Shown here: piece by piece, positions 1 through 55,200 of the stretch
Numbering within the stretch: position 1 is the first letter of the stretch
Layout of the letters: every line of letters starts with the position of its first letter
Origin: Flavobacteriaceae bacterium
GTDB taxonomy: Bacteria > Bacteroidota > Bacteroidia > Flavobacteriales > Flavobacteriaceae
Reading direction: 5' to 3'
DNA length: 55,200 nt
Assembly: GCA_029246125.1 (NCBI GenBank)
Contig: JAQWNZ010000035.1
Location: 1 to 55,200 of the forward strand
Position numbers and translations under genes: made by a program
Notes under the pieces: model-generated
The model's input: the letters and a program-made list of their open reading frames with translations, nothing else
What the model was told of the DNA's origin: nothing
Database searches by the model: none

Positions 1-497
1 CCATCCCTACGTTGTGCATCCCAATTAGGGTGGTTCCAAAATACAAAAGCTTCTTGTTTATTGGCTTGTTCAATTCCTGTCAAAGAATCCGAGTGCAGTA
101 GTTTATTAGCATCTTTTATAAAAACAGCGTTAATATGACCAGGAGGCATCTCTCGAGTAATTTCAGATCCATTAATTACCTTAAATACATCATTTTGTTC
201 TAACATTTGTGAAGCTATCATAAAAGATCGGTTTCTATCTGTGTGAGGAATATCCTCAGCGTGAGGTTGATATTCCAAATGATCGGTTATGGCAATTAAA
301 TCTAATCCTTCTCTTTGAGCTTCCTTAACTCGAATACTTGGCCATACCTCACCATCAGAAAAAACAGTGTGGATGTGCAAATCAGTACTTAACCAAAACA
401 TTCCTTCTTCAGCTTTAAAAAAAGGGTTTTGAGCAAAAATTGAATTTATACTAAAAAGTATGGAAGCTAATACTAACCTGTTTTCATTGAAAACCAT
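1..497 (-). CDS. PHP-domain phosphodiesterase (Sb-PDE-like), 3' part cut off by window edge
   Basis: The gene runs off the left edge; about 165 N-terminal residues are visible, starting from an ATG at 497. A signal peptide (hydrophobic stretch ending SIFAQ) suggests export to the periplasm. Next come PHP metal-binding motifs: DLHIHTVFSDG near residue 40, ITDHLE near 70, NGSEITR near 110 and FWNHPNW near the cut. PHP proteins bind two or three metals through such His/Asp residues and hydrolyse phosphoesters. The spacing and wording match proteins annotated in Flavobacteriia as Sb-PDE family phosphodiesterase. The substrate is unknown. The family call is from memory of motifs, without an alignment. 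A DUF2490 gene lies upstream on the same strand, 73 bp away. Confidence 0.85.
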   Translation of the reverse strand, partial: MVFNENRLVLASILFSINSIFAQNPFFKAEEGMFWLSTDLHIHTVFSDGEVWPSIRVKEAQREGLDLIAITDHLEYQPHAEDIPHTDRNRSFMIASQMLEQNDVFKVINGSEITREMPPGHINAVFIKDANKLLHSDSLTGIEQANKQEAFVFWNHPNWDAQRRD

Positions 498-570
498 TAT
501 CCTTTTTTATAGAAAGCTACGATTTTAAAACTGAAAAAAAAGTCTTGTTAACAAAAAATAAGTCAACTTA

Positions 571-1296
571 TTAAATCTTATAAAATAGAATAGTGTTCCA
601 AAATCTATTTTTCAAAAACAGATCAGTAGATTTCAAAATCGTATTTTTCTGAAAACCAGTATTTATAATAGCCTTGTCGTTAAGTTTAAATTTGAAACCT
701 AGAAAAGTCCAGTTTTGATTAAATCTATAGGGAATTCCCGAACGATTCAATACGGTAAAAATTTCATCGTAAAAAATAAAATTTATAGGCAACTTACTAT
801 CCGATTTTGAAATTGGCCTTTCATATGTTAAACGAACTCTAATCCTGCTAGACAAATCGAAACTTCTTTCTGAAAGATTTTTCTGTAATGGAAGTTCTTC
901 TTGAAAACGATGTTCTAGACGAAACCAAGTTGAGAAAGACCCTTTTTTTAATGGAACTTGATAAGAAATCTGTTCCCAAATATTATGTTCATTTCTTACC
1001 CTTGGATCAGCATTAATGTCCGCGTCAAAATTCCTTAAATAACTATATCCAATAGTCCATTTTATTTTGGTAGAATCTGAATATGTTATTTGTGGTCTAA
1101 AAATTTGTTGATCCCATATATTAAAATAATCAATTGTTCTTGAGTGGAACTCAGATCGTAAAACAAATTTATTTGATAAGGGTATGTCTAAAAATAAAGC
1201 ATTCCAAACTCCCTCAACTTTTTCATATTCTTGAGCAGAGACTAGTTGAATAAAAAAAAGAAATAATATTGAACTACTTACAAAAAATTTTGTCAT
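571..1296 (-). CDS. DUF2490 domain outer-membrane-type protein
   Basis: A 241-residue protein with a clear N-terminal signal peptide (cleavage probably after LVSAQ). The rest is rich in alternating hydrophobic/aromatic strands, such as VWNALFLDIPLSNKFVLRSE, IKWTIGYSYLRNF and PINFIFYDEIF, and ends in an aromatic strand (FWNTILFYKI). That is typical of a small outer-membrane beta-barrel. The opening after the signal peptide and the length fit DUF2490, a family of unknown function common in Bacteroidota. It follows the tesB-like gene by 4 bp on the same strand, so the two are probably co-transcribed. I infer an outer-membrane location; no enzymatic motif is visible. Confidence 0.75.
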   Translation of the reverse strand: MTKFFVSSSILFLFFIQLVSAQEYEKVEGVWNALFLDIPLSNKFVLRSEFHSRTIDYFNIWDQQIFRPQITYSDSTKIKWTIGYSYLRNFDADINADPRVRNEHNIWEQISYQVPLKKGSFSTWFRLEHRFQEELPLQKNLSERSFDLSSRIRVRLTYERPISKSDSKLPINFIFYDEIFTVLNRSGIPYRFNQNWTFLGFKFKLNDKAIINTGFQKNTILKSTDLFLKNRFWNTILFYKI

Positions 1297-1300
1297 GATT

Positions 1301-2161
1301 TTATTTAAATTTTCTCATTAATCCTTCTTGTGATACCGAGGCAATCATCTTCCCAGATCGATCAAAAATACTACCTCTCGCGTATCCTCTTGCATTCGAA
1401 GCACTTGGACTTTCAATTGAATAAAGTAACCAATTATCAATTTCAAAGTCACGATGAAACCAAAGGGCGTGATCTAGACTTGCATAATAGATTTTTTGGG
1501 TTTTAAAATCTTTTCTATGAGGTAATGTTGCAGACAACAATAGACTATAATCTGATGCAAAAGCAAGTAACTGATGCTTTAAAGGAGTGTTTGCTCTGAT
1601 TTTTTCTTTGGTTTTAAACCATATATGAGATTGAGGTGGCTTGTTTTCTGTTTCAAGATAAATTGCTTTACCGACGGGTCGAAACTCAAAAACTTGGGGG
1701 TGAGCCATCATCAAATGCTGATACCGTTCAGGATCATCTTCCTTAAGAGATTCTGCCTGTTGGATATCAGTTAGTAATATTTCTGGGGTCAATACATTTG
1801 GCATAGTAATTTGATGGTCTGCCCCTTTTTCATTTAAGTGAAAAGAAGCTGCCATGTTAAAAATTGCTTTCCCATCTTGATAGGCTACTACCCTTCGAGT
1901 TGTAAAACTTCTTCCATTGCGTATTGCATCAACATGAAAGTCAATGGGTATGTCAATGTCTCCTCCAAGAATAAAATAGCCATGCATTGAATGTGCTATT
2001 CGATCATTTGGAACAGTTTGATATGCAGCATGAAGAGATTGACCTAATACTTGCCCTCCAAAAACACGTCCCCATGCAGTCTTATAATTTTGACCTACAA
2101 AGTGATGGGTGTCTTTTTTTTCGAGTTGAAGTAAAGAAATAAGTGAGGTTAAATCAATCAT
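1301..2161 (-). CDS. tesB: Acyl-CoA thioesterase II
   Basis: 286 residues, the usual length of the double-hotdog TesB family, which hydrolyses medium- and long-chain acyl-CoA to free fatty acid and CoA in the cytoplasm. The N-terminal hotdog holds GRVFGGQVLGQSLHAA and HSMHGYFI. The C-terminal hotdog holds ASLDHALWFHRDF, whose Asp matches the catalytic Asp of TesB. It ends with SVSQEGLMR, whose Gln is the third catalytic residue. The ATG at 2161 places the family's usual N-terminus correctly. It is followed at 4 bp by the DUF2490 gene. Confidence 0.93.
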   Translation of the reverse strand: MIDLTSLISLLQLEKKDTHHFVGQNYKTAWGRVFGGQVLGQSLHAAYQTVPNDRIAHSMHGYFILGGDIDIPIDFHVDAIRNGRSFTTRRVVAYQDGKAIFNMAASFHLNEKGADHQITMPNVLTPEILLTDIQQAESLKEDDPERYQHLMMAHPQVFEFRPVGKAIYLETENKPPQSHIWFKTKEKIRANTPLKHQLLAFASDYSLLLSATLPHRKDFKTQKIYYASLDHALWFHRDFEIDNWLLYSIESPSASNARGYARGSIFDRSGKMIASVSQEGLMRKFK

Positions 2162-2206
2162 TAATTTTTTTAAGTTTTATAAAAGGAATTCATTTAAAGA
2201 CCAAAA

Positions 2207-2863
2207 CTATTGAATCCTCATACTCCAAATTTCGTACATAGGATCTCCTTTACTACTATATCCTTGATGATGCCAATCGGAGCCTTTTAAAGAGTAATTA
2301 AATGGTAAGACAGCTCCAACACGATTATTGTCTCTTGAAAAATATTGAATATGTTCGGTATATTTACCATTTTCTGTAGTATAGAATCCCCCACCTGATC
2401 CAAAAAATTGAAATGTTTCTGTGTTAAATGCTGTCCATTGAAAATATCCATTCAATAAAAATTTCATTGTCTTTCTAGGTCTCGAAGTATCTCTTCTTCG
2501 TTCACCTTGATCAGTCACTCTTCCTGCCATAAGCCATTTTCCATTTAAATCTTTAGGTGCTTTAGAAACTTTTCCCCAGTTTTTTGACCAATTTATTTTT
2601 AAATTTTTAAGGCTATCTTTTTCAAAATTAGAATTGAATTCAAAATTAATTGAAATTTCTTTTCCTTCTTTACTATAAAATCCCCCACGGGTTAATATAA
2701 ATTGAGGGGGGTTACTTAAGAATTGTGTCTCCACTAGATAGGAATCGTCAATCAGTATTCGATGTGTAACTGTTTTTCCATTTTCCTTAGTTTGAAAAGT
2801 ATAAACCTGTCCGTTTATATAAAATAGACTGAAAAATAGGATTGTAAATAATTGAGTTTTCAT
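2207..2863 (-). CDS. Secreted protein of unknown function with internal duplication
   Basis: 218 residues with a signal peptide (MKTQLFTILFFSLFYINGQ). I do not recognise a named domain; similar Bacteroidota proteins are usually labelled only 'membrane or secreted protein'. Two stretches look like copies of one motif: RGGFYSKEGKEISINFEFNS near residue 60 and GGGFYTTENGKYTEHIQYFS near 155. Each is a Gly-rich turn followed by a polar beta strand, which suggests a duplicated half-barrel (lipocalin-like or similar, inferred). The central WLMAGRV and the pair FQWTAFN/FQFFGSG also look like barrel strands. It sits 45 bp upstream of tesB on the same strand. Confidence 0.7.
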   Translation of the reverse strand: MKTQLFTILFFSLFYINGQVYTFQTKENGKTVTHRILIDDSYLVETQFLSNPPQFILTRGGFYSKEGKEISINFEFNSNFEKDSLKNLKINWSKNWGKVSKAPKDLNGKWLMAGRVTDQGERRRDTSRPRKTMKFLLNGYFQWTAFNTETFQFFGSGGGFYTTENGKYTEHIQYFSRDNNRVGAVLPFNYSLKGSDWHHQGYSSKGDPMYEIWSMRIQ

Positions 2864-2999
2864 GCTTTTTAATTCCTGTAATTAAATACTGATTTATGTA
2901 TAAATATTTCAAATGTATTAATTTAGAAATCCTAATCCTAACATTAGATATTTCAAATATTCCGCTAAAATTAATTTTCCCCCTTCCGATAAAAGTATC

Positions 3000-3884
3000 C
3001 TATTTTTTTTTGCTCTTATCAGTAATTAAATAAACACCAAAAAGAATTAAAGCACAGCCAATCCACTGAATTAAAGAAAAATGTTCATCATCTAAAATTC
3101 CCCACCCTATTGCGACTATAGGAAGAAAATAGGTGATGGAAATAGAAAAAACTGGTGTAGATATAGAAACCAATTCGTTGAACATTACTTTAGCTATAGC
3201 CGTCCCAAAAAGTGATAAAATAAATATATAATAAAGGGAAGTTTGCAAGTCAGAAGAAACTGTAATTTCTGACCATGGAAAATCAACAACAAATAGGATG
3301 ACTAAAGCTGGTATAAAAATTGAAAGAAAATTTCCAAATGCAATTGCTAAAGCAGGTATTCCATCAAGTTTATATTTAATAAGATTCACATTTATAGAGT
3401 AACATAATGTTGCAACAATTACAAGAAAAGAATACCAGCTTTTATTTCCTTCGTGAATTGAGAATTCATTTGATACAAGAACTAGAGTGCCCATAAAACC
3501 AACAAGTACACCAAGCATTTTTACCCATCTAAATTTTGAATTAAATAAAACTAAACTCAATATTAAGGTAAATAATGGGGTCATTCCATTAAGGACTGCA
3601 GCTAATGAACTATCAATTTCTGTTTCAGCAAATGCGAACAAATAGTTGGGAAAAAATGTTCCAAAAAAACCAGTAATAATAATCCATTTCCAGGCTTCAC
3701 TAGGAATTTTTTTCAAATGTTTTAGCCCAAAAACTGAAAGTATTAGGGTTGTCCATATAATTCTTATTGATCCTAACTGAAGGGGCGATAAACCCACTAG
3801 CCCTTTTTTAATTAAGATATAAGAACTCCCCCAAATAATAGAAAGAGTAATAAGATAAACCCACTTTTTTAAAATAATTGACAT
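3000..3884 (-). CDS. DMT-superfamily EamA-type transporter
   Basis: About 294 residues with ten hydrophobic segments arranged as two EamA repeats. The first repeat starts with WVYLITLSIIWGSSYILIKK, the standard opening of EamA permeases. The C-terminus is a short lysine tail. Such proteins export small metabolites or amino acids across the inner membrane; the substrate cannot be read from sequence. I place the start at the ATG at 3884 (MSIILKKW). An in-frame TTG at 3893 would add three residues but falls in a palindrome. The neighbours give no clue to the substrate. Confidence 0.88.
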   Translation of the reverse strand: MSIILKKWVYLITLSIIWGSSYILIKKGLVGLSPLQLGSIRIIWTTLILSVFGLKHLKKIPSEAWKWIIITGFFGTFFPNYLFAFAETEIDSSLAAVLNGMTPLFTLILSLVLFNSKFRWVKMLGVLVGFMGTLVLVSNEFSIHEGNKSWYSFLVIVATLCYSINVNLIKYKLDGIPALAIAFGNFLSIFIPALVILFVVDFPWSEITVSSDLQTSLYYIFILSLFGTAIAKVMFNELVSISTPVFSISITYFLPIVAIGWGILDDEHFSLIQWIGCALILFGVYLITDKSKKK

Positions 3885-3888
3885 GTTA

Positions 3889-3900
3889 TGCAAATTTGCA
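3889..3900. repeat. Perfect 12-bp palindrome TGCAAATTTGCA before the DMT transporter
   Basis: TGCAAATTTGCA reads the same on both strands and lies 5 to 16 bases upstream of the transporter ATG at 3884. Its position suits an operator or a fortuitous symmetric promoter element; on the minus strand it contains AAATTTG, which resembles part of a TAnnTTTG box. Function is inferred only from position. Confidence 0.35.
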
Positions 3901-3948
3901 CTTTTTTAGAAAGCCTATTACACTTATATTTATCTTTTTAAAAACCCC

Positions 3949-4351
3949 GTGAGATCATTAACTCTTTTAAGTTTTTTTTCTTTCCCTGCTTTTATTTTTT
4001 AATTGTAAGCCAACACAACAACACAAAATTGCGCCTTTTAATTCTTTAAAAAAATTCTCAAATGAATTATCGAACATAGTTTCAGAAGAATATGCTAAAA
4101 TTAGTATAAATGGAATGATGTGTGCTATAGGATGTGCTTCGAGTATTCAAAAAAAACTTAACCAAACTTCAAGAGTCATTTCTGCAACAGTAGATTTTAA
4201 GTCAAATACAGCTTGGATAGTCTACAATTCTGAGAATATTAGACTTGAAAGTTTGACTGAAGTAGTAAAATCTGTGAATGATTCCTACAATGTGACTAAA
4301 ATTGAGAAGACAAATAAATTATTTAAAAATAATCTACTTCCAATTCAATGA
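3949..4351 (+). CDS. Heavy-metal-associated (HMA) domain lipoprotein, frame broken in the signal peptide
   Basis: The frame open from 3971 to 4351 encodes ISINGMMCAIGCASSIQKKL followed by a beta-alpha-beta pattern, as in HMA metal chaperone domains. The GMxCAxGC spelling is typical of small flavobacterial lipoproteins that bind soft metals. The first ATG in this frame (4115) falls in the metal loop, so it cannot be the true start. Upstream the frame reads LSLLLFFNCK, a lipobox, but meets a stop at 3968. A GTG at 3949 opens another frame. Deleting one T from the eight-T run (3972-3979) would join them as MRSLTLLSFFLSLLLFFNC, a textbook lipoprotein signal. This is either a sequencing error, a pseudogene or a slippage-controlled gene. 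The 3' end overlaps gldD tail to tail by 18 bp. Confidence 0.6.
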
Positions 4352-4885
4352 TTCTATCATGTGAATAAGATCATTTTCTATATATTTTACAGCTGGTAGA
4401 ATAGAATCATAATTAGGTTTAGCGTAAAAATAAACCGACCCAATCAAAAAGTGATTGGTACTATCTGTTAAGAAAAATTGGTGTTGAGATGCGGCATTCC
4501 CAACAACTGAAAAAAGAGTTCCGTAAACTTTATTAACAGGATTTATAAAAACTTTTTCCGGGATAGATTCAGCTTTCGAAATATGTTTGTAAGGAAGTTT
4601 GTAAGCATCATTTAATAATGAATCTAAGTTTTTTTTCACTGAATTATAATTAATATATATAGTTGCTTTCATGTCTTTATAAACAACTTTGTAATTAGAT
4701 TGATTAGTAGCTTTTGATACCTGTGCATAACCATTATATTCGAATGAAAAGTTAGGGATTTCATGAAAACTTTGATATTTCGGTTCTGGATAATCCAAAC
4801 GTAAATATCCCCAGGGTTTTGGAATTAAATCAGAATTACAACTCAAAAATATATTTAAACTAACTAATATAATTCGGTTGATCAT
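4334..4885 (-). CDS. gldD: Gliding motility lipoprotein GldD
   Basis: 183 residues with a short lipoprotein signal whose lipobox ends at Cys16 (NIFLSCNS). The mature start, PKPWGYLRLDYPEPKYQ, is characteristic of GldD, a lipoprotein required for gliding in Flavobacterium johnsoniae and linked with the type IX secretion/gliding machinery. It lies 6 bp downstream of gldE on the same strand, reproducing the known mutY-ssb-gldE-gldD order. Together the order and the motif make the call secure. The last 18 bp overlap the convergent HMA gene. Confidence 0.93.
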   Translation of the reverse strand: MINRIILVSLNIFLSCNSDLIPKPWGYLRLDYPEPKYQSFHEIPNFSFEYNGYAQVSKATNQSNYKVVYKDMKATIYINYNSVKKNLDSLLNDAYKLPYKHISKAESIPEKVFINPVNKVYGTLFSVVGNAASQHQFFLTDSTNHFLIGSVYFYAKPNYDSILPAVKYIENDLIHMIESLNWK

Positions 4886-4891
4886 AGAAAA

Positions 4892-6208
4892 TTATTTTTT
4901 AGGAATTTCAACTTTTACATGTTTGATACGCATTTGATCTAACTCCTCAATAATAAACATATAATTTTTGTACCTGATTTTTTGCCCCTTTTTAGGAAAT
5001 TTTTTTGCGATTTCTAAAAGTAATCCAGCTAGTGTTTCCGAATCTCCTTTTATAGGTTCAAAAACCTCGACTTCTTGCAAATTAATAGCTTTAAAAAAAT
5101 CTTTTAAACTAATTTTAGCTTCAAATATAAATGTGATATCGTCTAACTTCGTGTAATTCAAGTCATCTTCATCAAATTCATCACTTATATCTCCAACAAT
5201 TTCCTCCATTATATCTTCCAAAGTAATTAGTCCAGAAGTGCCTCCATATTCATCAACAACAATTGCTAAATGAATCTTCTTTTGTTGGAATTCTTTAAGT
5301 AAATCATCCAGTTTTTTATTTTCTGGTACATAGATTGGTGTCTTTAAGATATCTTGCCAAACAAAATTAGGATTTTCAAGATTTGGTAGCAGATCTTTTG
5401 TATATAAAATCCCTTTAATATTGTCCATTTTATCATGAAAAACTGGAATCCTAGAATAACCTTTTTCAAGTATGGAAGGAATAATTTCATTTAAAGTAGA
5501 TTCGAAAGAGATAGCAAACATATCCATTCTTGGGCACATTACTTCACGAGTATCTGTGTTCCCAAAGTTAACAATCCCTTCAAGAATTCTTTGTTCATCT
5601 AAAGTCGTTTCGTTGTCTGCAGTAAGCTCAAGGGCTTGGGAAAGTTTATCCACGGAAAACTGATTTTTTTGATCTCCTAAACTCTTTTCAAGAAAACTAG
5701 TGGTTTGACTCATTGGGTAAGTTATCCAAAATAAAATATATCGATCCAAAATTGATATGAAAAGTGCCATTCTTTTTGAAAAGATTAGGGCATTTCTATT
5801 GGCATAAACTTTGGGTAATATTTCCCCAAAAATTAAAATTAACGAAGTGATGATGCCTATCTCAATAAAAAGGGCAAATACAGGGCTATCAAAAGCTCCT
5901 AAAAAGGAATCACTTATGGAAGTGAAAACAATTACTATTGCTATATTGATGAAATTATTAGCTACCAAGATTGTAGCTAATAGCCGTTTTGGTCTCTTTA
6001 ATAGACTAATCACTCGTAATAAAGACAAGTCAGATGAGCTCTCCTCTTTTTCCTCTAATGATTTAAGCTGTAATGAAAAAAAGGAAACTTCAGTTCCAGA
6101 GATAAGTGCTGAACAAATCAACAAGACAATAACTACTAACCATTGAATCAATAATAAATTCGAGGTCAAAATTAAAGTGCTTATTATAGGCAAGGGGTCT
6201 GGATCCAA
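4892..6208 (-). CDS. gldE: Gliding-motility-associated CNNM/CBS membrane protein GldE
   Basis: 438 residues. The N-terminal half (about residues 15-200) is a CNNM/DUF21 membrane domain with several hydrophobic helices (LIQWLVVIVLLICSALISGT, IGIITSLILIFGEILPKVYA). A CBS pair follows (about 215-340; VMCPRMDMFAI, IPVFHDKMDNIKGILYTKDL). The C-terminal CorC/HlyC domain starts with VVDEYGGTSGLITLEDIMEE and covers the last 90 or so residues. The architecture matches HlyC/CorC ion-transport-associated proteins. The position between ssb and gldD identifies it as GldE, a partner of GldD in flavobacterial gliding. It is 12 bp downstream of ssb and 6 bp upstream of gldD. Confidence 0.93.
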   Translation of the reverse strand: MDPDPLPIISTLILTSNLLLIQWLVVIVLLICSALISGTEVSFFSLQLKSLEEKEESSSDLSLLRVISLLKRPKRLLATILVANNFINIAIVIVFTSISDSFLGAFDSPVFALFIEIGIITSLILIFGEILPKVYANRNALIFSKRMALFISILDRYILFWITYPMSQTTSFLEKSLGDQKNQFSVDKLSQALELTADNETTLDEQRILEGIVNFGNTDTREVMCPRMDMFAISFESTLNEIIPSILEKGYSRIPVFHDKMDNIKGILYTKDLLPNLENPNFVWQDILKTPIYVPENKKLDDLLKEFQQKKIHLAIVVDEYGGTSGLITLEDIMEEIVGDISDEFDEDDLNYTKLDDITFIFEAKISLKDFFKAINLQEVEVFEPIKGDSETLAGLLLEIAKKFPKKGQKIRYKNYMFIIEELDQMRIKHVKVEIPKK

Positions 6209-6220
6209 TAAAACAAATTT

Positions 6221-6646
6221 TTAAAATGGTAAATCATCTATCCCTGTAGTAGGAGCATCTAAATTTTCAGAAGAAGAATTTGATGATTCTGATACAGATG
6301 AATCTTCTTTTTTTGTGCTAAGAAAAGTAAATTCATTTACAATAATCTCGGTTGAATAACGATCATTTCCATCTTCTCCTGTCCATTTCCTAGTCTTTAT
6401 TCTACCTTCAATATAAATTTTATCTCCTTTACTAAGATATTTTTCGCAAATTTCTGCTGCTTTATTACGTAAAACAATATTATGCCATTCAGTATTGTTA
6501 ATCTTTTCTCCACTACTTTTATTTAGATAAGATTCATTTGTTGCTAGGGGAAAACGACCTATCGATCCACCACCATCAAAATAATGCATTTTAACATCAT
6601 CTCCTAGATGACCTATTAACATTACCTTGTTGAGTGTACCACTCAT
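6221..6646 (-). CDS. ssb: Single-stranded DNA-binding protein
   Basis: 141 residues. The OB-fold spans about residues 4-112 (NKVMLIGHLGDDV, GRFPLATNES, EWHNIVLRNKAAE, YIEGRIKTRKW). A short Ser-rich acidic linker leads to the tail DDLPF, the C-terminal peptide that docks SSB-interacting repair and replication proteins. It lies 57 bp downstream of mutY and 12 bp upstream of gldE, in the usual Flavobacteriia order. Confidence 0.97.
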   Translation of the reverse strand: MSGTLNKVMLIGHLGDDVKMHYFDGGGSIGRFPLATNESYLNKSSGEKINNTEWHNIVLRNKAAEICEKYLSKGDKIYIEGRIKTRKWTGEDGNDRYSTEIIVNEFTFLSTKKEDSSVSESSNSSSENLDAPTTGIDDLPF

Positions 6647-6703
6647 GATATAAAGATTTTGAATTTGATAGAATAGTAAATTTACAAAATCAATATAGAT
6701 AAT

Positions 6704-7744
6704 TCAAAAGAATTTTTTTAAAAAATCATCGATTACAACGGGTACAGCAAATTGATAAATAGACTCTTTTGAAACAGAATTATTTAATTTCATTTTTGTT
6801 TTAATTTGCCAAAAATTAACTTCCAAAATTTGATGGCTTAGCTTGTGAATAACTGGTGACGAATTCAATAATTTAATGGTTTTACTGATTGTACTAAATT
6901 TTTTAGGAAAGTTTGGATGAGCAACGAGTGTTTTTTCTGATTTTAGGACTTTTGTCGACTCCAATAATGGGAACTGATACAAATTTTGCCAAATACCTTT
7001 ATTTGATCTTTTTTCAAAAACATAATAATCTTGATAATCAGAAACAACCAAGTAATTAAAATAACGTTTCTTTATTTTTGTTCGAGAAGTTTTAACTGGA
7101 AAGCTTGATATTTTATTTTGATTTAATGCTACGCAATTTTTAGAAAAAGGACAAGTCGAGCATTTCGGTTTTTTAGGAGTACAATGAAGTGATCCAAATT
7201 CCATCATAGCTTGATTAAAAGTCCCAGGATGACTGTCCCCTATCATATTCATTGCCTTTTTCTTAAATATTTTATGGGCATTAGTCGAATTAATAGGGGT
7301 TTCTATTCCAAAATATCTAGATAAAAAGCGGTATACATTCCCATCTACAACTGCCTGGGGTATTCCAAAGGAAATAGAAGCAATTGCACTTGCAGTATAA
7401 TCACCTACACCTTTTAATTCAATAAGTGATTCAAAAGTATTAGGAAAAATTCCCCCAAGTTTATTGTGAATAAATTGAGCCGTAAAGTGGAGGTTTCTTG
7501 CTCTTGAATAATAACCTAACCCTTGCCACAATTTTAGAACTTCATCCTCACTAGCTAATGCTAAATCCCCAAGTCTAGGATAAGCGTTTAGAAACCGTTT
7601 AAAATAAGGAAGCCCCTGTTCAGTTCTAGTTTGTTGTAAAATTATCTCTGAGAGCCAAACTTTATATGGGTCTTGAGACTCCCTCCATAAAAATGAGCGT
7701 TTATTTTCATTGTACCAAAGAAGTAGTTTTTGAGTAAAAGACAA
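6704..7744 (-). CDS. mutY: A/G-specific adenine glycosylase
   Basis: 346 residues. MutY removes adenine mispaired with 8-oxoguanine. The helix-hairpin-helix/Gly-Pro-Asp core is visible: SEIILQQTRTEQ contains the catalytic Glu, LKGVGDYTASAIASI is the HhH, and VDGNVYRFLSR contains the catalytic Asp. The [4Fe-4S] cluster site reads C-x6-C-x2-C-x5-C (CTPKKPKCSTCPFSKNC). The C-terminal NUDIX-like domain (from about residue 225; FEKRSNKGIWQNLYQFPLLE) recognises 8-oxoG. The ATG at 7744 gives the normal N-terminus (LLLWYNENKRSFLWR). It heads the mutY-ssb-gldE-gldD unit, divergent from the HU gene. Confidence 0.97.
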   Translation of the reverse strand: MSFTQKLLLWYNENKRSFLWRESQDPYKVWLSEIILQQTRTEQGLPYFKRFLNAYPRLGDLALASEDEVLKLWQGLGYYSRARNLHFTAQFIHNKLGGIFPNTFESLIELKGVGDYTASAIASISFGIPQAVVDGNVYRFLSRYFGIETPINSTNAHKIFKKKAMNMIGDSHPGTFNQAMMEFGSLHCTPKKPKCSTCPFSKNCVALNQNKISSFPVKTSRTKIKKRYFNYLVVSDYQDYYVFEKRSNKGIWQNLYQFPLLESTKVLKSEKTLVAHPNFPKKFSTISKTIKLLNSSPVIHKLSHQILEVNFWQIKTKMKLNNSVSKESIYQFAVPVVIDDFLKKFF

Positions 7745-7832
7745 ATTTTTACATATAAATTTAAAATGCTAAAAGTAGAGAAAGAAAAAGAATATAAAAA
7801 CTTTGTACAGAGCATTTTATAATTAAAATTTA

Positions 7833-7840
7833 TATATTTG
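7833..7840 (+). promoter_or_regulatory. Probable -7 promoter element of the HU gene
   Basis: TATATTTG matches the Bacteroidota -7 consensus TAnnTTTG, 33 bases upstream of the HU ATG, in the divergent gap with mutY. I see no clear TTTG at the expected distance upstream, so the call rests on the -7 box alone. Confidence 0.5.
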
Positions 7841-7873
7841 CAAGCCTCATTTTTTGACAACAAATAAAACATT

Positions 7874-8167
7874 ATGACAAAAGCTGACATTGTTTCAAAC
7901 ATTTCTGACCAGCTGGGAATAGACCGAGTTGACGTTCAAGCAACTGTTGAAAAATTTATGAAAGAAGTAAAAGTTTCTCTTGAAAAAGGAGAAAATGTGT
8001 ATTTAAGAGGTTTTGGAAGTTTCGTAATTAAAACTCGGGCTGAAAAAACAGGCCGTAATATTTCAGAAAATGTCGCAATCAAGATCCCTTCCCACAACAT
8101 ACCCTCTTTCAAACCTGCTAAAATTTTTGTACAAGGTGTTAAATCAAAAGTTCCTGTTTCAAAATAA
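7874..8167 (+). CDS. HU/IHF-family DNA-binding protein
   Basis: 97 residues, the normal HU length plus a short tail. It opens MTKADIVSNISDQLGI. The conserved beta-arm region VYLRGFGSFVIKTRAEKTGRN carries the GFGSF motif and the basic arm, and the C-terminus reads IPSHNIPSFKPAK. HU proteins bend and compact DNA. In Bacteroidota this gene commonly precedes a small basic peptide gene and RNase E/G, as here. Which HU paralogue it is cannot be decided from one copy. Confidence 0.96.
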   Translation: MTKADIVSNISDQLGIDRVDVQATVEKFMKEVKVSLEKGENVYLRGFGSFVIKTRAEKTGRNISENVAIKIPSHNIPSFKPAKIFVQGVKSKVPVSK

Positions 8168-8195
8168 TTTATAACCTTCTAATACCAAACATTAT

Positions 8196-8285
8196 ATGCC
8201 TAGTGGTAAAAAACGAAAAAGACACAAGGTGGCGACTCACAAACGAAAAAAGCGTAGGAGAGCAAATCGTCATAAGAAAAAATAG
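8196..8285 (+). CDS. 29-residue basic peptide, AURKAIP1/COX24 (mS38-like) family
   Basis: An ATG at 8196 opens a 29-codon frame reading MPSGKKRKRHKVATHKRKK followed by RRRANRHKKK. Nearly two-thirds of the residues are Lys, Arg or His. This is the compact KRxxHKxxTHKRKKRR signature of the COX24/AURKAIP1 family, which is the mitochondrial small-subunit protein mS38 in eukaryotes. A ribosome-bound role is therefore likely (inferred). It lies 28 bp after HU and 147 bp before the RNase E/G gene, in its usual Bacteroidota context. It is easily missed because of its size. Confidence 0.85.
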   Translation: MPSGKKRKRHKVATHKRKKRRRANRHKKK

Positions 8286-8329
8286 TGTGAGGCAAAGCAC
8301 TTAAAAAATTTACCAAAAGTTCATTGAAA

Positions 8330-8417
8330 TGGTAGCTTTCAAAAAGCTTGGATCCTACCACAGGAAAAATCCTGAAAATATTGTTTAATCCGCTACTGCA
8401 AGTTTACTTGTAGTTGC
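8330..8417 (+). promoter_or_regulatory. Structured leader (three potential hairpins) upstream of the RNase E/G gene
   Basis: The 147-base gap holds three successive inverted repeats. (1) TGGTAG at 8330-8335 pairs with CTACCA at 8355-8360, with CTTT/AAAG able to pair inside. (2) CAGGA at 8361-8365 pairs with TCCTG at 8370-8374 around an AAAA loop. (3) 8392-8402 pairs with 8407-8417, 11 positions with one mismatch and one G-U, around a TTTA loop. Hairpin 3 ends 15 bases before the GTG start at 8433. No T-run follows, so these are not ordinary terminators. In E. coli, rne mRNA leader hairpins allow RNase E to limit its own synthesis; a similar role here is inferred. Confidence 0.45.
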
Positions 8418-8432
8418 ACAAAATAATTCAGA

Positions 8433-9986
8433 GTGAATAAAGAATTAATTATACGTTCGCATTCCTCTGCTGTTGATTTTGCACTGCTCAAGGATGGAAA
8501 ATTAATTGAGCTGAATAAAGAAGTTGAGGATAATAACTTTTCTGTTGGTGACATATTTGTCGGCAAAGTAAGAAAAGTAATGCCTGGTTTGAATGCCGCA
8601 TTTGTAAATGTTGGACATGAAAAAGATGGTTTTTTACACTACCATGACCTCGGGCCCAAATTTCCTTCACTAATTAAATTTATTAAACAGGTAAGCACAG
8701 GTAAAAACAAAGATTATTTTTTAAAACAATTTCGATACGAAAAAGACATTGAAAAAGATGGAAATGCTGAAGAAATTATTTCTTCAAAACAAAAAATCTT
8801 AGTTCAAGTTGTAAAGGAACCGATTTCTTCTAAAGGACCTCGTTTAAGTTCAGAGATTTCTTTGGCGGGAAGGTTTATGGTTCTGATGCCTTTTTCCGAT
8901 AAGGTTTCTATTTCACAAAAAATTGAAGAACGTTCGGAAAAGAATCGACTTAAAAAGTTGGTTCAAAGTATCCGACCTAAAGGTTTCGGTTTAATTATTA
9001 GAACCGTAGCCGAAGGGCAAAAAGTAGCTGCACTTGATGCAGATATTCAACAATTGCTAAATCGCTGGAAAAATTTATCCGCAAAACTTAAGCAAATAGA
9101 TGTTTATCCAACAAAAGTTTTAAGCGAAATTAACCGCTCTTCAAGTATCTTACGCGATATATTTGACGATAATTTCACCGGCATTCACGTAGATGATGAA
9201 GCGATGAAATCTGAAATCAAAGATTATATAGAAACTATTGCGCCAGAAAAAAAATCAATTGTAAGATTGTATGAGGACCACCTTCCAATTTTTGAGAAAT
9301 TTGGAATAGAAAGGCAAATTAAATCTGCTTTTGGAAAAACAGTTTCAATGCAAAAAGGAGCATATTTGGTGATCGAACATACTGAAGCATTGCATGTGAT
9401 TGACGTAAATAGTGGCAATCGTTCTAATAAATCAAAAAGTCAAGAGGATACCGCTATGGAAGTCAATATGATTGCTGCAACCGAGATTGCCAGACAGTTA
9501 AGGTTGCGTGACATGGGAGGCATCATTGTGGTTGATTTTATTGATTTAAATTCAAATGCTAATCGAAAAAAACTATTTGATCATTTTCGTGATGAGATGA
9601 GTTCGGACAGAACTAAACATAAAATTCTGCCTCCGAGTCGTTTTGGACTCATCCAGATTACACGCCAACGCGTTCGACCTGAAATGAATATCAAAACAAA
9701 AGAGCCCAATCCCAATGTCAATGGGGAAGTAGAAGCTCCTATCATATTAATTGACAAAATCAACACAGAGCTTAGTAAGATTACTAAGAATAAAAGAAAT
9801 CAAAAGGAAAAAATATTTTTACATGTTCATCCTTTTGTTTCAGCTTACCTTTTAAACGGGACTCCATCCCAACGTTTAAAATGGTATTTAGAATACAAAA
9901 AGTGGATTCGAATTGTTCCACGCCACGCTTATCAATATTTGGAGTTCCATTTCTTAAATTCAAATAGAAAAAGACTTCGCACTTAA
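8433..9986 (+). CDS. rng: Ribonuclease E/G family endoribonuclease
   Basis: 517 residues from a GTG start at 8433; the family N-terminus (KELIIRSHSSAVDFALLKDG) begins right there and no better start exists. The S1 RNA-binding domain spans about residues 38-125 (VGDIFVGKVRKVMPGLNAAF). The RNase-H-like and DNase-I-like catalytic parts follow, with the metal-binding motifs VIDVNSGN and VVDFIDLNSNANR. It cleaves single-stranded RNA in mRNA decay and rRNA maturation. There is no long C-terminal scaffold, so it is RNase G-like in size. The CPxCxG zinc-link that joins subunits in E. coli RNase E reads EPNPNVNG (9702-9725), so the cysteines are absent. A terminator follows the gene. Confidence 0.95.
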   Translation: MNKELIIRSHSSAVDFALLKDGKLIELNKEVEDNNFSVGDIFVGKVRKVMPGLNAAFVNVGHEKDGFLHYHDLGPKFPSLIKFIKQVSTGKNKDYFLKQFRYEKDIEKDGNAEEIISSKQKILVQVVKEPISSKGPRLSSEISLAGRFMVLMPFSDKVSISQKIEERSEKNRLKKLVQSIRPKGFGLIIRTVAEGQKVAALDADIQQLLNRWKNLSAKLKQIDVYPTKVLSEINRSSSILRDIFDDNFTGIHVDDEAMKSEIKDYIETIAPEKKSIVRLYEDHLPIFEKFGIERQIKSAFGKTVSMQKGAYLVIEHTEALHVIDVNSGNRSNKSKSQEDTAMEVNMIAATEIARQLRLRDMGGIIVVDFIDLNSNANRKKLFDHFRDEMSSDRTKHKILPPSRFGLIQITRQRVRPEMNIKTKEPNPNVNGEVEAPIILIDKINTELSKITKNKRNQKEKIFLHVHPFVSAYLLNGTPSQRLKWYLEYKKWIRIVPRHAYQYLEFHFLNSNRKRLRT

Positions 9987-9993
9987 TATTCAT

Positions 9994-10028
9994 AAACCAC
10001 CCATCACTTGATCGGGTGGTTTTTTTTT
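9994..10028 (+). terminator. Rho-independent terminator after the RNase E/G gene
   Basis: AAACCACCC (9994-10002) and GGGTGGTTT (10014-10022) form a nine-base perfect stem around an 11-base loop, followed by eight T (10021-10028). It lies 8 bases after the stop codon. Confidence 0.9.
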
Positions 10029-10101
10029 GATTAGAACTTTATTGCTTAAATATTAAATAGTTTAATAACTCTTTGAATTTAATTTTTTTAACTTGGAATT
10101 A

Positions 10102-10566
10102 ATGAAAAAAAAAATCTTAACTCTTTTAGAAGCACAAAAAAAAATGGAACATTATTGTGCCTATCAAGAGCGTTGTCATAAGGAAGTAGTAAAAAAACTT
10201 CAGGAATTAGGGATGATTCCTATTTCAATTGATACCATAGTTTCCAAATTGGTTGAAGATAATTACCTTAATGAAACCAGATTTGCTCAAAGTTATGCGC
10301 GTGGTAAATTTAGAATAAAAAAATGGGGAAAGATTCGAATTCGAAGAGAACTTAAAGCTCGTAATCTTTCCGATTATAATATCAAAAAAGCCTTAGAAGA
10401 AATTTCAGATTTAGACTACAATACAACTTTTTTGGAATTATTTGAAAAACGAAAAAAAGAAGTATATGAAAATATCCCTTCTGTACAAAAGAAAAAAATA
10501 ATAAGCTATATGGTCTATAGGGGGTGGGAACTAGAAAAGATTTATGAAGCAATGCATCAAATTTAA
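10102..10566 (+). CDS. recX: Regulatory protein RecX
   Basis: 154 residues from the ATG at 10102 (MKKKILTLLEAQ); an in-frame TTG at 10093 would add three residues. It is an all-helical three-repeat protein: YQERCHKEVVKKLQELG, LVEDNYLNETRFAQSYARGK with the strongly conserved LNE.RFA signature, and a last repeat ending MVYRGWELEKIYEAM. RecX binds RecA filaments and modulates recombination. It stands alone between the RNase E/G terminator and the convergent atpC gene; recA is not in view. Confidence 0.93.
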   Translation: MKKKILTLLEAQKKMEHYCAYQERCHKEVVKKLQELGMIPISIDTIVSKLVEDNYLNETRFAQSYARGKFRIKKWGKIRIRRELKARNLSDYNIKKALEEISDLDYNTTFLELFEKRKKEVYENIPSVQKKKIISYMVYRGWELEKIYEAMHQI

Positions 10567-10688
10567 ACTAAAATTTTATTGATCACCTGCTTATTAGAAA
10601 TTGGATCAGTTTGTATATTTTAGAGAGAATTGACTATAAAAAGGTATAAAAAAATTTCACCTTAGAATATTAAAGTAATTAAACTCTT

Positions 10689-10964
10689 TTAGTCAGTGAG
10701 AAGAATAACTTTATTGTCATTCATTTCAATTACACCAGACTGAATATCAAGGTAGGTATTTTGACCCTCTTGGGTAAATTTTGATTTGTTGACTTCGTCT
10801 AAAGTTATTTTTCCTTGAATTTTAATACGCCCTTTGATCAAAGTAGAAACAATGGGAGCGTGATTATTTAAAATCTGAAAAGAACCTAGTGCTCCTGGAA
10901 CGGTTACGCTCAAAACTTCACCACTAAAAAGTTGTGCTTCTGGAGAAACAATTTCAAGTTCCAT
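10689..10964 (-). CDS. atpC: ATP synthase F1 epsilon subunit (N-terminal domain only)
   Basis: 91 residues. The beta-sandwich domain is complete (MELEIVSPEAQLFSGEVLSV, GSFQILNNHAPIVSTL), ending in ...VIEMNDNKVILLTD. The C-terminal two-helix domain of the roughly 130-140-residue enterobacterial epsilon, which can inhibit ATP hydrolysis, is missing; the stop is at the right place for the short Bacteroidota form. It lies 3 bp after atpD on the same strand. Epsilon connects gamma to the c-ring in the central stalk of the F1Fo ATP synthase. Confidence 0.95.
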   Translation of the reverse strand: MELEIVSPEAQLFSGEVLSVTVPGALGSFQILNNHAPIVSTLIKGRIKIQGKITLDEVNKSKFTQEGQNTYLDIQSGVIEMNDNKVILLTD

Positions 10965-10967
10965 AAT

Positions 10968-12482
<1,515 letters not shown>

Positions 12483-12515
12483 TTATCTACTTAAAGTGAA
12501 CACTAGTTTGAGGTG

Positions 12516-12539
12516 CAAATATAAGGGAGTTACCTTATA
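12516..12539 (-). promoter_or_regulatory. atpD promoter: -7 box with adjoining inverted repeat
   Basis: On the minus strand TATATTTG (12523 to 12516) matches the TAnnTTTG consensus, 37 bases before the atpD ATG. A perfect 7-bp inverted repeat, TATAAGG (12520-12526) and CCTTATA (12533-12539), overlaps the box and extends into the -7/-33 spacer, where a regulator could block polymerase. No strong TTTG is visible at the expected -33 distance. Confidence 0.5.
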
Positions 12540-12580
12540 AAAGGACATAACCAAGTTTTTTTTTATTAAAAAATTAAATA

Positions 12581-12611
12581 AAAAAAGGCAGCTATAAAAG
12601 CTGCCTTTTTT
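12581..12611 (-). terminator. Rho-independent terminator after the large TonB receptor gene
   Basis: GGCAGCT (12587-12593) pairs with AGCTGCC (12599-12605) around ATAAA, flanked by A6 on the left and T6 on the right. Read on the minus strand it lies 19 bases past the receptor stop codon. Being symmetric, it could also work on the plus strand, but no plus-strand gene ends here. Confidence 0.9.
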
Positions 12612-12629
12612 AAACTAATTAATTATCTA

Positions 12630-15600
12630 TTAGAGATTAAAAGTAGCTCTTAGATTTACTCTTCTCCCAATCACGGGCATATTAGGGAATGCACGATACT
12701 GTTGGTTAAATAAGTTTGTAGAGGAGAGGTCTAATTTAACAGCATCTGTCAATTTAAAACCAATGTTAGCATCTACTAAATTTTTCTCCTGAACTGTCCC
12801 AGCATAAAATCCTTGATTGGAATTAAATTCATCATCATGTTGGAATGCTAGTGAAAATTGAAACCCATCTCTTACCATATAATCCATTCCTAAACGGAAT
12901 TTAAATCGAGGTGCGTTTAAGAAATCTTGAAAGGGGAGATCATCATCGTTTGCCTCTCCTGGATTCCACTCATTTTGGCTAAGCCAAGATGAATTCCCCC
13001 ATAGTGTAAGTTTATCTGATGCAAAATATTCTAAGGAAAGATCGGCTCCAACATGAGAACGAGTCGAATTGTCAAAAATTCTATAGCCATATGAAATGTG
13101 AGTGATTCCATCCCCTTGAGGAACTCTTTGAGATTCTATAGCGCCAATTACACCAGGATTAATTGCTGCTAGATATCCTTGTCCTCCTTGTATAAATGCT
13201 CCTCCTACAAGTCCTGCCACTTCTTGGTTAGCAGCGGCAATTGCCGGTGCTATTAGAGGTGCCGCTGTAGCAGCAACTGCTGCAGATACTGGAGCTACTT
13301 CTGGTGAACCAGGGAAAAGTGCCCCAGCAGGTGCTCCGGTTGCCCATATAGCTTCTGGAATACCGCTTGCTGTATATTGAGCTTCTACTCCAGCTTGAAC
13401 TTGTGCATTTACTCCTGCCGTTACAGCCTGTGTAATAGCGGCGCTAATTAAAGGATCTGAAGCGAAATCTGAAGCAACCTGAGCTCCAAGAGCAGCAGGT
13501 ATTGCTTCTGCTCCGTTTAACCTGAATGTTGGCCCAACAGCGGTAAACTGGGTTGAACCAGACCTAGCAAATGTATATACATCTAGGCCAACAGCAAACT
13601 TATCCCCCAATAATCCTTTATATCCAAGCTCCCATGAAGTTGTTGTACCCAGAATAGCTGAACGTGAACCGATAGCAGTTGGCATTGGACTTCCATTTGC
13701 AATATTATAACCTTCAATTGTACCTGCAGCTCCGCCTGGAACATAAGTGCTAAAAAAGTTTTGAATCAAAGGTAAAAGTGGCGCATATGATGGACTAGCT
13801 GCAACCCCAGCAAATAACGGAGGTAATGTCAATCCGGCGACTGCTCCATAAGGAACTGCCAATGGCCAATTAGTTGTATCCGCAGGAAGTGTTGCTCCTC
13901 CTCCTCCAACAATTTCAATGGGCGCATTTGCATCAAAATTCTGAGCTGATATTTGTCCAGAGGCCCAAACATCTACCACCCCTGGTGCTGGAATATTTAC
14001 AGGAAAGTCAAGAAAAGTTTCAAGGGAAGTTGGTCCAAAAATCGCTTGGTTGTATGTTAACCTAAAACTATTTTTACTATTTGGTTTGAATACCAATGCA
14101 ATTCTAGGAGCAATTTTTCCTTCATCTATGTAATTAAGTTTATCATAACGTAATGCATAAGTTAAATCAAGCTTTTCACTAAAACGTGAAGTCCCTTGAC
14201 CATAAATTCCATAATTATTATAATCGTTATTACCGTCGTATTGACCAAAAAGCGTATTTTCTGAATCTGCTCCTATATCACGATAATCAACACCAAAGGT
14301 GAAATTTGAATCTAAAAAATTTGCAGCGTCAAAACTATATTGTAACTGTGCATCTAAAGCAGATCTTTTAGTAATAATCCTTTGAGCTGTTAAGTATAAA
14401 TAAAAAGGGGAATTTTCACTACCACCATCGTTGGCATTATAAGTTACCTGTCCAAAAAAGCCGCCAGATCTAATTCTTGCTTGACCCCAATAGTCATTCC
14501 CTGCTGCATATCCGGGTCCTTGACCTTGAAATATTAATCCATTCCCTGAGTTTATACCTCCTGAAATTACAGCATCAGTATTATCATTTGGTCTAAATTC
14601 TAAATGAGCATTTGCCATGAATGATTCATATTCTGACATATAAGCATTACCATCCCCATCTGGATCAATTTCATCTCTAGTCAAAACTTGGTTTGAAGCT
14701 ACTGATGGATCTATTCTATTGTTTCTCACTGTTGGTTGAAAAATTCCATTAGCTGTGCTAGTATTAATTTGGGATAAAAGGGCAGCGTCTTCAACAGGGT
14801 CTAACTCAAATTCATTCCCGCTCTTGTATTGAGCATTAATTTTAAATCCAAATGTTTTTTTCTTATTAGCAGTTGCATGTCTAATCGCTACCTGTCTTGT
14901 GCTTAAATTTCCTCCTATAAGTTCTAATGAAGTCCCAGGATTATCAATCGCTTTTTTAGAGAAAAAATGAACAACCCCAGATTCTACTCCAGGACCATAC
15001 AATGCTGATGCTGCTCCTCTGACAATTTCCACTCTATCTAAATCGAGATTTGATAGTCCTGATTGAAATGCAAAGAAGGAACCAGATGCTGGTGATTGTA
15101 AAAAACGATAATCTAAAATTGGAAAGACACTAGTTCCAAAGACACCTGATCCAGCTCTCATTTCGAAATTAACAGAGTTTGCTGATTGTTGCTGAAATTG
15201 GATGCCAGGAATATTAATTAGATTTCTAACCGGATCAGTAACATTAGCTGTATTTTCAAGATCTTGGGATGTAATAATCGATACTGATGCGGGTGCATCT
15301 AAAATCTTTTCTGATCTTCTGGATGCAGATATTACAACTTCATTTAAGTTTTGTCCAAAAGATAATTCAACTGAAATAGATTGGTCTACAGAAGTTACTT
15401 CAACTGTTTGTGATCCAAAACCTATATAACTTATTTCAATTGTTAACGGTAATTCTGCAGATGTATTCAGAGTAAAATTACCATCAAAATCTGCGACAGT
15501 TCCTGTATTTGAGCCAACAACAATAATATTTGCTCCAGGAATAGCTTCTTGATTTTCAGAATCAACGACTTTTCCTGTAATAGTCGTTTGGGCTAGTATA

Positions 15601-15662
15601 AGATTTGCTGACAAAATAAGCATGGTTAACAAACCTTTAAATAATTTGTTTTTTGTTTTCAT
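12630..15662 (-). CDS. TonB-dependent outer-membrane receptor with Ala-rich insertions
   Basis: 1010 residues. A signal peptide (to about residue 24) is followed by a carboxypeptidase-like regulatory domain (about 27-112; ITGKVVDSENQEAIPGANI), then a plug (about 120-235; DRVEIVRGAASALYGPGVES) and a beta-barrel ending LSSTNLFNQQYRAFPNMPVI...LRATFNL. It imports a ligand using TonB energy. No SusD partner lies nearby, so it is not a typical polysaccharide SusC. Unusual points: DPDGDGNAYMSE near residue 331 is a canonical EF-hand calcium loop, and residues of about 587-650 and 710-845 are low-complexity Ala/Gly/Pro-rich stretches inserted in the barrel, probably extracellular loops. The ligand is unknown. 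A strong terminator follows it, so it appears to be monocistronic. Confidence 0.92.
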   Translation of the reverse strand: MKTKNKLFKGLLTMLILSANLILAQTTITGKVVDSENQEAIPGANIIVVGSNTGTVADFDGNFTLNTSAELPLTIEISYIGFGSQTVEVTSVDQSISVELSFGQNLNEVVISASRRSEKILDAPASVSIITSQDLENTANVTDPVRNLINIPGIQFQQQSANSVNFEMRAGSGVFGTSVFPILDYRFLQSPASGSFFAFQSGLSNLDLDRVEIVRGAASALYGPGVESGVVHFFSKKAIDNPGTSLELIGGNLSTRQVAIRHATANKKKTFGFKINAQYKSGNEFELDPVEDAALLSQINTSTANGIFQPTVRNNRIDPSVASNQVLTRDEIDPDGDGNAYMSEYESFMANAHLEFRPNDNTDAVISGGINSGNGLIFQGQGPGYAAGNDYWGQARIRSGGFFGQVTYNANDGGSENSPFYLYLTAQRIITKRSALDAQLQYSFDAANFLDSNFTFGVDYRDIGADSENTLFGQYDGNNDYNNYGIYGQGTSRFSEKLDLTYALRYDKLNYIDEGKIAPRIALVFKPNSKNSFRLTYNQAIFGPTSLETFLDFPVNIPAPGVVDVWASGQISAQNFDANAPIEIVGGGGATLPADTTNWPLAVPYGAVAGLTLPPLFAGVAASPSYAPLLPLIQNFFSTYVPGGAAGTIEGYNIANGSPMPTAIGSRSAILGTTTSWELGYKGLLGDKFAVGLDVYTFARSGSTQFTAVGPTFRLNGAEAIPAALGAQVASDFASDPLISAAITQAVTAGVNAQVQAGVEAQYTASGIPEAIWATGAPAGALFPGSPEVAPVSAAVAATAAPLIAPAIAAANQEVAGLVGGAFIQGGQGYLAAINPGVIGAIESQRVPQGDGITHISYGYRIFDNSTRSHVGADLSLEYFASDKLTLWGNSSWLSQNEWNPGEANDDDLPFQDFLNAPRFKFRLGMDYMVRDGFQFSLAFQHDDEFNSNQGFYAGTVQEKNLVDANIGFKLTDAVKLDLSSTNLFNQQYRAFPNMPVIGRRVNLRATFNL

Positions 15663-15705
15663 ATTTTTTGTTTTCAGTTATGTGTAAACACAAATAAATT
15701 ATAAA

Positions 15706-15734
15706 ATCAGTAAAATAGTGCGTTAAATACTGAT
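15706..15734. repeat. Inverted repeat upstream of the large TonB receptor
   Basis: ATCAGTA (15706-15712) and TACTGAT (15728-15734) form a perfect 7-bp inverted repeat with a 15-base spacer, 44 to 72 bases upstream of the receptor ATG. It could be an operator or a leader hairpin. The rest of the 260-base gap to the next gene at 15923 shows nothing further that I can name; no clear TAnnTTTG box was found. Confidence 0.35.
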
Positions 15735-15922
15735 AATAATCCGACTAAGTTAGTATATTTTTATGATGGATTTTAATTTATTATTGAGACTTAGGTGTTT
15801 CTCCATATTTTTGGGGCAAAAATCAAGAATATTTTCAAAAAAAAGTTCAAATTTTTAGAATCAAAAATGATTAGGTTTAATGATTCATATCCTCTACATT
15901 TAAACAGATTTTAAACGCTGTT

Positions 15923-16957
15923 TTGAAAGCCATTTTTTATTTTCTTATTAAAAATCTCCTCCGTTATTACAATTATGTTTATTTCAGAGATGTTCATGTT
16001 TATGGACAAGAAAATATTCCCAAAGATGGTGGAATTTTATTTTCTCCAAATCACCAAAGTGCTTTATTGGACCCATTGCTTATTGGATCTCTTACGCCTA
16101 ATAAAATCACCTCACTTACAAGAAGTGATGTATTTGGAGGGCCCTTTCAATGGTTTTTAGATGCGTTTCAGATGCTCCCTGTATATAGAATAAGAAATGG
16201 CTATAGTAACCTCAAAAAAAATGATTTAATCTTTGATAAATGTTTCAAGATTTTAGGTGAAGGAAAGTTTATGTTAATGTTTTCTGAAGGAGGACATCAC
16301 GATGAATATTTTCTTCAAAAACTCTCCAAAGGAAGCAGTCGTCTTGTTTTTCAGGCACAACAACAATACCTTAATAAAAAAATATATTTGTTACCTGTGG
16401 GGATAAATTATGGGCATCATAGACAACCCAGATGTACTTTACATTTAGTCTTTGGTAAACCTATTTTGGTGAAGGAAGCTGTAAATAATAAATTAACTGA
16501 GGCAGAAAACATAAACAAACTTAGAGATATGCTTGAAGAAAGAATGAAAGCATGTCTTTGGATTGAAAATGATTCGGAATACTATCCTAAACAAAAACAA
16601 AAAATCAATAGAAAAACAACACAATTACCATTTCACACTTTAAAAAAAGAGTTAGATAGTAACTTTTCTAAATTGCCAAGTAGAAGAAAGTTAAGTAGAA
16701 CCATTATATTTGTTGCAACTATTTTAAGTGTTCCAAACATTATTCCACTATGGATTTCACGTAAAATAATTTCAAAGTTTGATGATGTTGTATTCGTAAG
16801 TTCAATGAAGTATATTTTGGGAGTATTTTTTTTCCCCATTTGGTGGTTTATAAGTGGACTTACTATTGCCTATGGGTTTGGAAACCCAGTTATGTCATGG
16901 TATCTATTTATTTCTATCTTAAGCTTATTCGTTAGACAAAGATTTTTATTATTATAA
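15923..16957 (+). CDS. PlsC-like glycerolipid acyltransferase
   Basis: 344 residues from a TTG start at 15923 (KAIFYFLIKNLLRYYNYVYF). The acyltransferase domain spans about residues 25-215: block I is SPNHQSALLDP, block III includes FSEGGHHDEYFLQKLSKG, and block IV is LLPVGINYGH. It should transfer acyl chains to glycerol-phosphate or lyso-phospholipids at the inner membrane. Block I reads H-x5-D instead of the usual H-x4-D. The C-terminal third has two or three membrane segments (TIIFVATILSVPNIIPLWIS, FFPIWWFISGLTIAYGFG). Which acylation step it performs cannot be told. It appears to be a single gene. Confidence 0.88.
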   Translation: MKAIFYFLIKNLLRYYNYVYFRDVHVYGQENIPKDGGILFSPNHQSALLDPLLIGSLTPNKITSLTRSDVFGGPFQWFLDAFQMLPVYRIRNGYSNLKKNDLIFDKCFKILGEGKFMLMFSEGGHHDEYFLQKLSKGSSRLVFQAQQQYLNKKIYLLPVGINYGHHRQPRCTLHLVFGKPILVKEAVNNKLTEAENINKLRDMLEERMKACLWIENDSEYYPKQKQKINRKTTQLPFHTLKKELDSNFSKLPSRRKLSRTIIFVATILSVPNIIPLWISRKIISKFDDVVFVSSMKYILGVFFFPIWWFISGLTIAYGFGNPVMSWYLFISILSLFVRQRFLLL

Positions 16958-17112
16958 TTTAGATTTTAATAGTTTTTGACTATTAATCATATTTTAAATT
17001 CAACAATTATAATAATTTTAAAATAAAGTATAGTTTATTATTATCATATTAATTTGATTGATAGTTTTAAGTTATTATGTGTAATTTATTTCAAGATTTG
17101 TACCTTTACAGT

Positions 17113-18072
17113 ATGTTAGATGTAATTATTATTGGTGCCGGTCCAATTGGACTTGCATGTGGAATTGAAGCGAAAAAAAGAGGGTTAAATTATTTAATTA
17201 TAGATAAAGGAACACTGGTAAATTCGATATATCATTACCCTATGGGGATGACTTTTTTTTCTACTTCTGACAAACTAGAAATCGGGAATATCCCTTTTAT
17301 ATCTCATAATGCCAAACCCACACGTGCTGAAGCATTAGAATATTATAGAAGAGTTGCTTCTCATTGGAAATTAAATATAAACTTATACGAAGAGGTTGAT
17401 AATATAAACAAACAAGATGGGTGTTATAAACTGACTACAAAAAAAGGGAAATACTCTTGTTCAAATTTGATTATTGCAACTGGATTTTACGATCGCCCAT
17501 ATTTTCTTGAAGTCCCTGGAGAGGAGCTGCCTAAAGTAAAACACTATTACAGTGAACCTCATCCTTACTTTGGAATGGATTTGGTTGTGGTAGGTGCTGC
17601 AAATTCAGCTGTAGATGTTGCATTGGAAACTTATCGAAAAGGAGCTAAGAGTGTAACAATGATCATTCGGGAAAAAGAAATTGGTGAGAATGTAAAATAC
17701 TGGGTAAGACCGGATATTTTAAACCGAATTAGAGAAGGGAGTATAACTGCCTATTTTGAAGCTAGAATAGAGCGTATTACAACAAATGAAGTTTATTTCA
17801 ATGATATAAATGGTCATCATAATATAGAAAATGATTTTGTTTTAGCCATGACAGGATATGAGCCTAACTTTGAAATGTTAGAGCGAATTGGTGTTGAATT
17901 TCATCAAGACGAATTTAAAACTCCTGTTTATAACACTGAAAATATGGAAAGTAATGTTAAAGGTGTTTATTTAGCAGGTGTAGTTTGTGGTGGATACAAA
18001 ACCAATAAATGGTTTATTGAAAATTCTAGAATTCATGCACTTCAAATTATCGAAGCTATTTCAAAAAGATAG
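17113..18072 (+). CDS. ypdA: YpdA-family bacillithiol disulfide reductase (putative)
   Basis: 319 residues from the ATG at 17113, which puts the FAD-binding motif IIGAGPIGLACGIEAKKRG at the N-terminus as expected. A TACCTTTA box at 17101-17108 argues against the ATG at 17077. A second dinucleotide motif, VVVGAANSAVDVALE, lies near residue 160, and the C-terminus reads GVYLAGVVCGGYKTNKWFIE. The pattern fits YpdA, an NADPH-dependent flavoprotein reducing bacillithiol disulfide in Firmicutes; Bacteroidota also make bacillithiol. Function here is by family, not shown. It lacks the CxxC of thioredoxin reductases. It is followed at 42 bp by glycerate kinase. Confidence 0.88.
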   Translation: MLDVIIIGAGPIGLACGIEAKKRGLNYLIIDKGTLVNSIYHYPMGMTFFSTSDKLEIGNIPFISHNAKPTRAEALEYYRRVASHWKLNINLYEEVDNINKQDGCYKLTTKKGKYSCSNLIIATGFYDRPYFLEVPGEELPKVKHYYSEPHPYFGMDLVVVGAANSAVDVALETYRKGAKSVTMIIREKEIGENVKYWVRPDILNRIREGSITAYFEARIERITTNEVYFNDINGHHNIENDFVLAMTGYEPNFEMLERIGVEFHQDEFKTPVYNTENMESNVKGVYLAGVVCGGYKTNKWFIENSRIHALQIIEAISKR

Positions 18073-18114
18073 CAAATGTTTTTTTCAATTTATTAAATTA
18101 GGGTAAATATACAA

Positions 18115-19245
18115 ATGGAGATACTCGTTATTCCCGACTCATTTAAAGGTAGTTTAAGTGCCGTGGAAGTTGCTCAAGTTATGGCAAAAACCATTAAGAA
18201 AGTGTTTCCAGGCAGTAACTGTTTATCAATACCATTCTCAGATGGGGGAGAAGGTGCTTTAAATGTCTTAGCTTCAAACATAAAAGGAACTTTTGTGGAA
18301 TGTTCTACTTATGATGCACTAAAAAGACCAATAAAAGCACCTTATTTCTCATTCGAAAATGAAAAAAGTGTTTGGATAGAATTGTCACAAACAGCAGGTA
18401 TTACTCAACTCAAAAAGTCAGAACTTCAGCCCTTAAAAACATCGACATGGGGAACAGGAAAAATGATAAAAGATGCTTTAAGTGTTGGATGTAAAACTAT
18501 TTACTTAGGAATAGGAGGAAGTGCTACGCAAGATTTAGGCACAGGGATTATATCGGCTTTAGGGGGACGGTTTCTTGATGAAAATGATAAAGAACTCCCC
18601 GAAGGTGGAGGCGAACTGTACCGTTTAAAAAAAATTGACCTAAGTAATTTATCGAAAGAGGCAATTCGGTGTAAATGGGTTATAGCTTGCGATGTTCAAA
18701 ACCCGCTTACAGGTAAAAACGGCACTGCTAAGATCTATGCAAAACAAAAAGGTGCGTCTGATAAAGATATAGAACTACTTGAAAAAGGCGGAAAAAGATT
18801 CATCAAAGTTGTAAAAAAACAATTTGGTAGAGACATAAACACACTAAAGTGTGGGGGTGCTGCTGGTGGAGTTGGTGCAGGTTTGTATGCACTTTTAAAT
18901 GCTAGTTTAGAAAATGGCTTTGAGATTTTAGCTGAGCAAATAGACCTTAGCAAAAAGATAACCAAAATGGACTTAATCATCACTGGAGAAGGTAGTTTTG
19001 ATAAGCAAAGTTTTTTTGGGAAGTTGCCTACCCAAGTAGCTACTCTTTCTCAAAAAAAAGGAGTTCCATGTCTTATTATTGTTGGCAAAGCAAGAGTCAA
19101 AAAAATTGAGGGTTTGAATATGTGTAAAATTATTGAATGTACACCTACAGATAGTTCCATAGATGAGGCAATGAAAAATGCTAAAAGTAATTTAGAACAA
19201 ACAATAACAAAAGAACTTTATCAAATAAAAAACAACAAGCCATGA
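18115..19245 (+). CDS. Glycerate kinase (GlxK/GarK type)
   Basis: 376 residues, full length for the type I glycerate kinase family. The N-terminus (ILVIPDSFKGSLSAVEVAQV), the phosphate/substrate region IPFSDGGEGALNVL, LGIGGSATQDLGTGIISALG and KCGGAAGGVGAGLYALL are all hallmarks. It converts glycerate to phosphoglycerate with ATP, feeding lower glycolysis. The stop codon overlaps the ATG of the GntP-type permease by 4 bp (ATGA at 19242-19245), indicating translational coupling. The pair therefore probably takes up and phosphorylates D-glycerate or a related sugar acid. Confidence 0.94.
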   Translation: MEILVIPDSFKGSLSAVEVAQVMAKTIKKVFPGSNCLSIPFSDGGEGALNVLASNIKGTFVECSTYDALKRPIKAPYFSFENEKSVWIELSQTAGITQLKKSELQPLKTSTWGTGKMIKDALSVGCKTIYLGIGGSATQDLGTGIISALGGRFLDENDKELPEGGGELYRLKKIDLSNLSKEAIRCKWVIACDVQNPLTGKNGTAKIYAKQKGASDKDIELLEKGGKRFIKVVKKQFGRDINTLKCGGAAGGVGAGLYALLNASLENGFEILAEQIDLSKKITKMDLIITGEGSFDKQSFFGKLPTQVATLSQKKGVPCLIIVGKARVKKIEGLNMCKIIECTPTDSSIDEAMKNAKSNLEQTITKELYQIKNNKP

Positions 19246-20573
19246 TATTCTCTTTATTTTGTATCATTCTTACTATTTTGTGGATTGTCCTAGGAACTTC
19301 AATAACAAAACTACATCCGTTTTTGGTTTTATTTTCAGCTGCATTGCTTTTGGCATTTCTTCTGGGATTACATCCAAGTGTATCTTTAGAATTAATCCAA
19401 AAAGGTTTTGGAGGTATAGTAGAAAAAATAGGATTATTGATTCTATTTGGAACAGTAATTGGTGTTGCTATGGAACAATCTGGAGCGACTATTGCCATCG
19501 CAAGAGGGATCTTAAAAAAAATGAATCGCTTACCACTACCCTATGCTATTAGCAGCATTGGATATTTAGTTTCTATTCCTGTTTTTTGTGATGCAGCGTT
19601 TGTAATCTTATCTCATTTAAACAAAACACTTTCTCAACAAACAAAAACACCATTAGTTGGTTTATCAGTTGCTCTTTCTACTGGTCTTTTTGCACCTCAT
19701 GTTTTGGTGCCTCCTACACCTGGACCTTTAGCAGGTGCAGCGAACTTGGAAATAGAAAGTTTATTTTTGCTAATTGTTGTAGGGGCAATTATTGCTTTTA
19801 TTCTTATTCTTGTTGGAGGTACTTATGGATATTATTTGACAAAGAAAAATAAATATCAGGAATTGAAAAAAGAAAAACCAAAAGGCAATTCAGAGATACA
19901 AAACATACCCTCTTTTTCAAAAGCAATGCTTCCTATTTTGATTCCAATTATACTAATGTGTCTAGGTGCTTTATTGAAATTTTCCCAGTCAGAATTTGCA
20001 GGGTTTGAATACATTTTATTAATTACAAAACCAACCATGGCTCTTGGAATTGGAATGCTTTTTTCTTTTAATCTTATAAAATCAAAGAGAAAAGTCTTTT
20101 TAAATAATTCCGTTAAAAAAGGGCTAATTCAATCTGCACCCATAATTGTCATTACAGGAATGGGTGGAGCTTTAGGAGAAATAATTCAAACTATACCTCT
20201 AAAATCTTATGCAGAATCAATCATGGCAATTGAAAATCTAGGTATTATTATTCCCTTTCTTATAGCTGCTTTGTTAAAATCAGCTCAAGGCTCATCAACA
20301 GTAGCCATTATAACTACTTCCTCTCTTGTCTTCCCCCTACTACCCATTCTAGGTCTTGACTCTGATATGGGGAAAATTTGGACAATCATGGCTTTGGGAG
20401 TAGGCTCCATGACGGTATCACATGCGAATGATTCCTATTTTTGGATCGTTACCCAAATGAGTGGCATGGATGTGAAGACAGCTTACAAAACTCACACCCT
20501 TGGAACGTTTATTCAAGGTGTTACCGGACTTTTAGTAATTTTAATAGGTCACTGGATTTGGACTTTAATTTAG
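19242..20573 (+). CDS. GntP-family sugar-acid permease
   Basis: 443 residues with about twelve hydrophobic segments. Family marks include FGTVIGVAMEQSGATIAIAR near residue 65, LSTGLFAPHVLVPPTPGPLA near 145, and AALLKSAQGSSTVAIITTSS near 345. The last segments follow VGSMTVSHANDSYFWIVTQM. GntP members are proton symporters for gluconate and similar acids. Coupling to glycerate kinase suggests glycerate as substrate (inferred). The 3' end overlaps the convergent DUF4270 gene by 4 bp with no visible terminator between them. Confidence 0.92.
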   Translation: MIFSLFCIILTILWIVLGTSITKLHPFLVLFSAALLLAFLLGLHPSVSLELIQKGFGGIVEKIGLLILFGTVIGVAMEQSGATIAIARGILKKMNRLPLPYAISSIGYLVSIPVFCDAAFVILSHLNKTLSQQTKTPLVGLSVALSTGLFAPHVLVPPTPGPLAGAANLEIESLFLLIVVGAIIAFILILVGGTYGYYLTKKNKYQELKKEKPKGNSEIQNIPSFSKAMLPILIPIILMCLGALLKFSQSEFAGFEYILLITKPTMALGIGMLFSFNLIKSKRKVFLNNSVKKGLIQSAPIIVITGMGGALGEIIQTIPLKSYAESIMAIENLGIIIPFLIAALLKSAQGSSTVAIITTSSLVFPLLPILGLDSDMGKIWTIMALGVGSMTVSHANDSYFWIVTQMSGMDVKTAYKTHTLGTFIQGVTGLLVILIGHWIWTLI

Positions 20574-22402
20574 TAAGAAGAATAGGTAAGTTCCAATTGC
20601 ACTTTTTTGTCACTTAAGTTTTCCATTGGACTAGAGCCCAAAAGTATTGTCCCTAATGGATTTAAAGTGGCTGCCCTTGGATACATGTAGTTTGAATCCT
20701 CAGACAAATCTTCAAAAGCCTTTAAAAGTGTATTATCATTAATATTAGACGTAACTACTAAGCCTAAATCAGTATTTGACGAGTCATTTCTAATAATGTC
20801 AGAGATGTGTTTGGTTATGTCAAAAGTGTACCTGTAAGGTCTATTGTTATTATCGTATTCTAGAAATCCTCCAAAAGTAATTTTGTTACCATTTACTAAA
20901 TTTGGTGCTTCTGAATTATCTGTAATGTAGTCTAATAATGGTGCCCCTGAATCATATTTATATAGATACAAACGATCAGCAAAAAGTTTAGATTCAGTTA
21001 AATTTTGATCTGGATCAATATAGAATACTAATTTTGCTTGATTAATAAGCCAATTTTGTTTTTTCAAATCATTTAAAAGATTTTGTTCATCCTCATTTTC
21101 TTCTGAAAACAATCGAATTCTACCATGAAATTTACCTCCTTTAATGTACAATTTCTTTGATGGAGATTCTAATATTGAACTGTCCAAGAGTTCTTTAATT
21201 TCAGGCGTTGAAACCTCATTTTTGAGAACATTGATTCTAACACCTGAAAAACTCATAGAGAGATCTTTTTTGGCTTTTTCAATAAAATCATCTGATTCAT
21301 CCTCTGCGGTTCCATTTGCATTGTATTTATCGTATTCATACTCTACTTTTATAGATGCATCGCTTAAACTCAGTAAAATATAAAGATCTTCGGAAAAATT
21401 ATTGGTTTGAATAATAATTCCACGCATTACCTCTTGAAATGCTTTATTAGTTTCTAGTGAAGGTTTTCCTTCTTGATCTAAAAGTATTTCCTGAAAAAAT
21501 GAAATATCAAGAGGGACTCTAATTCTTGGAGTCAATCTTGTTTCAACTCGGGTTGTTTCATCTATATCTGGAGTCTCGGGGTCGTCTTGCTCATAATTGA
21601 ATCGTAGTTCTTCAAAGTTTAAATTAATCCTGTTGTCATGCAAAATTGCATCATAAAACCCTCTGTCAAAATAATCATCATCGGAATAATAAGTTTGATT
21701 TGTTTCAAAATTTTTAGCTGGGTCCAAACTATTCAAATAATAAGTTAATTCGAATACCTTAAGATTAAAACTGGCATTAGGGTTTCCGTAAATTGAATCA
21801 ATCTCATAGACATTATTTTCTGATTCATATGATTCATTATCGGTATCGTTATGATCAAGGATTCCGTCTCCATCACTATCAGCACTCAACGGATTAAGTC
21901 CTGCTTGTGTTTCAATAAGGTCAGTTAATTCATCACCATCAGAATTACTTTCTGGGTCTTCAGGGTCAACATCTAAAGAATCAATAACACCATCATTATC
22001 TTTATCCTTCTGATTTGTGAAAAATGGTAAATCTAAATACACTGCCGTTACTTTCTCATTTTCTGGAATTATTGAAATGGAAGATGGGTTTTCAGAGTCT
22101 TCTACGTCTTGTCTAAGATCACCAAAAAACAAATTGTTATTTATTGAAAGCTGGCTTACTATGCTAGCTTGAGATATACCAAATGTAGGATGCTCAATTT
22201 TTCCTAATTGGGCCATGTTTTGAACACCACTTTCTACTCTTTGTAAATATTCTTGAAAGGTAAATGCAGGATAATTTTCTTTAAAAGTAGAAATTGTTTG
22301 ATCAACAAATAATTCTTCTCCAATAGGATAAAAATCCTTATTACAAGAAAAGAATAGTAAATTAAAGCCTAGACTTAAGAGAAGTTTATTTGAAACATGC
22401 AT
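20570..22402 (-). CDS. DUF4270 lipoprotein with a TSP3-like calcium-binding insert
   Basis: 610 residues, lipoprotein signal ending at Cys20 (LLFFSCNKDF). The opening of the mature protein (YPIGEELFVDQTISTFKENY and AFTFQEYLQRVESGVQNMAQ) and the C-terminus (NPLGTILLGSSPMENLSDKK) are DUF4270 features; the role is unknown, probably surface-exposed or outer-membrane anchored. Residues 133-189 hold a run of thrombospondin type-3-like repeats (DKDNDGVIDSLDVDPEDP, DSDGDGILDHNDTDN) just before VYEIDSIYG. Such Asp-rich repeats bind calcium. Position next to a glycogen-synthase-like gene and panC is conserved in Flavobacteriia. The gene follows the GT5 gene by 15 bp on the same strand. Confidence 0.87.
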   Translation of the reverse strand: MHVSNKLLLSLGFNLLFFSCNKDFYPIGEELFVDQTISTFKENYPAFTFQEYLQRVESGVQNMAQLGKIEHPTFGISQASIVSQLSINNNLFFGDLRQDVEDSENPSSISIIPENEKVTAVYLDLPFFTNQKDKDNDGVIDSLDVDPEDPESNSDGDELTDLIETQAGLNPLSADSDGDGILDHNDTDNESYESENNVYEIDSIYGNPNASFNLKVFELTYYLNSLDPAKNFETNQTYYSDDDYFDRGFYDAILHDNRINLNFEELRFNYEQDDPETPDIDETTRVETRLTPRIRVPLDISFFQEILLDQEGKPSLETNKAFQEVMRGIIIQTNNFSEDLYILLSLSDASIKVEYEYDKYNANGTAEDESDDFIEKAKKDLSMSFSGVRINVLKNEVSTPEIKELLDSSILESPSKKLYIKGGKFHGRIRLFSEENEDEQNLLNDLKKQNWLINQAKLVFYIDPDQNLTESKLFADRLYLYKYDSGAPLLDYITDNSEAPNLVNGNKITFGGFLEYDNNNRPYRYTFDITKHISDIIRNDSSNTDLGLVVTSNINDNTLLKAFEDLSEDSNYMYPRAATLNPLGTILLGSSPMENLSDKKVQLELTYSSY

Positions 22403-22417
22403 TAGAAACCGAACTGA

Positions 22418-23218
22418 TTAAAACTTTTTTGAATAAAACTCAATAAATTCTTCTTCTTTTTTTGAGTCTAGAAAATTAAGTTGTGGTTTTTTACTTTCGT
22501 TAATTTCATTTAATATAGTCTCTGGTAAATTTTCAGAGGCCATAATAAGCCTATCCGAATGGGAAATTGCTAATTTTATTAACGCTTCATAATTCGCGGT
22601 TTGGAGAGTTTTTAAATGTTCTGGACTAATATTATCAAAAGCTACCTTTTTTTCAAAGTTTTTAGAAAAGACTCCTTCGAAATCCGGTTTATAAATTGAT
22701 GTATAGATTTTACTATCAGCAAATAAGGGTTCATCTCTATAATATGTTTTTAAATATAATGGGAAAAGTGCTGTAAACCATCCGTGTAAATGAATGATAT
22801 CAGGTGACCAGTTAAGCTTTTTTACAGTTTCAACTACTCCTTTTGTGAAAAAAATCATTCGTTCATCGTTATCTTTATAGCACTTGCCTTTTTCATCATG
22901 AAGAATAGTCCTCCTTTTAAAATATTCTTCATTATCTATGAAGTATACTTGCATTCTTTCTTTTGGGATTGACGCCACCTTTATAATTAAGGGCATGTCC
23001 ATATCATTAATAACAAGATTCATCCCTGAAAGACGTATAACTTCGTGGAGCTGATGTCTTCTTTCATTTATTAGTCCATAACGTGGCATAAAAATTCTAG
23101 TTTGTCCACCATTTTCATTTATAGCTTTGGGAATTTGAAATGAATTTACAGCTTGTTCTGTCTGAGGGAGATAAGGCACCACCTCTGAGGAAATAATTAA
23201 AACTCTTTTATCCTTCAT
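22418..23218 (-). CDS. Glycogen/starch synthase N-terminal-domain protein (GT5-like, short)
   Basis: 266 residues from the ATG at 23218 (KDKRVLIISSEVVPYLPQ). An upstream in-frame ATG at 23278 is excluded because a good promoter (23247-23279) lies between. The sequence covers only the N-terminal Rossmann half of glycogen synthase: GGQTRIFMPRYGLINERRHQ and WSPDIIHLHGWFTALFPLYL. The C-terminal ADP-glucose-binding half is absent. The usual N-terminal KTGG loop reads PQTEQAVNSF instead. Short versions are normal in Flavobacteriia, but catalysis by this protein alone is doubtful; it may have another role. It is co-directional with DUF4270. Confidence 0.82.
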   Translation of the reverse strand: MKDKRVLIISSEVVPYLPQTEQAVNSFQIPKAINENGGQTRIFMPRYGLINERRHQLHEVIRLSGMNLVINDMDMPLIIKVASIPKERMQVYFIDNEEYFKRRTILHDEKGKCYKDNDERMIFFTKGVVETVKKLNWSPDIIHLHGWFTALFPLYLKTYYRDEPLFADSKIYTSIYKPDFEGVFSKNFEKKVAFDNISPEHLKTLQTANYEALIKLAISHSDRLIMASENLPETILNEINESKKPQLNFLDSKKEEEFIEFYSKKF

Positions 23219-23246
23219 AAAAATTTTGTCAGTGGTAAAAGCTTTG

Positions 23247-23279
23247 CAAAAATACAAAATTAATACACATATAGTCAAA
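23247..23279 (-). promoter_or_regulatory. Promoter of the GT5-like gene
   Basis: On the minus strand TTTG (23279-23276), a 21-base spacer and TATTTTTG (23254-23247) match the Bacteroidota promoter consensus. The ATG at 23218 follows 28 bases later. This decides the start of the GT5-like gene. Confidence 0.72.
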
Positions 23280-23314
23280 AACTAGCTACTTTAGCAGTGT
23301 TAATCATTTACTAA

Positions 23315-24160
23315 ATGGTAATCTTTCATAAAGCTTCAGAGCTTCAAAAAAACTTAAGCTCATCGGCTACATCTATTGGTTTAGTCCCTACAATGGGTGG
23401 GCTGCACATTGGTCATATTTCTTTGATTCAAAAAGCCATAAAAGATAATATGAGGGTAATCGTTAGCATATATGTAAATCCAACTCAATTCAATCAATCC
23501 GAAGATTTAGAAAACTACCCTATGAATATTGAAAAGGATCTGAAAATTCTCATGCCTTTTAAAAATAATCTTATTCTTTATATTCCAAATCATCAAGAGA
23601 TATATCCTACTGGGATTAGCAGCAAAAAGTATGATTTTGGTAGTCTTTCTGTGCATATGGAAGGAAAGGTTAGGCCTGGACATTTTGATGGAGTTGCAAC
23701 AATAGTTGAGGCTCTTTTTAAAAAAATAAAGCCCGACAAGGCATATTTTGGTGAAAAGGATTTTCAACAGCTGCAAATTGTAAGGGCATTAAATAAAATG
23801 CTCAACCTTGGTATAGAAATTATAGGTTGTACAACAATAAGAACAAGTGACGGACTCGCTTTAAGCTCTCGAAATAGTTTACTTTCCTCGAAACAAATAG
23901 ATAATGCCAAAGTTGTTTATGAAGCATTAAAATATATTAATACTAAGGTTTCAGATTGGAGCATAAAAGAAATGAAATATTATTTTAAGTCAAAAGTAGA
24001 GGCTCACGAAGATTTTAAATTAGAGTATTTTTATGTTGTAAACCAATGTGATTTAGTTCCAGTATCTTTTTTAGATCCAAAAAAAGAGTATCGGGTTTTT
24101 ATAGCTGTTTTTGCAGGCAAAACTAGACTAATAGACAATATAAAATTGTTTAGAATATAA
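23315..24160 (+). CDS. panC: Pantoate--beta-alanine ligase
   Basis: 281 residues. PanC joins pantoate and beta-alanine with ATP to make pantothenate. The N-terminus has VPTMGGLHIGHISLI (class I nucleotidyl-transferase HxGH), then VSIYVNPTQFNQSEDLENYP, VEALFKKIKPDKAYFGEKDF, and RTSDGLALSSRNSLLS, all family signatures. It is divergent from the GT5-like gene and followed at 12 bp by panD, which makes its substrate beta-alanine. Confidence 0.97.
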   Translation: MVIFHKASELQKNLSSSATSIGLVPTMGGLHIGHISLIQKAIKDNMRVIVSIYVNPTQFNQSEDLENYPMNIEKDLKILMPFKNNLILYIPNHQEIYPTGISSKKYDFGSLSVHMEGKVRPGHFDGVATIVEALFKKIKPDKAYFGEKDFQQLQIVRALNKMLNLGIEIIGCTTIRTSDGLALSSRNSLLSSKQIDNAKVVYEALKYINTKVSDWSIKEMKYYFKSKVEAHEDFKLEYFYVVNQCDLVPVSFLDPKKEYRVFIAVFAGKTRLIDNIKLFRI

Positions 24161-24168
24161 TAACTTTG
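24161..24168 (+). promoter_or_regulatory. TAnnTTTG box immediately before panD
   Basis: TAACTTTG matches the -7 consensus and lies only 4 bases before the panD ATG at 24173. If active, the transcript would begin at or next to the start codon (leaderless). No clear TTTG lies 19-21 bases upstream, so it could be chance, with panD read from the panC transcript. Confidence 0.3.
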
Positions 24169-24172
24169 CGCC

Positions 24173-24517
24173 ATGTTAATAGAAGTCTTAAAGTCTAAAA
24201 TACACAGAGTCACCATTACTGATGCTGAATTAAATTACATTGGAAGTATAACCCTTGACAAAATCCTTATTGAGGCTGCTAATCTTGTTGTTGGTGAAAA
24301 GGTTCATATAGTAAATATTAATAATGGAGAGCGATTGGAAACCTATGTTATAGAGGGAAAATATGGCTCTGGAGAAGTTACTCTTAATGGACCTGCTGCT
24401 CGAAAAGCTCAAAAGGGAGATAAAATAATTATAATTAGTTATGCTCAAATGGAAATGGAAAAAGCTAGAGTATATAATCCGACCTTAATTTTTCCTAATG
24501 AAAAAATAATCTGCTAG
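24173..24517 (+). CDS. panD: Aspartate 1-decarboxylase
   Basis: 114 residues. The proenzyme cleaves itself between Gly24 and Ser25 (NYIGSITLD) to make the pyruvoyl group; Ser25 is at the standard position. [28 protein letters not shown] and [20 protein letters not shown] are family motifs. The reaction is L-aspartate to beta-alanine, supplying PanC, whose gene ends 12 bp upstream. The ketopantoate steps (panB, panE) are not in view. Confidence 0.97.
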
Positions 24518-24524
24518 AATAATC

Positions 24525-25484
24525 TTGAAAAAATACAATTCACTTTTTCGGATTATTATTCCCTTAAGTATAGGCCTTTTTTTTATATATCTAACCTACA
24601 GTGCAACCTCAAATGAAGAACGTGATGTTATTTATGAAAATATAAAAAAAGCTGATTCACGCTTTGTAATGCTTTCAGTTTTTTTTGGCATTTTAAGCCA
24701 TTTTTCCAGGGCATATCGATGGAAATTTCTTCTTTCGGCTCTAGGACATCAGCCTCGATTTGTTAATTCTATTTTAGCAGTTTTAATTGCTTACATTTCA
24801 AATTTGGGAATACCTCGATCGGGTGAAATACTTAGAGCCACTACATTAAGCACTTATGAAAAAATCCCTTTTGAAAAAACTTTTGGAACCATAATCGCGG
24901 AAAGACTTATTGATCTCTTTATTTTACTAATTTTTGTAATAATAGCATTAATACTTCAGTTTGATATAATTTGGGATGTACTTATGAAAAAAAACGTTTC
25001 TACTACTCAAGTTTTTATCAGTATTACAGTCATTTCTATTGGATATTTAATTTTAAAAAAGCTATTCGTTAATAATAAAAATTCTTTTATCCGAAAGATT
25101 AAAACTTTTATTTCAGGGATAGCAGAAGCTGTGTTAAGCATAAAAAAAATGCCTGAAAAAGGATATTTTATTGCACACACCATATTTATTTGGCTTATGT
25201 ATTTAGCAATGTTTTATGTAATTAAATGGACCGTTCCTGAAACTATGTCTTTGGATTTAAATGCTATGTTACCTGCTTTTGTAGTTGGTGGGCTCACTAT
25301 TTCTGCCACCAATGGAGGAGTGGGTATTTATCCATTTTCTGTTGCACTAGTTTTAGCTGCATATAATATTTCTAATGAAGCTGGGCTTGCTTTTGGGTGG
25401 ATTATGTGGAGTTCTCAAACCCTTATGATAATTGTCTTTGGTAGTCTTTCATTTTTTGTACTACCTTTAGTTAATCGTCAATAA
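24525..25484 (+). CDS. Flippase-like membrane protein (lysylphosphatidylglycerol synthase TM-region family)
   Basis: 319 residues from a TTG at 24525 (KKYNSLFRIIIPLSIGLFFI). About eight membrane segments. Family marks include SHFSRAYRWKFLLSALG near residue 60, YISNLGIPRSGEILRATTLS near 90, and GGLTISATNGGVGIYPFSVA near 250. This is the UPF0104/YbhN family, related to the MprF flippase domain; members are thought to move lipids across membranes. The substrate is unknown. It is 7 bp after panD, so probably in the same transcript. Confidence 0.87.
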   Translation: MKKYNSLFRIIIPLSIGLFFIYLTYSATSNEERDVIYENIKKADSRFVMLSVFFGILSHFSRAYRWKFLLSALGHQPRFVNSILAVLIAYISNLGIPRSGEILRATTLSTYEKIPFEKTFGTIIAERLIDLFILLIFVIIALILQFDIIWDVLMKKNVSTTQVFISITVISIGYLILKKLFVNNKNSFIRKIKTFISGIAEAVLSIKKMPEKGYFIAHTIFIWLMYLAMFYVIKWTVPETMSLDLNAMLPAFVVGGLTISATNGGVGIYPFSVALVLAAYNISNEAGLAFGWIMWSSQTLMIIVFGSLSFFVLPLVNRQ

Positions 25485-25503
25485 AAGAGCAAGGCTTCCT
25501 ATT

Positions 25504-26859
25504 ATGGCTAAACTAAAAAAAGCATTTTTCTGTCAAAACTGTGGAGCACAACAAGCACAATGGCAAGGACAATGTAATTCTTGTAAATCATGGAATTCCC
25601 TTGTTGAAGAAATTATTGAAAATGATGCTGCAACTCCTAAATGGTCTAGAATGACTAACCAATCCGTTCAAAATCCAATTTTGATAAATGAAGTTAATAC
25701 AGCTAAAGATCCAAGAATTAAAACGAATGATCAAGAATTAGATCGCGTTCTAGGTGGAGGTATCGTTCCTGGAGCTGTAATTTTATTAGGAGGAGAGCCT
25801 GGGATTGGAAAATCAACCTTATTGCTTCAACTATCCTTAAATCTTCAAATTAAGGTACTTTATGTTTCTGGTGAGGAAAGTCATCAACAAATTAAACTTA
25901 GAGCTGACCGAATTGGCTTAAATACAGATTCCTGTTATCTATTGAGCCAAACAGATACTCACAAAATTTTTGATCAAATTCCAAAGATAAACCCCCAAAT
26001 ATTGATAATTGATTCAATACAAACCCTAAATACTCCTAATGTTGAAAATGGTGCTGGAAGTGTTTCCCAAATAAAAGCTACTGCAGCAGAGCTTATTAAA
26101 TACGCAAAAACCACCAATACTCCTGTTTTACTAGTTGGACACATCACCAAAGATGGAGCAATTGCAGGACCAAAAGTTTTGGAACATATGGTGGATACTG
26201 TTCTTCAATTTGAAGGGGATAGAAATCATATCTATCGTATTTTAAGAGCTCGAAAAAATCGATTTGGAGCAACTTCGGAAATTGGAATTTACGAAATGCA
26301 AGCTCAAGGACTTCGGCAAGTTACGAATCCAAGTGAGGTCTTAATTACTGCTAAAGATGAGGTTTTAAGTGGGAATGCGATTGCTGCAACAATAGAAGGA
26401 ATACGCCCAATGATGATTGAGGTACAGGCGCTAGTAAGTTCTGCTGTTTACGGAACACCTCAAAGAAGCTGTACTGGATTCAATGCAAAAAGATTGAATA
26501 TGCTTCTCGCAGTATTAGAAAAAAGAGGTGGTTTTGATTTAGGAAGTAAGGATGTCTTTATTAACATAACTGGCGGGATAAATATTGAAGATCCTGCCCT
26601 TGATTTAGCTGTTATTGCAGCTTTACTTTCAAGCTATCATGATATGCCAATTTCTCAAAATCTGTGTTTTGCATCTGAAATTGGTCTTTCTGGAGAAATC
26701 AGACCAGTAGCTAAAATTGATCTACGTGTCCAGGAAGCAGAAAAATTAGGTTTTGAAAAAATTACTATTTCCAAATTCTCCAAACTTGGAGTCTCCCCAA
26801 AAAAAATAAAATTACTCTCATTAACTAAGGTTGAATCCTTAGTTGATTTCTTATTTTAA
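25504..26859 (+). CDS. radA: DNA repair ATPase RadA
   Basis: 451 residues. The N-terminal zinc finger is complete (CQNCGAQQAQWQGQCNSC). The RecA-like core has Walker A GEPGIGKSTLLLQLSL, Walker B ILIIDSIQTL, and the RadA-specific RKNRFG. The C-terminal Lon-protease-like domain (from about residue 285) ends in KKIKLLSLTKVESLVDFLF. RadA promotes branch migration in recombinational repair. It starts 19 bp after the flippase-like gene. Confidence 0.97.
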   Translation: MAKLKKAFFCQNCGAQQAQWQGQCNSCKSWNSLVEEIIENDAATPKWSRMTNQSVQNPILINEVNTAKDPRIKTNDQELDRVLGGGIVPGAVILLGGEPGIGKSTLLLQLSLNLQIKVLYVSGEESHQQIKLRADRIGLNTDSCYLLSQTDTHKIFDQIPKINPQILIIDSIQTLNTPNVENGAGSVSQIKATAAELIKYAKTTNTPVLLVGHITKDGAIAGPKVLEHMVDTVLQFEGDRNHIYRILRARKNRFGATSEIGIYEMQAQGLRQVTNPSEVLITAKDEVLSGNAIAATIEGIRPMMIEVQALVSSAVYGTPQRSCTGFNAKRLNMLLAVLEKRGGFDLGSKDVFINITGGINIEDPALDLAVIAALLSSYHDMPISQNLCFASEIGLSGEIRPVAKIDLRVQEAEKLGFEKITISKFSKLGVSPKKIKLLSLTKVESLVDFLF

Positions 26860-26912
26860 AACAGAATATTTCCCAAAAAGACCCTATCTTAGAATTAATA
26901 ATTTTGAACGAA

Positions 26913-28253
26913 ATGAATAAAGTTGTTTCCCAATTTTTGGATCAAGTCCACGCAAGGAACCAAAATGAACCTGAATTTATGCAAGCAGTCACAGAAGTAG
27001 CTGAGACTGTAATCCCCTACATTGTAAAAAATGATATTTATTATGGGCAAAATATCTTATTGAGAATGGCTGAGCCGGAAAGAGTTTTATCATTTAGAGT
27101 TGCTTGGATTGATGATAATGAAGAAATACAGGTTAACAGAGGTTACAGAGTTCAGATGAATTCAGCTATAGGACCCTACAAAGGGGGGCTTAGATTTCAC
27201 CCTAGTGTGAATTTAAGTGTCTTAAAATTTTTAGCCTTTGAACAAACATTTAAAAACAGCTTGACAACACTTCCCATGGGAGGAGGTAAAGGTGGTGCAG
27301 ATTTTAATCCAAAAGGAAGGTCAGATACGGAAGTTATGCGATTTTGTCAAAGTTTTATGACAGAGCTTTATAGTCATATTGGCCCAAATAAAGATGTCCC
27401 TGCTGGTGATATTGGAGTTGGAGGCCGCGAAATAGGTTATTTATTTGGTCAATATAAACGTTTACAAAATGAATTTACCGGTGTTTTAACGGGAAAAGGG
27501 GCTTCTTTTGGAGGTTCCCTCATTAGACCAGAAGCTACAGGGTATGGGGTTGTTTATTTTACTGAAAAAATGTTAGAATATAAAAATAACAGTATTGAAG
27601 GGAAAACAGTAACAATTTCTGGGTCAGGAAATGTTGCACAATATGCAACAGAAAAATGCATTCATCTTGGTGCTAAAGTAGTCACTATGTCTGATTCATC
27701 CGGATATATTTACGATCCAGAAGGTATTAATCAGGAAAAACTCACCTTTATAATGGATTTAAAAAACATCAAAAGAGGAAGAATTGATGAATATATAAAT
27801 CATTATCAAAAAGCTTCATTTTATCCTGGAAAAACACCTTGGGAAGTGCCCTGTAATATTGCATTACCGTGTGCAACTCAAAATGAATTAAACAAAAAAG
27901 ATGCTGAGCTACTAATTAAAAATGGATGTTATTGTGTCGGTGAAGGAGCTAATATGCCTAGTACACCTGAAGCAATTTCAATATTCATAAAAAATAAAGT
28001 CCTTTTCGCTCCTGGAAAAGCCTCAAATGCAGGAGGCGTAGCCGTTTCTGGACTTGAAATGGCTCAAAACTCTTTAAGATATAGTTGGACAAGAGAAGAA
28101 GTCGATGCAAAATTAAAAACAATTATGAATGATATCCATCAATCTTGTATAAAATATGGGAATGAGAAGAGTTATATAGATTATGTAAAAGGAGCAAATA
28201 TTGCTGGATTTGTAAAGGTTGCAGATGCCATGCTTGCCCAAGGAGTTGTATAA
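26913..28253 (+). CDS. gdhA: NADP-type glutamate dehydrogenase
   Basis: 446 residues from the ATG at 26913 (MNKVVSQFLDQV); a TTG at 26904 would add three. Hexameric GDH family: substrate loop PYKGGLRFHPSVN, catalytic lysine in LPMGGGKGGADFNPKG, Asp in DVPAGDIGVGGREIGY, and the Rossmann motif SGSGNVAQYATEK. It assimilates ammonium by reductive amination of 2-oxoglutarate. Length and motifs fit the small biosynthetic type; cofactor use is inferred. A TATCTTAG sequence upstream (26885-26892) resembles a -7 box with one mismatch. Confidence 0.96.
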   Translation: MNKVVSQFLDQVHARNQNEPEFMQAVTEVAETVIPYIVKNDIYYGQNILLRMAEPERVLSFRVAWIDDNEEIQVNRGYRVQMNSAIGPYKGGLRFHPSVNLSVLKFLAFEQTFKNSLTTLPMGGGKGGADFNPKGRSDTEVMRFCQSFMTELYSHIGPNKDVPAGDIGVGGREIGYLFGQYKRLQNEFTGVLTGKGASFGGSLIRPEATGYGVVYFTEKMLEYKNNSIEGKTVTISGSGNVAQYATEKCIHLGAKVVTMSDSSGYIYDPEGINQEKLTFIMDLKNIKRGRIDEYINHYQKASFYPGKTPWEVPCNIALPCATQNELNKKDAELLIKNGCYCVGEGANMPSTPEAISIFIKNKVLFAPGKASNAGGVAVSGLEMAQNSLRYSWTREEVDAKLKTIMNDIHQSCIKYGNEKSYIDYVKGANIAGFVKVADAMLAQGVV

Positions 28254-28268
28254 ACTTATTTTTTTATA

Positions 28269-29003
28269 ATGAATAATACGGTCCAAGCAATTGTTTTAGG
28301 AACAATCCGCTACGGGGAATCCAGCCTCATTGTGGCTTGCTATACTAAACAATTTGGACTTCAGTCATACATGCTAAAGGGACTATTGTCAGTCAAGAAA
28401 AAGAAAAAAATTTCTAAATCTTTTTTTGAACCACTTACCCTAATAGAGTTTGAATCTAAAAAGAATCGTGATAATAAGCTTGGGTATCTTCAAGAAGTAA
28501 ATTTATTAAATGCCTATATCTCAATCCCTTTTGATTTGAGAAAAAAAGCTGTTATTTTTTTTTTAGCTGAAGTAATTCATCAGATTGTAAAAGAAGAGCA
28601 ACAAGAAACGAATCCAGGTCTATTCAATTATATAAAAAAAAAATTATTATGGCTGGATAAAAATGATGAAATCGGACTTTTCCCCCTTAAAATTATGCTA
28701 GATTTAACTTGGTTTATGGGATTTTACCCAAATATCACTGAAAAAGATGCACCATATTTTGACCTGGAGGCAGGCTCTATGAGTTTTAGAAAACCAGAAG
28801 ATAATTATATTGATGGTGCTTTAAAAACTCATTGGATCGATATTTTGGGCACGAAATTTGAGTTACTAACTAGTTTAAGATTATTAAAACATGAAAAAGC
28901 TGCATTGTTGAAACAAGCAATAAGTTATTTCAAATTACATTTACAACAATTCAAACCACCGAAATCTATAGAAATATTGAATGAGCTCTTTAAAGTTTCA
29001 TAG
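28269..29003 (+). CDS. recO: DNA repair protein RecO
   Basis: 244 residues. The N-terminal OB fold reads VQAIVLGTIRYGESSLIVAC and FGLQSYMLKGLLSVKKKKK; the helical C-terminal domain follows. Zinc-binding cysteines known from some RecO proteins are absent. RecO helps load RecA onto SSB-coated DNA. The last 23 bp overlap the start of the TonB receptor gene in another frame, so the two are probably translated together. Confidence 0.92.
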   Translation: MNNTVQAIVLGTIRYGESSLIVACYTKQFGLQSYMLKGLLSVKKKKKISKSFFEPLTLIEFESKKNRDNKLGYLQEVNLLNAYISIPFDLRKKAVIFFLAEVIHQIVKEEQQETNPGLFNYIKKKLLWLDKNDEIGLFPLKIMLDLTWFMGFYPNITEKDAPYFDLEAGSMSFRKPEDNYIDGALKTHWIDILGTKFELLTSLRLLKHEKAALLKQAISYFKLHLQQFKPPKSIEILNELFKVS

Positions 29004-31458
29004 AATTCTTATCCCTCTTATTGCTCCTTTATGGGTTTTAGGTCAGGAAGCTTTAATTCTAGATGGGGTATCTGGTTATCCTTTAGAAGGGGTTGCTTTA
29101 TTTGACAACTCTAAATCAAAAGCGGTATTAACAGATATTGATGGTAAAGCACCATTAAATATTTTCTCTGTTAATGATTCCATAAATATTCAATTTATAG
29201 GATTTGAAACTCTAAAAATAAAATTAGAAAGTAAACAACTTGAAAATGGAATTACTATTGCCTTGAATCCTAAAAATCAAACTCTTAATGAGGTAATTCT
29301 ATCAGTCGCTAGAAATGCAACCAGCAGAAAACAAATTGCTGAAAAAGTGGCAGTAATTGATAGAAAAACTATTGAACTTCAAAGACCAAGTTCAGGAGCA
29401 GAGTTAGTAGGTTTGAGTCCTGGGGTAAGGATACAAAAATCTCAAGGTGGGGGTGGAAGCCCTGTGATTCGTGGCTTTGAGGCGAATAGAATCTTAATGG
29501 TGGTCGATGGTGTTCGTATGAATAATGCTATTTACAGGAGTGGGCATCTTCAAAATGCAATCACCATCAACCCTAATATAATAGAACGAGTTGAAGTTGT
29601 TTATGGATCTTCTTCAGTAGGGTATGGTTCAGATGCCCTAGGTGGTGTAATACATTACTTCACAAAAAGTCCACTAATAAATAGTGAAAAGAAAAAGTCC
29701 TTTTATTTTTCAAGTGATTTCTCTTCTGCAAATTATTCAACTATCAATTCATTTTCTTCTGAATTGAGCTTTAAAAAATGGGCTAGTTTAAGTAGTATAA
29801 GTTATTCAGGGTTTGGAGACATACGGATAGGTAAAAATCGGACTCATGGTTTTGAAAACTGGGGACTTACTCCTTTTTATTCCAATAATTCTAGAACATT
29901 TTATAGTCCTAATCAAGTGGTTAATGAAAATCCTTTAATACAAAAAAATACGGCCTATAATCAACTAGATCTGTTTCAAAAGTTTTTAGTTCAATTAGAT
30001 GATAAAAACCAATTTATTCTGAATATCCAATATTCTAATTCCTCTGATATTCCACGCTATGATAAGCTGATTGAAAAACGTAATGGAAACCTTAGATATG
30101 CGGAGTGGTATTATGGTCCACAAAAGCGTTTACTTGTTTCTCCTAAATTGAAATTCTATCCGCAAAAAAAACTCATGAATTCTGGTCGAATTACTATGGC
30201 TTTTCAATCTATTGAGGAATCTAGAAATAACCGATCATTTGGAAATCTAATACGTAAGATTCAGAAAGAAAAAGTTAATGTGTGGGGTCTGAATGGTGAT
30301 TTTGAATTTAAATATAATGATAGGTACTCCTTCTCCTATGGTTTTGAAGCTACTTTTAATAAAGTTAAATCATATGGATTCGGAAAAAAATTAATCATTC
30401 AGCAAAATGAAATTATTGATTTAGCTCCATCTGAACCATTTCCTTCACGCTACCCAAGCGAAGGAAGCTCTTATGATAGTTTTGCTGGATATATTAACTG
30501 GATATGGGACTTCAATCCTAAACTAACCATAAATTTTGGAGCAAGATTTACGAACACTAACCTCTATGCACGTTGGAAAGAGTATTATAATATTAATGCG
30601 CTTTTAGATATAGTTAATCTTGATTCGAAAGCTTTAACTAGCACCTTAGGATTAACCTACAGGCCTTCTGAACAAATCCAATGGAATGCAATTATTTCAA
30701 ATGGGTTTAGGAATCCTAATATAGATGATATAGGAAAAATAAGAGAAAGTCAAGGGTTATTGGTAGTACCTAATCCTTTTTTATTCCCAGAATATGCCTA
30801 TAATCTTGAGTTTGGACTCAAAAAGTATTTTAATCAGTCCAAAAATTATATTTCTATTAGGGCTTTTTCGACACTCATTTCTAGTCACATTGGCAGAAGC
30901 TATTACTCTATTTTTTCAGATATCTCAACGCCAGACAACAATACAATAATTTACAATGATGAAGAAGTTATAACATTAGCAAATAGGAATCTTGGTAATC
31001 GATATCTATATGGTGGCTCTATTGATGGATCTTTTTCTCTTAGTATCCCCCTGAAAATACGTGGTAATATTTCTATTATTGATGGCGCTAAAAGTTTAAA
31101 ATACGGGCCTTTACCCTCAATATCGCCTACTTTTGGACGTCTATTTATTCAATATCAAAAAGACAAGTTGTTGACTCATCTTAGTTATCAATTTAGTGCT
31201 AAAAAAAATGTAGAAGATTATAGCAATGGTGGAGAAGATGGCTTAGAGGAGACACCTCTACTTTCTGAAAACCCTAGGGTTTTCGAAGGAACACCAGCTT
31301 GGAATGAACTTTCATGGTTGGCTCAATACAATTTCAAAGATAGTACTGTTTTTAGAGTTGGCTTAGAAAATATTTTCGATGTTCACTACCGACCTTTTGC
31401 GTCTGGAATCTCAGCACCTGGAAGAAATTTAAAATTAGGAGTTAATTACAGCTTCTAA
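28981..31458 (+). CDS. TonB-dependent outer-membrane receptor
   Basis: 825 residues. A signal peptide (to about residue 21, VLGQ) is followed by a carboxypeptidase-like domain (about 23-102; SGYPLEGVALFDNSKSK), a plug (about 108-230; GGGGSPVIRGFEANRILMVV, VEVVYGSSSVGYGSDALGGV), and a barrel ending VGLENIFDVHYRPFASGIS...LKLGVNYSF. The plug resembles receptors of the haem/haemoglobin and siderophore type more than SusC, but the ligand is not readable. Its start lies inside recO (23-bp overlap), a common arrangement in Flavobacteriia. Confidence 0.92.
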   Translation: MSSLKFHRILIPLIAPLWVLGQEALILDGVSGYPLEGVALFDNSKSKAVLTDIDGKAPLNIFSVNDSINIQFIGFETLKIKLESKQLENGITIALNPKNQTLNEVILSVARNATSRKQIAEKVAVIDRKTIELQRPSSGAELVGLSPGVRIQKSQGGGGSPVIRGFEANRILMVVDGVRMNNAIYRSGHLQNAITINPNIIERVEVVYGSSSVGYGSDALGGVIHYFTKSPLINSEKKKSFYFSSDFSSANYSTINSFSSELSFKKWASLSSISYSGFGDIRIGKNRTHGFENWGLTPFYSNNSRTFYSPNQVVNENPLIQKNTAYNQLDLFQKFLVQLDDKNQFILNIQYSNSSDIPRYDKLIEKRNGNLRYAEWYYGPQKRLLVSPKLKFYPQKKLMNSGRITMAFQSIEESRNNRSFGNLIRKIQKEKVNVWGLNGDFEFKYNDRYSFSYGFEATFNKVKSYGFGKKLIIQQNEIIDLAPSEPFPSRYPSEGSSYDSFAGYINWIWDFNPKLTINFGARFTNTNLYARWKEYYNINALLDIVNLDSKALTSTLGLTYRPSEQIQWNAIISNGFRNPNIDDIGKIRESQGLLVVPNPFLFPEYAYNLEFGLKKYFNQSKNYISIRAFSTLISSHIGRSYYSIFSDISTPDNNTIIYNDEEVITLANRNLGNRYLYGGSIDGSFSLSIPLKIRGNISIIDGAKSLKYGPLPSISPTFGRLFIQYQKDKLLTHLSYQFSAKKNVEDYSNGGEDGLEETPLLSENPRVFEGTPAWNELSWLAQYNFKDSTVFRVGLENIFDVHYRPFASGISAPGRNLKLGVNYSF

Positions 31459-31596
31459 GTCCTAGGTTATCAGTATTCAACAATTATTTTCATTACTCTA
31501 TTTGATTGAAATTAGTTACTTTCGCACATTAAGTTAATCTACTACTAGTATATGCCTTAATTTGACACAAATCAAATAAATAAAAATTAATAACAA

Positions 31597-34500
31597 GTGA
31601 GGTTTAAGGAATACAAACAAATGGATTTGCCTAACATTGCTAAAGAAATTCTAAAACAATGGAAGGATGAGGACACTTTTTCTAAAACCTTAAATAATAG
31701 AAAGGGAAGTCCCCCATTTATTTTTTACGAAGGGCCTCCATCTGCAAATGGAACGCCTGGTATTCATCATGTAATGGCAAGAGCTATTAAAGATATTTTT
31801 TGTCGTTATAAAACTCAGAAAGGTTATCTAGTAGATCGAAAGGCAGGATGGGATACACACGGACTTCCTGTAGAACTTGGTGTAGAAAAAGAACTTGGAA
31901 TTACTAAAGATGATATTGGAAAAAGTATTAGCATAGAAGATTATAATTCCTCTTGTAAAAAAGCTGTAATGCGTTATACAGATGTTTGGAATTCCCTTAC
32001 AATGCGAATAGGCTATTGGGTAGATATGAAAGATCCATATGTGACTTATAAATCCAAATACATGGAATCCGTTTGGTGGTTAATCAAGCAAATTCATGAA
32101 AAAGGTTTCCTTTACAAGGGTTATACAATTCAGCCCTATTCTCCTATGGCTGGAACTGGGCTAAGCTCACACGAACTAAATCAGCCTGGAGCCTACCAAA
32201 ACATTACAGATACAACAGTAACTGCTCAGTTCAAAGCTATAAATTCAAGTTTGCCAAAATCTCTAAAGGGAGAAATACCCCTTTATTTTTTAGCATGGAC
32301 CACAACCCCGTGGACTTTGCCATCAAATACCGCACTTACAGTAGGAAAGAAAATTGATTATGCAATTGTAAATACTTTCAATCAATATACTCACAAATCT
32401 GTAAGAGTAATTCTTGCTAAAGACCTTGTTGTAAAACAGTTTGGAAAAAAATATATTGAGCAGGCTACTTTAAAAGAATTTAAGGCTAGTGATAAAAAAA
32501 TACCATATAAGATAGAGAGTGTCATTAAAGGAAGTAAACTAGTCAATATTCGGTATGAACAACTTTGGGCAGAAGCGCCTGTTCCGTTTACAAACCCAGA
32601 AAATGCTTTCAGAGTAATTGAAGGTGATTTTGTAACAACTGAAGATGGAACAGGTATTGTTCATACTGCACCAACTTTTGGAGCAGACGATGCTAAAGTT
32701 GCTAAAGAAGCATCACCCGAAGTTCCACCTCTTTTAGTAAAAGATGAAAATGAGAATCTAGTTCCATTAGTTGATCTAAGTGGTCGCTTCAGGAAAGAAG
32801 TTGGTCGCTTAGGTGGTCAGTTTGTAAAAAACGAATACTATCCTAAAGGACAAATCCCTGATCGCTCAACAGATATAGACATTGCGATACAGCTAAAAGA
32901 AGAAAACAAGGCATTTAAAGTTGAAAAATATGTTCACTCATATCCAAATTGCTGGAGAACCGATAAACCCATTCTTTATTATCCGTTAGATTCTTGGTTT
33001 ATTAAGGTAAAAGATATTAAAGATGAAATGGTTTCCCTGAACAAGGAAATTAACTGGAAACCTAAATCTACTGGCGAAGGTCGTTTTGGTAATTGGATTG
33101 CTAATGCAAATGATTGGAATCTTTCCCGATCCCGATTTTGGGGAATCCCCCTTCCCATTTGGCGAACAGAAGATGACAAAGAAACTCGAGTAATCGGGTC
33201 CATTGAAGAGCTAAAAAAAGCAATTGAAAAATCTATTTCAAAAGGGCTAATGGATAATAATCCTTTAGATAATTTTATCCAAAATGATTTTTCAGAATCT
33301 AACTATGATAAGGTGGATCTCCACAAACAAAGTGTTGACAAAGTTATACTGAGCGGTAGCAATGGTGAACCAATGTATAGAGAATCTGACCTGATTGATG
33401 TTTGGTTTGACTCTGGCTCCATGCCTTATGCGCAATGGCATTATCCCTTTGAAAATAAAGAATTAATAGATCAGGGAAAATGTTTCCCTGCAGATTACAT
33501 AGCAGAAGGAGTAGACCAAACCCGTGGTTGGTTTTATACTCTTCATGCCATAGCTACTCTTGTCTTTAAAGAAAAGGCTTATAAAAATGTTATATCAAAT
33601 GGTTTAGTATTAGATAAAAATGGACAAAAAATGTCCAAAAGATTGGGTAACGCAGTGGATCCATTTGAAACATTAGATCAGTATGGACCTGATGCCACAC
33701 GTTGGTATATGATTTCAAATGCAAACCCTTGGGACAATCTAAAATTTGATTTAGAAGGAATTGCCGAAGTACGGCGTAAATTTTTTGGAACACTTTACAA
33801 TACGTATTCTTTTTTTACCTTATATGCTAATATTGATAGGTTTAATCCTGAAAAAGAAGTAACCATTCCTTACAATCAAAGGCCTGAGCTTGATCAATGG
33901 ATTCTTTCAGAGTTAAACTCACTCATTAAAGGGGTAGATGCTGCCTATGACGATTACGAACCTACAAAGGCTAGTAGAGCGATTTCAGATTTTGTTCAAG
34001 AAAAACTTAGTAACTGGTACGTACGACTTTGTAGAAGACGTTTTTGGAAAGGAGACTATGGTCAAGATAAAATTTCAGCCTTCCAAACTCTACACGAATG
34101 CTTAATAACTGTTTGTAAGCTTGCTGCACCTGTAGCCCCATTTTATATGGACCATCTATATCAAGATCTCACTTTAAATACAGAATCCGTTCATCTAACT
34201 GATTTCCCGAAAATAAAAAAAGAGTTAATTCAAACAGAATTGGAACAACAAATTAACACTGCAAGAGCCATAACTTCACTTGCATTATCACTGCGTAAAA
34301 AGGAACAAATAAAAGTTCGTCAACCTTTACACAAAATCTTAGTCCCAGTAAAAAATAATGCTGAACGAAAGCGAATTGAAAAAATTAGTCTACAACTCAA
34401 AAGAGAAATCAATGTAAAGGAGGTTGAACTTTTAGATGAAGCTAATGATCTTTTGGTCAAAGAAATTAAACCAAACTTTAAGGCTCTTGGGCCCCGTTTT

Positions 34501-34983
34501 GGAAAAGATATTAAATCAGTAACCCAAGCAATAAAAGAACTAAGTAAAGAGCAAATCCAACAACTTGAATACGATAAAAATATTACTCTTTATATCGATG
34601 GCAAGAAAATTCAAATAAAAGAAACCGATGTGGAAGTTTTATTCAAAGATATCGAAGGCTGGCAAGTTGCACAAAGTGATGGTTTGACTGTAGCCTTAGA
34701 CATGACATTGACCCCAGAGCTTATAAAAGAGGGGTTGGCAAGAGAGCTAGTGAATAGAATTCAAAACCACAGAAAAGAAAGTGGTTTGGAGGTTACTGAT
34801 AAAATTGAAGTTTTTTTAAAGGAAAATGCTAAGTTAGAAGCTGCGGTTTCAGAAAATAAAAGTTATATATTGTCCGAAACTTTAGCAACTAGCTTAATTT
34901 TCAAAGCAAACGTTGAGCAGGGGTTTCCTCTGGAATTTGATACAATTAAATCAATCATTCAAATCAAAAAACTAAAGTCATGA
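31597..34983 (+). CDS. ileS: Isoleucyl-tRNA synthetase, type 2-like, with GIHH in place of HIGH
   Basis: 1128 residues from a GTG at 31597. Charges tRNA-Ile. PSANGTPGIHHVMARAIKD (residues 49-67) is the first class I signature; in the common enzyme the four residues after NGxx read HIGH, here G55-I56-H57-H58 (31759-31770). The second signature is KMSKRLG (33630 on). The editing domain lies between (WTTTPWTLPSNTA, EDGTGIVHTAPTFGADD). The length and long C-terminal part fit the type 2 (eukaryote-like) IleRS, which is naturally mupirocin-resistant, and the swapped GxHH is reported for a hyper-resistant subset. It is 138 bp after the TonB receptor gene and overlaps the DksA-like gene by 4 bp. Confidence 0.97.
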   Translation: MRFKEYKQMDLPNIAKEILKQWKDEDTFSKTLNNRKGSPPFIFYEGPPSANGTPGIHHVMARAIKDIFCRYKTQKGYLVDRKAGWDTHGLPVELGVEKELGITKDDIGKSISIEDYNSSCKKAVMRYTDVWNSLTMRIGYWVDMKDPYVTYKSKYMESVWWLIKQIHEKGFLYKGYTIQPYSPMAGTGLSSHELNQPGAYQNITDTTVTAQFKAINSSLPKSLKGEIPLYFLAWTTTPWTLPSNTALTVGKKIDYAIVNTFNQYTHKSVRVILAKDLVVKQFGKKYIEQATLKEFKASDKKIPYKIESVIKGSKLVNIRYEQLWAEAPVPFTNPENAFRVIEGDFVTTEDGTGIVHTAPTFGADDAKVAKEASPEVPPLLVKDENENLVPLVDLSGRFRKEVGRLGGQFVKNEYYPKGQIPDRSTDIDIAIQLKEENKAFKVEKYVHSYPNCWRTDKPILYYPLDSWFIKVKDIKDEMVSLNKEINWKPKSTGEGRFGNWIANANDWNLSRSRFWGIPLPIWRTEDDKETRVIGSIEELKKAIEKSISKGLMDNNPLDNFIQNDFSESNYDKVDLHKQSVDKVILSGSNGEPMYRESDLIDVWFDSGSMPYAQWHYPFENKELIDQGKCFPADYIAEGVDQTRGWFYTLHAIATLVFKEKAYKNVISNGLVLDKNGQKMSKRLGNAVDPFETLDQYGPDATRWYMISNANPWDNLKFDLEGIAEVRRKFFGTLYNTYSFFTLYANIDRFNPEKEVTIPYNQRPELDQWILSELNSLIKGVDAAYDDYEPTKASRAISDFVQEKLSNWYVRLCRRRFWKGDYGQDKISAFQTLHECLITVCKLAAPVAPFYMDHLYQDLTLNTESVHLTDFPKIKKELIQTELEQQINTARAITSLALSLRKKEQIKVRQPLHKILVPVKNNAERKRIEKISLQLKREINVKEVELLDEANDLLVKEIKPNFKALGPRFGKDIKSVTQAIKELSKEQIQQLEYDKNITLYIDGKKIQIKETDVEVLFKDIEGWQVAQSDGLTVALDMTLTPELIKEGLARELVNRIQNHRKESGLEVTDKIEVFLKENAKLEAAVSENKSYILSETLATSLIFKANVEQGFPLEFDTIKSIIQIKKLKS

Positions 34984-35357
34984 ATAATAAAACAAGATAT
35001 GCCGACAAGGAATTAAAAGAATTTAGAAAACTAATAGAAGAAAAAATTGATAAAGCCAAAGCAGATCTTGAGCTTTTGAGAAGTGCATACATGAATAATG
35101 GAAATAATGGTACAGAGGATACTGCGCCTACTTTCAAGGCATTTGAAGAAGGTTCAGAAACAATGTCCAAGGAAGCAAACACTCAATTGGCGATTCGTCA
35201 AGAAAAATTTATAAGGGATTTAAAAAATGCTCTCGTACGTATTGAAAATAAAACATACGGAATATGTCGTGTAACAGGAAAACTAATCAATAAAAAACGA
35301 TTGTATTTAGTACCTCACGCAACTCTGAGTATAGAGGCAAAAAATATGCAGAAATAG
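34980..35357 (+). CDS. DksA/TraR-family protein with degenerate zinc finger
   Basis: 125 residues. A charged coiled-coil N-terminal half (KELKEFRKLIEEKIDKAKAD) leads to the finger region YGICRVTGKLINKKRLYLVP. Family C4 proteins have four cysteines here; only one (Cys at 35265) remains, so zinc binding is unlikely. The RL..VP.A.... part of the motif is kept. DksA-like proteins bind in the RNA polymerase secondary channel. The start overlaps the ileS stop by 4 bp (ATGA), and lspA follows; ileS-dksA-lspA is a conserved order in this group. Confidence 0.9.
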   Translation: MNNKTRYADKELKEFRKLIEEKIDKAKADLELLRSAYMNNGNNGTEDTAPTFKAFEEGSETMSKEANTQLAIRQEKFIRDLKNALVRIENKTYGICRVTGKLINKKRLYLVPHATLSIEAKNMQK

Positions 35358-35370
35358 CAGCTCTTAAGTT

Positions 35371-36027
35371 CTGAAAACAAAAAAAACATATTTTACCTCT
35401 GCGATAGCAGTTACTATTATAACCCTCATATTATTTATAGATCAGGGGAGTAAGTTTTACATTAAACTAAATTATCCACTTTCATCATATGGTGTCCCTG
35501 CCATATTAGATTGGGGTTTCTTTAAATTATTATTTGTCGAAAACAGTGGAATGGCGATGGGAACCAAGCTCAATGATTTTATACCTTTTATTTCAGAAAA
35601 AACAGCAAAGCTCATTCTCACTTTATTTCGAATAGTTGCTATATCTGGACTTGGTTATTGGTTATGGAGCTCCGTCCAAAAGCAAACCCATATTTTTCTT
35701 AAGTGGGCTTTGGTATTAATTTTTGCTGGTGCACTAGGAAATATTATTGATTCTGTATTTTATGGAGTAATTTTTTCAGACAGTCATGATACTGTTGCTA
35801 GTCTTTTTCCAGAAAAAGGTTATGCGCCTCTTTTCTATGGCCATGTAGTTGACATGCTTCAGTTTCCTTTAGTTGAATGGGATTGGCCTAATTGGATGCC
35901 ATGGATAGGGGGTGAACACTTCCTTTTTTTTCAATACATTTTCAATATTGCTGATACTTCTATTAGCACAGGGGTAGGTATTTTGATCTTTTTTAACAAA
36001 ACAATATTTACAAAAAATAATGATTAA
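35371..36027 (+). CDS. lspA: Lipoprotein signal peptidase (signal peptidase II), apparent CTG start
   Basis: 218 residues if read from CTG at 35371 (KTKKTYFTSAIAVTIITLI as the first membrane helix). The frame is closed upstream at 35365, and no ATG, GTG or TTG occurs before the internal ATG at 35551. Starting there would delete helix 1 and LFIDQGSKFYI. Catalytic aspartates are in GNIIDSVFYG and FNIADTSIS. A long insert (SHDTVASLFPEKGYAPLFYG) is typical of Bacteroidota LspA. It removes signal peptides from lipoproteins at the inner membrane, relevant to the many lipoproteins here. It starts 14 bases after the DksA-like stop; the 3' end overlaps the cyclo-ligase gene by 4 bp. Confidence 0.9.
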   Translation: MKTKKTYFTSAIAVTIITLILFIDQGSKFYIKLNYPLSSYGVPAILDWGFFKLLFVENSGMAMGTKLNDFIPFISEKTAKLILTLFRIVAISGLGYWLWSSVQKQTHIFLKWALVLIFAGALGNIIDSVFYGVIFSDSHDTVASLFPEKGYAPLFYGHVVDMLQFPLVEWDWPNWMPWIGGEHFLFFQYIFNIADTSISTGVGILIFFNKTIFTKNND

Positions 36028-36596
36028 AAATTATATATTTTTTTTGGGCAAACACAATAATCCATTTGAATATCCCCTTCATAAACATCTTCAATAGTTT
36101 CAACTGGGTCAAAAAAAGAAAGTCCAATTTTTAATACTTCGGATTTACATTCCCTTAAAAACCGATCATAGAATCCTTTTCCATAGCCAACACGATAGCC
36201 TTTGAGATCAAAAATCAATAGTGGTATAAAAACCACATCGAGTTGTTTTGTGTTAAAAATAATACCTTCTTTGGGCTCAGGTATTTGCCATATATTATTT
36301 TCAATCCTAGTACTATCCGTAAGTAAAATATGATCCAAATCATATTTCCCTCTGAGTCTAGGAAGTATTACATCTTTATCTCTACCTTGCAATAACGTTA
36401 ATAAAAGAGTTGAGTTAACCTCAGCTTTTAGAAGTATAGGTAAAAACAAATGAAAATATTGGAGTTTCCAAATGGGTAGATTTAAGCATTGATTTGCAAT
36501 TGCAAAACTTAACTCCTCATGAGACTCCTCAGATAGTGCCTTACGCTTTTTTAAGTAATATTCTCTTAGATTAAACTTCGTATGCATCATTTGCAT
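36024..36596 (-). CDS. 5-formyltetrahydrofolate cyclo-ligase
   Basis: 190 residues. Basic N-terminus (LREYYLKKRKAL), central VFIPLLIFDLKGYRVGYGKG and GFYDRFL, the family's substrate-binding signature. It converts 5-formyl-THF to 5,10-methenyl-THF using ATP. Start is the ATG at 36596; two further ATGs three and four codons in are possible. Convergent with lspA, overlapping its stop by 4 bp, and divergent from uvrC. Confidence 0.94.
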   Translation of the reverse strand: MQMMHTKFNLREYYLKKRKALSEESHEELSFAIANQCLNLPIWKLQYFHLFLPILLKAEVNSTLLLTLLQGRDKDVILPRLRGKYDLDHILLTDSTRIENNIWQIPEPKEGIIFNTKQLDVVFIPLLIFDLKGYRVGYGKGFYDRFLRECKSEVLKIGLSFFDPVETIEDVYEGDIQMDYCVCPKKIYNF

Positions 36597-36649
36597 TAAA
36601 TCCTTATGACATCTATTTTAATCCCAAAGAAAATCAATATTTTCGTTTT

Positions 36650-38380
36650 GTGAAACCAGAGCAGCTCGAAATTCAAATAAAAAGTCTACCAGAAGTAGAG
36701 GGTGTCTACCAATATTTTGATAAGGAAGAAAAAATTATCTATATAGGAAAGGCAAAAAACTTAAAAAAACGAGTTAATTCATATTTCACAAAAAATCATG
36801 ACAATAGAAAAACTGCTTTATTAGTAAAAAATATTTACAGAATAGAGCATATTGTAGTTCATTCTGAAATGGATGCACTTCTTCTTGAAAACAATTTAAT
36901 CAAAAAACATAAGCCTCGGTACAATATTCTCCTCAAGGATGACAAAAGTTATCCATGGATTTGTTTAGAAAAATATCCTAAACCCAAAATTTTTTTTACC
37001 AGAAGCATCATCGATAAAACTAAAGAATATTTTGGCCCATATACAAGTGTTAAGCATTTAAAAATTCTGATTCGATTAATTAAAGAAACCTATCCTTTTT
37101 TAAATCAAGAATTAAATCATCTTCTAAAAATTAACAATAAAGAATCGTCCACTATCTTATTTGAAAAACATGAGCTTTCAATTAAAGAATTAATAAATGG
37201 AAATTTAGGTTTTTGTATTAATCATTTCAAAAAAGAAATGAAACTTCTTTCAAAAGAATTAAAATTCGAAGAAGCCCAAGTTTTAAAAGAGAAAATTATT
37301 GCCCTAAAAAATTATCAGGCTAAATCAACAATTGTAAATCCAAAAATTAGTAATGTTGATGTTTTTTCAATTGTTTCTGATCAAAGTCACGGATACATTA
37401 ACTATATACAGGTATCCTTTGGAGCTATTGTAAGGTCTCATACAATTGAAATTAAAAAGAAATTAGATGAAAACAATGAAAGCCTTCTTCAGCTAGGCAT
37501 AATTTATATAAGACAACTTTTTTCAAGTAGATCAAAAACTTTATTCTTGTCTCATAATATTTCACTAGGAGAAAAACTCAAAGTTTTTATACCAAAACAA
37601 GGAGATAAAAAGAAATTAGTGGATTTATCACTTCGAAATGCCAAATATTTTCGTATCGATCGCTACAAACAAATGAAAATTGTTGATCCTGAACGTCATC
37701 TAAAACGTGTTATAAATCAAATGAAAGTTGATTTGAAGTTGCCTAAAGAACCTATTCATATTGAATGCTTTGATAACTCAAATATTCAAGGGTCTAATCC
37801 AGTTGCTGCTTGTGTAGTTTTCAAAAATGGGAAACCAAATAAAAAGGAATACCGTCATTATAATATCAAAACCGTAAATGGGCCTGATGATTTTAAATCT
37901 ATGGAAGAAATTGTATTTAGACGCTATAAAAGACTTATAGAGGAAGATGCCTCACTTCCAGAATTGATTGTGATTGATGGAGGAAAAGGACAACTCTCTT
38001 CTGCTGTAAAAAGTTTGAATATTCTCGGATTAAATGGCAAAATATCTATCTTAGGAATCGCCAAACGACTTGAAGAAATCTATTTCCCTAATGACAGTAT
38101 TCCATTATACTTAGATAAAAAGTCTGAAACCCTAAAAATTCTACAACAGTTACGTGATGAGGCTCACAGATTTGCAATCACATTTCATAGAAAAAAACGA
38201 AGTAATTTAAGTTTAAGCTCTGAACTAGATGGAATCATTGGTATTGGGCCTGCTACTAAGGAACAACTCTTCACCCATTTCAAGTCTATTAAAAGAATTA
38301 AACAGGTATCTCAAAAAGAAATGATCGAATTGTTAGGCCCCAAAAAAGGTGGAAAAATATACAAGGCATTAAATCCTTAA
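36650..38380 (+). CDS. uvrC: Excinuclease ABC subunit C
   Basis: 576 residues from a GTG at 36650. The N-terminal GIY-YIG nuclease (GVYQYFDKEEKIIYIGKAKN) cuts 3' of the lesion. The UVR motif (ELKFEEAQVLKEKIIALKN) near residue 205 binds UvrB. The RNase-H-like C-terminal nuclease (IECFDNSNIQGSNPVAACVV, ELIVIDGGKGQLSSAV) cuts 5'. A terminal helix-hairpin-helix (LDGIIGIGPATKEQLFTHF) binds DNA. It is slightly shorter than the roughly 600 residues common in the family, but all parts are present. Confidence 0.96.
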   Translation: MKPEQLEIQIKSLPEVEGVYQYFDKEEKIIYIGKAKNLKKRVNSYFTKNHDNRKTALLVKNIYRIEHIVVHSEMDALLLENNLIKKHKPRYNILLKDDKSYPWICLEKYPKPKIFFTRSIIDKTKEYFGPYTSVKHLKILIRLIKETYPFLNQELNHLLKINNKESSTILFEKHELSIKELINGNLGFCINHFKKEMKLLSKELKFEEAQVLKEKIIALKNYQAKSTIVNPKISNVDVFSIVSDQSHGYINYIQVSFGAIVRSHTIEIKKKLDENNESLLQLGIIYIRQLFSSRSKTLFLSHNISLGEKLKVFIPKQGDKKKLVDLSLRNAKYFRIDRYKQMKIVDPERHLKRVINQMKVDLKLPKEPIHIECFDNSNIQGSNPVAACVVFKNGKPNKKEYRHYNIKTVNGPDDFKSMEEIVFRRYKRLIEEDASLPELIVIDGGKGQLSSAVKSLNILGLNGKISILGIAKRLEEIYFPNDSIPLYLDKKSETLKILQQLRDEAHRFAITFHRKKRSNLSLSSELDGIIGIGPATKEQLFTHFKSIKRIKQVSQKEMIELLGPKKGGKIYKALNP

Positions 38381-38430
38381 TAATTAAGTTTCATTAATAT
38401 CATCATTTTGGATTTTCTTACCTTTGAGAG

Positions 38431-39228
38431 ATGTCAAAACTTTTCATTTTTGTAATGCTTTTTTCTTTGTGCGCAGGAACTTCTCAGAGCATTCCCCTTG
38501 ACTATTTAACTTCTTTAGAATCTTTCCAAGAGGATGAATGGTTTCAGCTTAGACTACATTACGGGATATTTAACGCTAGCTATGCTAGTTTTACTTTAAA
38601 ACGGGATACCATTAAAGAGCGTCCTGTGTTTCATGCAATAGGCTTTGGTGAAACCACTGGATTAGCTCGCTGGTTTTTTAAAGTTGAAGACTATTACGAA
38701 AGCTATTTTGATGAAAAAACCGGGGCGCCATATAAATTTATCAGAAATATTAATGAAGGTGGCTACACTAAAAATATAGAAATCGATTTTGATCATGAAC
38801 AAAAAACTGCTAGTGTATTAGATAAAAAGAAGAAAGAAACTAATGATTTCTCAATCGAACCCAATGTCCACGATCTAGTTTCTTGTTTTTATTTCTTGAG
38901 AAATTATTATCCTAAAAATGGATTAGCCGTAAACGAAGCTTTTGATATAAATATGTTTTTTGATAATGAAAATTATGTTTTCAGGTTAAAATACCTGGGT
39001 AAAGAAACAATAGAAAGTAAGTTTGGAAAGGTCAGTTGTTTAAAATTTCGTCCTGTTGTTCAATCTGGAAGAGTTTTTAAAGAACAGGAAAGTGTCACCC
39101 TTTGGGTTTCTGATGATAATAATAGATTACCTATTCGATTACAAGCGGATATTTTAATTGGGTCCATAAAGGCAGATCTTGAAAGCTTTAAAAATTTAAA
39201 GCACCCCTTTGAAATAGTAGTAGATTAG
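38431..39228 (+). CDS. DUF3108 domain protein, exported
   Basis: 265 residues with a signal peptide (FIFVMLFSLCAGTSQS). Then ends in the beta-rich DUF3108 pattern: ERPVFHAIGFGETTGLARWF, FKVEDYYESYFDEKTGAPYK, VTLWVSDDNNRLPIRLQADI. Function unknown; a periplasmic or envelope role is likely. It lies between uvrC and an M23 endopeptidase (20 bp), and the pairing with the peptidase suggests a cell-envelope task. Confidence 0.85.
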   Translation: MSKLFIFVMLFSLCAGTSQSIPLDYLTSLESFQEDEWFQLRLHYGIFNASYASFTLKRDTIKERPVFHAIGFGETTGLARWFFKVEDYYESYFDEKTGAPYKFIRNINEGGYTKNIEIDFDHEQKTASVLDKKKKETNDFSIEPNVHDLVSCFYFLRNYYPKNGLAVNEAFDINMFFDNENYVFRLKYLGKETIESKFGKVSCLKFRPVVQSGRVFKEQESVTLWVSDDNNRLPIRLQADILIGSIKADLESFKNLKHPFEIVVD

Positions 39229-39248
39229 AATATTTTACATGGCCTAAT

Positions 39249-40547
39249 ATGAATAATTTCAAATCTCTTTGTAAAAAATCCAACCTCCATAAAGTTTTTG
39301 GAGTTTTACTTCTTTTTTTTGGCTTTGGATGTAAAGAAAATAATAAAAAAGAAGCTATAGTGCAGAATAATATTGTTATAATTCCAGCTCCTAATCTATA
39401 TTTTGGGATTGATCTTAACGAATATGTTGTAAAGGAGTTTAAAATTAAAAGAGGTGATACATTTGGGAAGATTTTAGAAGAAAATGGTATTGATTATTCT
39501 GAGGTATATGATGTACTTAAGTCCATAAAAGGAAAAGTTGATATAAGAAAATTAACACTAGGAAAACCTTATTCTTTATTCTTTAGTAAAGATTCTATTG
39601 CCTCTCCTGAATATTTTGTTTACCATCCTGAAGTTTCAAGTTATAAAAGAATTCATTTACGAGATAGTTTATTTGGTGAAGAGTTGATAAAGCCTTCTCG
39701 TATTGTTGAATTAGAAGCTTCTGGAATAATTGAAAGTTCCTTGTATGAAACCATGCAAAATAGTGGAATTAATGAATCTCTTACCTATTACTTATCCGAT
39801 GTTTACGCATGGACAATTGATTTTTTTCGTTTACAAAAAGGAGATCGTTTTAAAATTATTTACACCGAAAAGTTTGTAGATGATAGTGTTTCAATAGGTG
39901 TAGAGCGTATTAAGGCTGCTTATTTTGAACACAAAGGTAAACCCTTGTACGCCTTCGAATATATAAGCGATAAAAAGAGGGGAATTGTAGACTATTTTGA
40001 CCATAATGCAAAAAACCTAAGACGTGCTTTTCTCCAAGGCCCATTAAAGTTCAGCCGAATATCTTCAAGATATAACTTAAAAAGAAGGATTTCCTACTAT
40101 GGTAATCGGATTCGACCACATAAAGGGACAGATTTTGCTGCAGCTATCGGAACCCCTATTCTTTCTACTGCTAATGGTACAGTTGTTAAGTCAAGCTATA
40201 CTAGAGGGAATGGAAACTATGTTACTATTAAACATAATGGTGTTTATTCTACCCAATACTTGCACATGAAAAAAAGAAATGTAAGAGCTGGGGATTTTGT
40301 AAAACAAGGCGATGTTATTGGCTGGGTTGGAATGACAGGAAATACTTCAGGTCCTCATGTGTGTTATAGGTTTTGGAAAAATGGCCTTCAAGTAGATCCT
40401 TTCAAGCAAAAACTCCCGGAAGCAACACCTATTGCTTCTGAATTAAAACTTAAATTTGTCCAGCATATTGGACCATACAAAAATAAATTAGATTGCATTG
40501 CTTTTGAAACTCGACCGGATTCAGAAATTGTGGTAATCCAAAATTAA
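39249..40547 (+). CDS. M23-family peptidoglycan endopeptidase, lipoprotein
   Basis: 432 residues with a lipoprotein signal ending near Cys28 (LLLFFGFGCKEN). The N-terminal part (about 60-150) resembles a LysM/OapA-like opening (EFKIKRGDTFGKILEENGID). The M23 domain covers about 285-395. Zinc ligands are visible in RPHKGTDFAA, QYLHMKKR and GPHVCYRFW. It should cut peptide cross-links in peptidoglycan. Lies between DUF3108 and pgi, a common order in the group. Confidence 0.93.
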   Translation: MNNFKSLCKKSNLHKVFGVLLLFFGFGCKENNKKEAIVQNNIVIIPAPNLYFGIDLNEYVVKEFKIKRGDTFGKILEENGIDYSEVYDVLKSIKGKVDIRKLTLGKPYSLFFSKDSIASPEYFVYHPEVSSYKRIHLRDSLFGEELIKPSRIVELEASGIIESSLYETMQNSGINESLTYYLSDVYAWTIDFFRLQKGDRFKIIYTEKFVDDSVSIGVERIKAAYFEHKGKPLYAFEYISDKKRGIVDYFDHNAKNLRRAFLQGPLKFSRISSRYNLKRRISYYGNRIRPHKGTDFAAAIGTPILSTANGTVVKSSYTRGNGNYVTIKHNGVYSTQYLHMKKRNVRAGDFVKQGDVIGWVGMTGNTSGPHVCYRFWKNGLQVDPFKQKLPEATPIASELKLKFVQHIGPYKNKLDCIAFETRPDSEIVVIQN

Positions 40548-40554
40548 AAAGAAA

Positions 40555-42195
40555 ATGCAAAAAAAGATCCTTCCTCATAATATATTGACAAAAAATCCTT
40601 CTTGGGGATTGCTTAAAAAGCATTATGAAAAAATCAAACAAATCTCAATTAAAAATCATTTTGATAATGATTCCAAACGACTTGATTACACTAGTTTTGA
40701 TTGGGGAGATTTTTATGTAGATATTTCCAAAAACAAAATTGACAGGAAAGGATTTGAATTGTTAATAGATCTTGCCAAAGAAAGTGGCCTAGCTGAGGCT
40801 ATAGAAGCCCAATTCTCAGGAGCAATTATTAACTCGACAGAAAATCGAGCTGTCCTTCACACTGCTTTGCGATCACTTAAAAAGGAATCTATTTTAGTGG
40901 ATGGAAAAGACATAATACCTGAAATTTATTCTGCCCAAAAAAAAATGTTTGCTTTTTGTAATCAAGTTATTTCAGGAGATTGGAAAGGCTATACCGGAAA
41001 ATCCATAACCCATATTGTTAATATTGGAATTGGAGGCTCTGACCTAGGGCCTGCAATGGTAGTAGAAGCTTTAGCACATTATCAAAATCATTTGGAAATT
41101 CGTTTTGTTTCTAATGTAGAAGGCGACCATCATGTTGAGGTTTTAAAAGGATTGAATCCAGAAACTACATTATTTGTCATAGTTTCAAAAACCTTTACCA
41201 CACAGGAAACCTTGAGTAATGCAAACAGTATAAGGGAGTGGTTTTTATCCAAATTATCTGAGCAAGCAATAACAAAGCATTTTGTAGCAGTATCTACCAA
41301 TCATGAAAAAACAGAAGCTTTTGGGATTGAACCAGATAATATATTTCCAATGAATGATTGGGTTGGTGGACGTTTTTCTCTTTGGAGTACGGTTGGTTTA
41401 AGCATCTGTTTGGCAGTTGGACCCGATCATTTCAAAAAATTACTTCATGGAGCTGGGAAAATGGATCTTCATTTTGAACAAACTCCCTTTGAAAAAAATA
41501 TTCCAGTTGTACTCGCACTATTAAGTATTTGGTACAATAATCTCTATGGTGCAGAAAGTGAAGCTATAATACCTTATAGTCAATATTTAAGAAGCCTCCC
41601 CGCTTATCTACAACAAGGGGTTATGGAAAGTAATGGTAAATATGTAGGGCGTAATGGTAAACCCCTAACTTACCAAACAGGGACAATCATCTGGGGAGCT
41701 TCAGGTACAAATGCACAACACGCGTTTTTTCAACTTATTCACCAGGGGACAAAACTTATTCCAGCAGACTTTATAGGGTTCAAAAGCTCGTTAAATGGAA
41801 ATATAGATCATCAAAATAAGTTATTGGCAAATTTTATTGCTCAAACAGAAGCATTAATGACTGGTAAAAGTGAAGCTCAAGTAATGGCTGAACTTAAAAA
41901 TTCGAGTTTAGCAGAAAAGTATCATAAGGATTTAGCCCCTTTTAAAATTTTTTTAGGAGATAAGCCTACAAATACTATTTTAATCGAACAACTAAATCCT
42001 GAAAACTTAGGTGCTTTAATAGCACTTTATGAACATAAAATATTTGTGCAAGGAGTTGTTTGGAATATAAATAGTTATGACCAATGGGGAGTTGAACTTG
42101 GAAAACAATTAGCTAGCAAAGTACTAAATGATATTGAAGGTAAGGAAAGAAACCTTCACGACCCATCTACTTTGAAATTGCTTTCAAAAATTTGA
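40555..42195 (+). CDS. pgi: Glucose-6-phosphate isomerase
   Basis: 546 residues. Motifs: HIVNIGIGGSDLGPAMVVEA (sugar phosphate), VSKTFTTQETLSNA, VGGRFSLWSTVGLSICLAVG, ESNGKYVGRNGKPL, and GTNAQHAFFQLIHQGTKLIP with the catalytic His. It converts glucose-6-phosphate to fructose-6-phosphate. ATG at 40555 is 7 bases after the M23 gene. It ends before a T-rich hairpin shared with the convergent recJ. Confidence 0.97.
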   Translation: MQKKILPHNILTKNPSWGLLKKHYEKIKQISIKNHFDNDSKRLDYTSFDWGDFYVDISKNKIDRKGFELLIDLAKESGLAEAIEAQFSGAIINSTENRAVLHTALRSLKKESILVDGKDIIPEIYSAQKKMFAFCNQVISGDWKGYTGKSITHIVNIGIGGSDLGPAMVVEALAHYQNHLEIRFVSNVEGDHHVEVLKGLNPETTLFVIVSKTFTTQETLSNANSIREWFLSKLSEQAITKHFVAVSTNHEKTEAFGIEPDNIFPMNDWVGGRFSLWSTVGLSICLAVGPDHFKKLLHGAGKMDLHFEQTPFEKNIPVVLALLSIWYNNLYGAESEAIIPYSQYLRSLPAYLQQGVMESNGKYVGRNGKPLTYQTGTIIWGASGTNAQHAFFQLIHQGTKLIPADFIGFKSSLNGNIDHQNKLLANFIAQTEALMTGKSEAQVMAELKNSSLAEKYHKDLAPFKIFLGDKPTNTILIEQLNPENLGALIALYEHKIFVQGVVWNINSYDQWGVELGKQLASKVLNDIEGKERNLHDPSTLKLLSKI

Positions 42196-42264
42196 ATCAA
42201 AATTATTAGATATTGGAATTTTTATTTATTATGTAAGTTCTAATTAAGAAACACTAATGGTGTG

Positions 42265-42288
42265 AAAACCCTCTTTTTTTGGGGTTTT
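42265..42288. terminator. Bidirectional hairpin terminator between pgi and recJ
   Basis: AAAACCC (42265-42271) pairs with GGGTTTT (42282-42288). On the plus strand it ends in T-rich DNA after pgi; on the minus strand the recJ stop overlaps the arm at 42287. The loop is T-rich. Confidence 0.7.
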
Positions 42289-43981
42289 ATACTTTAAATT
42301 GGATATCTTTAACTACAAGTTGTAAGCTTTTAATGTAATTAAATTCGTTTTCATCAAGAGTATATAAAATAGAAAATGAATACTTTTTCTTAATCTTCGA
42401 ATAATGTCCACCTAGTCCAAAACCTATGGCCTGCATAACTGAACCTGTCGAGTCAATAATTTGAAGTTTTAAATGATTTTTATCATTCCCTACTAGACGA
42501 CTTCCGCCTTTATCAATACAATTATGTGTCACAAAAACAGGCTTCATATTTTTGGGTCCAAAAGGTGCCATTTGGGCTAAAATACGATACAACTTAGAAG
42601 TGATCGCATCAAATTTTAATTCGGCATCATAACGCAAGACTGGCTTGAGTTGAGAATCTAAAATTTGACTCTCCACAGCGTATTCAAAAGCTTCTTTAAA
42701 TGCCCCCAATTGTTCTTCTTTCATTGTTAGGCCAGCTGCATATTTATGTCCACCAAACTGAATCATTTGATCCTTACACGCTTCAAGTGCTTGATATACG
42801 TCAAAACCATTGACCGAACGTGCCGAACCAGCTAAAAGAGTTTCTGATTTTGTAATTACTACAGTTGGACGATAGTACTTCTCTATCAATCTTGAGGCGA
42901 CAATACCGATTACTCCTTTATGCCAAGAAGGGTGATAGACTACTGTACTTAATTTATGCTGAGCTTCATCAAGTTCAATTTGCTGAAGTGCTTCCTTTGT
43001 AATTCGTTCATCGGTAGACCGACGTTCCGTATTAGAAAATTCTATCGAACGAGCCAAGGGTAAGGCTTCCTCTTGATCTCTGGATAATAGTAATTCTACT
43101 GCACTAATTCCTTGATTCATACGTCCTGCAGCATTGATTCTAGGAGCAATGACAAAAACTAGATCGCTTACACTAACAGGTTTGTTCAAGCCGGATATAA
43201 AAAACTGAAGCCCTGGTCTGGGTGCCTTACGCATTTGCTCAATCCCCAAATAACTCAACAGTCGATTTTCACCAGTCATGGGAACAATATCAGCAGCAAT
43301 GGCGGTAGCCACCAAATCTAAATAGGGAGTTAGATTTGAATCGGCTAATTCAAAATATTGATTTAAAGCTTGGATCAACTTGAACCCAATGCCACATCCA
43401 CACAATTCTTTGAAGGGGTATTTACAATCAGCCCTTTTGGGATCAAGTACTGCAGCCGCTTTTGGAAGTTCGTCATCTGGAAGATGATGATCACAAATAA
43501 TAAAGTCTATCCCCTTTCTATCGGCATACTCAATTTGTTCATGGGCTTTGATTCCACAATCAAGGGCGATAATCAAACTGATACCAACCGATTTGGCATA
43601 GTCAATTCCAGCTATTGAAATACCATATCCTTCTTTGTAACGGTCTGGGATATATGGCACTACGTGATCTAAATGAGATTTCAAATAAGAAGTCATCAAA
43701 GCAACAGCAGTTGTACCGTCAACATCATAATCTCCAAAAATCATAACAGACTCTTCTATTTCAATGGCATGCGCAATACGCTCTACAGCCTTCTTCATGT
43801 CTTGCATCAAAAAGGGAGAATGAAGATCCTCCCATACAGGTCTAAAAAAAAATTTTGCCTGGTCGAAAGAAGTGATTCCGCGCTGAACCAACAAATACGC
43901 GATCTCTTGGGGTACATTTAATTGCATACTCAATTGCTGAACATTTGTTGTTTCTGGAGGAGATGTTGATTGCCACAACAT
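42287..43981 (-). CDS. recJ: Single-stranded-DNA-specific exonuclease RecJ
   Basis: 564 residues. DHH phosphoesterase motifs are intact: VMIFGDYDVDGTTAVALM, LIIALDCGIKAHEQ, DFIICDHHLPDDELP. A DHHA1 domain (VVYHPSWHKGVIGIVASRL and FGGHKYAAGLTM) and an OB fold at the end follow. RecJ degrades single-stranded DNA 5' to 3' in repair. It starts 2 bases after the rsmI stop and ends inside the hairpin shared with pgi. Confidence 0.96.
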   Translation of the reverse strand: MLWQSTSPPETTNVQQLSMQLNVPQEIAYLLVQRGITSFDQAKFFFRPVWEDLHSPFLMQDMKKAVERIAHAIEIEESVMIFGDYDVDGTTAVALMTSYLKSHLDHVVPYIPDRYKEGYGISIAGIDYAKSVGISLIIALDCGIKAHEQIEYADRKGIDFIICDHHLPDDELPKAAAVLDPKRADCKYPFKELCGCGIGFKLIQALNQYFELADSNLTPYLDLVATAIAADIVPMTGENRLLSYLGIEQMRKAPRPGLQFFISGLNKPVSVSDLVFVIAPRINAAGRMNQGISAVELLLSRDQEEALPLARSIEFSNTERRSTDERITKEALQQIELDEAQHKLSTVVYHPSWHKGVIGIVASRLIEKYYRPTVVITKSETLLAGSARSVNGFDVYQALEACKDQMIQFGGHKYAAGLTMKEEQLGAFKEAFEYAVESQILDSQLKPVLRYDAELKFDAITSKLYRILAQMAPFGPKNMKPVFVTHNCIDKGGSRLVGNDKNHLKLQIIDSTGSVMQAIGFGLGGHYSKIKKKYSFSILYTLDENEFNYIKSLQLVVKDIQFKV

Positions 43982-43982
43982 T

Positions 43983-44654
43983 TTATTTGGTTTTTTTACC
44001 TTCTACAACGACCACAAACTCTCCCTTTGGTGAGTTCTTTTCAAAAAATTCTACAGCGGTAACTAAATTGCCTCTAAAATTACTTTCAAATTTTTTACTG
44101 ATCTCCCGAACTACTGCTAACTTTCGCTCTAAACCAAAATGAGGAATCATATCCCCCAATGTCTTCACAAGTTTATAAGGAGATTCATAAAAAACTAAAG
44201 TACGTGCTTCCTCTGCCATTTGTATTAAACGACTTTGCCTCCCTTTTTTTGGTGGAAGAAAGCCTTCAAAAATAAATCGGTCTGCTGGAAGTCCGCTCTG
44301 GACTATAGCTGGAATAAGCGCTGTAGCGCCAGGTAAACATTGAACTTCAACACCTTCACTAATAGCTTTATGAACAAGAAGATAGCCTGGGTCTGAAATA
44401 CCAGGTGTACCCGCATCAGAAATTAATGCTATAATTTTCCCATGGAGTGCTTCAGAAACAAATTGGAGAACCTTTTTATGCTCATTATGCATATGGAAAC
44501 TTTGCATGGGAGTTTTAATTTCATAACGGTTGAGCAATTTTTGACTTGTTCTTGTATCCTCAGCTAAAATTAAATCTACCTCCTTCAATAAACGAATGGC
44601 CCTGAAAGTAATATCTTCTAGGTTACCTATTGGCGTGGGAATCAAATAGATCAA
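43983..44654 (-). CDS. rsmI: 16S rRNA (cytidine1402-2'-O)-methyltransferase
   Basis: 223 residues. TP-methylase-type SAM-binding fold: YLIPTPIGNLEDITFRAIRL, LILAEDTRTSQKLLN, ALISDAGTPGISDPGYLLV, CLPGATALIPAIVQSGLP and ADRFIFEGFLPPKKGR. It methylates the ribose of C1402 in the decoding centre. Compact form without the longer C-terminal domain of E. coli RsmI. Next to recJ (2-base gap) and the conserved unknown upstream on the same strand. Confidence 0.95.
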   Translation of the reverse strand: MIYLIPTPIGNLEDITFRAIRLLKEVDLILAEDTRTSQKLLNRYEIKTPMQSFHMHNEHKKVLQFVSEALHGKIIALISDAGTPGISDPGYLLVHKAISEGVEVQCLPGATALIPAIVQSGLPADRFIFEGFLPPKKGRQSRLIQMAEEARTLVFYESPYKLVKTLGDMIPHFGLERKLAVVREISKKFESNFRGNLVTAVEFFEKNSPKGEFVVVVEGKKTK

Positions 44655-44684
44655 GCTTTTATATATTAAAAGTTAGGTGCTTTA

Positions 44685-45371
44685 TCAAGTATCAAAGTTG
44701 TTTTTTAAAATAGTCATAAAGCGATCTTCAATAGCTTCTTTATCTTTCCAATGTGGGTATTCAATTTTAACTTTAAATGCTATAAAGTCATGAACTTCAT
44801 CCCATGAATTAAAAGTTAATACCTGGGAAATTACCGCTTCATAATCCGTAGCACTTCCATCAAATAAATGCTTAATGAAAGCCAACCGATCGTTTAAATC
44901 AATGGATAATGATAATGCAAAATGGTCATTTATATTTTTTTGCCCTTCTGATTCAGTAAATATTATGGAATCCTCTAAGTTCTTTTCAGTTTTGACATTG
45001 CTTTTTGGAACAAAAACAGGGGGATCGTTTACGGACTCAAATAAGCGTTCATAGTTTTCTGGTTCTGGCATTTCAGTAACCATATTTTTGATAGTTTCCA
45101 TCATAGGAGGAACTTCAAACTCCTCTTGTTTATCGATTTTATTTTTCTTCGAAGGGCCGGTTAATGACTCCAGAACTATGGAGAGCTCGGCTTGCTGCCG
45201 TTTCCAAAGACCACTACTTGAATTACTCTCCCCAATTAAAATCTTTTGGCAAACAGACAATTCATAAAGCTTTTGAATCATTTGGTGTGTTTCGTTGGTA
45301 TCCCAATGAGCTTTATCTTCTAAAACTTTTTCTGCCCATACTTTCAAAGCCTTTTTTATTTTTTCTGTCAT
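44685..45371 (-). CDS. Conserved Bacteroidota protein of unknown function
   Basis: 228 residues from the ATG at 45371 (MTEKIKKALKVWAEKVLE). A TAAATTTG box at 45395-45402 makes the ATG at 45437 unlikely. The N-terminal helical part is followed by an acidic linker (about 85-150). The C-terminal domain has the conserved pattern LNDRLAFIKHLFDGSATDYE and WKDKEAIEDRFMTILKNNF, as in many uncharacterised Bacteroidota proteins. No transmembrane segment or signal peptide. Located between divergent tdk and rsmI. Function unknown. Confidence 0.78.
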   Translation of the reverse strand: MTEKIKKALKVWAEKVLEDKAHWDTNETHQMIQKLYELSVCQKILIGESNSSSGLWKRQQAELSIVLESLTGPSKKNKIDKQEEFEVPPMMETIKNMVTEMPEPENYERLFESVNDPPVFVPKSNVKTEKNLEDSIIFTESEGQKNINDHFALSLSIDLNDRLAFIKHLFDGSATDYEAVISQVLTFNSWDEVHDFIAFKVKIEYPHWKDKEAIEDRFMTILKNNFDT

Positions 45372-45394
45372 AAAATTATCTACTTCAGCCAAAC

Positions 45395-45402
45395 CAAATT
45401 TA
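45395..45402 (-). promoter_or_regulatory. -7 box before the conserved unknown gene
   Basis: TAAATTTG on the minus strand, 24 bases before the ATG at 45371. It lies inside the possible N-terminal extension from 45437 and supports the shorter protein. No convincing -33 partner. Confidence 0.45.
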
Positions 45403-45459
45403 ATACCTTTGTGATCACAGAGTTGGGTGATTCCCATTAATTAAGCTGAAAATTACAAA

Positions 45460-46053
45460 ATGTTTTTAGAAAATCCCGTTAATACAAACGAACAATTTGG
45501 ATGGATCGAAGTGATTTGTGGTTCCATGTTTTCAGGCAAAACAGAAGAACTGATCAGAAGGTTAAAAAGAGCACAATTTGCTCAGCAAAAAATTGAAATT
45601 TTTAAACCCGTCATTGACTTGCGTTATGATGACGAATTAGTCACCTCTCACGATCAAAATCAAATTCCTTCAACTCCTGTTCCTGCTGCTGCCAACATTC
45701 CAATACTTGCGGACGGGTGTGATGTTGTTGGTATTGACGAGGTTCAGTTTTTTGACAATGAAATCATTCACGTGTGTAATAATCTTGCCAACTCTGGTAT
45801 ACGTGTAATTGTGGCAGGACTAGATATGGACTATCAAGGAAATCCTTTTGGCCCTATGCCAGGACTCATGGCTACTGCGGAATATGTTACCAAATTACAT
45901 GCCATCTGTTCACGAACTGGGAACTTGGCAAATTATAGCTATCGAACGTCTAGTAGAGATGATTTAGTAATTCTAGGTGAAAAAGAAAATTATGAACCTC
46001 TTTCACGATCTGCTTTTTTCAATGCTAAAAAAAAGAAAAATAAAAAATCCTAG
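45460..46053 (+). CDS. tdk: Thymidine kinase
   Basis: 197 residues, type II thymidine kinase. P-loop GSMFSGKTEELIRRLKRAQ near residue 22, VVGIDEVQFFDN (Walker B, catalytic Glu), and the lasso region EYVTKLHAICSRTGNLANYS. Of the four cysteines of the structural zinc site, only one remains (45906-45908); the last pair is replaced in YEPLSRSAFF. Basic tail KKKKNKKS. It phosphorylates thymidine for DNA synthesis. Followed at 12 bp by alr. Confidence 0.95.
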   Translation: MFLENPVNTNEQFGWIEVICGSMFSGKTEELIRRLKRAQFAQQKIEIFKPVIDLRYDDELVTSHDQNQIPSTPVPAAANIPILADGCDVVGIDEVQFFDNEIIHVCNNLANSGIRVIVAGLDMDYQGNPFGPMPGLMATAEYVTKLHAICSRTGNLANYSYRTSSRDDLVILGEKENYEPLSRSAFFNAKKKKNKKS

Positions 46054-46065
46054 TTTTTTACTCTC

Positions 46066-47154
46066 TTGAATACACTTCACATATACCTTTCTAACCTTAA
46101 ACACAATTACGAAACTATTCGTAAGCAAATCCACAATTCAACCCAGTGTATCGGTGTAGTGAAAGCCAATGCTTATGGAAGTCATGCCATCCATTTTACA
46201 AAAGGACTTGTTGATCTAGGAATAGATAAACTTGCCGTTGCTTATGTTGAAGAAGGCATTCAGCTAAGAGAGCAAGGAATCAAAACTCCAATTATGGTAT
46301 TTTATCCTCAACTAAAATCAATCCCTGAACTTGTTGGCGCTGATTTGGAACCTTGTATATATTCTAGAGAATTAATGGAGTCTTTTAAACTACATTTAGA
46401 AGCAATGAAAATTAAAGACTATCCAATTCATATTAAATATAATACTGGACTTAATCGGGTTGGCTTTCCATTAATTGACGTAGGATGGGTTTTGGAAAAA
46501 ACAAATCACCCCCAGTTTAGATTAGAAAGTGTATATTCTCATTTAGCAATTTCTGAAGAAGAGCGCCCCTCTCCTCAATGCACACTTCAAATTGAACGTT
46601 TTGAAGAAATCAAAAAAAAGTATACCAAATTATTGAAAAAAGCTCCAAAATTTCATTTATTGAACAGTTCAGGGGTATTTAATTATCCTAATTTACAATA
46701 CGATGCAGTTCGGTGTGGCATTGCATTTCACGGGTATGCTAATAAATCAGAATGGGACGTTCATTTAAAACCTGTGGCTGTTTTAAAATCAATAATCAGC
46801 CAAATTCATAAATTAAAAAAAGGCTCCTCTGTAGGTTATGATAATGGATGGATTGCACCAAATGCTGTTAGGATTGCGACACTCCCTTTAGGGCATGCTG
46901 ATGGGATAGGTCGTCATTTTGGTCACCATCAATCAACCGTCAGTATTAATGGGTATGATGCTCCAATAGTTGGAAATATATGTATGGATATGTTGATGAT
47001 TGATGTGACTGGAATAAATTGTGAAACAGGTGATGAGGTTACTTTTTTTGATACTTCTAAATCAGCTGAAGATTTTGCCAAATCTGGTAATACCATAAGC
47101 TATGAATTACTTACCGGGATTGGCCCAAGAATAAAGCGTGTAATTCATCAGTAA
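46066..47154 (+). CDS. alr: Alanine racemase
   Basis: 362 residues from a TTG at 46066 (NTLHIYLSNLKHNYETIRK). PLP lysine in GVVKANAYGSHAIHF, substrate loop MVFYPQLKS, active-site regions YSHLAISEEE and AVRCGIAFHGY, and the second catalytic base Tyr in SSVGYDNGWIAP. NICMDMLMIDVTG closes the C-terminal barrel. It makes D-alanine for peptidoglycan. No ATG near the N-terminus, so the TTG start is likely. Confidence 0.95.
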   Translation: MNTLHIYLSNLKHNYETIRKQIHNSTQCIGVVKANAYGSHAIHFTKGLVDLGIDKLAVAYVEEGIQLREQGIKTPIMVFYPQLKSIPELVGADLEPCIYSRELMESFKLHLEAMKIKDYPIHIKYNTGLNRVGFPLIDVGWVLEKTNHPQFRLESVYSHLAISEEERPSPQCTLQIERFEEIKKKYTKLLKKAPKFHLLNSSGVFNYPNLQYDAVRCGIAFHGYANKSEWDVHLKPVAVLKSIISQIHKLKKGSSVGYDNGWIAPNAVRIATLPLGHADGIGRHFGHHQSTVSINGYDAPIVGNICMDMLMIDVTGINCETGDEVTFFDTSKSAEDFAKSGNTISYELLTGIGPRIKRVIHQ

Positions 47155-47208
47155 ACTTTTGTTTTAAATCAAACATATTGTTGTTTTTTGAAACAAAAAA
47201 GAGTTCTT

Positions 47209-47239
47209 TTTGGCTGACATAAAATTAGTAGTATTTTTG
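47209..47239 (+). promoter_or_regulatory. Promoter of asd
   Basis: TTTG (47209-47212), a 19-base spacer and TATTTTTG (47232-47239) match the Bacteroidota promoter consensus almost exactly. The asd ATG at 47262 is 23 bases further. The best promoter match in the window. Confidence 0.8.
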
Positions 47240-47261
47240 ATTTGAAATTAAAACTTTTACA

Positions 47262-48260
47262 ATGAAGATAGCCATAGTCGGTGCTACTGGAATGGTAGGT
47301 GAAATTATGTTGAAGGTATTGGAAGAAAGAAATTTTCCAATAAGTAAATTATTTTTAGTTGCCTCTGAGCGATCAGTGGGTAAAAAATTCAGTTTTAAAG
47401 GTATCTTACATGAGGTAATTGGATTGGAAACTGCAGTTAATTCGAGACCCGATATTGCTTTATTCTCAGCTGGTGGAGACATTTCGTTAACTTGGGCTCC
47501 AAAATTTGCTGAAGTTGGAACAACAGTAATTGATAATTCTTCCGCTTGGAGAATGGATGGCTCTAAAAAACTCATCGTCCCAGAAATTAATGGAAAAGAA
47601 TTAACCAAGGAAGATAAAATAATTGCCAATCCAAATTGTTCAACAATTCAAATGGTAATGGCTTTAGCTCCAATCCACAGTGAATTCGAAATTAAAAGAA
47701 TCATCATTTCTACTTACCAATCAATCACAGGCACAGGGGTAAAAGCAGTCCAGCAGCTTGATAAAGAGGCAAAAGGAGAACAAGCTCAAGCAGTATATCC
47801 ATATCAAATCCATAAAAATGCATTGCCACATTGCGATGTATTTCTTGAAAATGATTACACCAAAGAGGAAATGAAATTGGTGCATGAAACTCATAAAATC
47901 TTAAATGATAAGAGTATTGGAATTACTGCTACAGCGGTTAGAATTCCTGTTGTTGGTGGTCATAGTGAATCTGTAAATATTGAGTTTGAGAAAGAATTTG
48001 ATGTAAATAAAATTCGAGAAATTCTTCAAAAGACATCTGGTGTTGAGGTTCAAGACGATCCTAAAAACCAAATTTATCCTATGCCAATCAAGGCCGAAGG
48101 GAATGATGCTGTGTTTGTAGGTCGTATCCGTCGTGATACATCGCATTCAAAGGCACTAAATATGTGGATAGTTGCAGATAATTTAAGAAAAGGAGCTGCA
48201 ACAAATACAGTTCAAATCGCAGAATATTTGATCGCGAATCAGTTAGTTAGTAAAAACTAA
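47262..48260 (+). CDS. asd: Aspartate-semialdehyde dehydrogenase
   Basis: 332 residues. NADP-binding N-terminus IAIVGATGMVGEIMLKVLEE, catalytic cysteine in IIANPNCSTIQMVMAL, and active-site region TYQSITGTGVKAVQQL. The His base is in RIPVVGGHSESVNIEF. It makes aspartate semialdehyde for lysine, diaminopimelate, threonine and methionine. Own promoter upstream; the mscL gene often found between alr and asd in related genomes is not here. Confidence 0.97.
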   Translation: MKIAIVGATGMVGEIMLKVLEERNFPISKLFLVASERSVGKKFSFKGILHEVIGLETAVNSRPDIALFSAGGDISLTWAPKFAEVGTTVIDNSSAWRMDGSKKLIVPEINGKELTKEDKIIANPNCSTIQMVMALAPIHSEFEIKRIIISTYQSITGTGVKAVQQLDKEAKGEQAQAVYPYQIHKNALPHCDVFLENDYTKEEMKLVHETHKILNDKSIGITATAVRIPVVGGHSESVNIEFEKEFDVNKIREILQKTSGVEVQDDPKNQIYPMPIKAEGNDAVFVGRIRRDTSHSKALNMWIVADNLRKGAATNTVQIAEYLIANQLVSKN

Positions 48261-48304
48261 TTTATAATCCCCTAAAAATTAAAGCATTGATTAAGTTTTT
48301 TTTA

Positions 48305-48312
48305 TAAATTTG
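48305..48312 (+). promoter_or_regulatory. -7 box before the yceD-rpmF-fabH-accBC cluster
   Basis: TAAATTTG, 20 bases before the ATG at 48333. A TTG at 48287-48289 gives a 15-base spacer, shorter than the consensus. Likely drives the following gene set. Confidence 0.5.
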
Positions 48313-48332
48313 CCGATCAATTGAATCTACAA

Positions 48333-48854
48333 ATGGACGCAATTAAAGAATTTAAAATTCCATTTGTGGGCTTGAAACAAGGAAAGCACCATTTCGAGTT
48401 TTCAATTGACCAAACGTTCTTTTCACATTTTGAGTTTAATGATTTCGATCAAGCTTCTTTAAAAGGTCAATTGACCTTGGATAAAAAAACAAGTTTTTTG
48501 GAGTTGCATTTTGAGATAAAAGGGATTGTCCTTCTTGCCTGTGATGTTTCAAATGAATTGTTTAATTATCCAATGGAGACCGATTTTGATTTAATTGTCA
48601 AATTTGGAGTTCCACCCGACATCCCATCAGATGAAATTTTGGTGTTACCTGAGGGAAGTTACCAAATCGATGTTTCCCATTACTTTTATGAGATGATAGT
48701 GTTAGCGCTGCCGCAAAAACGGATTCATCCAGGAATAAAAGATGGGAGTTTAGAAAGTGAAATTGTTGAAAAGCTTAAAGCATTAGAACCAAAAGAAACG
48801 CATTTGAAAGGATCTAAAGATCCACGTTGGAATAAATTAAAAGATCTTTTGTAA
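48333..48854 (+). CDS. yceD: DUF177/YceD-family protein
   Basis: 173 residues from the ATG at 48333 (DAIKEFKIPFVGLKQGKHHF). A TTG four codons upstream is less likely. YceD family: FVGLKQGKHHFEFSID, KGIVLLACDVSNELFNYPME, DLIVKFG and the C-terminal LKGSKDPRWNKLKDLL. Family members lie upstream of rpmF in most bacteria and have been linked to ribosomal RNA processing; the exact role is unsettled. It is followed at 21 bp by rpmF. Confidence 0.92.
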   Translation: MDAIKEFKIPFVGLKQGKHHFEFSIDQTFFSHFEFNDFDQASLKGQLTLDKKTSFLELHFEIKGIVLLACDVSNELFNYPMETDFDLIVKFGVPPDIPSDEILVLPEGSYQIDVSHYFYEMIVLALPQKRIHPGIKDGSLESEIVEKLKALEPKETHLKGSKDPRWNKLKDLL

Positions 48855-48875
48855 AAAGGATAAAAATTAAATATT

Positions 48876-49073
48876 ATGGCACATCCTAAAAGAAAAATTT
48901 CTAAAACAAGAAGGGATAAAAGACGTACGCATTACAAAGCTACGGATCAACAAATCGCAACTTGCTCTTCAACTGGGGAAGCTCATCTATACCATAGAGC
49001 TCACTGGCACGAAGGAAAACTTTATTACAGAGGGAAAGTTCTTGTAGACTCAACAGAAACTACTGAAGCCTAA
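48876..49073 (+). CDS. rpmF: 50S ribosomal protein L32
   Basis: 65 residues, normal length. [20 protein letters not shown] is the standard basic N-terminus. The segment [20 protein letters not shown] replaces the four-cysteine zinc ribbon found in many L32 proteins; one cysteine remains. Short acidic tail. Between yceD and fabH. Confidence 0.97.
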
Positions 49074-49089
49074 ATTTGGCTTGAATAAT

Positions 49090-49194
49090 ATGCCTTATTC
49101 ACTCCAGCTTTTTTATGGCAATAATTTTGAAAGCATTAAAAAACCATTATCTTCACTTATTAATAGATTACAACACTGCTATATATTAGCATGA
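49090..49194 (+). CDS. Possible 34-residue ORF coupled to fabH
   Basis: An ATG at 49090 opens 34 codons (MPYSLQLFYGNNFESIKKP...) that end in TGA at 49192-49194, overlapping the fabH ATG as ATGA. I do not recognise it. Its only support is the overlap, which would allow translational coupling. Many gaps hold such short frames by chance. plsX, usually between rpmF and fabH elsewhere, is absent, and this is not a recognisable piece of it. Confidence 0.15.
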   Translation: MPYSLQLFYGNNFESIKKPLSSLINRLQHCYILA

Positions 49195-50195
49195 ATCTAG
49201 AAAAAACGAATCAAATAAAAGCAGCAATTACTGCTGTAGGCGGTTATGTGCCTGATGCAATTTTATCTAATGAAGATTTAGAAAAAATGGTTGACACAAA
49301 CGATGCATGGATTACTTCGCGAACAGGCATTAAAGAACGTCGAATTCTAAAGGATAAAGATAAGGCAACTTCTTTTCTTGCTATTGAAGCTGCTCATGAT
49401 TTGATTTCAAAATACAATATAGACCCGAAAAGCATAGACATGGTTATTATGGCTACAATAACACCTGACATTCATGTAGCTGCAACTGCAGCCTATGTGG
49501 CTTCAACTATTGGGGCAGATAATGCTTTTGCCTATGACCTAACTGCAGCTTGTTCAGGATTTTTATATGGTATGAGTACAAGTGCAGCATACATCGGTTC
49601 AGGAAGATATAAAAAAGTTTTGCTAGTCGGGGCTGATAAAATGTCTTCGATTGTTGACTATACCGACCGAGAAACATGTGTTATTTTTGGAGATGGTGCT
49701 GGGGCCGTACTTTTTGAGCCTAGTATTAACAAATTTGGTTGGGAGGATGAATATCTAAGAAGCAATGGAAATGAGCGTATGTCACTTAGAATTAAGGCTG
49801 GCGGTTCGTTACACCCAACTTCTAAAGAAACACTTGAAAATAATTGGCATAACCTTTTTCAAGAAGGTAAAACTGTATTTAAATACGCAGTATCTGAAAT
49901 GGCTTATGCTGCTGAAAAAATTAAGGAACGAAATAATTTAAAAGGGGAAGAGATTAGCTACTTAGTCCCTCATCAGGCAAACAAAAGAATAATTGATGCT
50001 ACTGCCAACAGAATTGGCTTGAGAGAAGATCAAGTACTTATGAATATAGCCTTTTATGGAAACACAACTGCGGCTACAATTCCGCTGTTATTAAACGACA
50101 ATGAATCAAAATTTAAGAAAGGAGACAAGTTAGTCTTTGCTGCTTTTGGTGGCGGATTTACTTGGGGTGCTGCCTACCTTACTTGGGCATATTAA
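49191..50195 (+). CDS. fabH: Beta-ketoacyl-ACP synthase III
   Basis: 334 residues. The catalytic triad is visible: Cys121 in DLTAACSGFLYG, His in YLVPHQANKRIIDA and Asn in IAFYGNTTAATIPLLL. N-terminal AAITAVGGYVPDAILSNEDL and SRTGIKERRI are FabH signatures. It starts fatty-acid synthesis by condensing acetyl-CoA (or branched acyl-CoA) with malonyl-ACP. Upstream of accB by 13 bp; TATATTAG ends 3 bases before the ATG and could be a weak -7 box. Confidence 0.96.
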   Translation: MNLEKTNQIKAAITAVGGYVPDAILSNEDLEKMVDTNDAWITSRTGIKERRILKDKDKATSFLAIEAAHDLISKYNIDPKSIDMVIMATITPDIHVAATAAYVASTIGADNAFAYDLTAACSGFLYGMSTSAAYIGSGRYKKVLLVGADKMSSIVDYTDRETCVIFGDGAGAVLFEPSINKFGWEDEYLRSNGNERMSLRIKAGGSLHPTSKETLENNWHNLFQEGKTVFKYAVSEMAYAAEKIKERNNLKGEEISYLVPHQANKRIIDATANRIGLREDQVLMNIAFYGNTTAATIPLLLNDNESKFKKGDKLVFAAFGGGFTWGAAYLTWAY

Positions 50196-50208
50196 AAAAC
50201 AATTATTT

Positions 50209-50694
50209 ATGGATATTAAAGACATTCAACATCTAATCAAATTTGTTGCCAAATCAGGAGTACAAGAAGTTAAGCTCGAAGTGGAAGATGTAAAAATTAC
50301 AATTAAAACAGGTTCTAATCCACAAAAAGTTGAAAAAGACATTGTTCACCAAATTCAGACTATTCCAGCTCATGAAGCTGTTCATTCTCAGGTTGTTACT
50401 TCAATTGAAACTCCTACTCCTGTCCCTGCTGATAAAACTGATGCTGAAAATGGCCTTATCACAATCAAATCTCCTATAATAGGTACCTTTTATCGTAAAA
50501 CTGCCCCGGATAAACCTGCATTTGTGGAAGTTGGTGATACAGTGAAGGACGGTGATGTTTTGTGTGTGATTGAAGCCATGAAACTTTTTAATGAAATTGA
50601 ATCGGAAATTAGTGGAACAATTGTTAAAATTCTTGCAGATGACGCTTCTCCAGTTGAATTTGACCAGCCTTTATTTGTAATTAACCCATCCTAA
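50209..50694 (+). CDS. accB: Biotin carboxyl carrier protein of acetyl-CoA carboxylase
   Basis: 161 residues from the ATG at 50209 (DIKDIQHLIKFVAKSG); an in-frame ATG at 50137 lies inside fabH and gives a non-family extension. The N-terminal helix region is followed by a Pro/Thr/Val-rich linker (about 50-80). The biotinyl domain ends with CVIEAMKLFNEIE, whose Lys is biotinylated. It is 9 bp before accC. Confidence 0.96.
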   Translation: MDIKDIQHLIKFVAKSGVQEVKLEVEDVKITIKTGSNPQKVEKDIVHQIQTIPAHEAVHSQVVTSIETPTPVPADKTDAENGLITIKSPIIGTFYRKTAPDKPAFVEVGDTVKDGDVLCVIEAMKLFNEIESEISGTIVKILADDASPVEFDQPLFVINPS

Positions 50695-50703
50695 TTCGGT
50701 CTG

Positions 50704-52044
50704 ATGTTTAATAAAATTTTAATTGCAAATCGTGGAGAAATTGCGATGCGCATTATTCGAACCTGTAAGGAGATTGGAGTTAAAACGGTTGCAGTATATT
50801 CAAAAGCTGATGCAGAGAGTTTACACGTTCGTTTCGCTGACGAAGCAGTTTGTATTGGACCTGCTCAAAGTAATGATTCGTATCTTAAAATGTCAAATAT
50901 TATCGCGGCAGCTGAAATCACAAATGCTGATGCAATTCATCCTGGGTATGGGTTTTTATCTGAAAATGCCAAGTTTTCAAAAATTTGTGAAGAGCATAAA
51001 ATAAAGTTTATTGGAGCCTCTGCCAGTATGATAGATCAAATGGGTGATAAAGCTTCTGCAAAAGCAACAATGAAAGCAGCCGGTGTTCCCACAATTCCAG
51101 GCTCAGAAGGATTATTGGATTCTCTAGAACAAGCTGAATCACTTGCCTTTGAAATAGGTTATCCCATAATGTTAAAAGCAACTGCTGGTGGTGGTGGAAA
51201 AGGAATGCGTGCGGTTTGGGAGCCCGTTGAGCTTCAAAAAGCATGGGAAAGTGCTCGCCAAGAAGCAAGCGCTTCATTTGGAAATGACGGTATGTATATG
51301 GAAAAATTAATAGAGGAGCCTAGACATATTGAAATACAAATTGTAGGTGACTCAACCGGGAGAGCATGCCATCTGTCAGAAAGGGATTGTTCTGTCCAAA
51401 GAAGACATCAAAAACTTACCGAAGAAACTCCTTCTCCATTTATGACAAGTGCACTAAGAAAAAAAATGGGAGAAGCTGCTGTAAAAGCAGCAGAATATAT
51501 TAAATATGAGGGTGCTGGGACCATTGAATTCTTGGTTGATAAACACAAGAACTTCTATTTTATGGAGATGAATACTCGAATTCAAGTAGAACATCCCATT
51601 ACTGAACAAGTAATTGATTACGATTTGATCCACGAACAAATTAAAGTCGCTTCTGGAGAAAAAATCTCAGGTAAAAATTACTTCCCTAAACACCACTCTA
51701 TAGAATGTAGGATTAATGCTGAAGATCCCTATAACGACTTTAGACCCAGTCCAGGGGCTATCTCAACTTTACATTTTCCTGGTGGACACGGCATACGCCT
51801 AGACACTCATGTTTACAGTGGATATATAATCCCTCCACATTATGATTCTATGATAGCAAAACTGATAACTACTGCTCAAACTAGAGAAGGGGCAATAAGT
51901 AAAATGAAAAGAGCTTTAGAGGAATTTATAATTGAAGGTGTTAAAACAACCATCCCATTTCATCTAAAGTTAATGAGTCATCCTGATTATATAAAAGGCA
52001 ACTACACTACAAAATTTATGGAAGATTTTTCAATGGAGAATTAA
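50704..52044 (+). CDS. accC: Acetyl-CoA carboxylase biotin carboxylase subunit
   Basis: 446 residues. N-terminal [23 protein letters not shown]-grasp glycine loop [37 protein letters not shown], and the catalytic Glu/Arg region [18 protein letters not shown]. It carboxylates biotin on AccB. accA and accD are not in view, as usual. Last gene of the fabH-accB-accC set; only a weak stem (GTCC/GGAC at 52102-52116) lies downstream. Confidence 0.97.
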
Positions 52045-52140
52045 AAGGTCTCAAAAGTTTTTATCAGTATCAAAAATCAATTTGTAAGCTAAATTGAAAT
52101 TGTCCTTTTTCAGGACTCTTTAAAACATTGTCCTTTATTT

Positions 52141-54270
52141 TTACATTTTCTCAATAATAGCTTTTGTGCCTTCTTCCCATGACATATGCGTTTTTATGTG
52201 ATTTTTAATTTTTGTGAGTAGCATTAATTCTGCTTTGAACTGCCAATCAAAATTTATAGACTGATTTGCAGGGTGTCGGTGGTGATCTTGATCTAAAATA
52301 TAATTATCTGGTTTATTCAAAATTCTTGTTTTGCCATATACTTCTTCAAATTGTTCTCTAACTATATCAAATTCTTCAACTAAACTTTTCATATTCTCAA
52401 TCAATTTAATTTCATCTTTGGGCAATCGAGCATTGTCAAATGCTTTCAATGATTTCATTAGCTTAAAATTATAGCCAACCAAGTTTATCACCTGATTATA
52501 AATCTCCAAGTTATATTTTGCAGAAGCACCTTCAGTTTGAATTAAAGCTATAGTTTTTCGAATTTTATTTAATTCTCTTGATTGGATTTGTAACTCTGCC
52601 AAACGTTTGGAGTACTTTTGAATCCAAGAACCTTTATTATCAAATTCAGGTAAGTCGATGATGTGCTCATCAATTGGATTTTTTACCTTGTTCAATGCAT
52701 TTCTATGTGTACCGTTTTCAACTAAAAGATTGGTCCACAATGCGACAGGTTTGTCAAGTCTGTCAATAAATTCGTATTCTTCAGATTTAAAATCAGAGCC
52801 AAACATACGGTGCCTATACACTTTTTTAAATTCTGGTTTGGAACGATTTAACCCACCCCATGTAAATTCAGCAAAAGCTGAAATTCCTCTTTTGTATAAT
52901 TCGAAATGTGGAGAATCATCATCCCAAAGAGTTAACAATAAGCCGTTATAATTTCTAGTAATTGATTGCTCAGCAAAAATACGAATTTGGTCAATATTAC
53001 TTTCTCTTTGTGGCATTAAGGTCCATCGTGTTTGCCCAGCAGTAGCCCCCATAACACTAAATCCATTAGTTGAAAACCAATCCATGACTTTACCGTTCCC
53101 GTAGGATTCTGCCAGATGATAATTCCATCTCATATAAACACAGTTTTTAGGGAATTGATCAATAAAACGATTCAAATTAGGTTCATTAGCTGCCCAAATA
53201 GAATCCACTGTAATAGATGGCATATTTGCATCGTAAATTGGACCCATTAAGCCTGCTTGTTTAAGTGGCATATCGTCCCAAAAAATTGGAATCCGATCTT
53301 GCTCGGCAGCAAAACTGCATACTTTATTTAACCATATTAAGTTAAGCTCTAAAGCACTTTTACCACTTTTTCTTCCTGTAGTATGAACCTCATCTCCTCC
53401 TACATGAAGATATTCCCCATGAGGAAAAGCTTCAAAAGCATCTAAATATAAATCATACTGTAGGCTATAGGTTTCTGGATTAAGAGGATTAAAAGCCCAA
53501 TCACTTTTAGGATTATCCCTTAGATGTAAATTTTTATCGTGTTTAAGGACAAAGGAAGCATGTCCTAAGCCCTGAACCAATGGGCTAATTTTTATGTTTC
53601 GATTCACTGCATAATTACTAATTGCTTTCCATTCTTCTATTGAAAGTGCGTCTTGAGAGGCAACTTCAGGTCTTCTTTTGTATTTTAACTTATCTTCAAT
53701 TTCTATAATAATACCATTGATTTTAAGTTGGGCTAGTTCATCAATTAGATCGAAATAGTAACTTTTCTTCTCTAAATGATGCTTTACGTCTATATGGATT
53801 GGGCGAAACGCTATTTTGGGTGAATCCTTTATTTTAACTAATGGTAGGGTTAATTGTTGATTACGAGCGTCTTCTAACAATTGGTTAAGTGTAACGAAAG
53901 CATAAAACAAGCCTGCTTTATCTTGGGCTTCAATTTTAATTTTATTGGATTCAATTTCGAGAGAATAGGATTCCGAAACTTGATTTTCATGGGATAAGAT
54001 ACTAAACTCAATTTGGGAGTTCTCAGCTAGATCAGCTATTTTTAATTTTTTGGTTGATCCATAACGAATAGGAAGTGAATCTCCGGTTGGACTATATGCA
54101 AAATCCAAGATGTCTATATCTATCATTGAATTTTGATTCGTGAAATTGATTTCAGATACAGAAGGAAGTAAAAGAAAATTATTTTCTGTTTTAGAGCTTG
54201 GAGATGAACATCCAATAATACTGATAGTAAAAGTTAAAATAATTGTTTTTAAAAACTTGAAATGTTGCAT
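52141..54270 (-). CDS. Family 20 glycoside hydrolase lipoprotein (beta-N-acetylhexosaminidase-like)
   Basis: 709 residues, lipoprotein signal ending at Cys21 (SIIGCSSP). A GH20b-like alpha/beta domain (about 30-145) precedes the TIM barrel (about 150-470). Motifs: IHIDVKHHLEKKSYYFDLID, ISPLVQGLGHASFVLKHD, and the GH20 Asp-Glu pair in YLHVGGDEVHTTGR. WDDDSPHF and AEFTWGGLNRSK lie at the substrate end of the barrel. A helical C-terminal domain follows. It should release terminal N-acetylhexosamine from oligosaccharides in the periplasm or at the surface. No SusCD or other sugar genes are nearby. Confidence 0.88.
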   Translation of the reverse strand: MQHFKFLKTIILTFTISIIGCSSPSSKTENNFLLLPSVSEINFTNQNSMIDIDILDFAYSPTGDSLPIRYGSTKKLKIADLAENSQIEFSILSHENQVSESYSLEIESNKIKIEAQDKAGLFYAFVTLNQLLEDARNQQLTLPLVKIKDSPKIAFRPIHIDVKHHLEKKSYYFDLIDELAQLKINGIIIEIEDKLKYKRRPEVASQDALSIEEWKAISNYAVNRNIKISPLVQGLGHASFVLKHDKNLHLRDNPKSDWAFNPLNPETYSLQYDLYLDAFEAFPHGEYLHVGGDEVHTTGRKSGKSALELNLIWLNKVCSFAAEQDRIPIFWDDMPLKQAGLMGPIYDANMPSITVDSIWAANEPNLNRFIDQFPKNCVYMRWNYHLAESYGNGKVMDWFSTNGFSVMGATAGQTRWTLMPQRESNIDQIRIFAEQSITRNYNGLLLTLWDDDSPHFELYKRGISAFAEFTWGGLNRSKPEFKKVYRHRMFGSDFKSEEYEFIDRLDKPVALWTNLLVENGTHRNALNKVKNPIDEHIIDLPEFDNKGSWIQKYSKRLAELQIQSRELNKIRKTIALIQTEGASAKYNLEIYNQVINLVGYNFKLMKSLKAFDNARLPKDEIKLIENMKSLVEEFDIVREQFEEVYGKTRILNKPDNYILDQDHHRHPANQSINFDWQFKAELMLLTKIKNHIKTHMSWEEGTKAIIEKM

Positions 54271-54682
54271 TATTTAATTTTTAATTTTTTAAATATGGAA
54301 TTTAATTGTCATATCTAATCAATTTTTATAAAAATATTTTGCGTATACATTTTTAACAAAAGAAACTTTAATAATAATTTGGGTCTATACAAATCAATAC
54401 AAATGGAAAAAGGATTGGCCCGTATTTGTCTGAGAAACCTTCAATATTAAATTACTGTTTAATTGCATTCTATTAATGAATCGTTAGTTCGCTTCCTTCA
54501 ATTTTTTTAAAGCATAAACTGGTTTTACCTGATTTTGTGTTTCTTCTATTTATGCTTTTATAATCTTAGTATGAAAAATAAAATTACATAATTTGTCTTT
54601 GTACATAATTTTATAAGTTCGTAAACATAATAGTATAAATATTATATTTCAAATCTCGAACTAAGTGAGAAAAAATAATACT
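54271..54682. other. 412-base divergent intergenic region
   Basis: No gene is seen between the GH20 gene and the SBF transporter. It holds a 10-bp inverted repeat (54509-54518 and 54549-54558) and a 10-bp direct repeat TACATAATTT at 54585-54594 and 54602-54611. TATATTTC at 54643-54650, 33 bases before the transporter ATG, may be its -7 box with one mismatch. Two divergent promoters are expected here, but neither has a full consensus match. Confidence 0.5.
54509..54558. repeat. 10-bp inverted repeat with 30-base spacer
   Basis: AAAGCATAAA (54509-54518) and TTTATGCTTT (54549-54558) are perfect inverted copies. They lie midway between the divergent GH20 and SBF genes; they may be operator half-sites or a stem with a large loop. 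Function unknown. Confidence 0.45.
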
Positions 54683-55200
54683 ATGTCTAATAAAATCACA
54701 GCTAATTTCCCTTGGATTGTAACAGTTTTTGCTGTTATTAGTCTTATTTATCCTTCACTTTTTACATGGTTTAATGGGTCATTAATTACCTTAGGTTTAG
54801 GAGTTATAATGCTAGGTATGGGGCTTACACTTAAAACTGGTGACTTTTTTCAGGTGATTAGTTCCCCAAAGTCTGTCTTTCTGGGATTGGGGATGCAATT
54901 TGTAATAATGCCACTAATGGGTTGGGGACTTGCTATACTCTTTCATTTGCCTTCTTTTTTTGCTGTGGGAATGATTTTAGTCGCTTCTTGTCCTGGTGGT
55001 ACTGCATCTAATGTAATCGCATACTTAGCCAGGGCAGATGTTGCCTTGTCAGTTACCATGACCGCTTGCTCTACTCTTGCTGCAATTATAATGACTCCTT
55101 TATTAACTTTAAAATTATCAGGTAGCTATCTTGAGATTCCTGCTGAAGGTCTTTTTTACAGTACCCTTAAAGTTGTCCTTGTACCAGTTTCTCTAGGAGT
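54683..55200 (+). CDS. Bile acid:sodium symporter (SBF/BASS) family transporter, cut off by window edge
   Basis: The first 172 residues are visible, from the ATG at 54683 to the right edge. At least four membrane segments are seen. Family marks: LGLGVIMLGMGLTLKTGDFF, LGLGMQFVIMPLMGWGLAIL and VASCPGGTASNVIAYLARAD, the last being the SBF signature around the sodium and substrate site. BASS proteins bring organic acids such as pyruvate, pantoate or bile acids into the cell with sodium; the substrate here is unknown. Divergent from the GH20 gene. Confidence 0.92.
   Translation, partial: MSNKITANFPWIVTVFAVISLIYPSLFTWFNGSLITLGLGVIMLGMGLTLKTGDFFQVISSPKSVFLGLGMQFVIMPLMGWGLAILFHLPSFFAVGMILVASCPGGTASNVIAYLARADVALSVTMTACSTLAAIIMTPLLTLKLSGSYLEIPAEGLFYSTLKVVLVPVSLG

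Follow-up and report, generated by a model that had tools for sequence, protein, structure and literature searches.

A type 2 isoleucyl-tRNA synthetase with a swapped GXHH signature motif in a flavobacterium and in related Bacteroidota

The isoleucyl-tRNA synthetase (IleRS) encoded in a 55,200-nucleotide stretch of a Flavobacteriaceae genome (GenBank assembly GCA_029246125.1, contig JAQWNZ010000035.1, positions 1 to 55,200; hereafter the window) carries GIHH at the site where class I synthetases carry HIGH. We conclude with high confidence that this enzyme is the ordinary housekeeping IleRS of the cell, that it is of type 2 with a GXHH signature inherited from an ancestor of the phylum, and that it should be hyper-resistant to mupirocin by a published mechanism. 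The motif is real and remarkable, and its explanation has already been published: the G/AXHH motif was described in 2023 by Brkic et al. (PMC10485003), who linked it to mupirocin hyper-resistance.

The ileS gene, its signature site and enzyme type

The ileS gene occupies positions 31597 to 34983 on the forward strand, an open reading frame of 1,128 amino acids with a GTG start; in nearly all of the full-length family relatives listed, the match begins at query residue 1, 2 or 3, which fits this start. In frame within it, positions 31759–31770 (forward strand) read GGT ATT CAT CAT and encode G55-I56-H57-H58 (residue context PSANGTPGIHHVMARAIKD), that is, the Gly or Ala, hydrophobic residue, His and His that define G/AXHH at the signature site. 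In HMMER alignments, these residues stand opposite HVGH in two wild-type IleRS2, that of P. megaterium (8c8v) and that of T. thermophilus (1ile), and opposite the GVHH of 8c8w, an engineered P. megaterium IleRS2 mutant; codons and alignments together bear out the initial annotation, which had placed GIHH where class I synthetases carry HIGH. The editing-domain stretch HTAPTFGADD and the KMSKR loop are both found, and the enzyme looks intact. An Rfam scan of the whole window at the gathering threshold returned no match, and hence no RNA element such as a T-box upstream of ileS.

The protein scored 976.4 bits against the NCBIfam profile TIGR00392 (ileS; cut-off 621.4), and its Pfam domains above cut-off include tRNA-synt_1, Anticodon_1 and DUF5915, among others. 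In a PDB sequence search, the P. megaterium IleRS2 chains (8c8u, 8c8v, 8c8w and 8c9d) matched it at 782–795 bits, compared with 312–320 bits for P. megaterium IleRS1 (8c9e and 8c9f) and 1ffy, which we take to be S. aureus IleRS1, and 211 bits for two more IleRS chains of 920–921 residues. Score, alignment and tree thus concur in assigning the window protein to IleRS type 2, as had been claimed for it, and the phylogeny, which could have refuted this, places it inside IleRS2, away from type 1, with E. coli IleRS1 far out. PMC4861432 gives two features of type 2, the HYPFE motif and a residue other than Tyr at the position of E. coli Tyr-59, and the window protein has the former. HYPFE is a weak, non-strict marker of type 2, because it is kept in two of four outgroup IleRS2 and 61 of 71 phylum loci and absent from the other two and ten, respectively.

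At the position of E. coli Tyr-59, a residue that controls tRNA-dependent pre-transfer editing (PMC4861432), the window protein has Ser (residue 49, codon TCT, positions 31741–31743, forward strand), giving GPPSANG against the GPPYANG of E. coli. The lack of Tyr lies on the type 2 side, and Ser is a variant relative to the Phe or Thr that PMC4861432 (2016) gives for eukaryotic and eukaryote-like enzymes. Ser recurred in all 79 near-relative loci, all 29 family loci and all 14 further loci labelled as the same family, order or class, whereas all 57 loci from the phylum's other classes (52 genomes) had Thr there; seven loci with split genes (five Ser, two Thr) matched their class labels. Judged from these loci, Ser versus Thr appears to be a neat class marker.

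Two genes follow ileS on the same strand. The end of ileS is overlapped by a gene for a DksA/TraR-like protein (positions 34980–35357, forward strand), whose matches to TIGR02890 (54.2 bits, cut-off 134.4) and PF01258 (24.4 bits, cut-off 24.9) both lie below cut-off; in 76 of the 80 near-relative loci (L035–L114), a same-strand dksA/traR-like match comes after ileS. The next gene, lspA (lipoprotein signal peptidase, positions 35368–36027, forward strand), has a same-strand match downstream of ileS in 72 of those 80 loci, and its part from 35551 scored 77.3 bits against PF01252, above cut-off. The lspA frame is open from 35368, yet contains no ATG, GTG or TTG before 35551. Because the match to the profile NF011369 begins at position 50 of 213, the N-terminal part of lspA lies upstream of 35551, and a rarer start codon, such as the CTG at 35371, is possible.

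Distribution, gene tree and copy number

The survey of relatives for HxGH versus GxHH, as the initial annotation had advised, returned only G[IV]HH, in 182 of 182 relatives with a readable site, and no HXGH in the phylum among them. Near relatives, taken as the best 80 of at least 589 confirmed stretches (mostly Flavobacteriaceae genera or bins, with a few 'uncultured Bacteroidetes'), account for 79 of these (78 GIHH and one GVHH; locus L039 starts downstream of the site), and a further set of 104 phylum genomes for 103 (77 GIHH and 26 GVHH; genome G234 had no ileS match); the two sets may share species. The 104-genome set consists of genomes with loci retrieved in ileS scans plus 20 regions chosen for family spread, and holds 77 of the 295 other genomes of the TIGR00392 scan, most of which stand outside the motif count; 75 of those 77, the ones beyond the family-genome scan, span 33 of the 50 family labels in the TIGR00392 scan. 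The same residues (with Ile or Val second) in 79 of 80 near relatives and 103 of 104 phylum genomes rule out chance or sequencing error as the source of GIHH. Within the part of the phylum read, the swap is the norm, and finding it in one marine genome does not point to recent antibiotic pressure. Outside the phylum, four IleRS2 from plasmid-collection records were mixed at the site, with GIHH in Acetoanaerobium, GVHH in Nonomuraea, HIGH in Paenibacillus and HAGH in Sutcliffiella.

Gene history was examined in a tree of 53 proteins selected among the loci (model LG+C20+F+G4, quick search, SH-aLRT support; locus L171, with a readable motif, gave no frame under the KMSK filter and was left out of both the tree and the Tyr-59 count). 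E. coli IleRS1 fell far out, and 50 GxHH proteins were split from two HXGH IleRS2 with a support of 92. The window protein grouped with the uncultured Flavobacteria loci L035, L037 and L036 inside family f1, which nested successively with family f2 of the same order, then within the class (24 proteins, support 100) and then within the phylum (48 proteins, support 96), so that the tree follows the kinship labels, the expectation under vertical inheritance. Since every phylum genome with a readable site has GxHH and the gene tree tracks kinship, the motif is an old inherited trait that long predates this species, and not its own marine adaptation. With a thin outgroup (four non-Bacteroidota IleRS2 plus E. 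coli IleRS1) and some long branches, the tree bears on the phylum and not on the number of origins of GxHH outside it; at least two origins have been inferred (PMC10485003). Just outside the Bacteroidota enzymes, each on a long branch and with a support of 92, are the GIHH-bearing IleRS2 of Acetoanaerobium noterae (Clostridia; L188) and the GVHH-bearing IleRS2 of Nonomuraea.

Copy number was assessed in the source assembly, the family and the phylum. The source assembly (1,183,298 bases in 61 contigs, 56.46% complete) holds a single ileS; four other matches (at most 55 bits and 33% identity) were taken as related synthetases such as ValRS. One match per genome at E ≤ 1e-50 was found in 60 of 60 family genomes, the source genome included (in five of the 60, a few candidates were left unscored), and 295 of 296 phylum genomes (requested completeness of at least 90%; source genome included) had a TIGR00392 match. 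With E. coli IleRS1 as the query and two candidates scored per genome, no type-1-like IleRS was found in the 296 phylum genomes: 211 had a match at E ≤ 1e-60, the best of them at 330 bits, with identities of at most 32% among the approximately 150 phylum matches listed. The scale for this query came from plasmid records (30 rows of 203 records). Among the rows listed, those taken as type 1 span at least 98% of the query and scored 503 bits at 34.9% identity (Mycoplasmopsis), 676 bits at 40.7% (Sinorhizobium), 793 bits at 44.0% (Listeria) or higher (others), and type 2 rows reached at most 371 bits and 31.1% identity; a partial Acinetobacter row (39.7% over 42% of the query, 259 bits) belongs to neither group. 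The window ileS also lies near the housekeeping genes lspA, recO and uvrC, and we consider it very likely that its product is the housekeeping IleRS of the cell. The earlier claim that it is the main IleRS is, to that degree, upheld by the one copy in the source assembly, the single matches across the family and the lack of type-1-like matches in the 296 genomes scanned.

Seven phylum genomes with extra or weak ileS matches (G116, G162, G247, G312, G333, G345 and G325) were re-inspected. In all but G333, the two pieces complement each other along the query, overlapping by at most 42 residues, and lie on the same contig or, for G345, on two contigs; we read each pair as one split gene. In G333 (97% complete, 3% contamination), two partial ileS matches, each at the end of a contig, share approximately 170 residues, which may represent an assembly overlap or two copies or strains. 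G234, rated 100% complete, has no TIGR00392 match and its best match to the window protein is weak (106 bits, 30%), probably reflecting an assembly gap. In G116, G162, G247 and G312 (L192–L194, L196, L200–L202 and L204), the ileS match is split within one contig and the open frames are 1177 to 1269 amino acids long, which suggests insertions or divergent stretches within the protein; a TAG was reported within a matched ileS stretch of G116. Separately, Bacteroidota-type ileS occurs on records filed as plasmids (H1–H9) from Riemerella, Bacteroides, Parabacteroides, Phocaeicola and Prevotella.

Mupirocin resistance and the origin of the motif

In the published mechanism, the third-position His has its side chain where HXGH enzymes have that of their catalytic first His, and modelling of the drug-bound state shows it clashing with mupirocin (PMC10485003). 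Natural GXHH enzymes have mupirocin Ki values in the millimolar range (PMC10485003), as for the S. griseus IleRS2 (10 mM; PMC4861432) and for DrIleRS2 of D. radiodurans, with ALHH, whose Ki of 6.6 mM fell to 8.1 µM after the change to HVGH. Conversely, introducing GVHH raised the Ki from 1.08 to 460 µM in PmIleRS2 (P. megaterium) and from 0.20 to 35 µM in TtIleRS2 (T. thermophilus) (Table 1 of PMC10485003), with a catalytic cost to these HXGH enzymes (PMC10485003). This enzymology agrees with what the initial annotation had stated, that a GXHH subset of IleRS type 2 is hyper-resistant.

By the same mechanism, the third-position His of the window enzyme would stand in catalytically for the first His of HXGH and would sterically exclude mupirocin. 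Because this residue has both roles in the published mechanism, the window enzyme should be hyper-resistant: a very high Ki, as predicted from motif and scaffold, is likely, as is intrinsic resistance of the cell, a property that hinges on drug uptake too. A literature search, mostly of sources short of full text, returned no mupirocin Ki or MIC for the window protein, a close relative or any of the Bacteroidota. Published mentions include the use of mupirocin in a ppGpp assay in P. gingivalis (PMC6994654), a restatement of mupirocin-resistant IleRS as known (PMC9927545) and a genome paper whose resistance table lists, under mupirocin, the IleRS of one Flavobacteriaceae member (PMC10835994). 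If enzyme tests agree, mupirocin resistance would be expected widely in the Bacteroidota, with consequences for whether genome and metagenome surveys should count ileS as a resistance gene.

Three other readings were weighed. That the GIHH enzyme is an accessory copy, with housekeeping done by a type 1 IleRS hidden in the missing part of the assembly, we find scarcely credible: each of the 60 family genomes has a single match, the 296 phylum genomes gave no type-1-like match and the GIHH gene sits near lspA, recO and uvrC, against which stand the co-occurrence of both types in P. megaterium (PMC10485003) and a source assembly that is just 56.46% complete. In the proposed check for a second ileS, the assembly shows one, and at this completeness a second copy could escape. 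The initial annotation had also suggested that GIHH may reflect exposure to marine mupirocin producers. In the corresponding reading, marine producers of mupirocin or thiomarinol drove either a recent adaptation of the lineage or the horizontal acquisition of a resistance gene. Exposure to an IleRS inhibitor at sea is possible, because marine Pseudoalteromonas produce thiomarinol, a pseudomonic acid hybrid acting on IleRS (PMC3069032), and antibiotic selection has been proposed for GXHH in general (PMC10485003). This origin is nevertheless very unlikely and was not borne out: the motif is present in all 182 readable relatives (from two sets that may share species), the gene tree follows kinship labels, and ileS has dksA-like and lspA genes as its downstream neighbours in most of the 80 near-relative loci. 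Both local adaptation and horizontal acquisition were rejected on the motif in all genomes read and on the tree.

A third reading, compatible with the preferred one of an inherited, hyper-resistant housekeeping enzyme, is that GxHH persists mainly for reasons other than mupirocin, such as history or fit with another active-site trait, with hyper-resistance as a by-product. The genomes read carry GxHH under 33 family labels with no HxGH among them, and in the loci read the class Bacteroidia is set apart by Ser at the Tyr-59 position; weighing the other way are the catalytic cost of GVHH in HXGH enzymes and the consulted sections of PMC10485003, in which no benefit besides resistance is named. 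On balance, we regard this reading as possible rather than probable. With similar reserve, we tentatively suggest that the phylum fixed the inverted signature in its only IleRS, without reversion among the genes examined, and is intrinsically hyper-resistant, and that present-day mupirocin may explain the persistence of the motif less well than history, or co-adaptation with the altered residue of pre-transfer editing, does.

Comparison with known systems

The window enzyme is most like the GXHH IleRS2 of S. griseus and D. radiodurans (PMC10485003), with which it shares the type 2 scaffold, the swap of motif positions 1 and 3 and, very probably, the housekeeping role; unlike those tested enzymes, it comes from the Bacteroidota and has Ser at the Tyr-59 position. 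The main text of PMC10485003 contains neither 'Bacteroid' nor 'Flavobacteri'. The closest solved structures by sequence are the P. megaterium (8c8u, 8c8v, 8c8w and 8c9d) and T. thermophilus (1ile) IleRS2, which align over the catalytic domain and whose wild types have HVGH, in contrast to GIHH. MupA and MupB, the acquired mupirocin-resistant IleRS of staphylococci, are type 2 relatives of the window enzyme; its scores against them (760.3 and 772.4 bits) are far below the NCBIfam exception cut-offs of 1900, and its identity as either was rejected. MupA is plasmid-borne in the staphylococcal records among the matches listed, whereas the window ileS lies among housekeeping genes. Finally, the type 1 IleRS of E. 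coli, S. aureus and P. megaterium (IleRS1) have the same function as the window enzyme, but carry HXGH and, in E. coli, Tyr-59, where the window enzyme has GIHH and Ser.
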